Notes under the pieces: model-generated
Told to the model about the DNA's origin: nothing
What the model saw: only the letters and a program-made list of their open reading frames with translations
Database searches by the model: none
Position numbers and translations under genes: made by a program
Shown here: one piece after another, positions 1-56,132 of the stretch
Layout: every line of letters begins with the position of its first letter
Numbering within the stretch: position 1 is the stretch's first letter
Assembly: GCF_000341065.1 (NCBI RefSeq)
Contig: NZ_ANAX01000207.1
Span: 16,584 to 72,715, forward strand
From: Nocardiopsis halotolerans DSM 44410
Lineage (GTDB): Bacteria; Actinomycetota; Actinomycetes; Streptosporangiales; Streptosporangiaceae
DNA length: 56,132 bases
Direction of reading: 5' to 3'

Positions 1-1
1 G

Positions 2-2104
2 GTGGCCGCGGTGACCGGTGTCCACGTGCACCGGGTGGCCCAGAGCGCTGCCCGGGAGGCGGCCGGACACCAGCGGGAGGCGGAGTTCGAGGCGGTGGTG
101 ACGGCCGATCCACGGTCGCGGTCGGGGATGCCCCGTCCCGGGAGGGCGGAATGGGTGGTCGAGGCCCGTACCGCGTGGGTGCGGGGCCGGGACGGGGTAC
201 GGGCGTCGCGGGCGCCTGTGGTGGTGCTGGCCTCGGGGCGGGGCTGGCACGAGCTGCTGCCCGGGCAGACCTTCCGGGCACGGGGCGTCTTCCTGGGCGC
301 GGAGGACGAACCGCTCACCGCCGCGCTGGTGCTGGTCCGGGGGCCGCCGGAGGGTATGGGCGGCCCCGGCGGGTTGCAGTCCTTCGCCGGTCTGGTGCGG
401 GAGCGGTTGCGTGAGGCCTCCTCCGGGCTGCCCCAGCCCGAACGCGGGCTTCTTCCGGCGCTGATCGTGGGCGACGTGTCCGCGGTGCCCCAGGAGACCG
501 TCGAGGACTTCCGGGCCACCGGAATGACGCACCTGCTCACCGTCTCCGGCGCCAACCTCGCGGTGCTGACCGGCTTCGTGCTGGCGGCGGCCCGGCTGCT
601 GCGGGCTCCGCCGTGGTGTTCGGTGGCGGGCGGTGCGGCGGTGATCTGGGTGTTCGTCCTGGTGTGCCGACCGGAGCCGAGCGTGGTGCGCGCGGCGTTC
701 ATGGGGTCTTTGGGACTGCTGGCGCTGGCCACGGGGCGTGCGCACGCGGGGCTCGGCGCGCTGGGCGTCACGGTGGTCGGGGTGCTGTTCGTGGCACCGG
801 GGCTGGCCGCCTCCTTCGGGTTAGCGCTGTCGGTGCTGGCGACCGCGGGCATCCTACTGCTGGTACCGCCGTGGACGCGGGCGTGGTCGGGGTGGCTGCC
901 GCGTCCGGTGGCGGAGGCGTTCGCGGTGGCGGTGGCCGCACAGGTGGCGGTCTCCCCGGTGCTGGTGCTGTTGTCGGGCGAGCTGTCGTGGGTCGCGGTC
1001 CCGGCGAACGTGCTGGCCGCCCCGGTGGTCGCGGCGGTGACCGTGGCGGGGTCGGCGGTGGCGGCCCTGGCGGTGCCCTGGCCGGACGCGGCGGCGGTGG
1101 CGGCGCACCTGCCCGGTCTGGGGGCGGGCTGGATCGCGGCGGTGGCCGGGGTGGGCGCCCGGGTCCCCCACGGCGCACTGCCGTGGCGGTCCGACCTGGT
1201 GGGCGGGCTCTTCCTGGCCGCCGTGTTGGCGGTGCTGGTGTTCACGCACGGACGGTTCCGCCGTGTGTTCGCCGCCGTGGTGGTGGCCGTGCTGGTCCTG
1301 GGCCTGGCCGCCCGGTGCGTACCGGGCGGATGGCCGCCGCCGGGGTGGGCGCTGGTGGCGTGCGACGTGGGGCAGGGCACCGCGTTCGTCCTGTCGACGG
1401 GCCCCGGATCGGCGGTGGTCGCCGACACCGGTGAGGATCCGGAGATGGTCGACGACTGCCTGGCGCGTCTGGGGGTGCGCGAGGTCCCGCTCCTGGTCCT
1501 GAGCCACGACCACGCCGACCACGTGGACGGAACGCCCGGGGTGCTGCGGCATCGGAGGGTGGGCGCCGCGCTGGCGCCGCCGGGGTTCGGTGCCAGCGCC
1601 ACCGGGCGGTTGCTGGCCGGGGCCGGTGTGGAACTGCTGGAGGCCGAACGCGGCCAGCGGCTGCGGGTGGGGCCGTGGCTGCTGCGCGTGCTGTGGCCGG
1701 AACCGGGTTTCACCGGATCGGTGAACGACGCCTCGGTGGTGGTGCGTGCGGACGGGAGGGCGCTGACGGTACTGCTGACCGGCGACATCGAGGAGGAGGC
1801 CCAGAGGAGGTTGTTGGAGGGGCCGGACGCCGACCTGCTGCCGGTGACCGTGCTGGCCGTTCCGCACCACGGGGCGGGGACGCAGGTACCCGCCTTCCTG
1901 GAGGCCACCGACCCGGTGGTGTCGGTGACCCCGGTGGGCGCGGACAACGACTACGGGCATCCGGCGCCCTTCACGTGGAACGTGCTGGAACGGGTGGCGC
2001 GGGTGAACCTGCGCACCGACCGGGACGGGGACGTGGCCGTGCTGGACGGCGACGGCTCCGGACCGGGTGCGGCCGTGGTCCGCGGGCCGGATTCCGCGCG
2101 GTGA
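2..2104 (+). CDS. comEC: ComEC/Rec2 family DNA-uptake channel protein (5' end cut by window)
   Basis: Membrane channel family that passes single-stranded DNA into the cytoplasm. An OB-like N-terminal part (about residues 25-115) is followed by the Competence domain, with the motif FRATGMTHLLTVSGANLAVL near residue 170 and many Leu/Val/Ala-rich membrane segments. After about residue 450 comes a metallo-beta-lactamase-like domain with the metal motif SHDHADHVDG. The open frame reaches the window edge, and the first membrane segments expected of the family are missing, so the true start lies upstream. holA follows in the same direction after about 137 bases, the usual actinobacterial neighbour. 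Whether this organism is naturally competent cannot be told from the gene. Confidence 0.93.
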   Translation: MAAVTGVHVHRVAQSAAREAAGHQREAEFEAVVTADPRSRSGMPRPGRAEWVVEARTAWVRGRDGVRASRAPVVVLASGRGWHELLPGQTFRARGVFLGAEDEPLTAALVLVRGPPEGMGGPGGLQSFAGLVRERLREASSGLPQPERGLLPALIVGDVSAVPQETVEDFRATGMTHLLTVSGANLAVLTGFVLAAARLLRAPPWCSVAGGAAVIWVFVLVCRPEPSVVRAAFMGSLGLLALATGRAHAGLGALGVTVVGVLFVAPGLAASFGLALSVLATAGILLLVPPWTRAWSGWLPRPVAEAFAVAVAAQVAVSPVLVLLSGELSWVAVPANVLAAPVVAAVTVAGSAVAALAVPWPDAAAVAAHLPGLGAGWIAAVAGVGARVPHGALPWRSDLVGGLFLAAVLAVLVFTHGRFRRVFAAVVVAVLVLGLAARCVPGGWPPPGWALVACDVGQGTAFVLSTGPGSAVVADTGEDPEMVDDCLARLGVREVPLLVLSHDHADHVDGTPGVLRHRRVGAALAPPGFGASATGRLLAGAGVELLEAERGQRLRVGPWLLRVLWPEPGFTGSVNDASVVVRADGRALTVLLTGDIEEEAQRRLLEGPDADLLPVTVLAVPHHGAGTQVPAFLEATDPVVSVTPVGADNDYGHPAPFTWNVLERVARVNLRTDRDGDVAVLDGDGSGPGAAVVRGPDSAR

Positions 2105-2241
2105 CGGCCTGGAGCCGAACACACTGACGGGACCGCGACCACTGGTGGGGCCGCATCGGCGAACCGCCGCCGGATCCCCTCGGGCCGCGTGTGTGGGGAA
2201 CGGCGTCCGGCCGGTCGGTGGGGCGTGGCATGCTCTGTTGT

Positions 2242-3204
2242 ATGCCTGCACCCGCCCTGCTCACGATCATCGTCGGGGACGAGGAACTCCTCGTCGACCG
2301 GGCCGTCGCCGCCGTCGTCGCGGCGGTCCGCGAGACCGACCCCGACGTGGACGTCCACGACCTGATGCCCGCCCAGGTGGGGATGTCCACGCTTGTCGAG
2401 GTGACCTCGCCCTCGCTGTTCGGCGATCGGCGGGTGGTGGTGCTGCGCTCGTCGCAGGACCTGACCAAGGACCTGGCCGCGACCGTCACCGACTACCTCG
2501 GGGACCCGGCCGACGACGTCAACCTCGTGCTCACGCACGCGGGCGGCAACAAGGGCAAGGCACTGCTCCAGGCGGCGCTCAAGGCGGGCGCCCAGCGGGT
2601 GGACTGCAAGGGGCCGAGCAAGCCCGCCGAGCGGGTGGCCTTCGTCAGGAGCGAGTTCTCCCAGGCCGGGCGTCAGATCACCGCCGACGCCGCGCAGGCG
2701 CTGGTGGACTCGGTCGGCAGCGAGCTGCGTGAGATCGCGGCCGCCTGTACCCAGCTGATCGCCGACACCCAGGGCCGTGTGGACGCCGCGGCGGTGGCTC
2801 GCTACCACTCCGGCAAGGCGGAGGCCTCGGGGTTCACGGTGGCCGACCGCGCCGTGGAGGGTCGCCTGCCCGAGGCGCTGGAGCAGCTGCGCTGGTCGCT
2901 GGCGGTGGGCACCGCCCCGGTGCTGATCAACAGCGCGCTGGCCGGTGCGGTGCGCGGTGTCGCCGTGGCCGCCCAACCGCCGCGCGGCACCTCCGAGGCG
3001 GAGCTGGCCAAGCGGGCCAAGGTTCCGCCGTGGAAGCTGCGGACCCTGCGCCAGCAGGCGCGCGGGTGGAGCCCCGCGGGGATCACCCGGGCCATGGCGG
3101 TGGTCGCCGAGACCGACGCGCTCATCAAGGGCGCCGGACGCGACCCCGAGTACGCGTTGGAACGCGCCGTCATCGAGATCGCCCGCGCCCGCGGCGCGCG
3201 CTGA
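2242..3204 (+). CDS. holA: DNA polymerase III subunit delta
   Basis: Clamp-loader delta subunit, which opens the beta sliding clamp for the replisome. About 320 residues, as usual for the family. The N-terminus (LTIIVGDEELLVDRAV) is the family's opening strand and helix; an AAA+-like fold follows, with VVLRSSQDLTKDL near residue 70 and the C-terminal collar helices ending in ERAVIEIARARGAR. I chose the ATG at 2242; an in-frame ATG at 2230 would add four residues and another start is possible at 2191. No strong Shine-Dalgarno precedes any of them. It lies downstream of comEC and converges on the amidohydrolase gene. Confidence 0.92.
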   Translation: MPAPALLTIIVGDEELLVDRAVAAVVAAVRETDPDVDVHDLMPAQVGMSTLVEVTSPSLFGDRRVVVLRSSQDLTKDLAATVTDYLGDPADDVNLVLTHAGGNKGKALLQAALKAGAQRVDCKGPSKPAERVAFVRSEFSQAGRQITADAAQALVDSVGSELREIAAACTQLIADTQGRVDAAAVARYHSGKAEASGFTVADRAVEGRLPEALEQLRWSLAVGTAPVLINSALAGAVRGVAVAAQPPRGTSEAELAKRAKVPPWKLRTLRQQARGWSPAGITRAMAVVAETDALIKGAGRDPEYALERAVIEIARARGAR

Positions 3205-3297
3205 GCGAACCCCCGGGCGCGTTCCGGGCGTCGGCGGAGCCCTGGGGCGGCCGGAGGGCATCGGAGGGTACGTGTGCCGTGGGCGTCATCCGGGGGT

Positions 3298-3403
3298 GGC
3301 GCGGACGGCGTGGGCGGAAACCGGGCACGGAGCGCCGCCGTGTCCTCCCCGCACCGTTCCCTCCTCGGAGGGGCCCGACCGGGGCGGCGCGGACGGCGTG
3401 GGC
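3298..3403. repeat. Two direct copies of an 18-bp sequence in the holA/amidohydrolase spacer
   Basis: The 18-mer GGCGCGGACGGCGTGGGC occurs at 3298-3315 and again at 3386-3403, with similar flanking bases. A short inverted repeat (CCCTCC-TC-GGAGGG, 3359-3372) lies between them and could help end transcription of the leftward amidohydrolase gene. No gene is visible in 3205-3410. Confidence 0.55.
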
Positions 3404-3410
3404 ACCCGTC

Positions 3411-4619
3411 TCAGCGGATGGTCCTGCCGCCCTGCCACACCCGCAGGGTGTTCAGGCCCATCGACCAGGCGAAGGCCCCCTCGTGGTCGGCGTCCCACTG
3501 GACGAGGTCGGCCAGGCTGCCGGGGGCGAGCACGCCCCGGTCGGTCAGGCCCAGTGCACGGGCGCTGCCCATCGTGGCGGCGTGCAGAGCCTCCTGGACG
3601 GTCATCTCGAACATCGAGATGGCCAGCGAGATCACCAACGGCATGGACATCGTGCCGGACTGGCCGGGGTTGTGGTCGGTGCCCAGACCGACCGGCACAC
3701 CGTGGTCGAGCAGGGCCCGTACCGGCGGGGTGCGGCGCTCGTGCAGGGAGGTCGTGGGGCAGGCCACCACCGGTGTGCGGGTGGCGGCGAGCGCCAGGAC
3801 GTCCTCCTCGTCGGTCTCGTGCAGCAGGTCGACGGAGGAGCAGCCCAGCTCGGCGGCCATGCGCACGGCTCCGTGTCGGGGCCGTGAGCAGGCGTGCAGG
3901 GTGGTGCGCAGCCCCACGGACCGGCCCGCGTCCAGCAGCATGTGGGCGTCCTCGGTGGTGAACTGCTGGTTGTCGCAGTACACGTCGACCCCGTCGGCCC
4001 CCGCCAGTGCCGCGTCGCCGATCCAGGAGGCGGCGGTGGACACGTACTCCCCGGGCCTGCCGAAGAACTCGGGCGGCACCCCGTGCGCGGGGAAGAAGGT
4101 GACGTGCAGGCGCGGCATGCCCGGCTCCTCCTCCAGGGAGCGCAGCAGGCGCACGTCGGCCAGTTCGCCGTCCCTGGTCAGGTGGTAACCGGTCTTGGCC
4201 TCCACGGTGGTGCTTCCGGTCAGCACCCAGTGCCGGAGCCGCTCGCGGACCGCGTTGCACAGTGTCCAGGGGTCGGTGCCCCGGGTGATGGTGACGGTCG
4301 TGGAAACGCCGCCGCCCGCCGCGAAGATGTCCCCCTTGGACGCGCCCTTGGCCCACATGTTGACCTCGGCGTAGCGGTCACCCGCGTACACCGGGTGGCA
4401 GTGGGCGTCGACCAGTCCCGGGGTGATCATGCCGCCGCCGACGTTGACGACGTCGTCGACGTCGGTGAGGTCGTCCACCACTCCGGGGATGTGCTGGGGC
4501 AGTTCGGCGGCGGGGCCGATCCAGGCCACCCGGTCGTCGTTCATCAGGAGCGCGGCCTTGGTGAACAGCTCACGTCCGGTCCACAGCCGTCCGATGTTGC
4601 TGAGGAGTACCACCGTCAT
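3411..4619 (-). CDS. HutI-like (imidazolonepropionase-type) amidohydrolase with altered active site
   Basis: A 402-residue amidohydrolase whose whole length resembles imidazolonepropionase. It has the metal motif DAHCHPVYAG (His73, His75), the signature TTVEAKTGYHL (138-147), FFPAHGVPPEF (His179), LHAC with His242, and TDHNPGQS with Asp315. These supply the usual Zn/Fe ligands. In characterised HutI a Glu lies three residues after the third ligand (HADE) and a His lies in the SADHL motif; here those positions read HACS and SVDLL, so both substrate-activating residues appear changed. No hutU, hutH or hutG lies nearby. The metal-dependent hydrolase fold is secure, but histidine degradation as the role is not. 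The start ATG at 4619 lacks a strong ribosome site. Confidence 0.8.
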   Translation of the reverse strand: MTVVLLSNIGRLWTGRELFTKAALLMNDDRVAWIGPAAELPQHIPGVVDDLTDVDDVVNVGGGMITPGLVDAHCHPVYAGDRYAEVNMWAKGASKGDIFAAGGGVSTTVTITRGTDPWTLCNAVRERLRHWVLTGSTTVEAKTGYHLTRDGELADVRLLRSLEEEPGMPRLHVTFFPAHGVPPEFFGRPGEYVSTAASWIGDAALAGADGVDVYCDNQQFTTEDAHMLLDAGRSVGLRTTLHACSRPRHGAVRMAAELGCSSVDLLHETDEEDVLALAATRTPVVACPTTSLHERRTPPVRALLDHGVPVGLGTDHNPGQSGTMSMPLVISLAISMFEMTVQEALHAATMGSARALGLTDRGVLAPGSLADLVQWDADHEGAFAWSMGLNTLRVWQGGRTIR

Positions 4620-4989
4620 GGGGTTGTCCGCCCTCGCCGGTCAGATCCGCCGCTGTGGCTGCGGGACACGGTCGTGAGATGCACGGGCGAACATGGCGAC
4701 CTCGTATCTGGAGCGGTCCGACGGAGCCTGTGGGGTGGCCGTACGGCCACCGCGGTGCCGTGACGGTGGGGCTGGTGGCTGTCGCGGGAATGACGGCCAC
4801 TGGCGGCCAGTGCTCCAAAACCGTAGCCCATCCGCGGACTCCGTGTACACCTCCTCCCGAGCACGAATGCGAGTGTCCCGGGACGAAACTCGCAAGCCCC
4901 GGAGTGATGGGTGCCATGGGGAAACACCCCGAGCTGGAGCTTCCCGGATGTCGCCCGCACGGGACGCTCCCGGCTCCGGACACGGCGAA
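4620..4989. other. Gene-free spacer with three strong palindromes
   Basis: No convincing gene lies in this stretch; the short open frames on both strands have no recognisable family. It holds a perfect 18-bp palindrome GGTGGCCGTACGGCCACC (4734-4751), a perfect inverted repeat CACTGGC-G-GCCAGTG (4798-4812), and a nested structure of arms TGCGAGT/ACTCGCA (4868-4874 and 4888-4894) around GTCCCGGGAC (4875-4884). They lie upstream of the HutI-like gene and downstream of hflX, so they may be operators or RNA structures. Confidence 0.6.
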
Positions 4990-5022
4990 GGCCGGGGCGC
5001 CCTTCCGGGGGGCGTCCCGGCC
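4990..5022 (-). terminator. Hairpin after hflX
   Basis: Arms GGCCGGGGCGCC (4990-5001) and GGCGTCCCGGCC (5011-5022) pair over 12 bases with one G-T pair and a 9-base loop. The structure begins about 24 bases past the hflX stop codon on the leftward strand. There is no U-tract, as is common for terminators in this GC range. Confidence 0.55.
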
Positions 5023-5045
5023 GTGCGCGGCGCGGAGCGCGGGGC

Positions 5046-6578
5046 TCAGGCCGTGCTGGGTGTGTACTGGTCGAGTTTGCCCGCGAGCAGCTCGGGGACG
5101 AAGGCGTGGATCGCCGTGCCCTCGGCGGTGTGCTCCTCGCTGAGGATGCGCCCCTCCTCGTGCACCCGGGCGACGAGGTCCCCCCGTGAGTAGGGGACGA
5201 GCACGCGCACCTCGTACGCCAGCTCGGGCAGCGCCTCGGCGAGCGCCGTCACCAGCTCGGGCACGCCCTCGCCGGTGCGGGCCGACACCTCGATCATGCC
5301 GGGGTACCGGGTGCGCATCACCTTGAGCACGTCGGGGTCGGCGGCGTCCACCTTGTTGACCACGACGAGCTCGACCACGTCGGTGGCGTCGATGTCGGCG
5401 AACACCTCGTGGACCGCGCTGATCTGGCTTTCGGGGTCGGGATGGGACCCGTCGACCACGTGCAGGATCAGGTCGGAGTCGGCGACCTCCTCCAGGGTGG
5501 AGCGGAAGGCCTCCACGAGCTGGTGCGGCAGGTGCCGGACGAAACCGACGGTGTCGCTGAGCGTGAACGCGCGGCCGTCGGGCGTGCGGGCCTGGCGGAC
5601 GGTCGGGTCCAGGGTGGCGAACAGGGCGTTCTCCACCAGGACACCGGCGCCGGTCAGCCGGTTGAGCAGGCTCGACTTGCCCGCGTTGGTGTATCCGGCG
5701 ATGGCCACGGACGGTACCTCGCGGGTACGACGGACGTCGCGCTTGACCTCGCGGGCGGTGCGCATGTGGGCCAGCTGACGGCGCAGCTTGGCCATCTTGT
5801 CGTTGATGCGGCGGCGGTCGGTCTCGATCTTGGTCTCACCGGGACCGCGCAGACCCACGCCGCCTCCCGCGCCGCCGCCACCGGAGCCGCCCGCCTGCCG
5901 GGACAGGGAGTCACCCCATCCGCGCAGTCGCGGCAGCAGGTAGTTGAGCTGGGCGAGTTCGACCTGGGCCTTGCCCTCGCTGCTGCGCGCGTGCTGGGCG
6001 AAGATGTCCAGGATCAGGGCCGTGCGGTCGATCACCTTGACCTTGACCACGTCCTCCAGCTGGCGCAGCTGGCCGGGGGTGAGCTCCCCGTCGCAGATCA
6101 CGGTGTCGGCGCCGGTGGACTCCACGATGTCGCGCAGGTCGGCGGCCTTGCCCTTACCGACGTAGGTGGCCGGGTCGGGCTTGGAGCGCCGCTGGGTGAG
6201 TCCCTCCAGGACGAGCGCTCCTGCGGTCTCGGCCAGGGCGCTGAGCTCGGCGAGCGAGCCGTCGGCGTCGACCTGGGTTCCGCTGGTCCACACGCCGATG
6301 AGAACGACGCGTTCCAGACGCAGGGACCGGTTCTCGACCTCGGTGACGTCGGTGAGCTCGGTGGAGAGCCCCGGAACGCGGCGGAGCGCGTGACGCTCGG
6401 CGAGTTCCATCTCACCCTGGTCGGGGGCGTTGTACGGGTCGTCGTAGCGGTCGCCGCCGGTGCCCCGGGCCTCGCGGGACGCGTCGGTTGCGTTGACCCC
6501 GTCCCCGACGGTGATCGCCTCGCGGAACGCGTCCTCGGCCTCGGGCCGGGCGCTTCCGCGGGTGTCAGCTGTATTCAT
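5046..6578 (-). CDS. hflX: GTPase HflX (ribosome-splitting / rescue factor)
   Basis: HflX binds and splits stalled 70S ribosomes using GTP. It is 510 residues long. The N-terminal HflX domain holds VVLIGVWTSG and the GTPBP_N region, then a glycine-rich linker (SGGSGGGGAGGGVGLRGPGE) and a coiled segment. The G domain has GYTNAGKSSLL (G1), DTVGFVRHLPHQL (G3), VVNKVDA (G4) and SARTGEG (G5). The ATG at 6578 is preceded by GGAGGG at five to six bases, which fixes the start. The first 70 residues or so are low in conservation and acidic. In Streptomyces hflX sits beside dapF and miaA; here the glycolate genes lie between them. Confidence 0.96.
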   Translation of the reverse strand: MNTADTRGSARPEAEDAFREAITVGDGVNATDASREARGTGGDRYDDPYNAPDQGEMELAERHALRRVPGLSTELTDVTEVENRSLRLERVVLIGVWTSGTQVDADGSLAELSALAETAGALVLEGLTQRRSKPDPATYVGKGKAADLRDIVESTGADTVICDGELTPGQLRQLEDVVKVKVIDRTALILDIFAQHARSSEGKAQVELAQLNYLLPRLRGWGDSLSRQAGGSGGGGAGGGVGLRGPGETKIETDRRRINDKMAKLRRQLAHMRTAREVKRDVRRTREVPSVAIAGYTNAGKSSLLNRLTGAGVLVENALFATLDPTVRQARTPDGRAFTLSDTVGFVRHLPHQLVEAFRSTLEEVADSDLILHVVDGSHPDPESQISAVHEVFADIDATDVVELVVVNKVDAADPDVLKVMRTRYPGMIEVSARTGEGVPELVTALAEALPELAYEVRVLVPYSRGDLVARVHEEGRILSEEHTAEGTAIHAFVPELLAGKLDQYTPSTA

Positions 6579-6673
6579 ATCCCTCCAGGTGGGTCAACGT
6601 GACCGCCGCCGCGATTCTTCCCGTGGCGGGTGCCCTGTCGATGGTGGCATCTCGCCTCCGTCCGGGCATCTGA

Positions 6674-6701
6674 ATTATCGCAGGGCACGGTCGGCGTGAC
6701 A
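6674..6701 (-). promoter_or_regulatory. Candidate hflX promoter
   Basis: Read leftward: TGTCAC (-35, 6696-6701), a 16-base spacer, then GATAAT (-10, 6674-6679). The predicted start would leave a leader of about 90 bases before the hflX ATG. This is a match by eye to the housekeeping sigma consensus only. Confidence 0.4.
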
Positions 6702-6821
6702 CTGCGGCGAACACGAACGGTGCCGTATCGACACACCACCAAGAACAAAGGAAGTTGCCAGAGAAGTTTTTACGTCCTTCTCGCTTCGGGAAAGTCCCCG
6801 GCCAGTGAGACACGCGCGACG

Positions 6822-6851
6822 TTGACCACCCGCCGACCTGGGCGGTAACTT
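6822..6851 (+). promoter_or_regulatory. Candidate aceB promoter
   Basis: TTGACC (6822-6827) and TAACTT (6846-6851) are separated by 18 bases. The predicted start falls near 6858, inside the first of two palindromic sites, which is where a repressor would be expected to act. The rest of 6579-6821 holds no gene that I can support. Confidence 0.4.
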
Positions 6852-6854
6852 CTT

Positions 6855-6889
6855 TTCCACATACCAGAAGCTTGTTTCGTATTGCGGAA
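6855..6889. promoter_or_regulatory. Tandem operator-like palindromes before aceB
   Basis: Two 15-bp imperfect palindromes, TTCCACATACCAGAA (6855-6869) and TTTCGTATTGCGGAA (6875-6889), share the pattern TTYCR-N5-CRGAA. Their centres are 20 bp apart, about two helical turns. The second overlaps the aceB ribosome site GGAAGG (6886-6891). Length and shape resemble IclR-family operators, which often control glyoxylate genes; the protein that binds is not in this window. Confidence 0.6.
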
Positions 6890-6897
6890 GGTTTTCC

Positions 6898-8502
6898 ATG
6901 GGCGCCACGCACGGGGTCGAGGTCACCGGCCCCCTTCACGAACGGTTCGACGAGATCCTCACAGAGGACGCGCTCGCCCTCGTCGCCGAACTGCACCGCA
7001 CCTTCGAGGGGCGCCGTCAGGAGCTCCTGACGGCACGCGTGACCCGGCAGGAGCAGATCTCCGCCGGGACCGATCTCGACTTCCTCCCCGAGACCAAGCA
7101 CATCCGTGAGGACGACGGTTGGAAGGTCGCCCCGCCCGCCCCGGGCATCACGGACCGCCGGGTCGAGATCACCGGACCGACCGACCGCAAGATGACCATC
7201 AACGCGCTCAACTCCGGCGCCAAGGTGTGGCTGGCCGACTTCGAGGACGCCAACACCCCGCTGTGGGAGAACATGATCGGCGGGCAGCTCAACCTGCGCG
7301 ACGCCCTCGACCGCCAGATCGACTTCACCTCCCCCCAGGGCAAGACCTACGCCCTGAAGGAGGACGGCGAGCTCGCCACCATCGTCGTGCGCCCCCGCGG
7401 CTGGCACCTGGACGAGAAGCACATCCTCGTGGACAGCCAGCGCGTCAGCGGCGGCCTCGTGGACTTCGCGCTCTACTTCTTCCACTGCGCCCAGCGCCAG
7501 ATCGACAAGGGCAGGGGTCCCTACTTCTACCTGCCCAAGATGCAGAGCCATCTCGAGGCGCGCCTGTGGAACGACGTCTTCGTCCTGGCCCAGGAGCGCG
7601 TGGGGATTCCGCGCGGCACCATCCGCGCGACCTGCCTGATCGAGACCATCCCGGCCGCGTTCGAGATGGAGGAGATCCTCTACGAGCTGCGCGAGCACTC
7701 CGCCGGGCTCAACGCGGGCCGCTGGGACTACCTGTTCAGCATCATCAAGACGCACCGCACCCGCGGCCGCGAGTTCCTGCTGCCCGAGCGCAACGCCGTC
7801 ACGATGACCGCGCCGATGATGCGCGCCTACACCGAGCTGCTGGTCAAGACCTGTCACAAGCGCGGTGCCCACGCCATCGGCGGCATGGCGGCCTTCATCC
7901 CGTCCCGCAAGGACGAGGAGGTCAACAGGACCGCCTTCGCCAAGGTCCGCGACGACAAGTCCCGCGAGTCCGGCGACGGATTCGACGGCTCCTGGGTCGC
8001 CCACCCGGGCCTGGTCCCGGTGGCCATGGAGGTCTTCGACGGCGTCCTGGGCGAGCGCCCGAACCAGATCGACAAGCAGCGCCCCGAGGTCGAGGTCTCG
8101 GCCGGAGACCTGCTGGCCGTCTCCCAGACCCCGGGCGGCGTCACCCTCGCCGGTCTGCGCGGCAACATCAACGTCGCCCTCCAGTACCTGGCGACCTGGA
8201 TGGGCGGCAACGGCGCGGTGGCGATCCACAACCTGATGGAGGACGCCGCGACCGCCGAGATCTCCCGCTCCCAGGTCTGGCAGTGGCTGCACAACGAGAT
8301 CACGCTCGACGACGGCCCCCAGGTCACCGCCGAGCTGGTCAGGAAGCTCATCGACGAGGAGCTCGCCACCATCCGGCAGGAGCTGGGCGAGGGCTTCGAC
8401 GAGGGCCTGTACCAGCAGGCCAGCGAGCTGTTCGCCGAGGTGGCCCTGGCCGACGACTACGTGGACTTCCTGACGCTGCCCGCCTACGAGCGCATGCCGT
8501 AG
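6898..8502 (+). CDS. aceB: Malate synthase A
   Basis: Condenses glyoxylate with acetyl-CoA to malate in the cytoplasm. At 534 residues it matches the A-type family rather than the roughly 720-residue G type. Landmarks are VWLADFEDANTP (about 110-121), the catalytic-region motif RGTIRATCLIETIPAAFEM (about 240), GRWDYLFSIIKTHR, GAHAIGGMAAFIP, DGSWVAHPGLVPVA and GNGAVAIHNLMEDAATAEISR. The ATG at 6898 follows GGAAGG with six bases between. No isocitrate lyase is nearby; the glycolate oxidase genes directly downstream suggest that glyoxylate here comes from glycolate. A shared palindrome ties its control to that operon. Confidence 0.97.
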   Translation: MGATHGVEVTGPLHERFDEILTEDALALVAELHRTFEGRRQELLTARVTRQEQISAGTDLDFLPETKHIREDDGWKVAPPAPGITDRRVEITGPTDRKMTINALNSGAKVWLADFEDANTPLWENMIGGQLNLRDALDRQIDFTSPQGKTYALKEDGELATIVVRPRGWHLDEKHILVDSQRVSGGLVDFALYFFHCAQRQIDKGRGPYFYLPKMQSHLEARLWNDVFVLAQERVGIPRGTIRATCLIETIPAAFEMEEILYELREHSAGLNAGRWDYLFSIIKTHRTRGREFLLPERNAVTMTAPMMRAYTELLVKTCHKRGAHAIGGMAAFIPSRKDEEVNRTAFAKVRDDKSRESGDGFDGSWVAHPGLVPVAMEVFDGVLGERPNQIDKQRPEVEVSAGDLLAVSQTPGGVTLAGLRGNINVALQYLATWMGGNGAVAIHNLMEDAATAEISRSQVWQWLHNEITLDDGPQVTAELVRKLIDEELATIRQELGEGFDEGLYQQASELFAEVALADDYVDFLTLPAYERMP

Positions 8503-8514
8503 CCCCGACAGCGA

Positions 8515-8540
8515 TTCCATAAAACGGAAACACATTTCCG
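8515..8540. promoter_or_regulatory. Third copy of the aceB-type operator, before glcD
   Basis: TTCCATAAAACGGAA (8515-8529) fits the TTYCR-N5-CRGAA pattern seen twice before aceB. Its right half also belongs to a perfect inverted repeat CGGAAA-CACA-TTTCCG (8525-8540). It sits just after the aceB stop and about 115 bases before glcD. CATAAA at 8519-8524 could act as a -10 hexamer for the glc genes, which would place the site on the promoter. Confidence 0.55.
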
Positions 8541-8570
8541 CTGCGCCCCTTGCACCTGCGAGGGGCGCAG
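8541..8570 (+). terminator. Hairpin between aceB and glcD
   Basis: Perfect 10-bp stem CTGCGCCCCT (8541-8550) / AGGGGCGCAG (8561-8570) with a 10-base loop, 38 bases after the aceB stop. It may end the aceB transcript or act as a partial stop within a longer transcript. If glcD starts at the operator just upstream, the hairpin would lie in the glc leader. Confidence 0.6.
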
Positions 8571-8643
8571 TCGTACGGTCACCTTGCGAGGCCACGTCCG
8601 GCGGAGGCAGCCGTGTCGACGCCGGTGGAACCGGGAGGCGCCC

Positions 8644-10125
8644 ATGTCCGAGACCGAAGCGCCGAGGACGGCGGTGGCGGCACTCGTACCGCGACTGCGC
8701 GAGATCTGCGGCGAGGACGGCGTCCTCACCGACACCTCCCGGCGCCGCACCTACGAGAGCGACGGCCTCCCCCACCACCACGCCCTTCCCGGCGTCGTCG
8801 TGCTGCCGACCACCGCAGACCAGGTCGCCGCCGTCGTGCGCCTGTGCGCCGGGAACGGCGTCCCCTTCGTCCCGCGCGGCGCGGGTACCGGCCTGTCCGC
8901 GGGAGCGCTCCCCCACGCCGAGGGCGTCCTGCTCGTCACCTCGCGCATGCGCCGCGTCATCGAGATCGACGTCGAGAACGAGTGCGCGGTCGTCGAACCC
9001 GGCGTGGCCAACCTGGACGTCACCCGCGCCGCCGCCCCGTACGGCTACTACTACGCCCCCGACCCCTCCAGCCAGCAGGTGTGCTCCGTCGGCGGCAACG
9101 TCGCCGAGAACTCGGGCGGCGCCCACTGCCTCAAGTACGGGTTCACCGTCAACCACGTGCGCGGCCTGGACATCGTCACCCCCTCCGGCGAGCAGGTACG
9201 CCTGGGCGGCAAGGGCCCCGGCGCGCACGGCTACGACCTCATCGGTGCGTTCATCGGTTCGGAGGGCACCCTGGGCGTGGCCACGCGCGTCACCGTCGGC
9301 CTCACCCGGTCGCCGGAGCGCACCGTCACCCTGCTCTCCGCGTTCACCTCGATGGACGCGGGCGGCCGCGCGGTCAGCTCCATCATCTCCGCCGGGGTGC
9401 TGCCCTCGGCCGTGGAGATGATGGACGCGCTGGCCATCGAGGCCGCCGAGAGGGCCGTGGCCTGCGACTACCCCGCGGGCGCCGCGGCCGTGCTGGTCGT
9501 GGAACTGGACGGCCCCGCCGTGGAGGTCGACGCCCAGCTCGCCGAGGTCACCCGGCTGTGCTCGGAGGCGGGTGCCTTCGAGACGCGCACCGCCAGCGGC
9601 GCCGACGAACGCGCCCGGATCTGGAAGGGCCGTAAGTCGGCCTTCGCCGCCGTCGGCCGGATCAGCCCCTCCTACATCGTCCAGGACGGCGTCGTCCCGC
9701 GCACGGCCCTGCCCGAGGTGCTGCGCCGCATCACCGAGCTGTCGGCCGCCACCGGCATCCGCGTCGCCAACGTCTTCCACGCCGGTGACGGCAACCTGCA
9801 CCCGCTCGTGCTGTTCGACGACGCGGAGCCGGGCGCGGCGGAGCGGGCCGAGGAGGTCTCCGGCGCGATCCTGGACCTGTGCATCGAGCACGGCGGATCC
9901 ATCACCGGCGAGCACGGGGTGGGCGTGGACAAGGCGTGCAAGATGCCGCGCATGTACGGTCCCGACGACCTGGCCACCTTCGACCTGTTCCGGCGGGCCC
10001 TGGACCCGGACGGGATCGCCAACCCGGACAAACTGCTGCCCACTCCGCGCCTGTGCGGCGAGCGGCCGGGGGTACGCAAGGGTGTGCACCCGCTGGTGGA
10101 GGCGGGAAGGGCCGAGCAGTTCTGA
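8644..10125 (+). CDS. glcD: Glycolate oxidase, FAD subunit GlcD
   Basis: FAD-linked alpha-hydroxy acid dehydrogenase that oxidises glycolate to glyoxylate. It has 493 residues, the family length. FAD-binding motifs (PCMH/VAO type) are VPFVPRGAGTGLSAGALP (about 72) and VGGNVAENSGGAHCLKYGFT (about 150); the C-terminal FAD-oxidase domain ends with NVFHAGDGNLHPLV and GSITGEHGVGVDK. The ATG at 8644 follows GGGAGG. It is first of three tightly spaced genes with glcE and glcF. D-lactate dehydrogenases share these motifs, but the GlcE- and GlcF-like partners favour glycolate. Confidence 0.93.
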   Translation: MSETEAPRTAVAALVPRLREICGEDGVLTDTSRRRTYESDGLPHHHALPGVVVLPTTADQVAAVVRLCAGNGVPFVPRGAGTGLSAGALPHAEGVLLVTSRMRRVIEIDVENECAVVEPGVANLDVTRAAAPYGYYYAPDPSSQQVCSVGGNVAENSGGAHCLKYGFTVNHVRGLDIVTPSGEQVRLGGKGPGAHGYDLIGAFIGSEGTLGVATRVTVGLTRSPERTVTLLSAFTSMDAGGRAVSSIISAGVLPSAVEMMDALAIEAAERAVACDYPAGAAAVLVVELDGPAVEVDAQLAEVTRLCSEAGAFETRTASGADERARIWKGRKSAFAAVGRISPSYIVQDGVVPRTALPEVLRRITELSAATGIRVANVFHAGDGNLHPLVLFDDAEPGAAERAEEVSGAILDLCIEHGGSITGEHGVGVDKACKMPRMYGPDDLATFDLFRRALDPDGIANPDKLLPTPRLCGERPGVRKGVHPLVEAGRAEQF

Positions 10126-10168
10126 GGCGGCGGAACACCGCGTCAGGACACGAACGTAGGGAGACCGC

Positions 10169-11386
10169 GTGACACTCGTCGAGGGGTTGGACGCCGAGGG
10201 CTGCGCCCTGCGGGAGGGGACCGGCGCCGACGCGGTGGGCGGGCTCGTCCCCGCGCGCGTGGCGCTTCCCTCCGACACACGGGCCCTGGGCCGGGTCATG
10301 TCGGCCGCCGCCGGGGAGGGGCTGACCGTCGTCGCGCGTGGCGGGGGCACGGCCATGGACTGGGGCGGCCTCCCTCGCGGCCTGGACCTGCTCGTGGACA
10401 CCACGGGCCTGTCGTGGATCGAGCACATCGCGGGCGACCTGGTGGTGGAGGTGGGCGCGGGCACCCCCGTGGCCGAACTGTTCGAGGTGCTGGCCGCCGC
10501 GGGACAGCGGCTGTCGGTGGATCCCGTGCGCGCGGGCGGCACCGTGGGCGGGATGGTGGCCACGGGCGTGAGCGGCCCGCGCCGTCTGCTCAACGGGGCG
10601 CTGCGCGACCTGGTCATCGGCATGACGGTGGTGCGCGCGGACGGCGTGGTGGCGCGCAGTGGCGGCCGGGTGGTCAAGAACGTGGCCGGATACGACCTGG
10701 CCAAGCTGCACACCGGTGGCCTGGGCACCCTCGGCGTGGTCGCCTCGGTGGCCTTCCGCCTGCACCCGGTGCCCCGCGCCCTGCGCGTGGTGACCCGCCC
10801 GGTGCCCTCCGGGGCACACGCCGAACGCATGCTGACGGTGCTGCGGCGGAGCACGGTGACGCCCTCGGCGGTCGAACTGGACTGGCCGCCGGAGGGCCCG
10901 GGGAGCCTGCGGGTGGTGTTGGAGGGAACTCCTGAGGGCGTCGAGGCGCGGGTGACCGAGGTCGTCGAAGCCCTGGGCGGGGAGTCCGCGGTGGCCGACA
11001 CCCTGCCCGAGGGATGGGGCCTGCTGCCCGTGGAGGGCACGCTCGCCCTGGTGTCCGTGCCGCCCGCCGAGAGCGTCCGGGCCGCGACACGGGTGGGCGA
11101 ACTCGCGGCTGACGCGGACGTCCGCGTCAGCGGCTCGGCCCGGTCGGGGACGCTGTACGCGTCCTTCCCCCCGGGAACCGGCGCCGTCGGGGTGGAGACC
11201 GTGCTCGGCGGCGTGCGGTCGACGCCCGGCTGGTCGGCCACCCTGCTGCGCGCGGAGCCGCACGTCCACGCCGCCGGTACGGACCTGTGGGGCGAGGTCC
11301 CCGGCCTCCCGCTGATGCGGGCGGTCAAGGACTCCCTCGACCCCGACCACCGCCTGGCCCCCGGGCGTTTCGCGGGCGGCATCTGA
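10169..11386 (+). CDS. glcE: Glycolate oxidase, FAD-binding subunit GlcE
   Basis: Second flavin subunit of the GlcDEF complex. It has 405 residues with an N-terminal FAD_binding_4 region: VVARGGGTAMDWGG near residue 53 and AGGTVGGMVATGVSGPRR near 125, then VVKNVAGYDLAKLHTGGLGTLG near 168. The C-terminal half is the less conserved substrate-domain remnant typical of GlcE and ends with DLWGEVPGLPLMRAVKDSLDP. The start is the GTG at 10169 after AGGGAGA. It begins 43 bases after glcD. It is shorter than GlcD, as expected for the non-catalytic partner. Confidence 0.9.
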   Translation: MTLVEGLDAEGCALREGTGADAVGGLVPARVALPSDTRALGRVMSAAAGEGLTVVARGGGTAMDWGGLPRGLDLLVDTTGLSWIEHIAGDLVVEVGAGTPVAELFEVLAAAGQRLSVDPVRAGGTVGGMVATGVSGPRRLLNGALRDLVIGMTVVRADGVVARSGGRVVKNVAGYDLAKLHTGGLGTLGVVASVAFRLHPVPRALRVVTRPVPSGAHAERMLTVLRRSTVTPSAVELDWPPEGPGSLRVVLEGTPEGVEARVTEVVEALGGESAVADTLPEGWGLLPVEGTLALVSVPPAESVRAATRVGELAADADVRVSGSARSGTLYASFPPGTGAVGVETVLGGVRSTPGWSATLLRAEPHVHAAGTDLWGEVPGLPLMRAVKDSLDPDHRLAPGRFAGGI

Positions 11387-11405
11387 CACTACCCAGGGAG
11401 GGCCC

Positions 11406-12815
11406 GTGACCGACCCCGAGTCTTCGCACCAGACCGTGGGCGAGGCCGTGAACGAGACCGCCGGCGAGCGCGACCGGTCGTTCTCCGACCTGCTCAACGA
11501 CTGCGTCCACTGCGGGTTCTGCCTGCCCACCTGCCCCACGCACGTGCTGTGGGGGCAGGAGATGGACTCACCGCGCGGACGCATCCACCTCATGGCGCAG
11601 ACGCACACCGACGACGTGCTGACCGAGGCGGCCGTCGGGCACTTCGACAACTGCCTGGGGTGCCTGGCGTGCGTGTCCGCGTGCCCGTCGGGGGTGGCCT
11701 ACGACGCGCTCATCGACCACACCCGGCACCGGGTGGAGTCCGAGCACGAGCGCCCCCGGAGCGAGCGGGCGCTGCGCGGGGCGATCTTCGCGCTGTTCCC
11801 GTATCGGCGCAGGCTGCGACTGCTGCGCGGGCCGCTACGCGCCTACCAGGCGAGCGGGGTCTCCTCCCTGGTTCGGCGCACGGGGCTGCTGGAGCGCCTC
11901 TCCCCGGCCATGGCCACCATGGAGCGGATCGCGCCGCCGCTGTCGTCTCCCCCTCCCGAGCTGCCGGAGCTGGTGCCCGCCGTCGGGCGGACGCGGGCCA
12001 GGGTGGGCATGCTGGTGGGCTGTGTGCAGGGGGCGTTCTTCCCGGAGGTGAACACCGCCACCGCCCGGGTGCTGGCCATGGAGGGCTGCGACGTGGTGAT
12101 CCCCCGTTCGCAGGGCTGCTGCGGAGCGCTGTCCGGGCACGCCGGGCGGGTCGAGGAGTCGGCCGACCTCGCCCGCGGTCTGATCGAGGTGTTCGAGCGC
12201 GAGCGGGTGGACCGGATCGTGGTCAACTCGGCCGGGTGCGGCTCCAGCATGAAGCACTTCGGGCGCACCCTCGCCGAGGCGGGCGCGGACCGGTCCTGGG
12301 TGCGCCGGGGGCGGGCCCTGTCCGAGCGGGTCGTGGACCTCACCGAGTTCCTGGTGGAGCTGGGGCCGCGCGCCGAGCGCCATCCCCTCCCCCTGCACGT
12401 GGCCTACCACGACGCGTGCCACCTCTCCCACGGCCAGGGCGTCACCCGACCGCCCCGCGCCCTGCTCTCGGATGTGCCGGAGCTGCGCGTGTCCGACCTG
12501 CCCGACAAGGAGATCTGCTGCGGATCGGCGGGGGTGTACAACCTGCTCAAGCCCGAGGCCGCCCGTGAACTCGGTGACCGCAAGGGCCGTGACGTGGCCT
12601 CCACCGGCGCCGACGTGCTGGTGTCGGGCAACCCCGGGTGCTCGCTACAGATCGCCGCGGCCATGGAGCGCGCGGGCGCGCCGATCGCGGTGACGCACAC
12701 GGCCCGGGTGCTGGACGCCTCGATGCGCGGACTGACCGTGGAACAGCTGTTGGGGAGCCGCCGGGCCGCTCCGCCGACGGTCAGATCAGCGAGGTCTCGC
12801 CCTCGGCCACGATGA
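11406..12815 (+). CDS. glcF: Glycolate oxidase, iron-sulfur subunit GlcF
   Basis: Carries electrons from the flavin subunits toward the membrane quinone pool. It has 469 residues with two 4Fe-4S motifs, CVHCGFCLPTCP (about residue 37) and CLGCLACVSACP (about 83). Two CCG domains follow: GCCGALSGHAGR near 240 and CCGSAGVYN near 375. The start is the GTG at 11406 after GGGAGGG. The last 35 bases overlap the end of the convergent dapF, and I see no hairpin there, so the two transcripts would run into each other. Confidence 0.93.
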   Translation: MTDPESSHQTVGEAVNETAGERDRSFSDLLNDCVHCGFCLPTCPTHVLWGQEMDSPRGRIHLMAQTHTDDVLTEAAVGHFDNCLGCLACVSACPSGVAYDALIDHTRHRVESEHERPRSERALRGAIFALFPYRRRLRLLRGPLRAYQASGVSSLVRRTGLLERLSPAMATMERIAPPLSSPPPELPELVPAVGRTRARVGMLVGCVQGAFFPEVNTATARVLAMEGCDVVIPRSQGCCGALSGHAGRVEESADLARGLIEVFERERVDRIVVNSAGCGSSMKHFGRTLAEAGADRSWVRRGRALSERVVDLTEFLVELGPRAERHPLPLHVAYHDACHLSHGQGVTRPPRALLSDVPELRVSDLPDKEICCGSAGVYNLLKPEAARELGDRKGRDVASTGADVLVSGNPGCSLQIAAAMERAGAPIAVTHTARVLDASMRGLTVEQLLGSRRAAPPTVRSARSRPRPR

Positions 12816-13596
12816 CGGCGGGGCCGCGCAGCTTCGCGCCGTCCCGGTCCAGGAGCACGGTGCACTCGCCCCCGAGTACCCGCACACGCCAGGTCGCGGC
12901 CTCGCCCACGGGGGTGGCGGCCGTGGCGGCGGCGACGATTCCGGTACCGCAGGAGCGGGTCTCGCCGGAACCCCGCTCGTACACGCGCATCTCCAGCACG
13001 CCCGGAGCGATCTCGCGGTACACCTCGACGTTGGCGCCCTCGGGGAAGGCCTCGCCGTCCAGCGCGGGCGCCCGGGACAGGTCCACCTCCGCGACGGGTC
13101 CGTCCACCGCGCAGGCCAGGTGCGGGTTGCCCACGGAGATCTGCGCGCCCTCCACCGTCTGGCGGGCGAGCTCGGCGGAGGAGGTTCCCTGCATCTCCAC
13201 GAAGCCCATGTCTATGGTGATCTGCCCGTCGGCCTCGATCCGCACGTCCTTGGCGCCGTCGCGGGTGCCCACCGCGAAGCGGTCGCCGTCGACGAGGCCC
13301 GCGTGCCGCAGGTAGTGGGCGAACACCCGCACACCGTTGCCGCACATCTCGGCGACGCTGCCGTCGGCGTTGCGGTAGTCCATGAACCACTCGGTGCTCT
13401 CGGCCGTGCGCGCCGCCGGGGCGAGGGTCCCGCCGAAGGCGCGCGTGCGCACCACCCGCAGGACGCCGTCACCGCCGATCCCGGCCCTGCGGTCGCACAG
13501 CAGGCGGACGGTCTCCTCCGTGAGGTCGGTCTCCCCGTCGGGGTCGGGGAGGATCACGAAGTCGTTCTCTGTTCCGTGGCCCTTGGCGAATCGCAT
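12781..13596 (-). CDS. dapF: Diaminopimelate epimerase
   Basis: Interconverts LL- and meso-diaminopimelate for lysine and peptidoglycan. About 271 residues. The start MRFAKGHGTENDF is typical. Both catalytic cysteines are present: in ADGSVAEMCGNGVR and in GSGETRSCGTGIVAAA. I placed the start at the ATG at 13596, not at the upstream starts at 13605 or 13623, because the family begins there and a TAGGAT hexamer lies seven bases upstream, pointing to a leaderless mRNA. It diverges from miaA and overlaps the end of glcF by 35 bases. Confidence 0.93.
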   Translation of the reverse strand: MRFAKGHGTENDFVILPDPDGETDLTEETVRLLCDRRAGIGGDGVLRVVRTRAFGGTLAPAARTAESTEWFMDYRNADGSVAEMCGNGVRVFAHYLRHAGLVDGDRFAVGTRDGAKDVRIEADGQITIDMGFVEMQGTSSAELARQTVEGAQISVGNPHLACAVDGPVAEVDLSRAPALDGEAFPEGANVEVYREIAPGVLEMRVYERGSGETRSCGTGIVAAATAATPVGEAATWRVRVLGGECTVLLDRDGAKLRGPAVIVAEGETSLI

Positions 13597-13603
13597 GCCG
13601 ACC

Positions 13604-13609
13604 ATCCTA
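13604..13609 (-). promoter_or_regulatory. -10 element of dapF (leaderless)
   Basis: Read leftward, TAGGAT ends seven bases before the dapF ATG at 13596, so the predicted first base is the start codon itself. No Shine-Dalgarno and no clear -35 are visible. Confidence 0.5.
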
Positions 13610-13675
13610 GGTGGGAACGACAACCCTCCCCGCCCCGTCGCCTCCGCGTACGGACCGGGCGGGCCGGAGGCTGGT

Positions 13676-13681
13676 TAGGCT
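13676..13681 (+). promoter_or_regulatory. -10 element of miaA (leaderless)
   Basis: TAGGCT ends six bases before the miaA ATG at 13688. The intervening GGGGGA is too close to the ATG to work as a normal ribosome site. It is divergent from the dapF element 66 bases away. Confidence 0.5.
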
Positions 13682-13687
13682 GGGGGA

Positions 13688-14683
13688 ATGATCAAGGTGA
13701 TCGCGGTCGTCGGCCCGACCGCTGTGGGCAAGTCGGACCTGGCCGTCGAGATGGCCCTGCGGCTGGAGGAGCGCACGGGACGCCGGGGCGAGGTGATCAA
13801 CGCCGACTCCATGCAGCTCTACCGCGGCATGGACATCGGTACCGCCAAGCTCACCGAGGACGAGAGACGCGGGGTCCCCCACCACCTGCTCGACGTCTGG
13901 GACGTCGACGAACCCGCGGACGTCGCCAGCTACCAGGGCATGGCCCGCGACCGCGTCGAGGAGTGCGCCGACCGCGACGTCATCCCCGTGCTGGTCGGCG
14001 GCTCGGGCCTGTACGTACGGGCCGTCCTGGACCACCTGGACTTCCCCGGGACCGACCCCGAGGTCCGCGCCCGCCTGGAGTCCGAACTCGGCGACGTCGG
14101 CCCGGGCGTCCTGCACGCCCGCCTGGCCGAGGCCGACCCCGCGGCGGCCCGTGCGATCCTGCCCGGCAACGGGCGGCGGATCGTACGCGCCCTGGAGGTC
14201 ATCGAGCTGACCGGGCGGCCGTTCACCGCGAACCTGCCGGACCACACCCCCTTCTACCCGTGCACGCAGATCGGGCTGAGCGCTCCCCGCCCCGAACTGG
14301 ACGAGCGCATCAACACCCGTGTGGACCGCATGTGGGACGAGGGACTGCTGGAGGAGGTCCGCCAGCTGGACAAACAGGGCCTACGCGAGGGTCGGACCGC
14401 CTCGCGCGCGCTCGGGTACGCGCAGGCGCTCTCCCAGCTGGACGGCGAGCTGTCCGAGCAGGAGGCGAAGGCGGCCACCGCCCAGGCCACCCGCCGGTTC
14501 GCACGCCGCCAGGAGTCGTGGTTCCGCCGCGATCCGCGCGTGCGCTGGCTCCCCCACGACTCCCCCGAACTCGTGGAGCGCGCCCTGACCCAGGTGGAAC
14601 GGGCGCTGTCGGGGGTCTCCGACGAGCCCGGCGAGGCACTGGTGGACGTGTCCACCTGGATGCCCCGGCGCACCGCCGAGTAG
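13688..14683 (+). CDS. miaA: tRNA dimethylallyltransferase
   Basis: Adds the isopentenyl group to A37 of tRNAs reading UNN codons, the step before MiaB. It has 331 residues. The P-loop GPTAVGKSDLA is at residues 9-19; NADSMQLYRGMDIGTAK (about 38-54), DVWDVDEPADVASYQ and VGGSGLYVRAVLDHL follow. ASRALGYAQALSQLDG, near residue 240, belongs to the family C-terminus. A strong terminator lies 37 bases after the stop. The partner gene miaB is 2.4 kb away on the other strand, beyond a TetR-P450 unit. Confidence 0.96.
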   Translation: MIKVIAVVGPTAVGKSDLAVEMALRLEERTGRRGEVINADSMQLYRGMDIGTAKLTEDERRGVPHHLLDVWDVDEPADVASYQGMARDRVEECADRDVIPVLVGGSGLYVRAVLDHLDFPGTDPEVRARLESELGDVGPGVLHARLAEADPAAARAILPGNGRRIVRALEVIELTGRPFTANLPDHTPFYPCTQIGLSAPRPELDERINTRVDRMWDEGLLEEVRQLDKQGLREGRTASRALGYAQALSQLDGELSEQEAKAATAQATRRFARRQESWFRRDPRVRWLPHDSPELVERALTQVERALSGVSDEPGEALVDVSTWMPRRTAE

Positions 14684-14720
14684 CCCGCGCTCCCTCCCCC
14701 ACCGGAGGGAGCACCCGCAC

Positions 14721-14760
14721 GACGGACGGCCGGACCCCGTCCGGGGTCCGGCCGTCCGTC
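14721..14760 (+). terminator. Strong hairpin terminator after miaA
   Basis: Perfect 18-bp stem (14721-14738 with 14743-14760) and a four-base loop GTCC, starting 37 bases after the miaA stop. It isolates miaA from the tetR promoter downstream. Confidence 0.8.
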
Positions 14761-14786
14761 GTCTCCCCTCCCGCCCGCGTGACCCC

Positions 14787-14815
14787 TTGCCTTCGGGCCC
14801 GGCTTCGCCTAGCTT
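14787..14815 (+). promoter_or_regulatory. Candidate promoter of the tetR-P450 unit
   Basis: TTGCCT (14787-14792), a 17-base spacer and TAGCTT (14810-14815). The predicted start at about 14822 is the first base of the palindrome next to it, so bound repressor would cover the start site. Confidence 0.55.
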
Positions 14816-14821
14816 GACTGT

Positions 14822-14846
14822 GTGACCAATTTAGAAATCTGGTCAC
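14822..14846. promoter_or_regulatory. Operator-like inverted repeat before tetR
   Basis: Perfect 7-bp arms GTGACCA (14822-14828) and TGGTCAC (14840-14846) flank an AT-rich 11-base centre that stands out in this GC-rich sequence. Position directly after the predicted -10 and before tetR fits autorepression. TetR-family sites are commonly palindromes of this size. Confidence 0.65.
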
Positions 14847-14870
14847 GGAGTCAGGAAAGGGGGCGCCGGT

Positions 14871-15689
14871 ATGGTCATCGCGTCAACACGCGTGGGCAGC
14901 CGCGCGTCGCACGCCCTCGACTCCCAGGAGCACACCGTGGTTCCCACCACCGACCCGTCCACCGAACCGGCCGTCACCGAGCGCGAGCTACGCGCCGACC
15001 GCGTCCTGGACGCGGCGGAGGAGTTGATGGTGGCCTGGGGCCCCCGCAAGGTCACCATCGACGACGTCGCCCGTCGGGCGAAGGTGGGCAAGGGCACCGT
15101 CTACCTGCACTTCGCCACCAAGGAGGCGCTGCTTCTCAGCGTGGTCATGCGGGCGCAGCTGGACATGATCGGCCGGGTCGTGGACGCCATGCGCGCCTCG
15201 CCCGAGAACGTCCGACCCAGCGAGGTCGCGCGCAACCTCTACCTGCGCCACTTCGACTCACCGGTCGTCCAGGCCATCCTCACCTCCGGCTCCGAGGCCC
15301 TGGACAACCTCTCGCGCAGCGCGGCGGCCCTGATCGGCGACGTCGTCGAGGAGCGAAAGAACGCCCTGCGGACCTACTGGGGCATCCTCGGCGAGCACGG
15401 GCTACTGCGCGACGACCTGTCCTTCGACGACCAGCTGTACGCCTACAACGCCATCGTCATCGGCCACATGGCCGGTGCCCCCCTGTTGGAGCGGCAGGGC
15501 CTGCACGTACCGGACCGCGGCACACGCGCCGACCTCATCGCGGGCAGCGTCCGACGGCTCCTGGAGCGGAACGCCCCACCGGAGAACCTGGGCGAGGCCC
15601 AGTCCCAGGTCGTGGAGCTCTTCTCCTTCCTGGAGGAGCGGCTGCGCGAGGAGATCGCACGGCAGAAACAGACGAAACGTTCCACCTGA
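14871..15689 (+). CDS. TetR/AcrR family transcriptional regulator
   Basis: A DNA-binding repressor family with a ligand-binding C-terminal domain. Helix-turn-helix residues about 43-90 include RADRVLDAAEELMVAWGPRK, the turn DDVARRAKVGKGTVYLHFATKEALL, and then an all-helical ligand domain. As given the protein has 272 residues with a 40-residue N-terminal extension. An in-frame GTG at 14937 has a better ribosome site (AGGAG, six-base spacing) and would give 250 residues, so the start is open. It lies 18 bases before the P450 gene in the same direction and presumably controls it and itself through the palindrome at 14822-14846. The ligand is unknown. Confidence 0.9.
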   Translation: MVIASTRVGSRASHALDSQEHTVVPTTDPSTEPAVTERELRADRVLDAAEELMVAWGPRKVTIDDVARRAKVGKGTVYLHFATKEALLLSVVMRAQLDMIGRVVDAMRASPENVRPSEVARNLYLRHFDSPVVQAILTSGSEALDNLSRSAAALIGDVVEERKNALRTYWGILGEHGLLRDDLSFDDQLYAYNAIVIGHMAGAPLLERQGLHVPDRGTRADLIAGSVRRLLERNAPPENLGEAQSQVVELFSFLEERLREEIARQKQTKRST

Positions 15690-15707
15690 ACCCTTCGAGG
15701 AGGGCCC

Positions 15708-16988
15708 ATGACAGCCACAACCCCGTCCGACGACGTGATCGACCTGAGGTCACCCGAGTTCGCCTCCGACCCCTACCCGGTGATCGAACGGGTCCGGGCC
15801 AGGGGCGGCTCGGCACCGGCCCTCTTCGTGGACGCCATGGACGCCGTCCTCGTCGTCGACGACGAGGACGTGCGCACCATCCTCGGCGACCGTCGGTTCG
15901 TCATCGATCCCGCGAACGTGCCGGGGAGGGGGACCCGCTCCGCACGAGCCGACGCCCTGAGGGGAATGGGGGTGCGCCCGGACCTGGTCACCTACATGAC
16001 CGAGTCCCTCCTGGACAGGGACGGCGCCGACCACACCCGGCTGCGCAAGCTGGTCTCGCGCACCTTCACCGTGCGCCGGGTCAACGAGCTGCGGCCCAAG
16101 GTCCAGCGCGTCACCGACGACCTGCTGTCCCGGCTGCCCGACCTCGCCGACGAGGACGGGGTCGTGGACCTCATGCCCCACTTCTCCTACCCGCTGCCGA
16201 TCGCGGTGATCTGCGACCTGGTCGGCGTCCCGGAGGAGGACCGTGCCCTCTGGCAGGCGTGGAGCGGTCAACTCGGCAGGTTCGACCCCACCCAGCCCGA
16301 ACTGATGAACGACACGCTCGGCGAGATGATCGACCACGTCAAGGGCATGATCGCCCGACGCCACGAGGAGCCGGGCGAGGACCTGCTCGGCGCCCTGGTC
16401 CGGACCCACGACGAGGACGGCGGACGCCTCAGCGAGAACGAACTGGTCACCCTGGTGTTCACGCTGGTCGTCGCCGGGCACGAGACCACCGCGCACCTGC
16501 TGGGGAACGGCGTCGAGACCCTGCTCAGGCACCCCGACCAGTGGACGGCCCTCCGCTCCCGGCCCGACCTGCTGCCGTCCGCCGTGCACGAGATGCTCCG
16601 TTACGGGGGCACCGCCGTGATCACCAACCTGCGGTACGCGGCCGAGGACGTCGAGCTTCGGTCCGGGCGCCTGGCCGCGGGTGAGCGGGCGATCGCGGTC
16701 ATCGCGGGCGCCAACCGCGACCCGCGCGTCCACCCGGACCCGAACCGGTTCGACATCACCCGGCACGAGGGCGAACCCGGTGAGGCGCACGTGGCGTTCG
16801 GCCACGGTGTCCACTACTGCCTGGGGGCGGCCCTGGCCCGCCAGGAGGGCGAGGTGGCCGTGGGGTCGCTGCTGGCCGCCTACCCCGACCTGTCCCTGGT
16901 CCCGGGGCGCGAACCCCGACGCGCGTCCTCCCCCGGCGCGCTGCGGATGGAGAGCCTGCCCGTACGGCTGTCGGCCTCCCGGTCCTGA
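15708..16988 (+). CDS. Cytochrome P450
   Basis: A 426-residue bacterial class I P450. The I-helix oxygen motif is AGHETT (256-261), the K-helix ExxR is Glu295/Arg298 in EMLR, and the heme loop FGHGVHYCLGAAL has the ligand Cys371. The overall pattern is near the CYP105/107 type seen in actinomycetes, but I cannot assign the family or substrate. The ATG at 15708 follows GAGGAGG. No ferredoxin, ferredoxin reductase or biosynthetic gene is adjacent, so electrons must come from elsewhere. A 15-bp hairpin follows after about 97 bases. Together with tetR it forms a two-gene unit between miaA and miaB. Confidence 0.95.
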   Translation: MTATTPSDDVIDLRSPEFASDPYPVIERVRARGGSAPALFVDAMDAVLVVDDEDVRTILGDRRFVIDPANVPGRGTRSARADALRGMGVRPDLVTYMTESLLDRDGADHTRLRKLVSRTFTVRRVNELRPKVQRVTDDLLSRLPDLADEDGVVDLMPHFSYPLPIAVICDLVGVPEEDRALWQAWSGQLGRFDPTQPELMNDTLGEMIDHVKGMIARRHEEPGEDLLGALVRTHDEDGGRLSENELVTLVFTLVVAGHETTAHLLGNGVETLLRHPDQWTALRSRPDLLPSAVHEMLRYGGTAVITNLRYAAEDVELRSGRLAAGERAIAVIAGANRDPRVHPDPNRFDITRHEGEPGEAHVAFGHGVHYCLGAALARQEGEVAVGSLLAAYPDLSLVPGREPRRASSPGALRMESLPVRLSASRS

Positions 16989-17085
16989 GACCACCCGCCG
17001 GGACCGGCGCCGACGGCGTCGCGTCCACCCGGTTCCGGCGGGTCAGAGGGACGGGGCCGGAACGGAGGACGGGCCGGAACGAAGA

Positions 17086-17119
17086 GCGGCCCCCGGCACC
17101 GCCTGGTGCCGGGGGCCGC
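17086..17119. terminator. Hairpin between P450 and miaB (serves both strands)
   Basis: Perfect 15-bp stem GCGGCCCCCGGCACC (17086-17100) with its complement at 17105-17119 and loop GCCT. It lies between the convergent ends of the P450 gene (16988) and miaB (17133), so it can stop both transcripts. Confidence 0.75.
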
Positions 17120-17132
17120 CGTGGTCAGGGGC

Positions 17133-18623
17133 TCAGATCTCGCAGCAGCCGCCAGCGGGGGCGGGCTGCTCGGCGGGGACGCCGATCTGGGGCATGCCCA
17201 GGAGCACGTCCGGCTTCTTCTCCGGAACCGGCTGCCCGTTGCGGGCCGCCCAGGCGTCACCGGCGCGCGTACGCCGCAGGCCGCGCACACCGGAGTCGGC
17301 CACCAGGTGGTGCGGCGCGGCGTAGGTGACCTCCACGGTCACCGTGTCGCCGGGGCGCGGCTCCTCGCCGTCGCCGACCGCGAAGTGCACCAGGCGGTTG
17401 TCGGGGGCGCGGCCGGACAGGCGGCGGTGCTCCCCGTCCTTCTTGCCCTCGCCCTCGGAGACCAGCAGTTCGACCTCGCGGCCGACCAGCTTCTGGTTCT
17501 CCTCCCAGGAGATCTGGTCCTGGAGCTCCACGAGCCGCTGGTACCGGTCCTTGACGACCTCCGGCGGCACCTGGTCCTCCATGGTCGCGGCCGGCGTGCC
17601 GGGCCGCTTGGAGTACTGGAAGGTGAACGCCATGGCGAAGCGCGCCTCCCGGACCACGTGCAGCGTCTCCTGGAAGTCCTCCTCGGTCTCGCCGGGGAAG
17701 CCCACGATGATGTCGGTGGTGATCGCGGCGTGCGGCATCGCGGCGCGCACCTTCTCCACGATGCTCAGGAAGCGTTCCTGGCGGTAGGAGCGGCGCATCG
17801 CCTTGAGGACCCGGCTCGACCCCGACTGGAGCGGCATGTGCAGCTGCGGCATGACGTTGGGCGTCTCGGCCATGGCCTCGATGACGTCGTCGGTGAAGTC
17901 ACGCGGGTGCGGGGAGGTGAAGCGAACCCGCTCCAGCCCCTCGACCTCGCCGCAGGCCCGCAGCAGTTTGGAGAAGGCCTGCCGGTCACCGAAGCCGCTG
18001 CCGTAGGCGTTGACGTTCTGGCCCAGCAAGGTGACCTCGCTGACGCCCTCGTCGACCAGGGCGCGCACCTCGGCGAGCACGTCGCCGGGGCGCCGGTCCT
18101 GCTCCTTGCCGCGCAGCGCGGGCACGATGCAGAAGGTGCAGGTGTTGTTGCAGCCGACGGAGACCGACACCCACGCCGCGTACGCGGACTCGCGGCGGCT
18201 GGGCAGTGTGGAGGGGAAGTGCTCCAGGGACTCGGCGATCTCCACCTGCGCCTCCCTCTGGACGCGGGCGCGCTCCAGCAGGGTGGGCAGGGACCCGATG
18301 TTGTGGGTGCCGAACACGACGTCGACCCAGGGCGCGCGGCGCACGATCTCGCCGCGGTCCTTCTGCGCCAGGCAGCCCCCGACGGCGATCTGCATGCCCG
18401 GGTTGGCGTCCTTGACCGGGCGCAGGTGCCCGAGGTTGCCGTACAGGCGGTTGTCGGCGTTCTCCCGGACCGCACAGGTGTTGAAGACGACGATGTCTGC
18501 GGTGGTGTCCTCGGCTGCGCGCGCGTACCCAGCGTCCTCCAGCAGACCGGAGAGGCGCTCGGAGTCGTGGACGTTCATCTGGCAGCCGTAGGTCCGCACT
18601 TGGTAGGTACGACTCTGGCTCAC
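17133..18623 (-). CDS. miaB: tRNA-2-methylthio-N6-dimethylallyladenosine synthase
   Basis: Radical-SAM methylthiotransferase that adds the methylthio group to i6A37 of tRNA. It has 496 residues. The N-terminal UPF0004 domain begins with [14 protein letters not shown] and includes NTCAVRENA and GGCLAQKD, giving three cluster cysteines. The radical-SAM motif is [17 protein letters not shown] near residue 157. A TRAM domain follows after about residue 375. The C-terminus ends in GGCCEI, a cysteine pair that I do not know as a family feature. The start is the GTG at 18623, six bases after TAGCCT, and it is probably leaderless. Confidence 0.96.
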
Positions 18624-18629
18624 GGGTCC

Positions 18630-18658
18630 AGGCTATGTCGTCCCGCCCCTCGCCGGAA
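18630..18658 (-). promoter_or_regulatory. Candidate miaB promoter (leaderless)
   Basis: Read leftward: TTCCGG (18653-18658), a 17-base spacer, TAGCCT (18630-18635), then six bases to the GTG start at 18623. No Shine-Dalgarno is present. Confidence 0.5.
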
Positions 18659-18801
18659 CCGTTCCGGCCGCCCGCGGTGGAGGCCCCGGGGAACCGCCGC
18701 CGCACCGGGCCCCCTTCACGGCGCGGACGGGCGCCGCGGCCCGGCCCGGGACGTTCCCGACGTCCCCGGGGAGAGAGGGGGTCCAAGCTGTCCCAAGGTG
18801 G

Positions 18802-18910
18802 TCACATGTGAGACGCTGAAGAACGGAACCGCGACAGGGAGCGACAAAACGTCACTTAATCGCCCAAATTGGTAACAGTTGCGCCGATCACACCGTAACA
18901 AGTCTGCTAC
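18802..18910. promoter_or_regulatory. GTNAC repeats and a palindrome upstream of gluA
   Basis: Between the miaB and gluA starts (18624-18970) I see no gene. GTCAC (18851), GTAAC (18872) and GTAAC (18895) recur 21 and 23 bases apart, and the last is followed after six bases by GCTAC (18906-18910). The spacing and the GTNAC half-site resemble the a-sites of GlnR-type boxes, but the GAAAC half-sites are poor. A 10-bp palindrome TCACATGTGA lies at 18802-18811. Confidence 0.35.
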
Positions 18911-18935
18911 TCCGCAGATGGACGGTGATTTCGTG

Positions 18936-18964
18936 ATGACACGGCAACATGGACCCATTAGGTT
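18936..18964 (+). promoter_or_regulatory. gluA promoter (leaderless)
   Basis: ATGACA (18936-18941), a 17-base spacer and TAGGTT (18959-18964), then six bases to the gluA ATG at 18971. The transcript would begin on the start codon, in line with the lack of a ribosome site. Confidence 0.55.
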
Positions 18965-18970
18965 CCCAGC

Positions 18971-19714
<744 letters not shown>

Positions 19715-19758
19715 GTTTCCCCGCGTTCTTCGCACGAACCAAGGAAGAGGTACCCCAC

Positions 19759-20613
19759 ATGCGAGTTCGTCGCATCAACGGCATCCTGGGCGGCACGGCG
19801 GCCCTGGCCCTCGCCCTCACCGCCTGCGGCACCGCCGAGGTCGGCGGCGGAAACGGCGGTGGCGAAGGCGACGGCGGTGAAGGCGGCGGTGACACCATCA
19901 CCATCGGCGTCAAGTACGACCAGCCGGGCCTGGGCCTGCTCGAGAACGACGCCCCCGTCGGCCTCGACGTGGACGTGGCCACCTACATCGCCGGTGAGCT
20001 CGGCTACGAGCCCGACCAGATCGAGTGGACCGAGGCCGCCTCCGCCAACCGCGAGGCCTTCCTCCAGCAGGGCACCGTCGACATGGTGGTCGCCACCTAC
20101 TCCATCACCGACGAGCGCCGCGAGGTCGTCGACTTCGCGGGCCCGTACTACGTGGCCGAGCAGGACATCCTGACCCGGGCGGACGAGGAGGAGATCCAGG
20201 GTCCGGAGGACCTGGCGGGCCGCGTGCTGTGCTCGGCCTCCGGCTCCCGGTCGGCCTTCAACATCACCGAGGAGAGGGGCATCGACGCCGAGCTGCGCGA
20301 GGCCGGCAACTACTCCGAGTGCCTGTCGCTGCTGGGCAACGGCGCCGTCGACGCGGTGACCACCGACAACACCATCCTCGCGGGCTACGCCGCCCAGAAC
20401 CCCGGCACCTACCGGGTGGTCAACAACTCCTTCGGTGAGGAGCGCTACGGCGTGGGCCTGCCCGAGGGCTCCACCGAGCTGTGCGAGGAGATCAACGCGG
20501 CCATCGCCAAGATGTGGGAGGAGGGCTACACCCTCGAGGCCCTGGAGACCCATTTCGGTGACACCGACTTCGCCTACGCGGAGACCGCTCCCGAGGCCGA
20601 CGCCTGCGAGTAA
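19759..20613 (+). CDS. gluB: Glutamate-type ABC transporter, substrate-binding lipoprotein
   Basis: Extracellular binding protein of 284 residues, anchored as a lipoprotein. The signal peptide ends in the lipobox LTAC with Cys23, followed by a Gly/Glu-rich linker (about 27-45) and a type 3 solute-binding domain starting ITIGVKYDQPGLGL. The motif DMVVATYSITDERREVVDFA and ARG-region RVLCSASGSRSAF are typical for amino-acid binders. The ATG at 19759 follows GGAAGAGG. A 14-bp hairpin separates it from gluC. Confidence 0.93.
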   Translation: MRVRRINGILGGTAALALALTACGTAEVGGGNGGGEGDGGEGGGDTITIGVKYDQPGLGLLENDAPVGLDVDVATYIAGELGYEPDQIEWTEAASANREAFLQQGTVDMVVATYSITDERREVVDFAGPYYVAEQDILTRADEEEIQGPEDLAGRVLCSASGSRSAFNITEERGIDAELREAGNYSECLSLLGNGAVDAVTTDNTILAGYAAQNPGTYRVVNNSFGEERYGVGLPEGSTELCEEINAAIAKMWEEGYTLEALETHFGDTDFAYAETAPEADACE

Positions 20614-20640
20614 GGGCCGACCCTCCCCCTGACCGTACGC

Positions 20641-20674
20641 CGGGCGGCGGGGCCTTTTCCGGCCCCGCCGCCCG
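20641..20674 (+). terminator. Intercistronic hairpin between gluB and gluC
   Basis: Perfect 14-bp stem CGGGCGGCGGGGCC (20641-20654) with 20661-20674 and loop TTTTCC. It starts 28 bases after the gluB stop inside the operon, so it probably lowers read-through or shields the gluB 3' end, giving more binding protein than permease. Confidence 0.65.
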
Positions 20675-20695
20675 GTCCTTGACCAGCTGGGACCC

Positions 20696-21370
20696 ATGGA
20701 AGCCTTTCTCAACAATATCGACAGGGTTGTCGACGGTTTCTCATGGACCGTCCGGCTCGCCCTCCTCAGCGCCCTCTTCTCCTTCATCCTGGGCGTGTTG
20801 CTCACCGCCATGCGGGTCTCCCCCGTTCCGCTCCTGCGCGGCCTGTCCACCGCCTACGTCGAGGGTGTCCGGAGTACGCCCCTGACCCTCGTCCTGCTGT
20901 TCTGCGGACTGGGCCTGAACAGCGCCCTGGGCATCTTCCTGTCCGACACCGTCGCGTGGGACGTGTTCTGGTGGGCGGTCATCGGCCTGTCCGCCTACAC
21001 CTCGTGCTTCGTCTCGGAGTCGCTGCGCGCGGGCATCAACACGATCCCCCTCGGCCAGGTCGAGGCGGCCCGGTCGCTGGGCCTGACCTTCACCCAGAAC
21101 CTGCGGCTGATCGTCCTCCCGCAGGCGCTGCGCACCGTCGTCGCACCGCTGGGCAGTGTGCTCATCGCGTTGACCAAGAACACCACCGTCGCCTCCGTCG
21201 CGGGGCTGGGCGTTCAGGAGGCGTCCAGCGAGATGAAGCTCATGTTCGACCGGGGGATCGCGCCGGTCCTGCCGACCTTCGTCGGCTTCGCGCTCGGCTT
21301 CCTGGTCCTGACCCTGCCGATGGGCTACTTCTTCAGCTGGCTCTCCAAGCGCGTGGCGGTGGTCCGATGA
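20696..21370 (+). CDS. gluC: Glutamate-type ABC transporter, permease
   Basis: Inner-membrane permease of the HisM/GlnP type, 224 residues. Membrane segments begin at about residue 18 (VRLALLSALFSFILGVLLTA) and recur across the protein. The RSTPLTLVLLF segment is the family N-terminal signature. The ATPase-contact loop is in GINTIPLGQVEAARSLGLTF, followed by RLIVLPQALRTVVAPL. Its stop overlaps the gluD start (ATGA), so the two are translationally coupled. Confidence 0.92.
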   Translation: MEAFLNNIDRVVDGFSWTVRLALLSALFSFILGVLLTAMRVSPVPLLRGLSTAYVEGVRSTPLTLVLLFCGLGLNSALGIFLSDTVAWDVFWWAVIGLSAYTSCFVSESLRAGINTIPLGQVEAARSLGLTFTQNLRLIVLPQALRTVVAPLGSVLIALTKNTTVASVAGLGVQEASSEMKLMFDRGIAPVLPTFVGFALGFLVLTLPMGYFFSWLSKRVAVVR

Positions 21371-22428
21371 GCACGCAGAGTTCCGTCCTCTTCGACGCGC
21401 CCGGCCCCAGGGCCCGCGCGCGCAACAAGGTCTACACCGTCATCACGCTGATCCTGTTCGCGATCGGCCTGATGGTCGTCTACCTGGGTTTCAACGACAC
21501 CCTGCGCAAACCCGAGCTGTCGCTGTTCAGCGCGGAGGCCTGGGCGGTCAACCCCGAGGGTGAGTGGACGGCGGACAAGTGGGAGCCGTTCCTGCGCCCC
21601 GAGACGTGGACCTACTACGTCATCCCGGGCCTGCGCAACACCCTCACCGCCGCCCTGACCGCCTCGGTCCTGGCGATCGTCTTCGGCCTGGTGTTCGGTA
21701 TCGGGCGCCTGTCCGACCGCTGGTGGATCCGCGTCCCGGCCGGTGCCGTCGTGGAGTTCTTCCGCGGCATCCCGCTGCTGATCCTCATCTTCTTCACGAT
21801 GGCCCTGCCCATCGTGGCCGACCAGCTGTTCGACATCGCGCCCGGCACCTTCCAGGTCACCGCGCTGGCCGCCGTGGTCACGGGTCTGACCCTGTACAAC
21901 GGCTCGGTGCTCGCGGAGGTCTTCCGCGCGGGCATCCTCGCCGTGCCCAAGGGCCAGTCCGAGGCGGCGAAGGCCATCGGGATGACCAGGGCGCAGAACA
22001 TGTGGCTGATCCTGGTGCCGCAGGCGGTCAGCGCGATGATGCCCGCGATCGTGGCGCAACTCGTGGTCCTGCTCAAGGACTCCGCGCTGGGCTACATCGT
22101 CGCCTTCCCCGAGATGCTGCGCAGCTTCACCCTGCTGGCCACGCGGGAGAACAACGTGATCCCCGCGGCGATCGTCTGCGCGGCCATCTACATCGTCATC
22201 AACCTGTCCCTGAGCCGGTTCGCGATCTGGCTGGAGCGGCGCAACGCCAACCGCGGCAGGGCCTCGGTCAGGCCCGCGGACGCCGAGGACGGGCCCGAAG
22301 GGGCCGACACGACCACGGGTCCGGCGGGCACCGTGGCGGTGGAGCCCACCGTGCAGGAGCCCCTCCCCGACACCGCGCGCGAGGACTCCGACGGGGACGA
22401 CGACGGGAACCCGAAGAAGCGGCCCTGA
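21367..22428 (+). CDS. gluD: Glutamate-type ABC transporter, permease
   Basis: Second permease subunit of the transporter, 353 residues. The first membrane segment (VITLILFAIGLMVVYLGF) is near residue 25, and the conserved core with TVLAEVFR-like NGSVLAEVFRAGILAVPKGQ and SEAAKAIGMT carries the ATPase-contact loop. The last 60 residues or so form a hydrophilic acidic tail with no recognised domain. The start ATG at 21367 overlaps the gluC stop. It is the last gene of the operon; a hairpin follows at 22449. Confidence 0.92.
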   Translation: MSTQSSVLFDAPGPRARARNKVYTVITLILFAIGLMVVYLGFNDTLRKPELSLFSAEAWAVNPEGEWTADKWEPFLRPETWTYYVIPGLRNTLTAALTASVLAIVFGLVFGIGRLSDRWWIRVPAGAVVEFFRGIPLLILIFFTMALPIVADQLFDIAPGTFQVTALAAVVTGLTLYNGSVLAEVFRAGILAVPKGQSEAAKAIGMTRAQNMWLILVPQAVSAMMPAIVAQLVVLLKDSALGYIVAFPEMLRSFTLLATRENNVIPAAIVCAAIYIVINLSLSRFAIWLERRNANRGRASVRPADAEDGPEGADTTTGPAGTVAVEPTVQEPLPDTAREDSDGDDDGNPKKRP

Positions 22429-22448
22429 CCCGGCCCCTCCGGCTGACA

Positions 22449-22484
22449 CGGCCCCGTTCGCGCCCACGTGGCGCGGCGGGGCCG
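22449..22484 (+). terminator. Hairpin terminator after gluD
   Basis: Outer arms CGGCCCCG (22449-22456) and CGGGGCCG (22477-22484) enclose an inner stem GCGCC (22460-22464) / GGCGC (22470-22474). It begins 21 bases after the gluD stop. Confidence 0.6.
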
Positions 22485-22550
22485 TCGTTCGTACGGCCTC
22501 CGGAACGCCGCACGGAGGGTCACGGGACTGCACCAGGGTGTGTGAGGGCC

Positions 22551-22617
22551 AGGGCGTGCTCGGTGGATGCTGCTCGCCGCGCAGCGGAGTATGTGTCCGC
22601 CGAGCATGCCCTAGGGT
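22551..22617. promoter_or_regulatory. Long-arm inverted repeat and -10 before the S9 peptidase
   Basis: Arms AGGGCGTGCTCGG (22551-22563) and CCGAGCATGCCCT (22600-22612) pair over 13 bases with one G-T pair. Between them lies a smaller stem GCTGC/GCAGC. The right arm touches TAGGGT (22612-22617), a likely -10 about 45 bases before the peptidase start. It could be a looped operator or a structured element. No gene is seen in 22429-22660. Confidence 0.5.
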
Positions 22618-22660
22618 CGACATGTCATCTGATCAAACCCACGACCCACCCTGAGCGGAC

Positions 22661-24790
22661 ATGTCTGAGATGTCGAGCACCCACGGCTCCTGGCCCTCGC
22701 CCATCAGCGCTGGTGACGTCGCCCGAGGAGTACGGCGGATGGCGTTCCCCTCCGTCGTGGACGGCGAGGTCTGGTGGGAGGAGAGCCGTCCCGAGGAGGG
22801 GCGGACGACCCTCATGCGGCGCGGTTCCGACGGAACGGTGACCGAGCTCCTGCCCTCTCCCTGGAGCGTGGGAACCCGGGTGCACGAGTACGGTGGGCGC
22901 GCCCACCTGCCCGTTCCGCGCCGTGACGACAAGGCCATCATCCGCAGGGGCGTGGTGTTCTGCCAGTCCTCCGACCAGCGCCTCTACCTGCTGGCGCGGG
23001 GTTCCCGGGACCCCGTGCCGCTCACCCCCGACGACGGTGCCGCCTCACGGTACGCCGACCCCGTGCTGGGCGCGGACGGCCGCTCCGTGCTGTGCGTGCG
23101 CGAACGGCACGAGGAGGGGTCGGTCCGCCGGTCGATCGTGTCGGTACCGCTGTCGGGCCGGGGCGCGCAGGACCCCGCGGCGGTGCGCGAACTGGTCTCG
23201 GGTGCGGACTTCTACGCCTCGCCGACGCCGTCGCCGGACGGAACGCACCTGGCGTACGTGCGGTGGAACCACCCGAGGATGCCCTGGGACGGCAGCGAGC
23301 TGCGGGTGGGGACCCTGGGCGAGTCCGGGCTGACCGGCGAGTACACCCTCAAGGGCGGGGTGGACGAGTCGGTGGTCTCCCCGACCTGGGCGGACGACGC
23401 GACGCTGTACGTGGCCTCGGACTGGCCCGGGTTCTGGAACCTGTACCAGGCGGGCGTGACCGGGCAGGCGATCGCGCTGTACCCGGCGGAGGAGGAGTTC
23501 CACACGTCCCCGGGGCGGCTGGGCGACCGGTCGTTCTGCGTGCTGGACTCGGGCCGGGTCGTGGCGCTGCACGGCCACGCCGACATGGCACCGAGCGTGT
23601 ACGACCCCGACACCCTGGACCTGACACCGGTGGAGACCGGTCTGACCACGTGGTCGATGCTGGACACCGACGGGCACACCGTGGTGGGGGTGGCCTCCTC
23701 GCCGACCGAGCCGCAGTGCCTGGTGCGGCTGGATCCGGAGTCGGGACGGGTGGAGGTGCTGCGCCGGTCGGCCGAGAGCCTTCCGGACGTCGCCTACCTG
23801 CCCGTTCCCCGGCAGATGACGCTGCCGGGCCGGTACGGGGCCCCGGTGCACGCGAACGTGTACCCGCCGACCAACCCGGACGCGGGTGCCGACGGGCCCG
23901 CGCCCTACGCCGTGTGGGCGCACGGCGGACCGGTGTCGGTGAGCACGCTGGAGTTCGACCCGGTCAAGGCCTACTTCACCAGCCGGGGCATCGGCGTGGC
24001 GGTCGTCAACTACGGCGGTTCCACGGGCTACGGGCGCTCGTACCGCAAGCGCCTGCACAAGGAGTGGGGCGTGGTGGACGTGGAGGACTGCTCCGCCGTG
24101 GCGCGGGCGCTGGTGGAACGGGGGGAGGCCGATCCCGCGCGGCTGGCGATCCGGGGCCCGAGCGCGGGCGGGTACACGGCGCTCATGGCGCTGACCGGGG
24201 ACACGTTCGCGTGCGGGGTGTCCCTCTTCGGCGTGACCGACCTGCTCGGATTCTCCCGGAGCACCCACGACTTCGAGTCGCGGTTCCTGGATTCGCTGGT
24301 GGGGACGCTGCCGGGGTTCGTGGAGCGGTACCGGGAGCGTTCACCGGTCAACCGCGCGGGGGACATCGACGTGCCGGTACTGCTGTTGCAGGGCCTGGAG
24401 GACAGGGTCGTGACGCCGGACCAGGCCACGGCCATGGCGACGGCGCTGGGGCGGCGCGGTGTGCCGCACGCGCTGTTGGAGTTCGAGGGTGAGGCCCACG
24501 GTTTCACCGGGCAGGACGCGCGGATCCGCTCGCTGGAGGCGGAACTGGCCTTCTACGGGCGGGTGTTCGGCTTCGAGGCCGACGTGGCGCCGTTGGAGCT
24601 GGTGACCACACCCCCGCGACCGCGCCCGGAACCCGAGGCGGCCGGGGACGGGACGGCGGACGAGCACGCGGAAACCGGAGAGCCCGAGGAAACCGGGGAA
24701 ACCGGGGAGGTGCCCGGCACCGTCGACGAGGACGGCGGCGCGGAGGAAGCGTCGGGTACGGCCGATGCCGCCACGCCCGACCGGACGTAG
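22661..24790 (+). CDS. S9 family prolyl oligopeptidase / acylaminoacyl-peptidase-like serine peptidase
   Basis: Cytoplasmic serine peptidase of 709 residues with no signal peptide. An N-terminal beta-propeller (about 20-390) has repeats such as SPDGTHLAYVRWN, and the C-terminal alpha/beta hydrolase holds YAVWAHGGP, the nucleophile motif GPSAGGYTALMAL, the acid region LLLQGLEDRVVTP and the His motif EGEAHGF. A Glu/Gly/Thr-rich acidic tail of about 55 residues follows. The start at the ATG 22661 has only a weak ribosome site; the ATG nine bases on is an alternative. Substrates are likely short peptides. Confidence 0.9.
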   Translation: MSEMSSTHGSWPSPISAGDVARGVRRMAFPSVVDGEVWWEESRPEEGRTTLMRRGSDGTVTELLPSPWSVGTRVHEYGGRAHLPVPRRDDKAIIRRGVVFCQSSDQRLYLLARGSRDPVPLTPDDGAASRYADPVLGADGRSVLCVRERHEEGSVRRSIVSVPLSGRGAQDPAAVRELVSGADFYASPTPSPDGTHLAYVRWNHPRMPWDGSELRVGTLGESGLTGEYTLKGGVDESVVSPTWADDATLYVASDWPGFWNLYQAGVTGQAIALYPAEEEFHTSPGRLGDRSFCVLDSGRVVALHGHADMAPSVYDPDTLDLTPVETGLTTWSMLDTDGHTVVGVASSPTEPQCLVRLDPESGRVEVLRRSAESLPDVAYLPVPRQMTLPGRYGAPVHANVYPPTNPDAGADGPAPYAVWAHGGPVSVSTLEFDPVKAYFTSRGIGVAVVNYGGSTGYGRSYRKRLHKEWGVVDVEDCSAVARALVERGEADPARLAIRGPSAGGYTALMALTGDTFACGVSLFGVTDLLGFSRSTHDFESRFLDSLVGTLPGFVERYRERSPVNRAGDIDVPVLLLQGLEDRVVTPDQATAMATALGRRGVPHALLEFEGEAHGFTGQDARIRSLEAELAFYGRVFGFEADVAPLELVTTPPRPRPEPEAAGDGTADEHAETGEPEETGETGEVPGTVDEDGGAEEASGTADAATPDRT

Positions 24791-24791
24791 G

Positions 24792-24813
24792 GCGCGGGCC
24801 CCCGGGGCGGGCG
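24792..24813. terminator. GC hairpin between the S9 peptidase and recX
   Basis: The 24-base gap between two convergent stop codons contains a near-palindrome centred on GCCCCCGGGGC, with outer GCGC/GCGC bases. It can fold on either strand. Confidence 0.45.
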
Positions 24814-24814
24814 C

Positions 24815-25391
24815 TCAGAGGTCGGGATCGTGGAGATCGACGTCCTCGCCCTCGTGTTCGAGTTCTTCACGGACCACCCGGTAGGCCAGACCCGCGGAGT
24901 AGCCCCTGCGGGCCAGGACGCCCAGGGCGCGACGGATCCGGGTGTCCCGGTCCCTGCCCCGGGTGGCGGCCAGGCGGCGGCGGGCGAGGTCGCGGGCGGC
25001 CTCCTCCTCGTCCTGGTCGCTGAGTTCGCCGACGGCCTCGCGCACGGTGTCCTCCTCCACCCCGCGCGTGCGCAGTTCCTGGGCCAGGGCGCGGCGGGAC
25101 AGGCGCCTGCCGTGGTGGCGTGAGGAGACCCAGGCCTGGGAGAAGGCGGCGTCGTCGATCAGTCCGGCCTCACCGAAGGTGTCCAGGACCGAGGCGACGA
25201 CCTCCTCGTCGAAACCCCTGCGGTGCAGGGCCCGCTCCAGTTGGGCGCGGGTGCGCGGGGAGTGGGTGAGCATCCGCAGGACCAGGGCGCGGGCCCGGTT
25301 CTCCGGATCCTCCCCGGACGAGCGGGGCTCGCCCGGGGAGGCATCGTCCTCCGGGTGCTCGGAGCGGGGCCGGTCCCGGGACCGGCTCCGG

Positions 25392-25399
<8 letters not shown>
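24815..25399 (-). CDS. recX: RecX, RecA regulatory protein
   Basis: Binds RecA filaments and limits their extension. It has 194 residues, with an acidic 35-residue N-terminal extension before three RecX helical repeats: [20 protein letters not shown], then [20 protein letters not shown] (the family signature region) and [20 protein letters not shown]. Its ATG at 25399 overlaps the end of recA by eight bases, so it is translated from the recA mRNA. It converges with the S9 peptidase gene. Confidence 0.93.
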
Positions 25400-26528
<1,129 letters not shown>

Positions 26529-26577
26529 GGGATACCCCTGTTGTTGGGTCGATGCCTTCTTCTTCATGATGCGCACG

Positions 26578-26600
26578 ACGCTACGCGGTCGGTACGACAA
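26578..26600 (-). promoter_or_regulatory. RecA-NDp / PafBC-type promoter of recA
   Basis: Read leftward: TTGTCGTACC at 26600, then TAGCGT (26578-26583), with 17 bases from the T of TTGTC to the T of TAGCGT. This spacing and the TTGTC start match the LexA-independent DNA-damage promoter described for mycobacterial recA. Confidence 0.6.
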
Positions 26601-26640
26601 TCGCGACGTCCGACGTTCGCCTGTGGACAACCCACACTAC

Positions 26641-26656
26641 CCGAACTTGTGTTCGA
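26641..26656. promoter_or_regulatory. LexA (SOS) box upstream of recA
   Basis: CCGAACTTGTGTTCGA fits the actinobacterial SOS box (CGAAC-N4-GTTCG) with perfect half-sites. It lies 113 bases before the recA start and about 40 bases upstream of the PafBC-type element. TAGTGT just downstream on the leftward strand could be its -10. Confidence 0.8.
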
Positions 26657-26703
26657 TGTGGCGTACGAAACGGAGGGCCTCCCACGGGACGTCCGTCACC
26701 GGA

Positions 26704-26898
26704 TCAGCGCGCGGAGGCGGGAAGGTCGAACGCCTCGCACACGGCGCGCCACACCTCCTTGGCCCCCACCCCGTCGGCGAGCGCCTGCTCCACCGTGCGG
26801 GATCCGAGCCCCTCCAGGACGTAGTCCCGGGCCAGGCTCTGCGTGTAGGCCTCGCCGAACTGCTCGTGCATGTTGTTCCAGAACACCGTGAGTCTCAT
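26704..26898 (-). CDS. DUF3046 family protein
   Basis: A 64-residue protein of unknown function kept next to recA in many actinobacteria (the Rv2738c position). The family pattern is visible: MRLTVFWNNMHEQFGEAYTQ, then LEGLGSRTVEQALADGV and KEVWRAVCEAFDLP. It is soluble, has no known catalytic motif, and may bind a partner. A GATACT hexamer seven bases before its ATG and the absence of a ribosome site suggest a leaderless mRNA, which could read through into recA. Confidence 0.9.
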   Translation of the reverse strand: MRLTVFWNNMHEQFGEAYTQSLARDYVLEGLGSRTVEQALADGVGAKEVWRAVCEAFDLPASAR

Positions 26899-26905
26899 CG
26901 GTTCC

Positions 26906-26911
26906 AGTATC
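26906..26911 (-). promoter_or_regulatory. -10 element of the DUF3046 gene
   Basis: Read leftward, GATACT lies seven bases before the ATG at 26898. The gene has no Shine-Dalgarno, so transcription probably begins at the start codon. Confidence 0.4.
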
Positions 26912-26974
26912 GGTCACGGGCGCGCCCGGCGCGGTCGTACGGGTTCTGTCACCGCCTCCGGGCACACTGGCGGC

Positions 26975-29900
26975 ATGAGCCGTGTGCCGCACTCCCTCGA
27001 ACGCTTCGGACCGGCCACCCGGGCCTGGTTCGAACAGGCCTTCCCCGCAGGTCCCACGCCCGCGCAGGCCGGTGCCTGGGAGTCGGTCTCGCGGGGGCGG
27101 AACACACTGGTGGTGGCGCCGACCGGCTCGGGCAAGACCCTGTCGGCCTTCCTCTGGTCGCTGGACCGGCTGACCTCGGCGCCCGTCCCCGAGGACCGCG
27201 TCCGCCGCTGCCGTGTGCTGTACGTGTCCCCGCTCAAGGCCCTGGCGGTGGACGTGGAGCGCAACCTGCGCGTCCCGCTGGCCGGGATCGCCGACGCGGC
27301 GGCGTCGGCGGGCCGGGAGCTGTCCCCGGTCACCGTGGGGATCCGCACGGGCGACACCCCCGCCGACGAGCGGCGCAGGCTCGCCACCCGCCCGCCGGAC
27401 GTGCTCATCACCACCCCCGAGTCGCTGTTCCTGGTGCTCACCTCGCGCGCCAGGGAGGGGCTGGCGGGCGTGGAGACGGTCATCGTCGACGAGGTGCACG
27501 CGCTGGCGGGCACCAAGCGCGGAGCCCACCTGGCGCTGAGCCTGGAGCGGCTGGACGCCCTGCTGGACCGTCCCGCGCAGCGGATCGGACTGTCGGCGAC
27601 CGTGCGCCCGCCCGAGCTGGTGGCGGAGTACCTCGGCGGCGCCGACGTCGTCTCGCCGCCCGACTCCCCCGGCATGGACCTGAGCGTGGCGGTGCCCGTC
27701 CCCGACATGGAGGAGCCCGGCACGCCCGGGACCCGGACCCCGCCGTCCGACGGCGGGCCCCGGCCCGGCGGGTCCCTGTGGCCGCACGTGGAGCTGCGGG
27801 TCCTGGACCTGGTCGAGGCCCACCGGTCCACCATCGTGTTCACCAACGGCCGCCGCACCGCGGAGAGGCTGTGCGCCCGCGTCAACGACCTGTACGCCGA
27901 GCGGCACGGCCCGGGCCTGCCGCCCGAGGAGGTGCCCGCGCAGGTCATCGCCCAGTCCGGACGGAGCGGAGGCGGCCCTCCGGTGGTCGCGCGCGCCCAC
28001 CACGGCTCGATGTCCAAGGCCGAGCGGGCCCTGGTCGAGGACGACCTGAAGGCGGGGAGGCTGCGCTGCGTCGTGGCCACCTCCAGCCTGGAGCTGGGTG
28101 TGGACATGGGCGCGGTCGACCTGGTGGTGCAGGTGGCCTCACCTCCGTCGGTGGCCAGCGGCCTCCAGCGGATCGGCCGGGCGGGACACCAGGTCGGCGG
28201 GACCTCGCGCGGGGTCTTCCTGCCCCAGTTCCGGGGCGACCTGCTGACCACGGCCGTGGTGGTCGGGCGGATGCGCGAGGGCGGCATCGAACGCCTGGAG
28301 ACGCCGCGCAACCCCCTGGACGTGCTCTCCCAGCAGATCGTGGCGATGGCCGCCATGGACGACTGGCCGGTGGCCGACCTGGCCGCCCTGGTACGACGGG
28401 CCGCGCCGTTCCGCGACCTGGCCGACCCGGTGCTGGAGTCGGTCCTGGACATGCTGTCCGGGCGCTATCCCTCGGACGAGTTCGCCGAGCTGCGTCCGCG
28501 CGTGGTGTGGGACCGGGAGGCGGGCGTGCTGCGGGCCCGGCCCGGCGCGCAGCGGCTGGCGGTGGTCAGCGGCGGCACCATCCCGGACCGGGGCGTGTAC
28601 GGGGTGCACCTGGCCGCGGAGGGCGGGGCGTCCGCGCCGGGCCGGGCGCCCACCCGGGTCGGCGAGCTGGACGAGGAGATGGTCTACGAGTCGCGGGTGG
28701 GCGACGTGTTCGTGCTGGGGTCCACCTCGTGGCGGATCGAGTCGATCACCGCCGACCGGGTGCTGGTCTCCCCCGCGCCGGGGCGGCCGGGGCGGATGCC
28801 GTTCTGGAAGGCAGACGCCCAGGGGCGGCCCGTGGAGCTGGGCCGGGCGGTGGGCGCGCTGACCAGGGAGATCGCCGGGGCGGACGCGGAGGAGGCGCTG
28901 GCCCTGGCCGAGGAGGCGGGGCTGGACCGGTGGGCCGCGCGGAACCTGGTGGCGTACGTGGCCGACCAGAGGGAGGCCACCGGCCGGGTGCCCGACGACC
29001 GGACCGTGGTCGTCGAGCGCTTCCGCGACCAGGTCGGCGACTGGCGCGTGGTCGTCCACTCCCCCCTGGGCGCGCGGGTACACGCGCCGTGGGCGCTGGC
29101 GATCGCCCGCCGGATGCGGACGCGGTTCGGCGCGGACGCCCAGGTCGTGCACGGTGACGACGGGATCATGCTGCGGCTGCCGGACACCGGGGAGGGCGGG
29201 TGGGACCGGGCGGGCGACCTGGCCGACCTGGTGGCGCTGGACCCGGAGGAGGTGGAGGAGGCGGTCACCGACGAACTGCCCGGATCGGCGCTGTTCGCCG
29301 CCCGGTTCCGCGAGTGCGCGGCGCGGGCCCTGCTGCTGCCCCGCCAGCGTCCGGGCAGGCGGATGCCCCTGTGGCAGCAGAGGTTGCGGGCCTCGCACCT
29401 GCTGTCGGTGGCGGGCCGGTACGGGTCGTTCCCGATCGTGTTGGAGACGGTGCGCGAGTGCCTGCGGGACGTGTTCGACGTGCCCGCGCTGGTGGAGGTG
29501 CTCGCCGACCTCCGGTCCCGCCGGACGCGTGTGGTCGAGGTGCGCACGGAGGCGGCGTCGCCGTTCGCTCGCTCGCTGATGATGGAGTACACGGCGGCGT
29601 TCCTGTACGAGGGGGACGCCCCAGCGGCCGAACTGCGCGCGCAGGCGCTGACCCTGGACCAGTCGCTGCTGGCCGACCTGCTGGGGGAGGCGGATCTGCG
29701 GGAGCTGCTCGACCCCGGGGTGGTGGACCGGGTCGGCGCGCTGTTGCAGCGGACCGCCGAGGGGGCGGGGGTCGCGGACGCGGAGGGCGCCGCGGACCTG
29801 CTGCGCGAGGTGGGCCCGCTGACCACGGAGGAGGCCGCAGCGCGCGGCGTCCGGCGGGAGTGGCTGGAGCGGTTGGGGTCCGCGGGGCGGGTGGTGCGGA

Positions 29901-31519
29901 TGGCCGTCGCGGGCGCCGAACGCTGGTGCGCGGTGGAGGACGTGGCGCGGCTGCGGGACGCGTTGGGCGCCGAGCCGCCCGCCGGTGTTCCGGGAGCCCT
30001 CCTGGAGCCGGTGGCCGCGCCGACGCGCGACCTGGTGTCGCGCCACGCGCGCACGCACGGGCCGTTCACCTCCGGTGAGGCCGCGGCGCGCCTGGGTCTG
30101 GGTGTGGACGTGGTGGAGGGCGTGCTGCGGGAGCTGTCCCGGGAGGGGCGGGTGTCCCACGGCGGATTCCGTCCGGGCGGGACGGGCGCCGAGTGGTGCG
30201 ACGCCGACGTGCTGCGCCGGTTGCGGCGCGGATCGATCGCGCGTCTGCGGCGGGAGGTGGAACCGGTCGACCAGGCCGCCCTGGCCCGGTTCTCGCCGCT
30301 GTGGCAGCGCGCCGTGCCGGGTGAGCGGTGGCGCGGGCCGGACGCGGTGTTCGAGGCGGTGGAGTCGCTGCGGGGCGCGGCGGTGGCGGCGTCGGCGCTG
30401 GAGTCGCTGGTGCTGCCCGCCCGGGTGGAGGGCTACGCGCCCCACCGGTTGGACGCGTTGACGCAGGCGGGCGAGGTGGTCTGGGCCGGGGCGGGTGCGC
30501 TTCCCCATGGGGACGGGTGGGTCCACCTGGTGCCGGCCGACGAGGCGGCCCTGCTGCTGCCCGAGCCGGTCCCTCCGGAGGAGGGGACGCTGGCCGCCAC
30601 GGTGCTGGAGGTCCTGCGCGAGGGCGGCGCGCTGTTCTTCCGTGACGTCGCCGACCGCGCCTCACGTGCGGCGGGCGGTGCGGCGGTGTCGGACGGGGAC
30701 CTGGTCGCGGCGCTGTGGGAACTGGTGTGGTCGGGCTGTGTCACCAACGACACCCTCGCCCCGCTGCGGGCCGTGCTGGGGTCGGGGGCCGCGCCGCGCC
30801 GTGCGCCGTCCCGGTCGGGGCGCCTGTCGCGTCCGGTGCTGCCGACCCGGTCGGGCCCTCCCACCGCCGGGGGCCGGTGGTGGGTCCTGCCCGAGCGGGA
30901 GACCGATCCCACCAGGCGCGTCCTGGCCCGTCTGGAGGCGCGACTGGAGCGCCGGGGTGTGCTGGTGCGTGGTCACCAGGGAGGACGGATCTCCCAGGAC
31001 GAGTACCGGGTGCTGCGGACGTTGGAGGAGTCGGGCCGGGTGCGTCGCGGCTACTTCGTGGAGGGGTTGGGCGGGGCCCAGTTCGCCCTGCCCGGGGCGG
31101 TGGACCGGTTGCGGGCGCTGTCCGACGAGCGCGGCACGGCGGCGCCCGTGGTGCTGGCGGCGACCGATCCGGCGAACCCGTTCGGCACGGACCTGGCCTG
31201 GCCGCGGGGGCCGGAGGAGGCGGGGGACGATCGGCGGGCCCGGCCCGGGCGGGTGGCGGGCGCCCTGGTGGTGGTCGACGGCGGGCGGCCGACCCTGTAC
31301 GCGGGCCGGGGCGGCCGTTCGGTGCTGACGTTCGGTTCTCCTCCGGGCCTGCTGGAGCGGGCGGCCGGTGCCCTGGCCGCGGCGGTGCGGGACGGCCGTG
31401 CGGGGCCGTTGACGGTGGAGCGCGCGAACGGGGTGGAGGTGTTCGGGACGCCGGTGGACGCCGCGCTCGTGGCGGCGGGGTTCCACGTCACTCCGAAGGG
31501 GCTGCGTCTGCGTCCCTAG
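26975..31519 (+). CDS. lhr: Lhr (large helicase-related) ATP-dependent helicase
   Basis: Superfamily 2 DNA helicase, 1,514 residues, the usual length for Lhr, often induced by DNA damage in actinobacteria. The N-terminal RecA-like domains hold APTGSGKTLSAF (Walker A, about 48), VDEVHALAGTKRGAHL (DEVH box), GLSATV, TIVFTNGRRTAERL and QRIGRAGHQ (motif VI). After about residue 550 comes the winged-helix and Lhr core. The C-terminal part (from about residue 850) is the family's long tail. The ATG at 26975 has no clear ribosome site. It diverges from the DUF3046-recA side, so both repair units share one spacer. Confidence 0.95.
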   Translation: MSRVPHSLERFGPATRAWFEQAFPAGPTPAQAGAWESVSRGRNTLVVAPTGSGKTLSAFLWSLDRLTSAPVPEDRVRRCRVLYVSPLKALAVDVERNLRVPLAGIADAAASAGRELSPVTVGIRTGDTPADERRRLATRPPDVLITTPESLFLVLTSRAREGLAGVETVIVDEVHALAGTKRGAHLALSLERLDALLDRPAQRIGLSATVRPPELVAEYLGGADVVSPPDSPGMDLSVAVPVPDMEEPGTPGTRTPPSDGGPRPGGSLWPHVELRVLDLVEAHRSTIVFTNGRRTAERLCARVNDLYAERHGPGLPPEEVPAQVIAQSGRSGGGPPVVARAHHGSMSKAERALVEDDLKAGRLRCVVATSSLELGVDMGAVDLVVQVASPPSVASGLQRIGRAGHQVGGTSRGVFLPQFRGDLLTTAVVVGRMREGGIERLETPRNPLDVLSQQIVAMAAMDDWPVADLAALVRRAAPFRDLADPVLESVLDMLSGRYPSDEFAELRPRVVWDREAGVLRARPGAQRLAVVSGGTIPDRGVYGVHLAAEGGASAPGRAPTRVGELDEEMVYESRVGDVFVLGSTSWRIESITADRVLVSPAPGRPGRMPFWKADAQGRPVELGRAVGALTREIAGADAEEALALAEEAGLDRWAARNLVAYVADQREATGRVPDDRTVVVERFRDQVGDWRVVVHSPLGARVHAPWALAIARRMRTRFGADAQVVHGDDGIMLRLPDTGEGGWDRAGDLADLVALDPEEVEEAVTDELPGSALFAARFRECAARALLLPRQRPGRRMPLWQQRLRASHLLSVAGRYGSFPIVLETVRECLRDVFDVPALVEVLADLRSRRTRVVEVRTEAASPFARSLMMEYTAAFLYEGDAPAAELRAQALTLDQSLLADLLGEADLRELLDPGVVDRVGALLQRTAEGAGVADAEGAADLLREVGPLTTEEAAARGVRREWLERLGSAGRVVRMAVAGAERWCAVEDVARLRDALGAEPPAGVPGALLEPVAAPTRDLVSRHARTHGPFTSGEAAARLGLGVDVVEGVLRELSREGRVSHGGFRPGGTGAEWCDADVLRRLRRGSIARLRREVEPVDQAALARFSPLWQRAVPGERWRGPDAVFEAVESLRGAAVAASALESLVLPARVEGYAPHRLDALTQAGEVVWAGAGALPHGDGWVHLVPADEAALLLPEPVPPEEGTLAATVLEVLREGGALFFRDVADRASRAAGGAAVSDGDLVAALWELVWSGCVTNDTLAPLRAVLGSGAAPRRAPSRSGRLSRPVLPTRSGPPTAGGRWWVLPERETDPTRRVLARLEARLERRGVLVRGHQGGRISQDEYRVLRTLEESGRVRRGYFVEGLGGAQFALPGAVDRLRALSDERGTAAPVVLAATDPANPFGTDLAWPRGPEEAGDDRRARPGRVAGALVVVDGGRPTLYAGRGGRSVLTFGSPPGLLERAAGALAAAVRDGRAGPLTVERANGVEVFGTPVDAALVAAGFHVTPKGLRLRP

Positions 31520-31611
31520 CCCGTGTGGGACGCAGAAAACCGCTGGCCGGAACGCTCCGTCCCGGACAGGATGGCGTCCGCGTCCACGAGGTACGAGCAC
31601 GAGGGGGAAGC

Positions 31612-32127
31612 GTGGGAGCCAGGGGAATCCGACCGATGCTGCCGGAGGACGAGCCGCGCGCGGTGGAGGTGTCGTTGGCGGCGGACACGGTGTTCGCCGG
31701 AGCCGGTGTGGTCCTGCCGCCCGACGACCCCCGCGGGATGCTGGCGCACGCGGAGCGTGTCCTGGTGGCCGACGACCCGGTGACGGGTGATCCCGTGGTC
31801 GGCCTGGCCGCGACCGTGACCGTGGACGGCCGCCCGCACCTGGAGCAGCTCGCCGTGCACCCGGACCACGGAAGGCGCGGGGTCGGCGGCGCCCTGCTGG
31901 AGGAGGTGTGCGCCGAGTCCGGGGCCGCCGGACACACCCGCCTGACCCTCACCACCTTCCGCGACCTGCCGTGGAACGGCCCCTGGTACGCGGATCGGGG
32001 TTTCACCGTCCTGCCCCGGCCGGAGTGGGGTCCCGGCCTGGAGCGCCTGTGGGAGGCCGAGGAGCGGGCGGGGATCCGGGTGCTCCCGCGCGTGGTGATG
32101 GTGCGGGAGCTGCCCCGACCGACCTGA
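31612..32127 (+). CDS. GNAT family N-acetyltransferase
   Basis: Predicted acetyl-CoA-dependent acetyltransferase of 171 residues. The acetyl-CoA loop is in QLAVHPDHGRRGVGGALLEE (R-R-G-V-G-G), followed by LTLTTFRDLPWNGPWYADRG, the motif B region. The start is the GTG at 31612, placed after GGGGGAAG. The substrate cannot be told. It lies after lhr in the same direction, and a 13-bp hairpin terminator follows. Confidence 0.88.
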   Translation: MGARGIRPMLPEDEPRAVEVSLAADTVFAGAGVVLPPDDPRGMLAHAERVLVADDPVTGDPVVGLAATVTVDGRPHLEQLAVHPDHGRRGVGGALLEEVCAESGAAGHTRLTLTTFRDLPWNGPWYADRGFTVLPRPEWGPGLERLWEAEERAGIRVLPRVVMVRELPRPT

Positions 32128-32150
32128 GCGTTCTCCCCGGCGGGAGTCCG

Positions 32151-32188
32151 CTGTGTCCCGGCCGGGTGAGGGAGGGGCCGGGACACAG
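32151..32188. terminator. Bidirectional hairpin between GNAT and ROK genes
   Basis: Perfect 13-bp stem CTGTGTCCCGGCC (32151-32163) with 32176-32188 and a 12-base loop. It lies between two convergent genes. Confidence 0.7.
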
Positions 32189-32276
32189 GGGGCGGCCAGG
32201 GGTCAGGCTGCCGCCTCTGGAGGACGTGTGCCCTGGTCAGAGCTTTGGGAGGGCTCCCATAGGAGGGGCCGACGTG

Positions 32277-33491
32277 TCAGACGGTGGAGGAGAAGACGTC
32301 CTCCCGGGCGCGTTCGAGGGCGTGCAGGAGCGCCCCGCGCACGACCGGGCTGCCCTCCACACCGCCCAGGGCGACCTCGGTGGCGTTGGGGGCGATGCGC
32401 CTCGTGGCCGCCTGGACCCGTTCGGCGAGCTTCGTACCCCCCGCACGGGCGACGTCCCCTCCGAGCACCACCAGACCGGGGTCGAGGATGACGGTGACGG
32501 CGGCGACCCCGCGGGCCAGGCGCTCGGCGAAGGCGTCCAGGAAGGCGTCCCCCTCGGGGGTGCCCGCCGCGGAGGCCGCCGCGACGACCTCGGTGACGTC
32601 GGTGCCCTCGATGCCGTACCCGGCGGCGAGCTCGACCACCTGACCGGCCTTGACCAGCGCCTGGAACCCGTGGGGCAGCTCGCGGCTGGCGCCGTCGCGC
32701 AGGGACTCGTAGCCGCCGGACAGCCCCACGTCGGTGGGCATGGGGGCCCCGGGCACGGGCAGGTACCCGATCTCGCCCGCGCCGCCGGAGCGTCCCCGGT
32801 GGATACGGCCGTCGATCATGGTGGACATGCCGACACCGCCGTTGGCGCTGAGCCAGATGAGGACGAACTCGGCCACGCCCACCGCCGCACCCTCGGAGTG
32901 CTCCGCCAGGGCGGCCAGGTTGACGTCGTTCTCGATCATGACCGACCTCTTGAGATCGGCGCGCAGGGCCTCCAGAATGCCCTCATGCCAGGACATCAGG
33001 TCGAAGGAGAACCGGATGTCGCCCGTGCGCGGATCGACGACGCCGGGTGTGCCGATGACGCAGGCACGAACCTTGTCCAGGGGGATTCCCGTGGTGTCGA
33101 CCAGGCGCATCACGGCGGTGTGGACGAGTGCCACGGGATCGTCGGACGCGCTGGGGTCGACGGCGACGTCACCGACGATGTCGCCGGTGATGTCGGCGAT
33201 CGTCGCGGTCACCCTCCGCGCGCTGACGTCCAGAACGGCGACGTAGGCGCTCTCGGGCACCACCGCGTACAGGGCCGCGTTGGGCCCCCTGCCCCCCGCC
33301 TGACTACCCACCACCCGCACCAGGTCCCGCTCCTCCAGTCGCGCGAGCAACTGGGAGGCGGTCACCTTGGAAAGACCGGTCCGCGTGCCCAACTGCGTTC
33401 TGGTCAAGGGCCCCGCGGACAGCAGTAGTTCCAGTGCCGCGCGGTCGTTGAGCTGGCGCAGCAGCCGGGGAGTCCCCGGACGTTGAGACAT
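32277..33491 (-). CDS. ROK family transcriptional repressor (CsnR-like)
   Basis: Sugar-responsive repressor of 404 residues. The N-terminal winged helix (about 10-60: AALELLLSAGPLTRTQLGTR and GLSKVTASQLLARLEE) precedes an ROK sugar-binding domain with VIGTPGVVD and SANGGVGMSTMIDG. The usual Zn motif CxCGxxGCxE after GEIGYLPV is absent, and the protein has only one cysteine. The ATG at 33491 follows GAGGTG. It is divergent from a transporter operon, and between them lies a palindrome identical to the known CsnR box, so it probably represses that operon and itself until amino-sugar oligomers are present. Confidence 0.9.
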   Translation of the reverse strand: MSQRPGTPRLLRQLNDRAALELLLSAGPLTRTQLGTRTGLSKVTASQLLARLEERDLVRVVGSQAGGRGPNAALYAVVPESAYVAVLDVSARRVTATIADITGDIVGDVAVDPSASDDPVALVHTAVMRLVDTTGIPLDKVRACVIGTPGVVDPRTGDIRFSFDLMSWHEGILEALRADLKRSVMIENDVNLAALAEHSEGAAVGVAEFVLIWLSANGGVGMSTMIDGRIHRGRSGGAGEIGYLPVPGAPMPTDVGLSGGYESLRDGASRELPHGFQALVKAGQVVELAAGYGIEGTDVTEVVAAASAAGTPEGDAFLDAFAERLARGVAAVTVILDPGLVVLGGDVARAGGTKLAERVQAATRRIAPNATEVALGGVEGSPVVRGALLHALERAREDVFSSTV

Positions 33492-33519
33492 AACCGTGAC
33501 ACCTCACCCTGTTTTTATT

Positions 33520-33532
33520 AGGAAAGTTTCCT
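33520..33532. promoter_or_regulatory. CsnR-box-like operator
   Basis: The 13-bp palindrome AGGAAAGTTTCCT lies in an AT-rich 30-base patch between the divergent ROK gene and the transporter operon. It equals the box reported for the Streptomyces chitosanase repressor CsnR. The spacer 33492-33743 holds no gene. Confidence 0.75.
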
Positions 33533-33743
33533 GTTAATTTAGCTCACAACCTCACAGGAGGTCACGTCCTGGCAGGCCCGCTCCGGGCCCTTCCGGTACC
33601 CGCGCCGGCGGGGCGGCCAACGTGCTATCCCAGCACAACCCCCACAAAGACGTCGAGCCGCCGGGTGGTCCCACGATCATCCCAGGTCGGTTCGAGCACA
33701 GGCGTCGCACCCCGGCGCGTCGTGCGAAGGGAGAAAGATACAG

Positions 33744-35009
33744 ATGAGGTTTCCCAAGATCGCAGCGGCCACGGCCGTGGTCCTGCTCGCCTCCGCGTGC
33801 GGTGGTGGCTCCGGTGACGGCGGTGAGGCCGACAGCCTGACCGTCTGGGTCATGGGCACCTCCCAGGACCCCCTCGTCGAGTACTTCGACGACGCCGAGT
33901 CCCGCTTCCAGGAGAGCCACCCTGGCGTCTCGGTCGAGGTCGAGTTCATCCCGTGGCCCGACGCGCAGCAGTCCATCACCAACGCCCTCGCCGGAGGCGA
34001 CGCCCCCGACGTGCTGGAGGTCGGCAACGACCAGGTCGCGAACTGGGCCTCTCAGGGCGCCCTGATGGACATCACCGAGCAGGTCGGGGGCTGGGACGCC
34101 GCCGCGGGCATCGACGAGAACGCCCTGGAGTCCGGCACCTACGAGGGCGTCCAGTACGGCGTCCCGTGGTTCTCCGGCGTGCGCACCCTGTTCTACCGGG
34201 CGGACTGGCTGGAGGAGCTCGGCATGGAGCCGCCCGAGACCTGGGACGAGCTCGTCGAGGTCGCCGAGGCCATCGAGGGGGAGTACGACGTCCCCGGCTT
34301 CGCCGCGCCGACCGACTTCACCAACGGCATCGCCAGCTTCGTCTGGAGCAACGGCGGCGAGATCGCGACGCAGAACGGCGACGAGTGGGAGGGCCAGCTC
34401 ACCGACCCTGCCACCATGGAGGCTCTCGAGTTCTACGCGAGTCTGACCACCGACGGCATCTCGCCGCAGGAGTACGTCGGCCAGAACGAGCTCATCGCCC
34501 TGGCCGACATGGCCAACAGCGAGCTGGGCATGTACATCGACGGCGGCTGGGCGCTCACCTCGATGGAGGAGCAGGCGGCCGACCCCGCCGTCGTCGAGAA
34601 CATCGCCGCCGCGCCCATCCCGGGCGCCGACGGCATGGCCCCAGCCCTAGCGGGCGGCTCCGCCCTGACGGTGTTCTCCACCACCGAGCACCCGGACCTG
34701 GCCTTCGACCTGCTGACCGTCCTCGGCGACGAGGAGGGCGGCCAGGGCTACGCCGACGTCGGCGGCTTCTTCCCGGCCTACCCGCATCTGCTCGAGGAGT
34801 ACAAGGAGGACCCGGATCGCGCGGCGGCCGCCACGCAGATGCAGAGCATCCGGTACTTCCCGACCACCCCGCGCTGGACCGCGGCCGACCAGGACGGCAA
34901 GATCCTGCCGAGCGCCATGCTGGAGATCGTGCAGGGGGGCGACCCCGAGGAGGTCCTGTCGGCGGCCAACGAGGAGCTCACCACGATCCTCAACGAGCCG
35001 GTCGAGTAG
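33744..35009 (+). CDS. CUT1 sugar ABC transporter, substrate-binding lipoprotein
   Basis: Extracellular sugar-binding lipoprotein of 421 residues. The signal peptide ends with LASAC (Cys19), followed by a Gly-rich linker. The type 1 solute-binding fold begins LTVWVMGTSQDPLVEYF, with DAPDVLEVGNDQVANWA and FSGVRTLFYRADWLEELGM. The ATG at 33744 follows GGGAGAAAG. It heads a four-gene operon with two permeases and a GH3 enzyme. The CsnR box points to chitosan or glucosamine oligomers, but sequence alone does not fix the sugar. Confidence 0.92.
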   Translation: MRFPKIAAATAVVLLASACGGGSGDGGEADSLTVWVMGTSQDPLVEYFDDAESRFQESHPGVSVEVEFIPWPDAQQSITNALAGGDAPDVLEVGNDQVANWASQGALMDITEQVGGWDAAAGIDENALESGTYEGVQYGVPWFSGVRTLFYRADWLEELGMEPPETWDELVEVAEAIEGEYDVPGFAAPTDFTNGIASFVWSNGGEIATQNGDEWEGQLTDPATMEALEFYASLTTDGISPQEYVGQNELIALADMANSELGMYIDGGWALTSMEEQAADPAVVENIAAAPIPGADGMAPALAGGSALTVFSTTEHPDLAFDLLTVLGDEEGGQGYADVGGFFPAYPHLLEEYKEDPDRAAAATQMQSIRYFPTTPRWTAADQDGKILPSAMLEIVQGGDPEEVLSAANEELTTILNEPVE

Positions 35010-35039
35010 TCCGTACCGCCTCACTGAGTAGAGCTGTGC

Positions 35040-35065
35040 GCGGGCGGGGTACCCACCCCGCCCGC
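35040..35065 (+). terminator. Intercistronic hairpin between binding protein and permease
   Basis: Perfect 11-bp stem GCGGGCGGGGT (35040-35050) with 35055-35065 and loop ACCC, about 30 bases after the binding-protein stop. It likely reduces expression of the permeases relative to the binding protein, as in the glu operon. Confidence 0.6.
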
Positions 35066-35097
35066 CGCGGTCGGCCCACGCCTCGATTGAGAAGACC

Positions 35098-36090
35098 ATG
35101 GCACAAACCGTCGAACCCAGGACCGCGCGCGGGCGCGGGGAGGCCGCTCCGGCCCCCGTCTCCAAGATCGCCCCGCGCCGCCGCAAACTGCCCATTCCCT
35201 ACCTGCTCATCGGCCCAGCCCTGATCCTCCTCGCGATCGTGCTGCTGTGGCCGATCGTGCAGATGGTGTGGTACTCGTTCACCGACTTCACCACACGCAA
35301 CCTCCTGCCGAACCAGCCCGGGCCGACCTGGAACGGCTTCTCCCACTACCAGACGCTCCTGAGCGACCCCGAGTTCTGGACGATCCTGCGCAACACCGTC
35401 GTGGTCTGCGTCCTGATGGTCGGTATCACGATGGTGCTGGGCACTCTCGTGGGGCTGTTGCTGCACAAGCTCCCCAAGTGGTTCGCGGGGTTCGTGTCCA
35501 TCGGCATGATGCTCGCCTGGGCCACCCCGGCGCTGAGCGCCTCCCTGGTCTTCCGCTGGCTGTTCCTGCCGGAGCGGGGGCTGGTCAACGTCACCCTGGA
35601 CTCACTGCCGGACTGGCTGGTGGGCAGCGGATGGCTGGACTACAACTGGTTCCTCGAACCGCTCCCGCTGTTCTCGATCCTCATCACGGTGATCGTCTGG
35701 CAGTCCTTCCCCTTCATCGCCGTCTCCGTGCTCGCCGGGCTCAAGAGCATCCCGGACGAGCTGTACGAGGCCGCGCGGATGGACGGCGCGAGCGCCTGGA
35801 AGGCCTTCTGGAACGTCACGTTCCCGATGCTGCGCCCGCTGTTCGCCCTGCTCCTGATCCTCCAGATCATCTGGGACCTGCGGGTGTTCACGCAGCTGTA
35901 CATCCTGGCGAACAGCTTCCAGAACAAGGACGTCTACCTGCTCTCGTACTACATCTACCAGCAGGGCTTCAGCGCCAGCCCGGCCAACTACGGCATGGGT
36001 TCGGCGATCGCGGTGGTCATGACCGTGATGATCCTCTTCGTCACCGCGTACTACCTGCGCATCATGATCCGCCAGGGGGAGACCCGATGA
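35098..36090 (+). CDS. CUT1 sugar ABC transporter permease (MalF-like)
   Basis: Inner-membrane permease of 330 residues. A basic N-terminus is followed by a membrane segment at about 40-60 (LLIGPALILLAIVLLWPIVQ) and several more. The ATPase-contact EAA loop is ELYEAARMDGASAWKAF, followed by NVTFPMLRPLFALLL. Its stop overlaps the start of the next gene (ATGA). No ATPase is encoded in the operon; CUT1 systems of actinomycetes commonly share MsiK, encoded elsewhere. Confidence 0.92.
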   Translation: MAQTVEPRTARGRGEAAPAPVSKIAPRRRKLPIPYLLIGPALILLAIVLLWPIVQMVWYSFTDFTTRNLLPNQPGPTWNGFSHYQTLLSDPEFWTILRNTVVVCVLMVGITMVLGTLVGLLLHKLPKWFAGFVSIGMMLAWATPALSASLVFRWLFLPERGLVNVTLDSLPDWLVGSGWLDYNWFLEPLPLFSILITVIVWQSFPFIAVSVLAGLKSIPDELYEAARMDGASAWKAFWNVTFPMLRPLFALLLILQIIWDLRVFTQLYILANSFQNKDVYLLSYYIYQQGFSASPANYGMGSAIAVVMTVMILFVTAYYLRIMIRQGETR

Positions 36091-37055
36091 CAGCGATCGA
36101 ACAGACCTCCGGGACCGCCGTCCGCGAGCGCGCCACCGGGGGCGCCGGATCCGGCGGAAGCGACCGCCCGCGGCGCGTCTACCGCCGCGGTCCGCTGCGC
36201 CGCATGCGCTCCCTGCCGCTGTACCTGGCTGGCCTCGCGGTGTTCCTGTTCTCCGTGTTCCCCGTGTACTGGATGATCATCACGGCCTTCAAGCCGGTGG
36301 GTGAGATCTTCACGCGCGACCAGACCTTCTTCCCGAACGCGCCGACCCTGGAGCACTTCGACCGGGTGCTCAACGGAAACCTGATCCCGGGCGTGAACTT
36401 CTGGGAGTTCCTCGGCAACAGTCTGCTCGTCACCATCGCCTCCGTGGCCATGGGCGCGTTCCTGTCGCTGCTGGCCGCCGTGGCCGTCGCCCGGTTCCGG
36501 TTCCGCCTGCGCACCGCCTTCATCATCCTGCTGCTGATGATCCAGATGGTGCCGATGGAGGCGCTGATCATCTCGATCTTCATCAACTTCCGCCAGCTGT
36601 CCGACGTCAGCGGCGTGGAGCTGCTCGGCAATCTGTCCGGCCTCCTCATCGTGTACACGGCCGTGTCCCTGCCGATCACCATCCTGATGCTGCGGGGCTT
36701 CGTGGCCGCGGTGCCCAAGGAACTGGAGGAGGCCGCGGCGATCGACGGCGCGGGCCCCTGGACGGTCTTCTGGCGCATCCTGATGCCCCTGGTCGCGCCC
36801 GGCCTGGTCGCGGCGAGCATCTTCGCCTTCATCACCGCGTGGAACGAGTTCATCGTCGCCCTGACCTTCCTCGGCCGGAGCACGGAGGAGTACACGCTGC
36901 CGCTGACCCTGTCCTACTACTTCGGCCGGTTCGGCACCGAGTGGGGATCGATCATGGCGGCCTCCACCCTGCTGACCATCCCCGTGATGATCTTCTTCCT
37001 GTTCGTCCAACGGCGCATGGTCTCGGGCCTGACCATGGGCGCCGTCAAGGGCTGA
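36087..37055 (+). CDS. CUT1 sugar ABC transporter permease (MalG-like)
   Basis: Second permease, 322 residues. Membrane segments begin near residue 45 (LPLYLAGLAVFLFSVFPVYW). The EAA loop is ELEEAAAIDGAGPWTVFW, followed by RILMPLVAPGLVA. The N-terminal 40 residues are hydrophilic. The ATG at 36087 overlaps the previous stop and so is translationally coupled. It pairs with the MalF-like subunit to form the channel. A 16-bp hairpin lies between this gene and the GH3 gene. Confidence 0.92.
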   Translation: MTAIEQTSGTAVRERATGGAGSGGSDRPRRVYRRGPLRRMRSLPLYLAGLAVFLFSVFPVYWMIITAFKPVGEIFTRDQTFFPNAPTLEHFDRVLNGNLIPGVNFWEFLGNSLLVTIASVAMGAFLSLLAAVAVARFRFRLRTAFIILLLMIQMVPMEALIISIFINFRQLSDVSGVELLGNLSGLLIVYTAVSLPITILMLRGFVAAVPKELEEAAAIDGAGPWTVFWRILMPLVAPGLVAASIFAFITAWNEFIVALTFLGRSTEEYTLPLTLSYYFGRFGTEWGSIMAASTLLTIPVMIFFLFVQRRMVSGLTMGAVKG

Positions 37056-37068
37056 CCGCCCTTCCCCA

Positions 37069-37110
37069 CCGGGGCGGGTCCCGCTGAGGACGCCGCGGGA
37101 CCCGCCCCGG
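37069..37110 (+). terminator. Hairpin between MalG-like permease and GH3 gene
   Basis: Perfect 16-bp stem (37069-37084 with 37095-37110) and a 10-base loop, 13 bases after the permease stop. It is strong enough to end most transcripts, so GH3 expression may depend on read-through. Confidence 0.7.
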
Positions 37111-37188
37111 GCACGCATGCCCCCACCCCGCTCCCCGCCCTTCGTCTGCCCGTACCGGGCACCCCTCGCTCATCGAACGGAGTTCGTC

Positions 37189-38661
37189 ATGCCGTACGAC
37201 CCGACCCTGGCGCGTCTGGCCAACGCCACGCTGCTGGTGCCCTTCGAGTCCTACCACGCCCCGCGCTGGGTCCTGGAGGGTCTGGCGGACGGTATCGCCG
37301 GTGTCTGCCTGTTCCACAACAACCTGGACGGCCCCGAACAGGTGGCCGCGCTGAACTCGTCCCTGGCCGAGGCCGCCGACACCCCGCTCATCTCCCTGGA
37401 CGAGGAGGGCGGCGACGTCACCCGCATCGGCCAGGCTCGGGGCAGCGACTATCCGGGCAACGCCGCCCTGGGCGCCGTGGACGACCCCGAGCTCACCCGC
37501 GCCACCCTCCGCTCCCTGGGCCACCGCCTGGCCGAGCTGGGCTTCAACATGGACCTGGCGCCGTCGGTGGACGTCAACGTCGCCGACGACAACCCGGTGA
37601 TCGGAACCCGCTCCTTCGGCTCCGACGCCGAACTGGTGGCCCGCCACGCGTCCGCGTCCGTGCTCGGCCTCCAGGAGGCGGGCGTGGCCGCGTGCGCCAA
37701 GCACTTCCCCGGCCACGGCGCCACCTCACAGGACTCCCACCACGTGCTGCCGCGCGTGGAGGCCGAAGCCGACCTGCTGCGCCGCCGCGAACTGCTGCCC
37801 TTCCGAGCGGCGGTGGAGGCGGGTGTGCGGTCGATCCTGACCGCGCACATCGAGATGCCCGGTCTGGGTGGTGACGGCCCGGCCACGCTCACCCCGCACA
37901 TCCTCAACGACGTGCTCCGCGGGGAACTGGGCTTCACCGGCACCGTGGTCAGCGACGCCATGGACATGCAGGGCGTCAGTGGCCGCATCGGGATCCCCGA
38001 GGCCAGCGTGCGCGCGGTGGCCGCCGGGGTGGACCTGCTGTGCCTGGGCAGGTTCGTCTACGCCGACCAGGTCGAGCTGGTCCGCACCGCCCTGGTGGAG
38101 GCGGTCCGTGAGGGGCGCATGCCCGGGGAACGCCTGGAGGAGGCCGCCGCGCGCAACGCGGAACTGCGCACCTGGATCCGTGAGTCGGGGGTGCGGGAGG
38201 CGGCCGTGCCCGCGTCCGACGCCGTGGGGTTGGCCGGGGCCCGCCGCGCGGTGCGCGTGGACGGCGACCTGTCGTCGCTGAGGAACCCCTACGTGGTGGA
38301 GGTGGACGCCCCCGCCGGAATGGCCGTGGGCGAGGTCCCGTGGGGGCTGGCCCCCTGGTTCCCCGACACCGAGCGGGTCTCCCCCGACACCGCGCACGCC
38401 GACCGGCTGGCCGCCAGCGCCCGGGACCGTGACCTGGTCGTGGTGGTGAGGGACGCGCACCGCTACCCCGACGCCCAGGCGCTCGTCAACCGCCTGCTCA
38501 GCGACCGCCCCGACGCCGTGGTGGTGGAGATGGGCCTGCCCATCTGGCGTCCCGGCTGCGGCGCGCACGTGAGCACCTACGGGGCCGCGCACGTGAACGG
38601 GCTGAGCGCGGCCGAACTGCTGGGCGCCCCGGTGGAGGCCCCCGCTCCCCGCGTGAACTGA
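37189..38661 (+). CDS. Glycoside hydrolase family 3 beta-N-acetylhexosaminidase-like protein
   Basis: A 490-residue GH3 enzyme of the NagZ type with no signal peptide, so it acts in the cytoplasm on imported oligosaccharides. The catalytic His/Asp loop is KHFPGHGATSQDSHHVLP (near residue 170) and the nucleophile Asp lies in VVSDAMDMQGV (near 260). A C-terminal domain of about 150 residues has no motif that I recognise. The ATG at 37189 follows ACGGAG. Last in the transporter operon, it would cleave the amino-sugar oligomers taken up. NagZ enzymes usually act on GlcNAc linkages, while the CsnR context suggests glucosamine; the exact substrate is open. Confidence 0.88.
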   Translation: MPYDPTLARLANATLLVPFESYHAPRWVLEGLADGIAGVCLFHNNLDGPEQVAALNSSLAEAADTPLISLDEEGGDVTRIGQARGSDYPGNAALGAVDDPELTRATLRSLGHRLAELGFNMDLAPSVDVNVADDNPVIGTRSFGSDAELVARHASASVLGLQEAGVAACAKHFPGHGATSQDSHHVLPRVEAEADLLRRRELLPFRAAVEAGVRSILTAHIEMPGLGGDGPATLTPHILNDVLRGELGFTGTVVSDAMDMQGVSGRIGIPEASVRAVAAGVDLLCLGRFVYADQVELVRTALVEAVREGRMPGERLEEAAARNAELRTWIRESGVREAAVPASDAVGLAGARRAVRVDGDLSSLRNPYVVEVDAPAGMAVGEVPWGLAPWFPDTERVSPDTAHADRLAASARDRDLVVVVRDAHRYPDAQALVNRLLSDRPDAVVVEMGLPIWRPGCGAHVSTYGAAHVNGLSAAELLGAPVEAPAPRVN

Positions 38662-38967
38662 GCCGTGTTCCCTCTGGGCCTCCGCTCCGCTTCGGCCCGC
38701 CCGTCACCCGCCATCGCCCGCCGGGGCGCTTCGCGCGGGGGACGGGCTACCCCCTCAACGGACGCCTACGGCGCCCGAACCGCGCCACCAGGGGTGAACG
38801 TTCCAGGAAACAGGCCCCGGGCCCTCACACTCCCGGCCATCCCGGTCGGCCCCGCGGAACGATCCCGCGGGTCCGGCCGGGCCGCGTGTTTCCGGCGCGC
38901 CTTCCAGCAGACATACTGGGACGTGACGCCCTCCACACCGGGAACGCCACCGATGTCTCCGAAACCC
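38662..38967. other. Gene-free spacer before rrf2
   Basis: No gene is visible. Outer arms GCCCGTC (38699-38705) and GACGGGC (38741-38747) enclose GC-rich repeats and may end the GH3 transcript. A further GC-rich hairpin lies around CCGCGG-aacgat-CCCGCGGG near 38860. Confidence 0.4.
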
Positions 38968-38988
38968 GGTAGGAGAAGTACTCTTACC
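38968..38988. promoter_or_regulatory. Inverted repeat upstream of rrf2
   Basis: Arms GGTAGGAG (38968-38975) and CTCTTACC (38981-38988) match at seven of eight positions around the five bases AAGTA. It lies 79 bases before the rrf2 start. It could bind Rrf2 or another regulator. Confidence 0.45.
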
Positions 38989-39054
38989 CTGAAGCATCCC
39001 GGCCGTCGACCGTCCCGTCGGCGTCCGGTGCCCCATTCGCCCTTCCAAACACGG

Positions 39055-39060
39055 CATAAT
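39055..39060 (+). promoter_or_regulatory. -10 element of rrf2 (leaderless)
   Basis: CATAAT ends six bases before the ATG at 39067, and no ribosome site is present. The -35 region is not evident. Confidence 0.5.
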
Positions 39061-39066
39061 CACAGC

Positions 39067-39531
39067 ATGCGCCTTTCAGCCCGGGTCGACTACGCGCTAC
39101 GCGCGGCGGCGGAACTCGCCGTCGCCGACGAGGGGCCGGTGACGGCCGAGCAGCTCGCGCGCGCGCAGGCCATCCCCGGAAAATTCCTCGAGAACATCCT
39201 CACCCAGCTACGCCGCGCCGGACTGGTGCGCAGCCAGCGCGGTCCCGTCGGCGGTTACTGGCTGGCCCGTCCTCCGGGGGAGATCTCCCTGGCCGACATC
39301 ATCCGCGCGGTCGACGGGCCGCTCGCCAACGTGCGCGGGGAGCGCCCCGAGCACGTCGACTACGACGGCGCCGCCCGCAGCCTCCAGCAGGTGTGGATCG
39401 CCCTGCGCGCCAGCGAGCGCGCCATCCTGGAGGGCGTCAACCTCCAGCACCTGGTGACCAACGAACTTCCCGAGACGGTGCGCTCGCTCGCCGAGGACCC
39501 CGACGCCTGGGTGAACCACACCCACCGCTGA
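39067..39531 (+). CDS. Rrf2 family transcriptional regulator without cysteines
   Basis: A 154-residue Rrf2 regulator. The winged helix begins MRLSARVDYALRAAAELA and includes TAEQLARAQAIPGKFLENIL, then LRRAGLVRSQRGPVGGYWLA and SLADIIRAVDGPLANVRG. IscR, NsrR and RsrR bind Fe-S clusters through three cysteines after this point; this protein has no cysteine at all. It may therefore sense through a partner or small ligand, as CymR does. It lies alone, with a shared terminator between it and clgR. Confidence 0.92.
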   Translation: MRLSARVDYALRAAAELAVADEGPVTAEQLARAQAIPGKFLENILTQLRRAGLVRSQRGPVGGYWLARPPGEISLADIIRAVDGPLANVRGERPEHVDYDGAARSLQQVWIALRASERAILEGVNLQHLVTNELPETVRSLAEDPDAWVNHTHR

Positions 39532-39586
39532 CCGCGGCGCCGCCCGGCCCCGCCGGAGCCGTCCACCACGAGGGCCCCGCACACGA

Positions 39587-39618
39587 CGAAGGAGCCGACC
39601 CCCTGGTCGGCTCCTTCG
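39587..39618. terminator. Hairpin between rrf2 and clgR (serves both strands)
   Basis: Perfect 14-bp stem CGAAGGAGCCGACC (39587-39600) with 39605-39618 and loop CCCT. It sits between the convergent rrf2 and clgR stops. Confidence 0.75.
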
Positions 39619-39660
39619 CATTGGTCACGATGACGATGGACGGACGGTTCCGAGGTGGGG

Positions 39661-40017
39661 TCAGACTCCCACCATGTCGGCGACTTGGGGAACGCGGTCC
39701 GGTACCGGGTCGATGCCGAGGTCCTGGGTGGAGACGGGATCGGTCGTAACCGTGTCGCCCAGCAGCGCGGCCTCCTGGAGCTCGGCGAGGGCGAGCTGGT
39801 CGGAGACCTCTCTCAGCACCTGGGACAGCGGGACGCCCAGCGCCCCGCAGATCGAGGAGAGCAGTTCGGAAGAGGCTTCCTTCTGCCCGCGCTCGACCTC
39901 CGACAGATAGCCGAGGGACACACGTGCATCGGCCGACACCTCACGGAGGGTGCGACCCTGGCGCTGCCGGAGCCGCCTGAGCACGTCACCAAGTAGGTGA
40001 CGAAGCAGGACCATCAT
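39661..40017 (-). CDS. clgR: ClgR-type XRE transcriptional regulator
   Basis: Activator of clp protease genes and other stress genes in actinobacteria. About 118 residues. The helix-turn-helix region is [20 protein letters not shown], then [20 protein letters not shown] and [20 protein letters not shown], nearly identical to Streptomyces ClgR. The C-terminus ends in ADMVGV, not in the Ala-Ala ending that targets Streptomyces ClgR to ClpP. The ATG at 40017 follows GGGAGG at eight bases; the next ATG (40014) is also possible. It is the last gene of the cinA-pgsA-rimO side, in the same position as in M. tuberculosis. Confidence 0.92.
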
Positions 40018-40100
40018 TCGCGCTCCCTCCCACCGGTAGCGACCTTCATATACAACACCGTACCTGCCCCTCGCCCGATTCGGGCACCTCTTGCCGTCCT

Positions 40101-40118
40101 GTTCGCTGGAGGGGGAAC
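40101..40118. promoter_or_regulatory. Possible ClgR box upstream of clgR
   Basis: GTTCGC-TGGAGG-GGGAAC is an 18-bp near-palindrome (five of six half-site bases match). The known ClgR motif is GTTCGC-N5-GCG; here the right part reads GGG. It lies 84 bases upstream of the clgR start and would fit autoregulation. Confidence 0.35.
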
Positions 40119-40176
40119 CCCGCCCAGGGGTGGTTTTGTTCCCCGGGATGGGGGGAGGGAGAGCCAACCGAAAGGG

Positions 40177-40734
40177 TCAGGTCCGGGTGTTTCCCTCCGT
40201 ACTCCCGCGAACGACCGAATCCAGGAGCAGCAGTGCCCCCTCGACCGTGCGGTATCGGATACCCGCACGGTCACCGGTGAAACGGAACTGGCGGACACGG
40301 GTGTTCCCCGCGGGTACGGCGACGGCCGCGTAGACGGTGCCGACGGGCTGCCCGTCCTGGGGCTCGGGACCGGCCACGCCGGTCACCGCCACCCCGTAGT
40401 CGGCCCGCAGCAGGCGGCGGGCACCGAGCGCCATGTGCTCGGCCACCTCGGGGTGGACGGCGCCGTGCTCGGCCAGGAGGTCACCGGGGACGCCCAGCAC
40501 CTCCTCCTTGGTGTCGGTGGCGTAGGCCACCACACCGCCCCGGTAGGAGCCGGAGGAGCCGGGGATCGCGGTCAGGTGGGCGCCGACGAGGCCGCCGGTC
40601 AGCGACTCGGCCGTGGCACAGGTCATTCCGTGGTCGAGCAGGGCCCGGTGGGCGGCCCCGGCCGCGGTGAGCGCCTCGACCCGGAACTCCAGCCCCTCCG
40701 ACCCCAGGTGGACCCGGTCCTCCTCCCGGCTCAC
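40177..40734 (-). CDS. cinA: CinA C-terminal domain protein (PncC-type nicotinamide-nucleotide amidohydrolase)
   Basis: A 185-residue protein with only the C-terminal CinA domain, which in PncC deamidates nicotinamide mononucleotide in NAD recycling. Motifs are MTCATAESLTGGLVGAHLTA, IPGSSGSYRGGVVAYATDTK and GVAVTGVAGPEPQDGQPVG. The GTG at 40734 overlaps the pgsA stop (GTGA) and follows AAGGA. The N-terminal MoCF domain of full-length CinA is absent, as in many actinobacteria. Downstream is clgR. Confidence 0.88.
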   Translation of the reverse strand: MSREEDRVHLGSEGLEFRVEALTAAGAAHRALLDHGMTCATAESLTGGLVGAHLTAIPGSSGSYRGGVVAYATDTKEEVLGVPGDLLAEHGAVHPEVAEHMALGARRLLRADYGVAVTGVAGPEPQDGQPVGTVYAAVAVPAGNTRVRQFRFTGDRAGIRYRTVEGALLLLDSVVRGSTEGNTRT

Positions 40735-41336
40735 TCCGCGCCGTCCTTGCGGGCGCGGACCGCGCGGACGGCGTCGAACACGTAGGTGAGACCGGTCCAC
40801 AGGGTGACCACCAGGGCGGCGGCCATCACCACGTGGGCGAACCAGGCGAAGACCTCGCTGAAGGGCAGCACCTGGAACGGGAAGAGGTAGACGCTGATCG
40901 CGACGATCTGGAGGACCGTCTTGAGCTTGCCGCCCTTGCTGGCGGGCATGACCACGTAGCGCAGGACGGCGAAGCGCAGTACCGTGATCCCCCACTCGCG
41001 GGCCAGGATGGCGATGGTGACCCACCACCACAGGTCCCCCTGGAGGGACAGAACGACCAGCGCCGAGCCGGTGAGCGCCTTGTCGGCGATCGGGTCGACG
41101 ATCTTGCCGAAGTCGGTGACCAGGTTGCGGCGGCGGGCGATCTCGCCGTCGACGCGGTCGGTGATGGCGGCCAGCACGAAGACGGCGAAGGCGGCGAGGC
41201 GCCACCACGGGCCGTCCAGGAACATGAACCACACGAAGAGCGGGACCATGACCAGGCGGCTCATCGTGAGGATGTTCGCGATGTTCCACAGTGGGACGTG
41301 GGGGGCGGGGGAGGCCGCAGGGTCTGGGGTGCTCAT
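40731..41336 (-). CDS. pgsA: CDP-diacylglycerol--glycerol-3-phosphate 3-phosphatidyltransferase
   Basis: Makes phosphatidylglycerol phosphate, 201 residues. The CDP-alcohol phosphotransferase motif D-G-x2-A-R-x8-G-x3-D-x3-D is in [20 protein letters not shown] followed by IVDPIADK. Hydrophobic segments include [27 protein letters not shown] and [13 protein letters not shown]. The ATG at 41336 overlaps the rimO stop. It corresponds to pgsA3 (Rv2746c) of M. tuberculosis by position. Confidence 0.93.
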
Positions 41337-42775
41337 CTGTCCGCGGCTTCTCCGTGGGTGTCGTCCTGCTCCGCGATGAGGTCGGCGCCAGCCGACTGGA
41401 TGATGGTCGCGCGCACCAGGTCACCGACGGCGAGGTCCTCGCCGTACAGGATCGTGCTGCCGTCCACCTCGGGGGCCTGGTGCTCGGCGCGGCCCTCGTA
41501 GGCCCCGTCCTCCAGCACCGACTCCACCAGGACGGTCACCTCCGAGCCGACCCGCTCCTCGGCGCGCTGGGTCATCAGTTCCTCGGAGAGCCGGTTGAGC
41601 CGCTCCACGCGCTCGGCGACGACCTCGTCGGGCAGCTTGCCCTCGTGGTCGAAGGCCTCGGTGCCCTCCTCGTCGGAGTACCCGAACACGCCGATGGCGT
41701 CCAACCGGGCCTCGGAGAGGAAGGAGACCAGGTCCTCGAACTCGGCCTCGGTCTCGCCGGGGAAGCCCACGATGAAGTTGGAGCGGGCACCGGCCTCGGG
41801 GGCGCGCTTGCGGACCGTGTCCAGCAGCTCCAGGAAGCGCTCGCGGTCGCCGAAGCGGCGCATGCGGCGCAGGAGGGCGCCGTTGGCGTGCTGGAAGGAG
41901 AGGTCGAAGTAGGGCACCACCCCGGGGGTGCCGGTGAGGACGTCCACCAGGCCGGGGCGCACCTCGGCGGGCTGGAGGTAGCTGACCCGGACCCGCTCCA
42001 GCCCCTCGACGGCGGCCAGACGGGGCAGGAGCTTCTCCAGGGCGCGCACGTCGCCCAGGTCCTTGCCGTAGGAGGTGGAGTTCTCGCTGACCAGGAACAC
42101 CTCGCGGACGCCCTCGGAGGCCAGCCACTCGGCCTCGTGCACGACGTCGTCGGGGTTCCGGGAGATGTAGGCGCCGCGGAAGGTCGGAATGGCGCAGAAG
42201 GTGCAGCGCCGGTCGCAGCCGGAGGCGATCTTGAGGTTGGCGACCGGGCCGCCCGTGAGGCGGCGGCGCGGGACGGCGGCGCGGTAGGGCAGCTCGGTGC
42301 CCTCGGCCCCGGGGGCGTCGGCGAAGCTGGCGTGGCCGGGAACGTGTGCCTGGGAGGCGTCGCGCTCGGCCGGGCTGATGGGCAGCAGAGTGCGCCGGTC
42401 CCGGGGGTCGTGGGGGACGAGGGAGCGTCCCGCCACGACGTCGTCGAGCCGGTCGGTGATGGCGGCGTAGTCGTCGAAACCGAGGACCTGCGCCTCGGGA
42501 AGCGCCTCGGCCAGTTCGGAGCCGTAGCGCTCGGCCATGCACCCGGCGGCGACGACTCTGCTCCCGTTCTCCGCGGCGCCCAGCAGGGTCTCGATGGAGT
42601 CCTGCTTGGCCGCGTCGATGAACCCGCAGGTGTTGACGATGGTGACGTCGGCCTCGGTGTCGCCGTCGACGAGGTCCCAGCCGCCAGCGGACAGGCGCCC
42701 GGCCAGCTCTTCGGAGTCGACCTCGTTACGCGCACACCCCAGGGTGACGAGTGAGACAGTACGGCGCGATGACAT
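41333..42775 (-). CDS. rimO: Ribosomal protein S12 methylthiotransferase
   Basis: Radical-SAM enzyme that methylthiolates an Asp of ribosomal protein S12. It has 480 residues. The UPF0004 domain starts [20 protein letters not shown], with NTCGFID and [10 protein letters not shown]; the radical-SAM motif is [15 protein letters not shown], followed by a TRAM domain near the C-terminus. I chose the ATG at 42775 ([10 protein letters not shown]); the frame opens further upstream without support. Its stop overlaps pgsA by four bases. It is a paralogue of the miaB product, told apart by the RIP motif region and by its neighbours. Confidence 0.94.
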
Positions 42776-42931
42776 GGCTTCCAAGCGTGTGCGAGAGCAT
42801 TCGGGTGATGCGGGGGCCGGACCGGCCGTGCTCGGTGTCACGTGGCGCCGCCCGCAGCCCCCCACATTACCTTGGTCGGCTCACCCTCCCGTACTCCGGT
42901 CCGGGTCCGCCCTGGCAGCGGGGCGGCGGGG

Positions 42932-44080
42932 TCACCGCTTCACGCCCTCCGGACCGATCGTGACCTCCTTGACCTCTCCGGGAAGCCCGAGCGGACCGGC
43001 GCCCTCACCGTCGACGGTCACGCTGAGCGCACCGGCGTCGCCGGTCCAGAGGTTGATCGTGTCCTCGGTCACGTACTCCCTGACGTCGCCCTCCAGGATG
43101 TAGCCGACGTACAGGGTCTCCTCGTCGGCACCGGTGACCTCGATCCAGCTGCGCCCGGACGCCTCGATCGCGACGGTGAACTCGACGGGCTCCTCCGGCG
43201 CGGTGCCGGCCGCGGCCTTCGCGCCCGTGCCTCCGGCGGAGGCGGAGTCGACGTTCGCCTCGGCGGAGGAGCCGGAGGAGAAGGCCGCGCGCAGCGGGTT
43301 GCCCGCGTCCCAGTCCTGCCAGGTGCGGATCCCGACGAAGATGGCCAGCAGGAAGATGACGCCGACCACGGCCCAGGGCCAGTGGCGCCGGACCGCCGTG
43401 GCCGGTCGGTGCCCGGCGAGCAGGGGGCGCGACACGGGCCCGCCCACGCCGTGCCTGCCGGCCTGGCGCCTGCCGTGCGCGGGACCGCCCTTCCGTGGTC
43501 CGCCGCGCACGGGTCTGCCGTGCGCGGGGACACCGCGCGTGGGCCCGCCGCCCTGTGCCTGGCGTCCGCCGCGGCGCCCCTCCCCCGTGTCGCGGGGCCA
43601 CGGGATCCACGCGGTCCGCGTGTTCCCGGGTTCCTCCGCGCGCGGGCGCGCCAGGATCTGCCTGCGCTCGAAGTGGCCCCAGCGCTGGGCGCCGACCCCG
43701 GAGTCGTCCTCCCCGAAGCGGCGCTCCATCACCGCCTCCCCGTCCTCTCCGGTACGGGTCTGGGCGCGCGCGGCGGCGGCCTCGCGGATCGCGTCGGGCG
43801 TGGGCGCCAGGTGGCGCTGCGGGGGAACGAAGACGGGTATGGCACGGGACGCGTGCTCGCGGTCGTACTCGGCCAGGAGCGGTGCCGGGTCCAGGCCGAG
43901 TGCGCGGCAGATGCCGCGGATGTGACCGCGTGCGTAGAAGTCCCCGCCGCAGGGGACGAAGTCCTCCCGCTCGATGCTCGTGAGGACGGTTTCCCGGATG
44001 CGTGTGCGGATGCTGAGGTCCGCGACCGTATGGCCCGCCGCGACCCGGGCGGCGGACAGGGTCTGGCCGATCGTCGCCAT
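42932..44080 (-). CDS. RodZ-like helix-turn-helix membrane protein (HTH_25, DUF4115)
   Basis: A 382-residue single-pass protein. The N-terminal HTH_25 domain (about 3-70: TIGQTLSAARVAAGHTVADL and RIRETVLTSIEREDFVPCGG) is followed by an Arg/Gly-rich linker (about 155-230), a membrane segment WPWAVVGVIFLLAIFVGIRT near residue 240, and a C-terminal extracellular DUF4115 domain (TVAIEASGRSWIEV). RodZ in other bacteria links MreB to the cell wall. The start is the ATG at 44080 after GGGGGG. It lies between rimO and ftsK, as in other actinobacteria. Confidence 0.88.
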   Translation of the reverse strand: MATIGQTLSAARVAAGHTVADLSIRTRIRETVLTSIEREDFVPCGGDFYARGHIRGICRALGLDPAPLLAEYDREHASRAIPVFVPPQRHLAPTPDAIREAAAARAQTRTGEDGEAVMERRFGEDDSGVGAQRWGHFERRQILARPRAEEPGNTRTAWIPWPRDTGEGRRGGRQAQGGGPTRGVPAHGRPVRGGPRKGGPAHGRRQAGRHGVGGPVSRPLLAGHRPATAVRRHWPWAVVGVIFLLAIFVGIRTWQDWDAGNPLRAAFSSGSSAEANVDSASAGGTGAKAAAGTAPEEPVEFTVAIEASGRSWIEVTGADEETLYVGYILEGDVREYVTEDTINLWTGDAGALSVTVDGEGAGPLGLPGEVKEVTIGPEGVKR

Positions 44081-44187
44081 GCGCAATCCCCCCGCGACTG
44101 TGTGTATCTGCCGAATACCACTCTGCCGCCCCGGGCGCGTTCATGCAGGCCACCACGCCCCATGAAGCCACCAAGATCCCACCAAAT

Positions 44188-44298
44188 CGGGCAGGCCCGT
44201 TTTTAAGGGATGCCAGTGGAGTTTCGGGAAAGTACGGAACACAAGGCCCAGGTATCCGCCGTGCGGGGGGCGCGAGGCGGCTGGAGGTGGGGCACCTC
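44188..44298. other. Hairpins in the rodZ-ftsK spacer
   Basis: In 44081-44364 I see no gene. A small hairpin CGGG-CAGG-CCCG (44188-44199) is followed by five T residues on the + strand, unusual in this region. A second stem GAGGTG-GGG-CACCTC lies at 44284-44298, 67 bases past the ftsK stop, and may help end the ftsK transcript. Confidence 0.4.
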
Positions 44299-44364
44299 TC
44301 CACCACGTCGGCCTCGTGGCCGGAGGGGGATCTCCGGGTTACGGCGGAAGGCGGCACCGGACGG

Positions 44365-46920
44365 TCAGGAACCGCGGATGTCCTCCAGGACGGCGGGCAG
44401 GTCGTCGGGCGTGACGAGCACGTCGCGGGCCTTGGAGCCCTCGCTGGGGCCGACCACGTCGCGGCTCTCCATGAGGTCCATCAGGCGGCCCGCCTTGGCG
44501 AAGCCCACGCGCAGCTTGCGCTGGAGCATGGACGTGGATCCGAACTGGGTGGTGACCACCAGCTCGACGGCCTGGAGGAGGAGGTCGAGGTCGTCGCCGA
44601 TGTCCTCGTCGATCTCCTTCTTCTTCGTCTCGGGGGCCGCCACGTCCTCGCGGTAGCTGGGCTCGGACTGCTTCTTGCAGTGGTCGACGATCCCCCGGAT
44701 CTCCTTCTCCCCCACCCAGGCGTTCTGGAGGCGGATGGGCTTGCCCGCGCCCATCGGGAGGAAGAGCGCGTCGCCCTTGCCGACCAGCTTCTCGGCGCCC
44801 GGCTGGTCGAGGATGACGCGGCTGTCGGAGAGGCTGGAGGTGGCGAAGGCCAGACGGGAGGGCACGTTGGCCTTGATCAGACCGGTGACGACGTCGACGC
44901 TGGGCCGCTGGGTGGCCAGCACCAGGTGGATCCCGGCGGCGCGGGCCAGCTGGGTGATGCGCACGACGGCGTCCTCCACGTCACGTGGGGCGACCATCAT
45001 CAGGTCGGCCAGCTCGTCCACGATCACCAGCAGGTAGGGGTAGGGCTCGTACTCGCGCTCGCTGCCGGGCGGGGCGGTCAGCTCGCCCGCGCGCACGGCG
45101 GCGTTGAAGTCGTCCACGTGCCGGTACCCCGAGGCGGCCAGGTCGTCGTAACGGCGGTCCATCTCCCCCACCACCCACTGGAGGGCCTCGGCGGCCCGCT
45201 TGGGGTTGGTGATGATGGGGGTGATCAGGTGTGGGATGCCCTCGTACATGGTCAGTTCGACCCGCTTGGGGTCGACCAGGATCATCCGCACCTCGTCGGG
45301 GGTGGCGCGCATCATCAGCGAGGTGATGAGCCCGTTGATGCAGGTGGACTTACCCGCACCGGTGGCACCGGCGACCAGCACGTGCGGCATCTTGGCCAGG
45401 TTCGCGACCACGTTGGATCCCTCGACGTCCTTGCCCAGGCCCACCAGCATGGGGTGGTCGTCGGAGGTCGCCGCGGGAGACCGCAGCACGTCACCCAGGC
45501 TCACGACGTCCTTGTCGGTGTTGGGGATCTCCACACCGATCGCGGACTTGCCCGGGATGGGCGACTGGATGCGCACGTCGGCGCTCTTGACCGCCAGGGA
45601 GATGTTCTTGGCCAGGGCGGTGACCTTCTCGACCTTGACCGCGGGGCCCAGCTCGATCTCGTAGCGGGTCACCGTCGGCCCCCGGGTGAACCCGGTGACG
45701 TCGGCGTCGATGTTGAACTGGGTGAGCACCCCCGACAGCGCCGCGACGACCTCGTCGTTGACCTTGGTGCGCGGCTTGACCGGGCTGCCGGGCTTGAGCA
45801 TGGTCGGCGTGGGCAGCTCGTAGTCGCCCTCCACCACGCGGGAGGGGATGGTCAGCTGCTCGGTGGTGGCGGGCGCCGGTGTGGGATCGGGCACCTCCGC
45901 CTTCCTGCCGCGTGCGGTCTTCTTCCCGGTCTTCGCCTTCCCGCCGTCGGCCCCGGCCGACGGGACCGACGCCTCCTCCCCGGCCCCGGCCGGCGGGGCC
46001 CCGTCCTCCTCGTCCGTGAGGGCGGGGGCGAGGGGCTCGGTGGGCACGACGGGGCTGTCGTAGGGGCGCTCGTGGTCGCCCGCGACCGTCGTCTTCTCCT
46101 TGGGCCTGCGCTTCCGCGGTTTGGCGGGCTTCCTCTCCGGGTCGGCGCCCAGGAGGCCGATCCCCGAGTCGGGGCCGGTGTCGCGCTCCATGAGGGCGCC
46201 GAACAGGGTCTGGAGGCGCTCGGGGATGCGTCGGATGGGGGTGGAGGTGGCCACGAGGACGCCGAAGACCAGGACCAGGGCCAGCAGGACGCCGGTCAGC
46301 CAGGGGGTGAGGACGGAGCTGAGCGGCCCCGAGGCGACGAAGCCGATGAGCCCGCCCGCCTCCTGGAGGGCCGCCAGGCCGTCGGAGGGCCGGGGGATGC
46401 CGTGGGCGATGTGGATCAGGCCGAGCAGGCCCAGCATGATCGAGGTGAAGCCGATGAACAGGCGCCCGGCGTCGCCCTCCCTGCCGTTGCCGGGGGTGCG
46501 CATCAGCCTGACCGAGACAGGCAGGAAGAGCAGCGGCAGGACCGGTGAGAAGGTGCCGAAGGCGCCGACCACGACCATGCGCGTGTACTCCAGCAGCAGC
46601 CCGTCGCCGCGCCACCACACGGCGGCGGCGATGAGGACGCCCGCGGCGAGCAGGACCAGCCCGGCCCCGTCGCGGCGCAGGTCGGGGTCCAGGCCGCGTG
46701 CGCTGCGGCCGACCGCCCGGGCGGCGCCGCCGACGGTGTGCGCGACGAGCTTCCACAGCACCAGCAGGAACTGGCCGAACATGGTGACGGCGAAGGCGAT
46801 CGGCCCGTCGGGCATGGGGTTCTTCGCGGCGGGTTTGCGCGCGGCGGGTTTGCGCGCGGCGGGTTTGCGCGCGGCGGGTTTCTTGCGTCCGGAACCGCCG
46901 GAGGAGGCACGCGTGGCCAT
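44365..46920 (-). CDS. ftsK: DNA translocase FtsK
   Basis: Membrane-anchored motor that clears chromosomal DNA from the division septum. It has 851 residues. The N-terminal 35 residues carry KPAAR repeats; four to five membrane segments (about 45-220) follow, then a variable linker. The motor has Walker A GATGAGKSTC (near residue 515) and Walker B VIVDELADLMM. The C-terminal gamma winged helix (about 780-851) reads KSTSMLQR-like STSMLQRKLRVGFAKAGRLM. The ATG at 46920 follows GGAGGTGA. It is shorter than proteobacterial FtsK mainly in the linker. Confidence 0.95.
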   Translation of the reverse strand: MATRASSGGSGRKKPAARKPAARKPAARKPAAKNPMPDGPIAFAVTMFGQFLLVLWKLVAHTVGGAARAVGRSARGLDPDLRRDGAGLVLLAAGVLIAAAVWWRGDGLLLEYTRMVVVGAFGTFSPVLPLLFLPVSVRLMRTPGNGREGDAGRLFIGFTSIMLGLLGLIHIAHGIPRPSDGLAALQEAGGLIGFVASGPLSSVLTPWLTGVLLALVLVFGVLVATSTPIRRIPERLQTLFGALMERDTGPDSGIGLLGADPERKPAKPRKRRPKEKTTVAGDHERPYDSPVVPTEPLAPALTDEEDGAPPAGAGEEASVPSAGADGGKAKTGKKTARGRKAEVPDPTPAPATTEQLTIPSRVVEGDYELPTPTMLKPGSPVKPRTKVNDEVVAALSGVLTQFNIDADVTGFTRGPTVTRYEIELGPAVKVEKVTALAKNISLAVKSADVRIQSPIPGKSAIGVEIPNTDKDVVSLGDVLRSPAATSDDHPMLVGLGKDVEGSNVVANLAKMPHVLVAGATGAGKSTCINGLITSLMMRATPDEVRMILVDPKRVELTMYEGIPHLITPIITNPKRAAEALQWVVGEMDRRYDDLAASGYRHVDDFNAAVRAGELTAPPGSEREYEPYPYLLVIVDELADLMMVAPRDVEDAVVRITQLARAAGIHLVLATQRPSVDVVTGLIKANVPSRLAFATSSLSDSRVILDQPGAEKLVGKGDALFLPMGAGKPIRLQNAWVGEKEIRGIVDHCKKQSEPSYREDVAAPETKKKEIDEDIGDDLDLLLQAVELVVTTQFGSTSMLQRKLRVGFAKAGRLMDLMESRDVVGPSEGSKARDVLVTPDDLPAVLEDIRGS
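46826..46885. repeat. 15-bp tandem repeat in the ftsK N-terminus
   Basis: GCGGCGGGTTTGCGC is repeated perfectly at 46826, 46841 and 46856, with a fourth, diverging unit at 46871. On the coding strand it encodes the repeated KPAAR motif. Confidence 0.85.
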
Positions 46921-47057
46921 CGGGGGTCACCTCCAGGGGACGGGGTCGGTCGGACGGTCGGGCAGGACGGCCCGCCACGGCGGGCAGCCTACTGCGGTGT
47001 CCACCCCGTTCGCCCGTATCCGGCACGGCGTGTCGCCCGGAACGGGCCCGGAGGACG

Positions 47058-47097
47058 CGAACGGCCCGGACGCGCCTCAGGGCGTGTCGGGCCGTTC
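47058..47097 (-). terminator. Hairpin after the RNase J gene
   Basis: Arms CGAACGGCCCGG (from 47058) and GGGCCGTTCG (to 47097) pair over a long stem with one bulge and a short loop near 47077. It lies 19 bases past the stop codon, between the RNase J and ftsK genes. Confidence 0.6.
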
Positions 47098-47115
47098 GTC
47101 GTGAACGCGTCCGGG

Positions 47116-48801
47116 TCAGACCTCGACCAGGACGGGGATGATCATGGGACGTCTGCGGTAGGTCTCGTTGACCCAGCGGCCGGTGCTGCGCCGGATGAGC
47201 TGCCGCAGCTGGTGGGGATCGTTGACCCCGTCCCGCGCCGCCTTGTCCAGTGCGTCCTGGATCCTGTCGATGACGTCGTCGTAGGCGTCGGCGCCGATAC
47301 CCGCGCCCCGGGTGTGGATCTCGGGCTCGCCGAGGATCTTGCCGGAACCCGAGTCCACCGCCACGACGATGGAGATGAACCCCTCCTCGCCGAGGATGCG
47401 GCGGTCCTTGAGCGCGGCGTCGGTGACGTCGCCGACCGAGGAGCCGTCCACGTACACGTACCCGGCCTGCACCGCGCCGACGATCTTGGCCCTGTTCTTG
47501 TACAGGTCGACCACCACGCCGTCCTCGGCGATGACGATCCGGTCGCCGGGGATCCCGGTCAGCCGGGCCAGGTCGGCGTGGGCGCGCATGTGCCGCCACT
47601 CGCCGTGGACGGGCATGAAGTTGCGCGGACGCACCATGTTGAGCACGTACAGCAGCTCACCGGCGGAGGCGTGCCCGGACACGTGCACCAGGGCGTTGCC
47701 CTTGTGCACGACCTTGGCGCCCCAGCGGGTCAGGCCGTTGATCACCCGGTTGACCGAGTTCTCGTTGCCGGGGATCAGCGACGACGCGAGCAGGACGGTG
47801 TCGCCCTCCTCGATGCGGATCTGGTGGTCGCGGTTGGCCATGCGGCTGAGCGCCGACATCGGCTCGCCCTGCGAACCGGTGCAGATCAGCACCGCCTCGT
47901 CCTCGGGCATCTCGTCGAGCTGCCGGACGTCGATGATCGTGTCACCGGGGATGCTCAGGTAGCCCAGGTCACGCGCGATGTTCATGTTGCGGACCATGGA
48001 CCGGCCCACGAACGCGATCTTGCGCCCGTGCTTGGACGCGGCGTCGATGACCTGCTGGACGCGGTGCACGTGCGAGGCGAAGCAGGCCACCACGATGCGC
48101 TTCTCGGCCTGCCGGAACACCTTCTCGATGGCCTCGGACAGGTCGCGCTCGTTGACGATGAAGCCGGGCTGCTCGGCGTTGGTGGAGTCCGACAGCAGCA
48201 GGTCCACGCCCTCGTCACCGAACCGGGAGAAGCCCCCCAGGTCGGTCAGGCGCCCGTCCAGCGGCAGCTGGTCCATCTTGAAGTCGCCGGTGTGCAGCAC
48301 CGACCCCGCCGGGGTGCGGATACCGACGGCCAAGGCGTCCGGGATGGAGTGGTTGACCGCGAAGAACTCCAGGTCGAAGGGGCCGAACTCGTGCCGCTCC
48401 CCCTCCTCCACCAGGACGGTCTCCGGCTTGATGCGGTGCTCGCCCAGCTTGGCGGTGATCAGCGCCAGGGTGAGCTTGGAGCCGACGATCGGGATGTCGG
48501 GCCGCTCGCGCAGCAGGAACGGCACACCGCCGATGTGGTCCTCGTGCCCGTGGGTGAGCACGACCGCCTCGACGTCGTCGAGCCGGTCCCGGATGTGGTC
48601 GAAGTCCGGCAGGATCAGGTCGACGCCGGGCTGCTCCTCCTCGGGGAAGAGCACGCCGCAGTCCACGATGAGCAGGCGTCCGCCGTACTCGAAGACCGTC
48701 ATGTTGCGGCCGATCTCGCCGAGTCCGCCCAGCGGGACGACGCGCAGCGCGCCCTCGCCCAGGGGCGGCGGTGAGGACAGTTCGGGGTGCGGGTGACTCA
48801 T
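47116..48801 (-). CDS. rnj: Ribonuclease J
   Basis: 5'-3' exo- and endoribonuclease of RNA turnover, 561 residues. The metallo-beta-lactamase metal motif is LTHGHEDHIGG (near residue 85), the beta-CASP domain follows with CTGSQGEPMSAL and VSGHASAGEL, and the C-terminal domain begins near residue 450. The ATG at 48801 follows GGAGGGA and overlaps the dapA stop. The dapA-RNase J pairing is conserved in actinobacteria (Rv2753c-Rv2752c). Confidence 0.95.
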   Translation of the reverse strand: MSHPHPELSSPPPLGEGALRVVPLGGLGEIGRNMTVFEYGGRLLIVDCGVLFPEEEQPGVDLILPDFDHIRDRLDDVEAVVLTHGHEDHIGGVPFLLRERPDIPIVGSKLTLALITAKLGEHRIKPETVLVEEGERHEFGPFDLEFFAVNHSIPDALAVGIRTPAGSVLHTGDFKMDQLPLDGRLTDLGGFSRFGDEGVDLLLSDSTNAEQPGFIVNERDLSEAIEKVFRQAEKRIVVACFASHVHRVQQVIDAASKHGRKIAFVGRSMVRNMNIARDLGYLSIPGDTIIDVRQLDEMPEDEAVLICTGSQGEPMSALSRMANRDHQIRIEEGDTVLLASSLIPGNENSVNRVINGLTRWGAKVVHKGNALVHVSGHASAGELLYVLNMVRPRNFMPVHGEWRHMRAHADLARLTGIPGDRIVIAEDGVVVDLYKNRAKIVGAVQAGYVYVDGSSVGDVTDAALKDRRILGEEGFISIVVAVDSGSGKILGEPEIHTRGAGIGADAYDDVIDRIQDALDKAARDGVNDPHQLRQLIRRSTGRWVNETYRRRPMIIPVLVEV

Positions 48802-49769
48802 ACGGATCCCTCCGTCAGGCGCTCGACGCGCACGGCGCTGGCCGGGACGGCCTGGTGCGGGGCCAGACCGATCGGTCCCTTGACACCCGCGGCGGCCAGG
48901 TCCTCGCGCAGGAGGGCCTGGAGCTCGGACGAGGCGTCGGCGAGCGGGGTGCGGACCGGTCCGGAGGGCAGGCCGAACAGGTTGAGGATGGCCTTGGTCG
49001 TGATGACGCCCTGGGTGCGGAACATGCCGGTGTAGACGGGCGTGAGGCGGCGGTGGATGGCCAGGGCCTGGCTGACCTCGCCCTTGTCGAAGGCCTCGAT
49101 CATGTCGTACAGGTCGGCGCCCACGATGTGGCCGACGACGCTGACGAACCCGGCGCCGCCGACGGACAGCAGCGGCAGGTTGAGGATGTCGGTGCCGCAG
49201 TAGAAGGCCAGGTCGGTGCGCTCCATGACCCAGGAGCTGGCGCCGATGTTGTCCTTGGCGTCCTTGTTGGCGACGATACGGGGATGCTCGGCCAGCCGGA
49301 CCAGGGTCTCGGAGGCGATCGGCGTCCCGGTGCGGTGCGGGATGTCGTAGAGCATGACCGGCAGGTCGGTGGCGTCGGCGATCGACGTGAAGTGCCGGAT
49401 CAGGCCTTCCTGCGGCGGCTTGTTGTAGTACGGGGTGACGGCGAGCAGACCGTGCGCGCCCGCCTTCTCCGCGGCCTTGGCCAGCCTGAGGCTGTGGCGG
49501 GTGTCGTTGGTGCCGACCCCGGCCACGATCGTGGCGCGGTCGCCGACGGCCTCCAGGACGGCCCTGAGCAGGCGGTCCTTCTCGTCGTCGCTGGTCGTGG
49601 GCGACTCGCCGGTGGTGCCGCTGATGACGAGGCCGTCGTTGTGCTGCTCGTCGACGAGGTAGGTGGCCAGTCTGGCCGCGCCCTCGTAGTCGAGTTCACC
49701 GTCGTCGAGCATCGGGGTGACCATCGCGGTCAACATCTTGCCGAACGGGCGGTTCTTGGTGTTCACCAT
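48798..49769 (-). CDS. dapA: 4-hydroxy-tetrahydrodipicolinate synthase
   Basis: First committed step of diaminopimelate and lysine synthesis. About 323 residues as given. SGTTGESPT is the pyruvate-binding motif, VMLYDIPHRTG holds the catalytic Tyr, and RIVANKDAKD the Schiff-base Lys. The start at the ATG 49769 (VNTKNRPFGKMLTAMVTPM) makes the protein about 20 residues longer than many; no good ribosome site precedes it. Its stop overlaps the RNase J start. The partner genes dapF and dapB are elsewhere in this window. Confidence 0.94.
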   Translation of the reverse strand: MVNTKNRPFGKMLTAMVTPMLDDGELDYEGAARLATYLVDEQHNDGLVISGTTGESPTTSDDEKDRLLRAVLEAVGDRATIVAGVGTNDTRHSLRLAKAAEKAGAHGLLAVTPYYNKPPQEGLIRHFTSIADATDLPVMLYDIPHRTGTPIASETLVRLAEHPRIVANKDAKDNIGASSWVMERTDLAFYCGTDILNLPLLSVGGAGFVSVVGHIVGADLYDMIEAFDKGEVSQALAIHRRLTPVYTGMFRTQGVITTKAILNLFGLPSGPVRTPLADASSELQALLREDLAAAGVKGPIGLAPHQAVPASAVRVERLTEGSV

Positions 49770-49784
49770 CTGTGTGTGAGGCGT

Positions 49785-50036
49785 GCGGACCGCCGCTCGC
49801 GGGCGGTGGGGTCCGTCGATAGCCCGTCCTCCTCTCGGTGTGCGTCGGACAACCGTGGTGGTCCCGTGCTTCGGGCACGGGGGCGGCACTGCGTGTCCGC
49901 CACCGCGACCGGCGAGTACGCGACGGTCGCGGGAAAGTCTGTGGTGGCCCCGTGGGAGGGGCACGAGGCCCGGGCCCCGGACCGGCCACCGTCCTCGTGG
50001 GTCGAGGTTGATGGCCCGAATGGTGAACCTACCCGT
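49785..50036. other. dapA upstream region with a leader hairpin
   Basis: In 49770-50108 I see no gene. Arms CGGACC (49785-49790) and GGTCCG (49810-49815) surround an inner stem ACCGCC (49789-49794) / GGCGGT (49802-49807), 16-46 bases before the dapA ATG. If transcribed leftward it would sit in the 5' leader and could control translation. No riboswitch fold that I recognise is present. Confidence 0.4.
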
Positions 50037-50067
50037 CCCGGGCCCGCGCCATCCGGCCGGGCCCGGG
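50037..50067 (-). terminator. Hairpin after the holin-like gene
   Basis: Perfect 10-bp stem CCCGGGCCCG (50037-50046) with CGGGCCCGGG (50058-50067) and an 11-base loop, 42 bases past the leftward stop codon. Confidence 0.5.
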
Positions 50068-50108
50068 GTCCGCTCGCAGGTCAGGGCGGACGGAGTCGGT
50101 GGAAGGAA

Positions 50109-50489
50109 CTAGTCGTCCCCGCCGTCGGGAAGGAACATGCTGAGCACCCAGCTGACGATGGTGACGACGATCGCGCCCCAGAATGCGGGCCAGAAGCCGT
50201 CGATGTCGAAGGGCAGGCTGAACAGCCCCGCGATCCAGTTCGTGAGCAGGAGCAACAGCGCGTTCACCACGAGGCCGATCAGGCCCAGGGTCAGAGCGTA
50301 GAACAGACACCCGACCGCCTTGACGATCGGTTTGATCACCGCGTTGACCACACCGAAGATGGCCCCGACGGCGAGGTAGACCAGGATCTGGCCGACCGTG
50401 TCCTGTGCGGTGACGTTGATCCCGTCGATCAGGAAGACAGCCGCCCAAAGGGCGAGCGCGTTCACGATAACTCTGATAATGAGGCTCAC
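50109..50489 (-). CDS. Small membrane protein of the phage holin 4 / YvlD family
   Basis: A 126-residue protein with four membrane segments (about 5-22, 33-50, 58-82, 95-120) and a short acidic end (LPDGGDD). The pattern (AIFGVVNAVIKPIVKAVG and LGLIGLVVNALLLLLTNW) is that of the YvlD/Mycobacterial 4-TMS family. The function is unknown; no phage gene lies near, so lysis is unlikely. The start is the GTG at 50489; TAGGTT directly abuts it. It diverges from a GNAT gene across a large palindrome. Confidence 0.85.
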   Translation of the reverse strand: MSLIIRVIVNALALWAAVFLIDGINVTAQDTVGQILVYLAVGAIFGVVNAVIKPIVKAVGCLFYALTLGLIGLVVNALLLLLTNWIAGLFSLPFDIDGFWPAFWGAIVVTIVSWVLSMFLPDGGDD

Positions 50490-50511
50490 AACCTAGATGT
50501 TCCCATGCCGT

Positions 50512-50548
50512 GGCAAGGTCCGGAAACTCCGGAGTGGGTGACCTTGCC
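50512..50548. promoter_or_regulatory. Nested inverted repeat between the YvlD-like and GNAT genes
   Basis: Outer perfect arms GGCAAGGTC (50512-50520) and GACCTTGCC (50540-50548) enclose TCCGGA-AAC-TCCGGA (50519-50533). It lies in the 97-base gap between two divergent genes and could be a shared operator. Confidence 0.6.
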
Positions 50549-50586
50549 GTCAGGCGTGTCGCCGCCGCCCCGAAGGAGATCCCGCC

Positions 50587-51141
50587 GTGTCGAGTGCCCG
50601 GTTCGTCCGTCCCGCCCGTACCACCGATGTGGACACGGTCGTCGACATCCAGGTGGCGTCGTGGCGGGCGGTGTACGGCTCCCTGCTACCCGACGAGGTG
50701 GCCGGGGCGCTGGGCGGCGAGGAGGCCCGCCAGCGGTTCCGTGAGCAGTGGACGACGGCCCTGGAGTCACCGCCGACCTCCAAACACAGGCTGGTGGTCG
50801 CGACGGACGAGGTGGACGGGGTGCGGACCGTGACGGGTTTCGCCGCGTTCGGCCCGGCCGGGGATCCGGACCTGTGGCCCGCCACGGACGCGGAGGTGTT
50901 CGCCCTGCACGTGGATCCCGGAAAGGCCCGTGAGGGGCACGGCAGCCGCCTGGTGAACGCGTGCGTGGACCACCTGGTGGAGGACGGTTTCGGCACCGTG
51001 CACGTGTGGGTGCCCGAGGACGACAACGCGCTGCGGTCGTTCTTCGAGGCCTCCGGATGGCGCGCGGACGGCGCCCGCCGCGAGATCGACCTGGGACGGC
51101 TGCTGCCGATGGTGCGCCTGCACGCGTCGATCTCCCGATAG
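50587..51141 (+). CDS. GNAT family N-acetyltransferase
   Basis: Predicted acetyltransferase of 184 residues. The N-terminus (FVRPARTTDVDTVVDIQVAS and WRAVYGSLLP) is typical of RimI-like enzymes; the acetyl-CoA loop reads ALHVDPGKAREGHGSRLVNA, with the GxG core. VHVWVPEDDNALRSFFEASG is motif B. The GTG at 50587 follows AAGGAG. The substrate is unknown. A hairpin at 51206-51230 follows and then menA. Confidence 0.88.
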   Translation: MSSARFVRPARTTDVDTVVDIQVASWRAVYGSLLPDEVAGALGGEEARQRFREQWTTALESPPTSKHRLVVATDEVDGVRTVTGFAAFGPAGDPDLWPATDAEVFALHVDPGKAREGHGSRLVNACVDHLVEDGFGTVHVWVPEDDNALRSFFEASGWRADGARREIDLGRLLPMVRLHASISR

Positions 51142-51205
51142 AGGGTCCGGGACCGGAGGCGGATTGGGAAGCGCCGCGAGCAGGCACTACCGTGGGGTGG
51201 TTGTC

Positions 51206-51230
51206 GCGACGCGCCGGGTGGGCGCGTCGC
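51206..51230 (+). terminator. Hairpin between GNAT and menA
   Basis: Perfect 10-bp stem GCGACGCGCC (51206-51215) with GGCGCGTCGC (51221-51230) and loop GGGTG. It is 64 bases past the GNAT stop and 26 before menA, so it could be a terminator or lie in the menA leader. Confidence 0.55.
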
Positions 51231-51255
51231 CTTGAGTGGGGGGAGGGACCGGCGC

Positions 51256-52128
51256 GTGGCCACGGTCAGTGAATGGGTCTCGGGGATGCGTCCCCGCACG
51301 CTGCCGAACTCGATCGTTCCGGTGGTGGTCGGCACGGCCCTGGCCTTCGCCCTGGACGGGTTCGTGTGGTGGAAGGCGCTGCTGGCCCTGGTGGTGTCCA
51401 TGGCGCTCCAGGTCGGCGTGAACTTCGCCAACGACTACAGCGACGGCGTCAAGGGCACCGACACCGAGGCGAGGACGGGCCCGACCCGGTTGACCGCGAC
51501 CGGTCTGGCCGCGCCCAGGCAGGTGCTGGCGGCGGCGCTGGGCGGTTTCGCGTTCGCCGGTGTGGTCGGCCTGGTACTGGTCGTCACGTCCTCGTGGTGG
51601 CTGCTGCTGGTGGGCGCCCTGGCGATCGCCGCGGCCTGGTACTACACCGGGGGCCGCACCCCGTACGGGTACCGGGGCCTGGGTGAGGTCTCGGTGTTCG
51701 TGTTCTTCGGCGTCGTGGCCGTGGTGGGCACGGTGTTCGTGCAGGTGGGCTCCGCGCCGTGGCAGGCCTGGGTGGCATCGGTACCGGTGGGCCTTCTGTC
51801 CTGCTCGGTGCTGGTGATCAACAACCTGCGCGACATCCCGACCGACCGGGAGACCGGCAAGATCACGCTGGCCGTGCGCCTGGGTGACACCGGCACCCGC
51901 CGCCTCTACGGAGGCGCGATCGCGGTCTCCTACGTCGCCGCGCTGGTGCTGGCCCCGGTGTTCTGGTGGACGCCGCTGGTCCTGCTGTCGCTGCCGCTGG
52001 CGGTGCCGCCGCTGCGGCGTGTGCTGGGTGGCCAGGGGGGCCGTGACCTGGTGCTGGGCCTGGGTGAGACCGGGCGGCTCCAGATGGCGTTCGGCGTGCT
52101 GCTCTCCGCGGGCCTGCTCCTGGGGTAG
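51256..52128 (+). CDS. menA: 1,4-dihydroxy-2-naphthoate polyprenyltransferase
   Basis: Membrane UbiA-type prenyltransferase in menaquinone synthesis, about 290 residues. The prenyl-diphosphate motifs are NFANDYSDGVKGTD (near residue 61) and NNLRDIPTDRETGK (near 190). Several membrane segments run through the protein (AGVVGLVLVVTSSWWLLLVG and others). I chose the GTG at 51256, after GGGAGGGA; the frame opens at 51232. Menaquinone is the main quinone of actinomycetes and the likely acceptor for GlcDEF. Confidence 0.94.
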   Translation: MATVSEWVSGMRPRTLPNSIVPVVVGTALAFALDGFVWWKALLALVVSMALQVGVNFANDYSDGVKGTDTEARTGPTRLTATGLAAPRQVLAAALGGFAFAGVVGLVLVVTSSWWLLLVGALAIAAAWYYTGGRTPYGYRGLGEVSVFVFFGVVAVVGTVFVQVGSAPWQAWVASVPVGLLSCSVLVINNLRDIPTDRETGKITLAVRLGDTGTRRLYGGAIAVSYVAALVLAPVFWWTPLVLLSLPLAVPPLRRVLGGQGGRDLVLGLGETGRLQMAFGVLLSAGLLLG

Positions 52129-52182
52129 CCGGGAGCGCGGTGGCCGCCCCTCTTCCCTTCCCGTGCACGCCCCGCCCTGGGT

Positions 52183-52188
52183 TAGGAT
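52183..52188 (+). promoter_or_regulatory. Candidate -10 of the methyltransferase gene
   Basis: TAGGAT lies about 50 bases before the GTG at 52238. No clear -35 is seen; an in-frame ATG overlaps it at 52187. Confidence 0.35.
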
Positions 52189-52237
52189 GCGCGCACCCCA
52201 GACAGGCGCGTACGACACGGCAGGGAGAGACGACACC

Positions 52238-52921
52238 GTGCCAAGCGAGAACTCCGCCCCCGACCCCCTCGAACAGCTTCCGGATCCGGAGGCGTGGGCT
52301 CGGCGCTCGACGCTCCAGGCCGCGGCGTTCGACACGATCGGAGAACGCTACGACGAGGCCTTCCCCAGGAAGGAGGGTCAGGAGGACCGGGTGCGGCGGT
52401 TGCTGGACCTGCTGCCGCCCGACGCGCACGTGCTCGACCTGGGCTCAGGAACGGGTGTGCCCACCGCGCGGCAGCTCGTGGCCGCGGGCGCACGGGTCAC
52501 CGGGTACGAGATCTCCGAGCGGATGATCGGGATCGCCCGCCGCAACGTGCCGGAGGCGACCTTCGTCCGAGCCGACATCCTCGACCTGGAACCCGCGGAG
52601 GTCTCCTACGACGCCATCGTGGCGTTCTTCTCCCTGCTCTGCCTGCCCAGGGCGCGCATCCCCGAGGCGCTGAGCCGCATCCGCGCCTCCCTGGTGCCGG
52701 GCGGCCTGCTGTGCCTGTCCATGGTGGAGGCCGAACTGGACGACGCCCCGATCCCCTTCCTGGGCACGGAGATACGGGTGTCGGGCTACCCGCGCGCGGA
52801 GCTGCGCCGGGTGGTGGAGGAGGCCGGGCTGGTCGTGGAGGACGAGCGGATCGTCTCCTACGAGCCCGAGGGCGCCGCCCCGGAGGTCCAGGTGTTCCTC
52901 ACCTGCCGCCGCGGCGCGTAG
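52238..52921 (+). CDS. Class I SAM-dependent methyltransferase
   Basis: A 227-residue methyltransferase with the SAM motif VLDLGSGTGVPT (near residue 67), motif II FVRADILDLEP and motif III-like LVPGGLLCLSMV. The substrate is not evident. The GTG at 52238 follows AGGGAGA; an upstream in-frame ATG at 52187 would add 17 residues and overlaps the likely -10. It follows menA but is not the menaquinone methyltransferase by any motif I can point to. A 14-bp hairpin ends the unit. Confidence 0.85.
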   Translation: MPSENSAPDPLEQLPDPEAWARRSTLQAAAFDTIGERYDEAFPRKEGQEDRVRRLLDLLPPDAHVLDLGSGTGVPTARQLVAAGARVTGYEISERMIGIARRNVPEATFVRADILDLEPAEVSYDAIVAFFSLLCLPRARIPEALSRIRASLVPGGLLCLSMVEAELDDAPIPFLGTEIRVSGYPRAELRRVVEEAGLVVEDERIVSYEPEGAAPEVQVFLTCRRGA

Positions 52922-52925
52922 GAGG

Positions 52926-52957
52926 TCCCCTCCCGCCCCGGTCGGGGCGGGAGGGGA
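52926..52957. terminator. Hairpin between methyltransferase and dapB (serves both strands)
   Basis: Perfect 14-bp stem TCCCCTCCCGCCCC (52926-52939) with 52944-52957 and loop GGTC, between convergent stop codons. Confidence 0.75.
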
Positions 52958-52978
52958 ACGCGGTGTCCGGACGGACCG

Positions 52979-54716
<1,738 letters not shown>

Positions 54717-54767
54717 GCTGCCTCCTGTGTCCCCCGGTACGTACCCGGGGCGGGTGGGAGAGGTCTG

Positions 54768-55511
54768 TCAGCCGATCGGATGGATCTCGGTGTGCTCCCC
54801 CGTCGCCACGGCCACCGAGTCCTCGGGGACCTCGCGCCAGCCGGGCGCGTCGTCGAAGGGTTCCGAGGCCAGGAAGACGCCTCCCCCCGGCTCGCGCAGG
54901 GTGTACAGGGTGTCTCCGGCGGCGGTGGCGGCGATGGCCGTACCGTCGCTGGCCAGCAGGTTGTAGCGGCCTCCGGAGTGTTTCCGGGCGTGGCGGACCA
55001 CGCTGGCCAGGGTGTGGGCCAGGTCCCTCGATTCCCGCCACAGCCGCACGGTGTGCGCGAACAGCGGGGCGGAGTCCAGGGCGGCGCGTGCGTCCAGCGC
55101 CCTCGGTGGCGGGGGCCATGCGAGCGCCTCGGTGAGCGCCTCGTCGTCCTCGACCGCGCCGTTGTGGCTGAACAGCAGCCGGTCGGCGCGGAAGGGCTGG
55201 GCGCCCGACTCCTCCGAGCCGAACCCGGGGGTGGCGTCGCGGACGGCGGCCACCACGCACCCGGAGGTGATGGCGCGGGCGGCGTCGGCGAAGGAGGCGT
55301 CACCCCACATGGGCATGGCCCGGCGGTAGCGCAGCGGTTCGGGGCGCCCCTCCCCCGACGGGTACCAGCCGACGCCGAACCCGTCGGCGTTGACGGTGCC
55401 GTACCGCTGCATGCGCGGAGCCCAGGACTGGACGTGCAGCGAGTGGGGCGCCGCGTACAGCAGGTCGTGCACCGTGCGCGGCGGCCCCACGTAGGCGAGG
55501 TGTCGGCACAT
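54768..55511 (-). CDS. egtC: Gamma-glutamyl-hercynylcysteine S-oxide hydrolase EgtC
   Basis: Class II glutamine-amidotransferase-like hydrolase that removes the glutamyl group in ergothioneine synthesis. It has 247 residues. The protein starts MCRHLAYVGPP, so Cys2 becomes the N-terminal nucleophile. NADGFGVGWY and RLLFSHNGAVEDDE are family motifs. Its ATG shares one base with the egtB stop (TGATG), so translation is coupled. A 51-base gap separates it from egtD. Confidence 0.94.
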   Translation of the reverse strand: MCRHLAYVGPPRTVHDLLYAAPHSLHVQSWAPRMQRYGTVNADGFGVGWYPSGEGRPEPLRYRRAMPMWGDASFADAARAITSGCVVAAVRDATPGFGSEESGAQPFRADRLLFSHNGAVEDDEALTEALAWPPPPRALDARAALDSAPLFAHTVRLWRESRDLAHTLASVVRHARKHSGGRYNLLASDGTAIAATAAGDTLYTLREPGGGVFLASEPFDDAPGWREVPEDSVAVATGEHTEIHPIG

Positions 55512-56132
55512 CAGACGGGTTCCGCGTCGCGTGCGCAGCGGAACCCGCTGAAGATCTGCCTCCGGATCGGGTGGTCCCAGTTGCGGAACGTGGCGCGGGC
55601 CGCGGTGGGGTGGGTGGCCCAGGAGCCGCCCCGCAGCACCTTGTACCCGTCGTCGAAGAACACCTCCGAGTACTCGCGGTAGGGGAAGGGCCGAAACCCC
55701 GGATAGCCGGTGAAGGTGGTGGAGGTCCACTCCCACACGTCGCCGATCAGCTGCTGTACGCCCAGGGGCGATGCGCCTTCGGGGTGGCGTCCGGCCGGGG
55801 AGGGGCCGAGTCTGCGCTGGCCCAGGTTGGCGTGCCGTGGCCCGGGTTCGGCGTCGCCCCACGGGTAGCGGCGCGAGCGGCCGGTCGCCGGATCGAGGCG
55901 GGCGGCCTTCTCCCACTCGGGTTCGCTCGGCAGCCGCTTGCCCGCCCATGCGGCGTAGGCCTGCGCCTCGTGGAAACTGACGTGCTGCACGGGTTCGTCG
56001 TCGGGCACCATCTCGTGGCGGCCGAACCGCCGACGGGACCATCCGACGCCCTCACGGGTCCAGAAGGCCGGAGAGACGGCTCCCCTCCGCTCCTTCCACT
56101 CCCATCCGTCACGGGTCCACCAGCGGCGGGGC
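55511..56132 (-). CDS. egtB: Ergothioneine sulfoxide synthase EgtB (start cut by window)
   Basis: Non-heme iron enzyme that joins hercynine to gamma-glutamylcysteine with oxygen. Only the C-terminal FGE-sulfatase domain is in the window, about 206 residues. GDVWEWTSTTFTGYPGF, KVLRGGSWATHP and NWDHPIRRQIFSGFRCA are the family motifs, and the open frame continues to the edge with GWEWKERRGAVSP. The N-terminal DinB domain and the start codon lie beyond 56132. It is upstream of egtC in the same unit. Confidence 0.94.
   Translation of the reverse strand, partial: PRRWWTRDGWEWKERRGAVSPAFWTREGVGWSRRRFGRHEMVPDDEPVQHVSFHEAQAYAAWAGKRLPSEPEWEKAARLDPATGRSRRYPWGDAEPGPRHANLGQRRLGPSPAGRHPEGASPLGVQQLIGDVWEWTSTTFTGYPGFRPFPYREYSEVFFDDGYKVLRGGSWATHPTAARATFRNWDHPIRRQIFSGFRCARDAEPV

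Follow-up and report, generated by a model that had tools for sequence, protein, structure and literature searches.

The open reading frame at positions 3411-4619 of the window, as we call the whole stretch of 56,132 nucleotides analysed here, encodes a paralogue of imidazolonepropionase (HutI) that has lost active-site residues across its entire family. We lean towards the reading that this protein, named HUTIL here, is a conserved HutI-fold pseudoenzyme that arose from HutI and acts by binding rather than by hydrolysis. That nearly all sampled genomes of the family retain HUTIL despite the lost residues suggests a changed function, which is probably non-catalytic and seems not to be histidine degradation.

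The reading frame lies on the minus strand, starts with ATG and translates into 402 amino acids; frame 1 of the plus strand contains a stop across the same interval. The gene and its relevant codons are located as follows:

3411..4619, minus strand: HUTIL, HutI-derived paralogue of 402 aa (open reading frame; E 5.7e-56 to HutI structures; TIGR01224, 284.8 bits)
4395..4403, minus strand: codons of His73-x-His75, the metal pair (His73 in 155/155 and His75 in 154/155 HUTIL rows)
4335..4337, minus strand: codon of Lys95, at a conserved Tyr of HutI (Tyr in 31/32 canonical rows; fifteen different residues in the 155 HUTIL rows)
3894..3896, minus strand: codon of His242, a metal ligand (155/155 HUTIL rows)
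3885..3890, minus strand: codons of Cys244-Ser245, at Asp-Glu or Asn-Gln of HutI (alignments and row counts)
3825..3827, minus strand: codon of Leu265, at the catalytic His of HutI (Leu 146, Ile 4, Met 2, Gly 2 and Val 1 in 155 rows)
3675..3677, minus strand: codon of Asp315, the metal/catalytic Asp (146/155 rows; Ala in 2 and Gly in 7 of the other nine)

An earlier sequence-only reading had described the protein as HutI-like, and indeed alignments with the HutI structures 2puz (E 5.7e-56), 2gok, 2oof and 2bb0 cover almost all of it. Matches to the amidohydrolase families PF07969 (63.6 bits, cut-off 29.7) and PF01979 (63 bits, cut-off 25) place it in the amidohydrolase superfamily. Against the hutI profile TIGR01224 it reached 284.8 bits, below the equivalog cut-off of 298.15; six other HUTIL members scored between 278.7 and 306.1 bits, two of them above that value. 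Counting columns against 2bb0 confirmed that all four metal ligands by which HutI is recognised are retained (His73, His75, His242 and Asp315 correspond to 80, 82, 249 and 324). Arg82, Lys95, Tyr145 and His179 fall on 89, 102, 152 and 185. Ser245 and Leu265 occupy columns 252 and 272, where HutI has Glu and His, with no gap near either, just as had been proposed. Besides these two, the window protein differs from HutI at Lys95 and Cys244. An AlphaFold2 model calculated from 32 rows had a mean pLDDT of 56.4, and most of residues 1-150 and 360-402 were below 50, a quality too low for structural conclusions. We take Arg89, Tyr102, Tyr152, His185, Glu252 and His272 (2bb0 numbering) to have functional roles in HutI, where the equivalents of HUTIL Arg82 and Tyr145 presumably hold the substrate carboxylate. 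The mechanism of HutI is reportedly the subject of two papers, Yu 2006 and Tyagi 2008, both cited in PMC13081902.

Residues were counted in 155 HUTIL, 4 sister and 32 canonical rows obtained from 244 loci, with identical rows merged; no two HUTIL rows are identical. Rows with at least 54% identity to the window protein were grouped as HUTIL and the four sisters were named by hand. Two frameshifted loci (L036 and L054) and one duplicate (L175, the same gene as L002) were left out before counting. At position 265, His was present in all canonical (32/32) and sister (4/4) rows and in none of the 155 HUTIL rows, which makes it the stronger of the two replaced-residue observations. The Glu of HADE and the His of ADHL had both been named as marks of HutI. 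The His deserves this status, whereas the Glu is not universal: 2puz, 2oof and 28 of the 32 canonical rows carry Gln, the other four canonical rows Glu. All four sisters have Glu, and the HUTIL rows show nine residues at this position (Ala 78, Ser 44, Gly 25, Val 2, Glu 2 and one each of Leu, Gln, Met and Asp). The window protein thus lacks both the catalytic His of the [AS]-x-D-H motif and the Glu/Gln following His-x-x. Since the losses are common to the whole family, they are attributable neither to chance nor to sequencing error. The neighbouring position 244 is Cys (118) or Gly (34) in most of the 155 HUTIL rows and Asn (18), Asp (10) or Glu (4) in the canonical ones. At position 95, Tyr is found in only 5 HUTIL rows. 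Ranked by site entropy from the variable end of 402 positions, it stands 361st in canonical and sister rows together and 3rd in 28 non-redundant HUTIL rows. This variability, together with the nine residues at position 245, argues against a replacement chemistry. Arg82 is invariant (155/155), Tyr145 is present in 149 rows with Phe in the remaining 6, and His179 in 145 of 155.

HUTIL might still be an imidazolonepropionase of low efficiency that uses another residue, for example His267 or Cys244, and two members (L056, 306.1 bits; L171, 303.2 bits) do exceed the TIGR01224 cut-off. That His267 could fill the site of the lost His had been raised beforehand as a counter-case. However, position 267 is His in only 106 of the 155 rows (Thr 31, Asn 12, Leu 3, Tyr 2, Ala 1), and we discarded the idea that His267 takes over from the lost His. 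The same kind of count (Cys in 118, Gly in 34 of 155 rows) led us to discard Cys244 as nucleophile; neither residue is a required substitute. Two further observations, the genome's own HutI in its hut locus and the retention of HUTIL in genomes without a urocanase match, make this explanation very improbable.

The window occupies positions 16584-72715 of contig C207. The 6.26-Mb source genome carries a second HutI on contig C313 (7310-8395), 39% identical to the window protein. It has the catalytic His, Gln after His-x-x and a score of 336.4 bits, over the hutI cut-off of 298.15. The same contig also encodes hutH, hutU (in two frames) and hutF (in two pieces, over cut-off); one weak, sub-cut-off hutF match lies on contig C11. 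The sequence-only reading was right that no other hut gene is near, as these genes and the second HutI all lie on C313, outside the window, and the canonical copy that it had suggested looking for was found within the hut locus. HUTIL has no genomic link to hutH, hutU or hutF; its neighbour is hflX. In a sample of 40 genomes of the genus, the canonical copy was detected in 38 and HUTIL in 39; the genome without HUTIL (G019) is 85% complete.

A match to the window protein at E 1e-70 or better was obtained in 149 of 150 genomes of the order, of which almost all are 90% complete or more: 146/146 in the family of the window, 3/3 in family f3 and 0/1 in family f2. In the class, where at most four candidates were scored per genome, 42 of 394 genomes matched, and G169 was the only one outside the window's family. 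A later sample of 42 family genomes gave 40 matches, the two misses being 72% and 90% complete. Eight of 150 family genomes had no hutU match at E 1e-50. In five of these, 99-100% complete (G047, G053, G089, G140 and G062), HUTIL was the sole HutI homologue at E 1e-10, and the same was seen in G680 (84% complete); G621 and G642 lack a hutU match yet carry a canonical HutI. Retention of the gene thus extends to genomes that seem to lack the urocanate route. A role of HUTIL as regulator or subunit of canonical HutI is disfavoured by the same five genomes, in which neither hutU nor another HutI was matched. Among named organisms, Nocardiopsis has the closest relatives of the window protein, with identities of up to 95%. 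One locus with 95% identity (L011, NYMS01000006.1) is titled Glycomyces fuscus TRM 49117; it shows the Nocardiopsis gene order, and the genome looks misnamed. A scan of viral contigs returned 10 pattern matches, none of them related to HUTIL.

The origin of HUTIL was addressed with trees of 51 and 62 rows, calculated by a quick method and including 15 and 58 of the 155 HUTIL rows, respectively. In the 51-row tree the 15 core HUTIL rows form one clade (SH-aLRT 100) that joins two f3 proteins with a support of 98, and canonical HutI proteins are set apart by a branch with support 100. These two nearest relatives have kept Glu245, His265 and Tyr95. The four sisters (L162, L165, L166 and L167) share the signatures KTGYHL and DHNPG with HUTIL, contain Tyr95, HADE and ADHL, and score 327-372 bits for hutI. 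As they keep every catalytic residue, the loss can be placed on the stem of the HUTIL family. Three sister genes (L162, identical with L174, as well as L166 and L167) follow the gene for formimidoylglutamate deiminase, hutF, and in f3 the genes hutF, hutU and that of an allantoate amidohydrolase are close to the sister gene. In all four genomes of f3 and G169 (of which G044 is 77% complete) no HutI other than the sister was matched; in G527 there is also a second, partial match. Context and residues of the sisters together indicate that the ancestor was an ordinary HutI. The history that we propose would begin in the order with a usual "DHNPG"-type imidazolonepropionase in a hut operon. This copy would have come to lie near hflX in the family that includes Nocardiopsis, Thermobifida and Actinomadura, where a single stem branch saw the loss of Tyr, Asp/Asn, Glu/Gln and His from the active site; the hut locus is served by another, canonical HutI.

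Loss of active-site residues went further in part of the family. Asn317 is absent in 25 of the 155 HUTIL rows, and the 62-row tree places its loss in a single event ancestral to a clade of 25 rows. Within this clade Asp315 changed at least three times, judged by well-supported branches, and four times by parsimony. Asp315 is absent in nine rows (L185, L205, L240, L241, L242, L244, L245, L247 and L248), and L247 lacks His75 as well. The Nocardiopsis rows retain Asp315. Despite the lost residues, HUTIL is still under purifying selection as strong as that on hflX. Mean pN/pS against the window, calculated as uncorrected proportions in 11 chosen Nocardiopsis loci, was 0.18 for HUTIL, 0.27 for hflX, 0.27 for malate synthase, 0.23 for holA and 0.40 for comEC. 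Pairs of genes without Asp315 gave 0.08 (L185/L240), 0.25 (L185/L244) and 0.27 (L205/L247), and pairs with L241 gave 0.28 (L242), 0.20 (L245) and 0.41 (L248). HUTIL is thus maintained without Asp315, less tightly in L248. By pseudoenzyme we mean, as a working definition, a protein whose lineage has lost catalytic residues while purifying selection continues, and HUTIL fits this definition.

The relaxed active-site positions and the one pair with a pN/pS of 0.41 could also be taken as signs that HUTIL is a relic in decay and about to disappear. Of the 80 named loci, L036 (7001-8202; Nocardiopsis eucommiae HDS5) and L054 (7001-8202; Nocardiopsis sp. CNR-923) are frameshifted, and L029 seems to be shifted close to the C-terminus. 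All three shifts may be sequencing errors; for L036 and L054 recent loss is the alternative. A relic would hardly be present in 146 of 146 family genomes of one sample with a pN/pS of 0.18, have 107 positions unchanged even in the rows without Asp315 and be preceded by a conserved promoter-like site and leader reading frame (see below). We regard this as the least credible of the explanations considered.

The sequence-only reading had proposed that the enzyme may act on a different cyclic amide. The part of this proposal that survives is that HUTIL is unlikely to be an ordinary imidazolonepropionase, in line with His265 in 0/155 rows, the HutI on C313 and the five genomes without hutU. Were HUTIL an active metal hydrolase whose substrate has changed, it would bind its metal through His73, His75, His242 and Asp315 and a carboxylate through Arg82, Tyr145 and His179, and would open a ring or amide in a way that does not need the lost Glu/Gln and His. 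The near-complete conservation of the three His (154 or 155 of 155 rows each) and of Asp315 (146), the carboxylate residues (Arg82 155, Tyr145 149 plus 6 Phe, His179 145) and the strong purifying selection all fit such an enzyme. A changed substrate predicts new conserved pocket residues and an indispensable metal Asp, and neither is seen: positions 95 and 245 vary without any new conserved residue, position 244 is divided between Cys (118) and Gly (34), and Asp315 was lost repeatedly (9/155 rows) in genes that stayed constrained. The cyclic-amide reading is therefore unsupported, and we consider a changed substrate rather unlikely for the family, possible but second best, and possible above all for the window's own lineage with its four metal ligands. 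Aminodeoxyfutalosine deaminases depend on the very His and Glu that HUTIL lacks, and this assignment was dropped for that reason.

That the lineage of the window keeps all four metal ligands is also the main doubt about the pseudoenzyme. Invariant His73, His242 and Arg82, Tyr or Phe at 145 and Asp315 in 146 of 155 rows count against it, since a useless metal site would not be expected to persist, and amidohydrolases with unusual ligand sets exist. In the tree, all losses of Asp315 fall within the 25-row clade without Asn317; they may reflect additional decay confined to that clade and say little about the lineage of the window. Of the 32 canonical HutI rows, 30 have Asp at position 315 and two have Asn, so Asp is not absolute there either; this slightly lowered our confidence in the pseudoenzyme. 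The pseudoenzyme nevertheless remains the reading that we prefer. HUTIL is predicted to have ceased hydrolysing imidazolonepropionate. It probably binds a metal ion in most lineages, through His73, His75 and His242, and perhaps, with Arg82 and Tyr145, a small acidic ligand. Most likely it would work by binding, as a scaffold, a sensor or a partner protein.

A candidate surface for such contacts is the longest invariant run of HUTIL:

4260..4286, minus strand: T112-L120, TRGTDPWTL, of which G114-T119 is the family-specific part

G114-T119 is invariant in 122 HUTIL rows, none of the 4 sisters has it, and each of its residues occurs in at most 2 of the 32 canonical rows. We infer that TRGTDPWTL is likely to form a new contact surface.

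The region upstream of the gene contains three further features:

4641..4694, minus strand: leader reading frame of 17 aa (MFARASHDRVPQPQRRI), ending 21 nt before the HUTIL gene (open reading frame search)
4820..4849, minus strand: conserved promoter-like pair TGTACA-N18-TACGGT (single exact match in the window)
5046..6578, minus strand: hflX, the usual upstream neighbour (TIGR03156, 439.5 bits)

Among 157 stretches examined, 140 contained hflX, in each case (140/140 with both genes) upstream of and on the same strand as HUTIL, in two of them more than 1.5 kb away. No hflX was seen in 14 stretches whose upstream DNA, less than 1.6 kb, is too short for a verdict, nor in L178, L179 and L190 despite more than 6 kb of upstream DNA. 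In the named loci the usual order is glcF-glcE-glcD, malate synthase, hflX, HUTIL. The promoter-like pair did not occur in any of 100 shuffles, and similar pairs are present in the aligned relatives. Between this pair and the HUTIL gene sits the leader reading frame. As such we counted ATG reading frames of 10-60 codons with a Shine-Dalgarno-like motif whose stop lies at most 30 nt before the gene start or overlaps it. They were found in 69 of 81 non-redundant HUTIL upstream regions (out of 205) and were lacking in 12, against a chance expectation of 3.0 on average and 9 at most (30 first-order Markov resamples). Control genes gave 0/49 for comEC, 0/22 for holA, 1/22 for hflX, 0/70 for malate synthase, 0/15 for glcD, 6/31 for glcE, 0/4 for glcF, 0/2 for dapF and 0/2 for miaA. 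Past its first four residues the peptide is poorly conserved, a pattern that would suit translational coupling or leader control better than a peptide product. Rfam gave no match in positions 4500-5200 of the window. In members other than those of the Nocardiopsis group, the -10-like box is followed by a conserved stretch resembling AACCGATAT.

Putting these features together, one may tentatively envisage a family-wide conversion of a catabolic operon enzyme into a near-universal, non-catalytic sensor or partner protein that binds metal or carboxylate and has acquired a leader reading frame as well as an invariant segment for new interactions; as a whole we hold this fuller version to be doubtful. 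HUTIL could conceivably be linked to HflX-mediated ribosome rescue, the sole hint being the gene order.

The series from the sisters through the loss on the stem to the losses of Asn317 and then Asp315 would show an amidohydrolase active site being dismantled in order while selection keeps the protein, and the members without Asp315 offer a natural series for studying active-site decay. The two members just over the hutI cut-off, L056 and L171, would be annotated as imidazolonepropionases despite the absent catalytic His. Presence in 146 of 146 family genomes of one sample makes HUTIL a direct target for a knockout.

Pseudoenzymes are already known in the amidohydrolase superfamily. In the CRMP/DRP proteins and the inactive dihydroorotases, selection has kept the fold after the loss of catalytic residues; these proteins derive from dihydropyrimidinase or dihydroorotase, unlike the HutI-derived HUTIL. 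We know of no HutI-derived pseudoenzyme. No paper on HUTIL was among the literature matches listed for HutI, the taxa, amidohydrolase pseudoenzymes and the HutI mechanism, and a family-wide pseudoenzyme derived from HutI is, as far as can be told, new. With HutI itself (TIGR01224; 2bb0, 2puz, 2gok, 2oof) HUTIL shares homology over nearly the whole length, the HxH pair, the third His, the Asp and the equivalents of Arg82, Tyr145 and His179, and it descends from a HutI of hut-operon context. In contrast to HutI, it has lost the catalytic His, the Glu/Gln and the Tyr, scores 284.8 against a cut-off of 298.15 bits and lies beside hflX, outside a hut operon. Another close system is the DHNPG-type sister HutI of f3, G169 and G527, which is 46-52% identical to HUTIL and has KTGYHL and DHNPG in common with it, whereas the sisters have kept HADE, ADHL and Tyr95, score 327-372 bits and have hutF adjoining or nearby.
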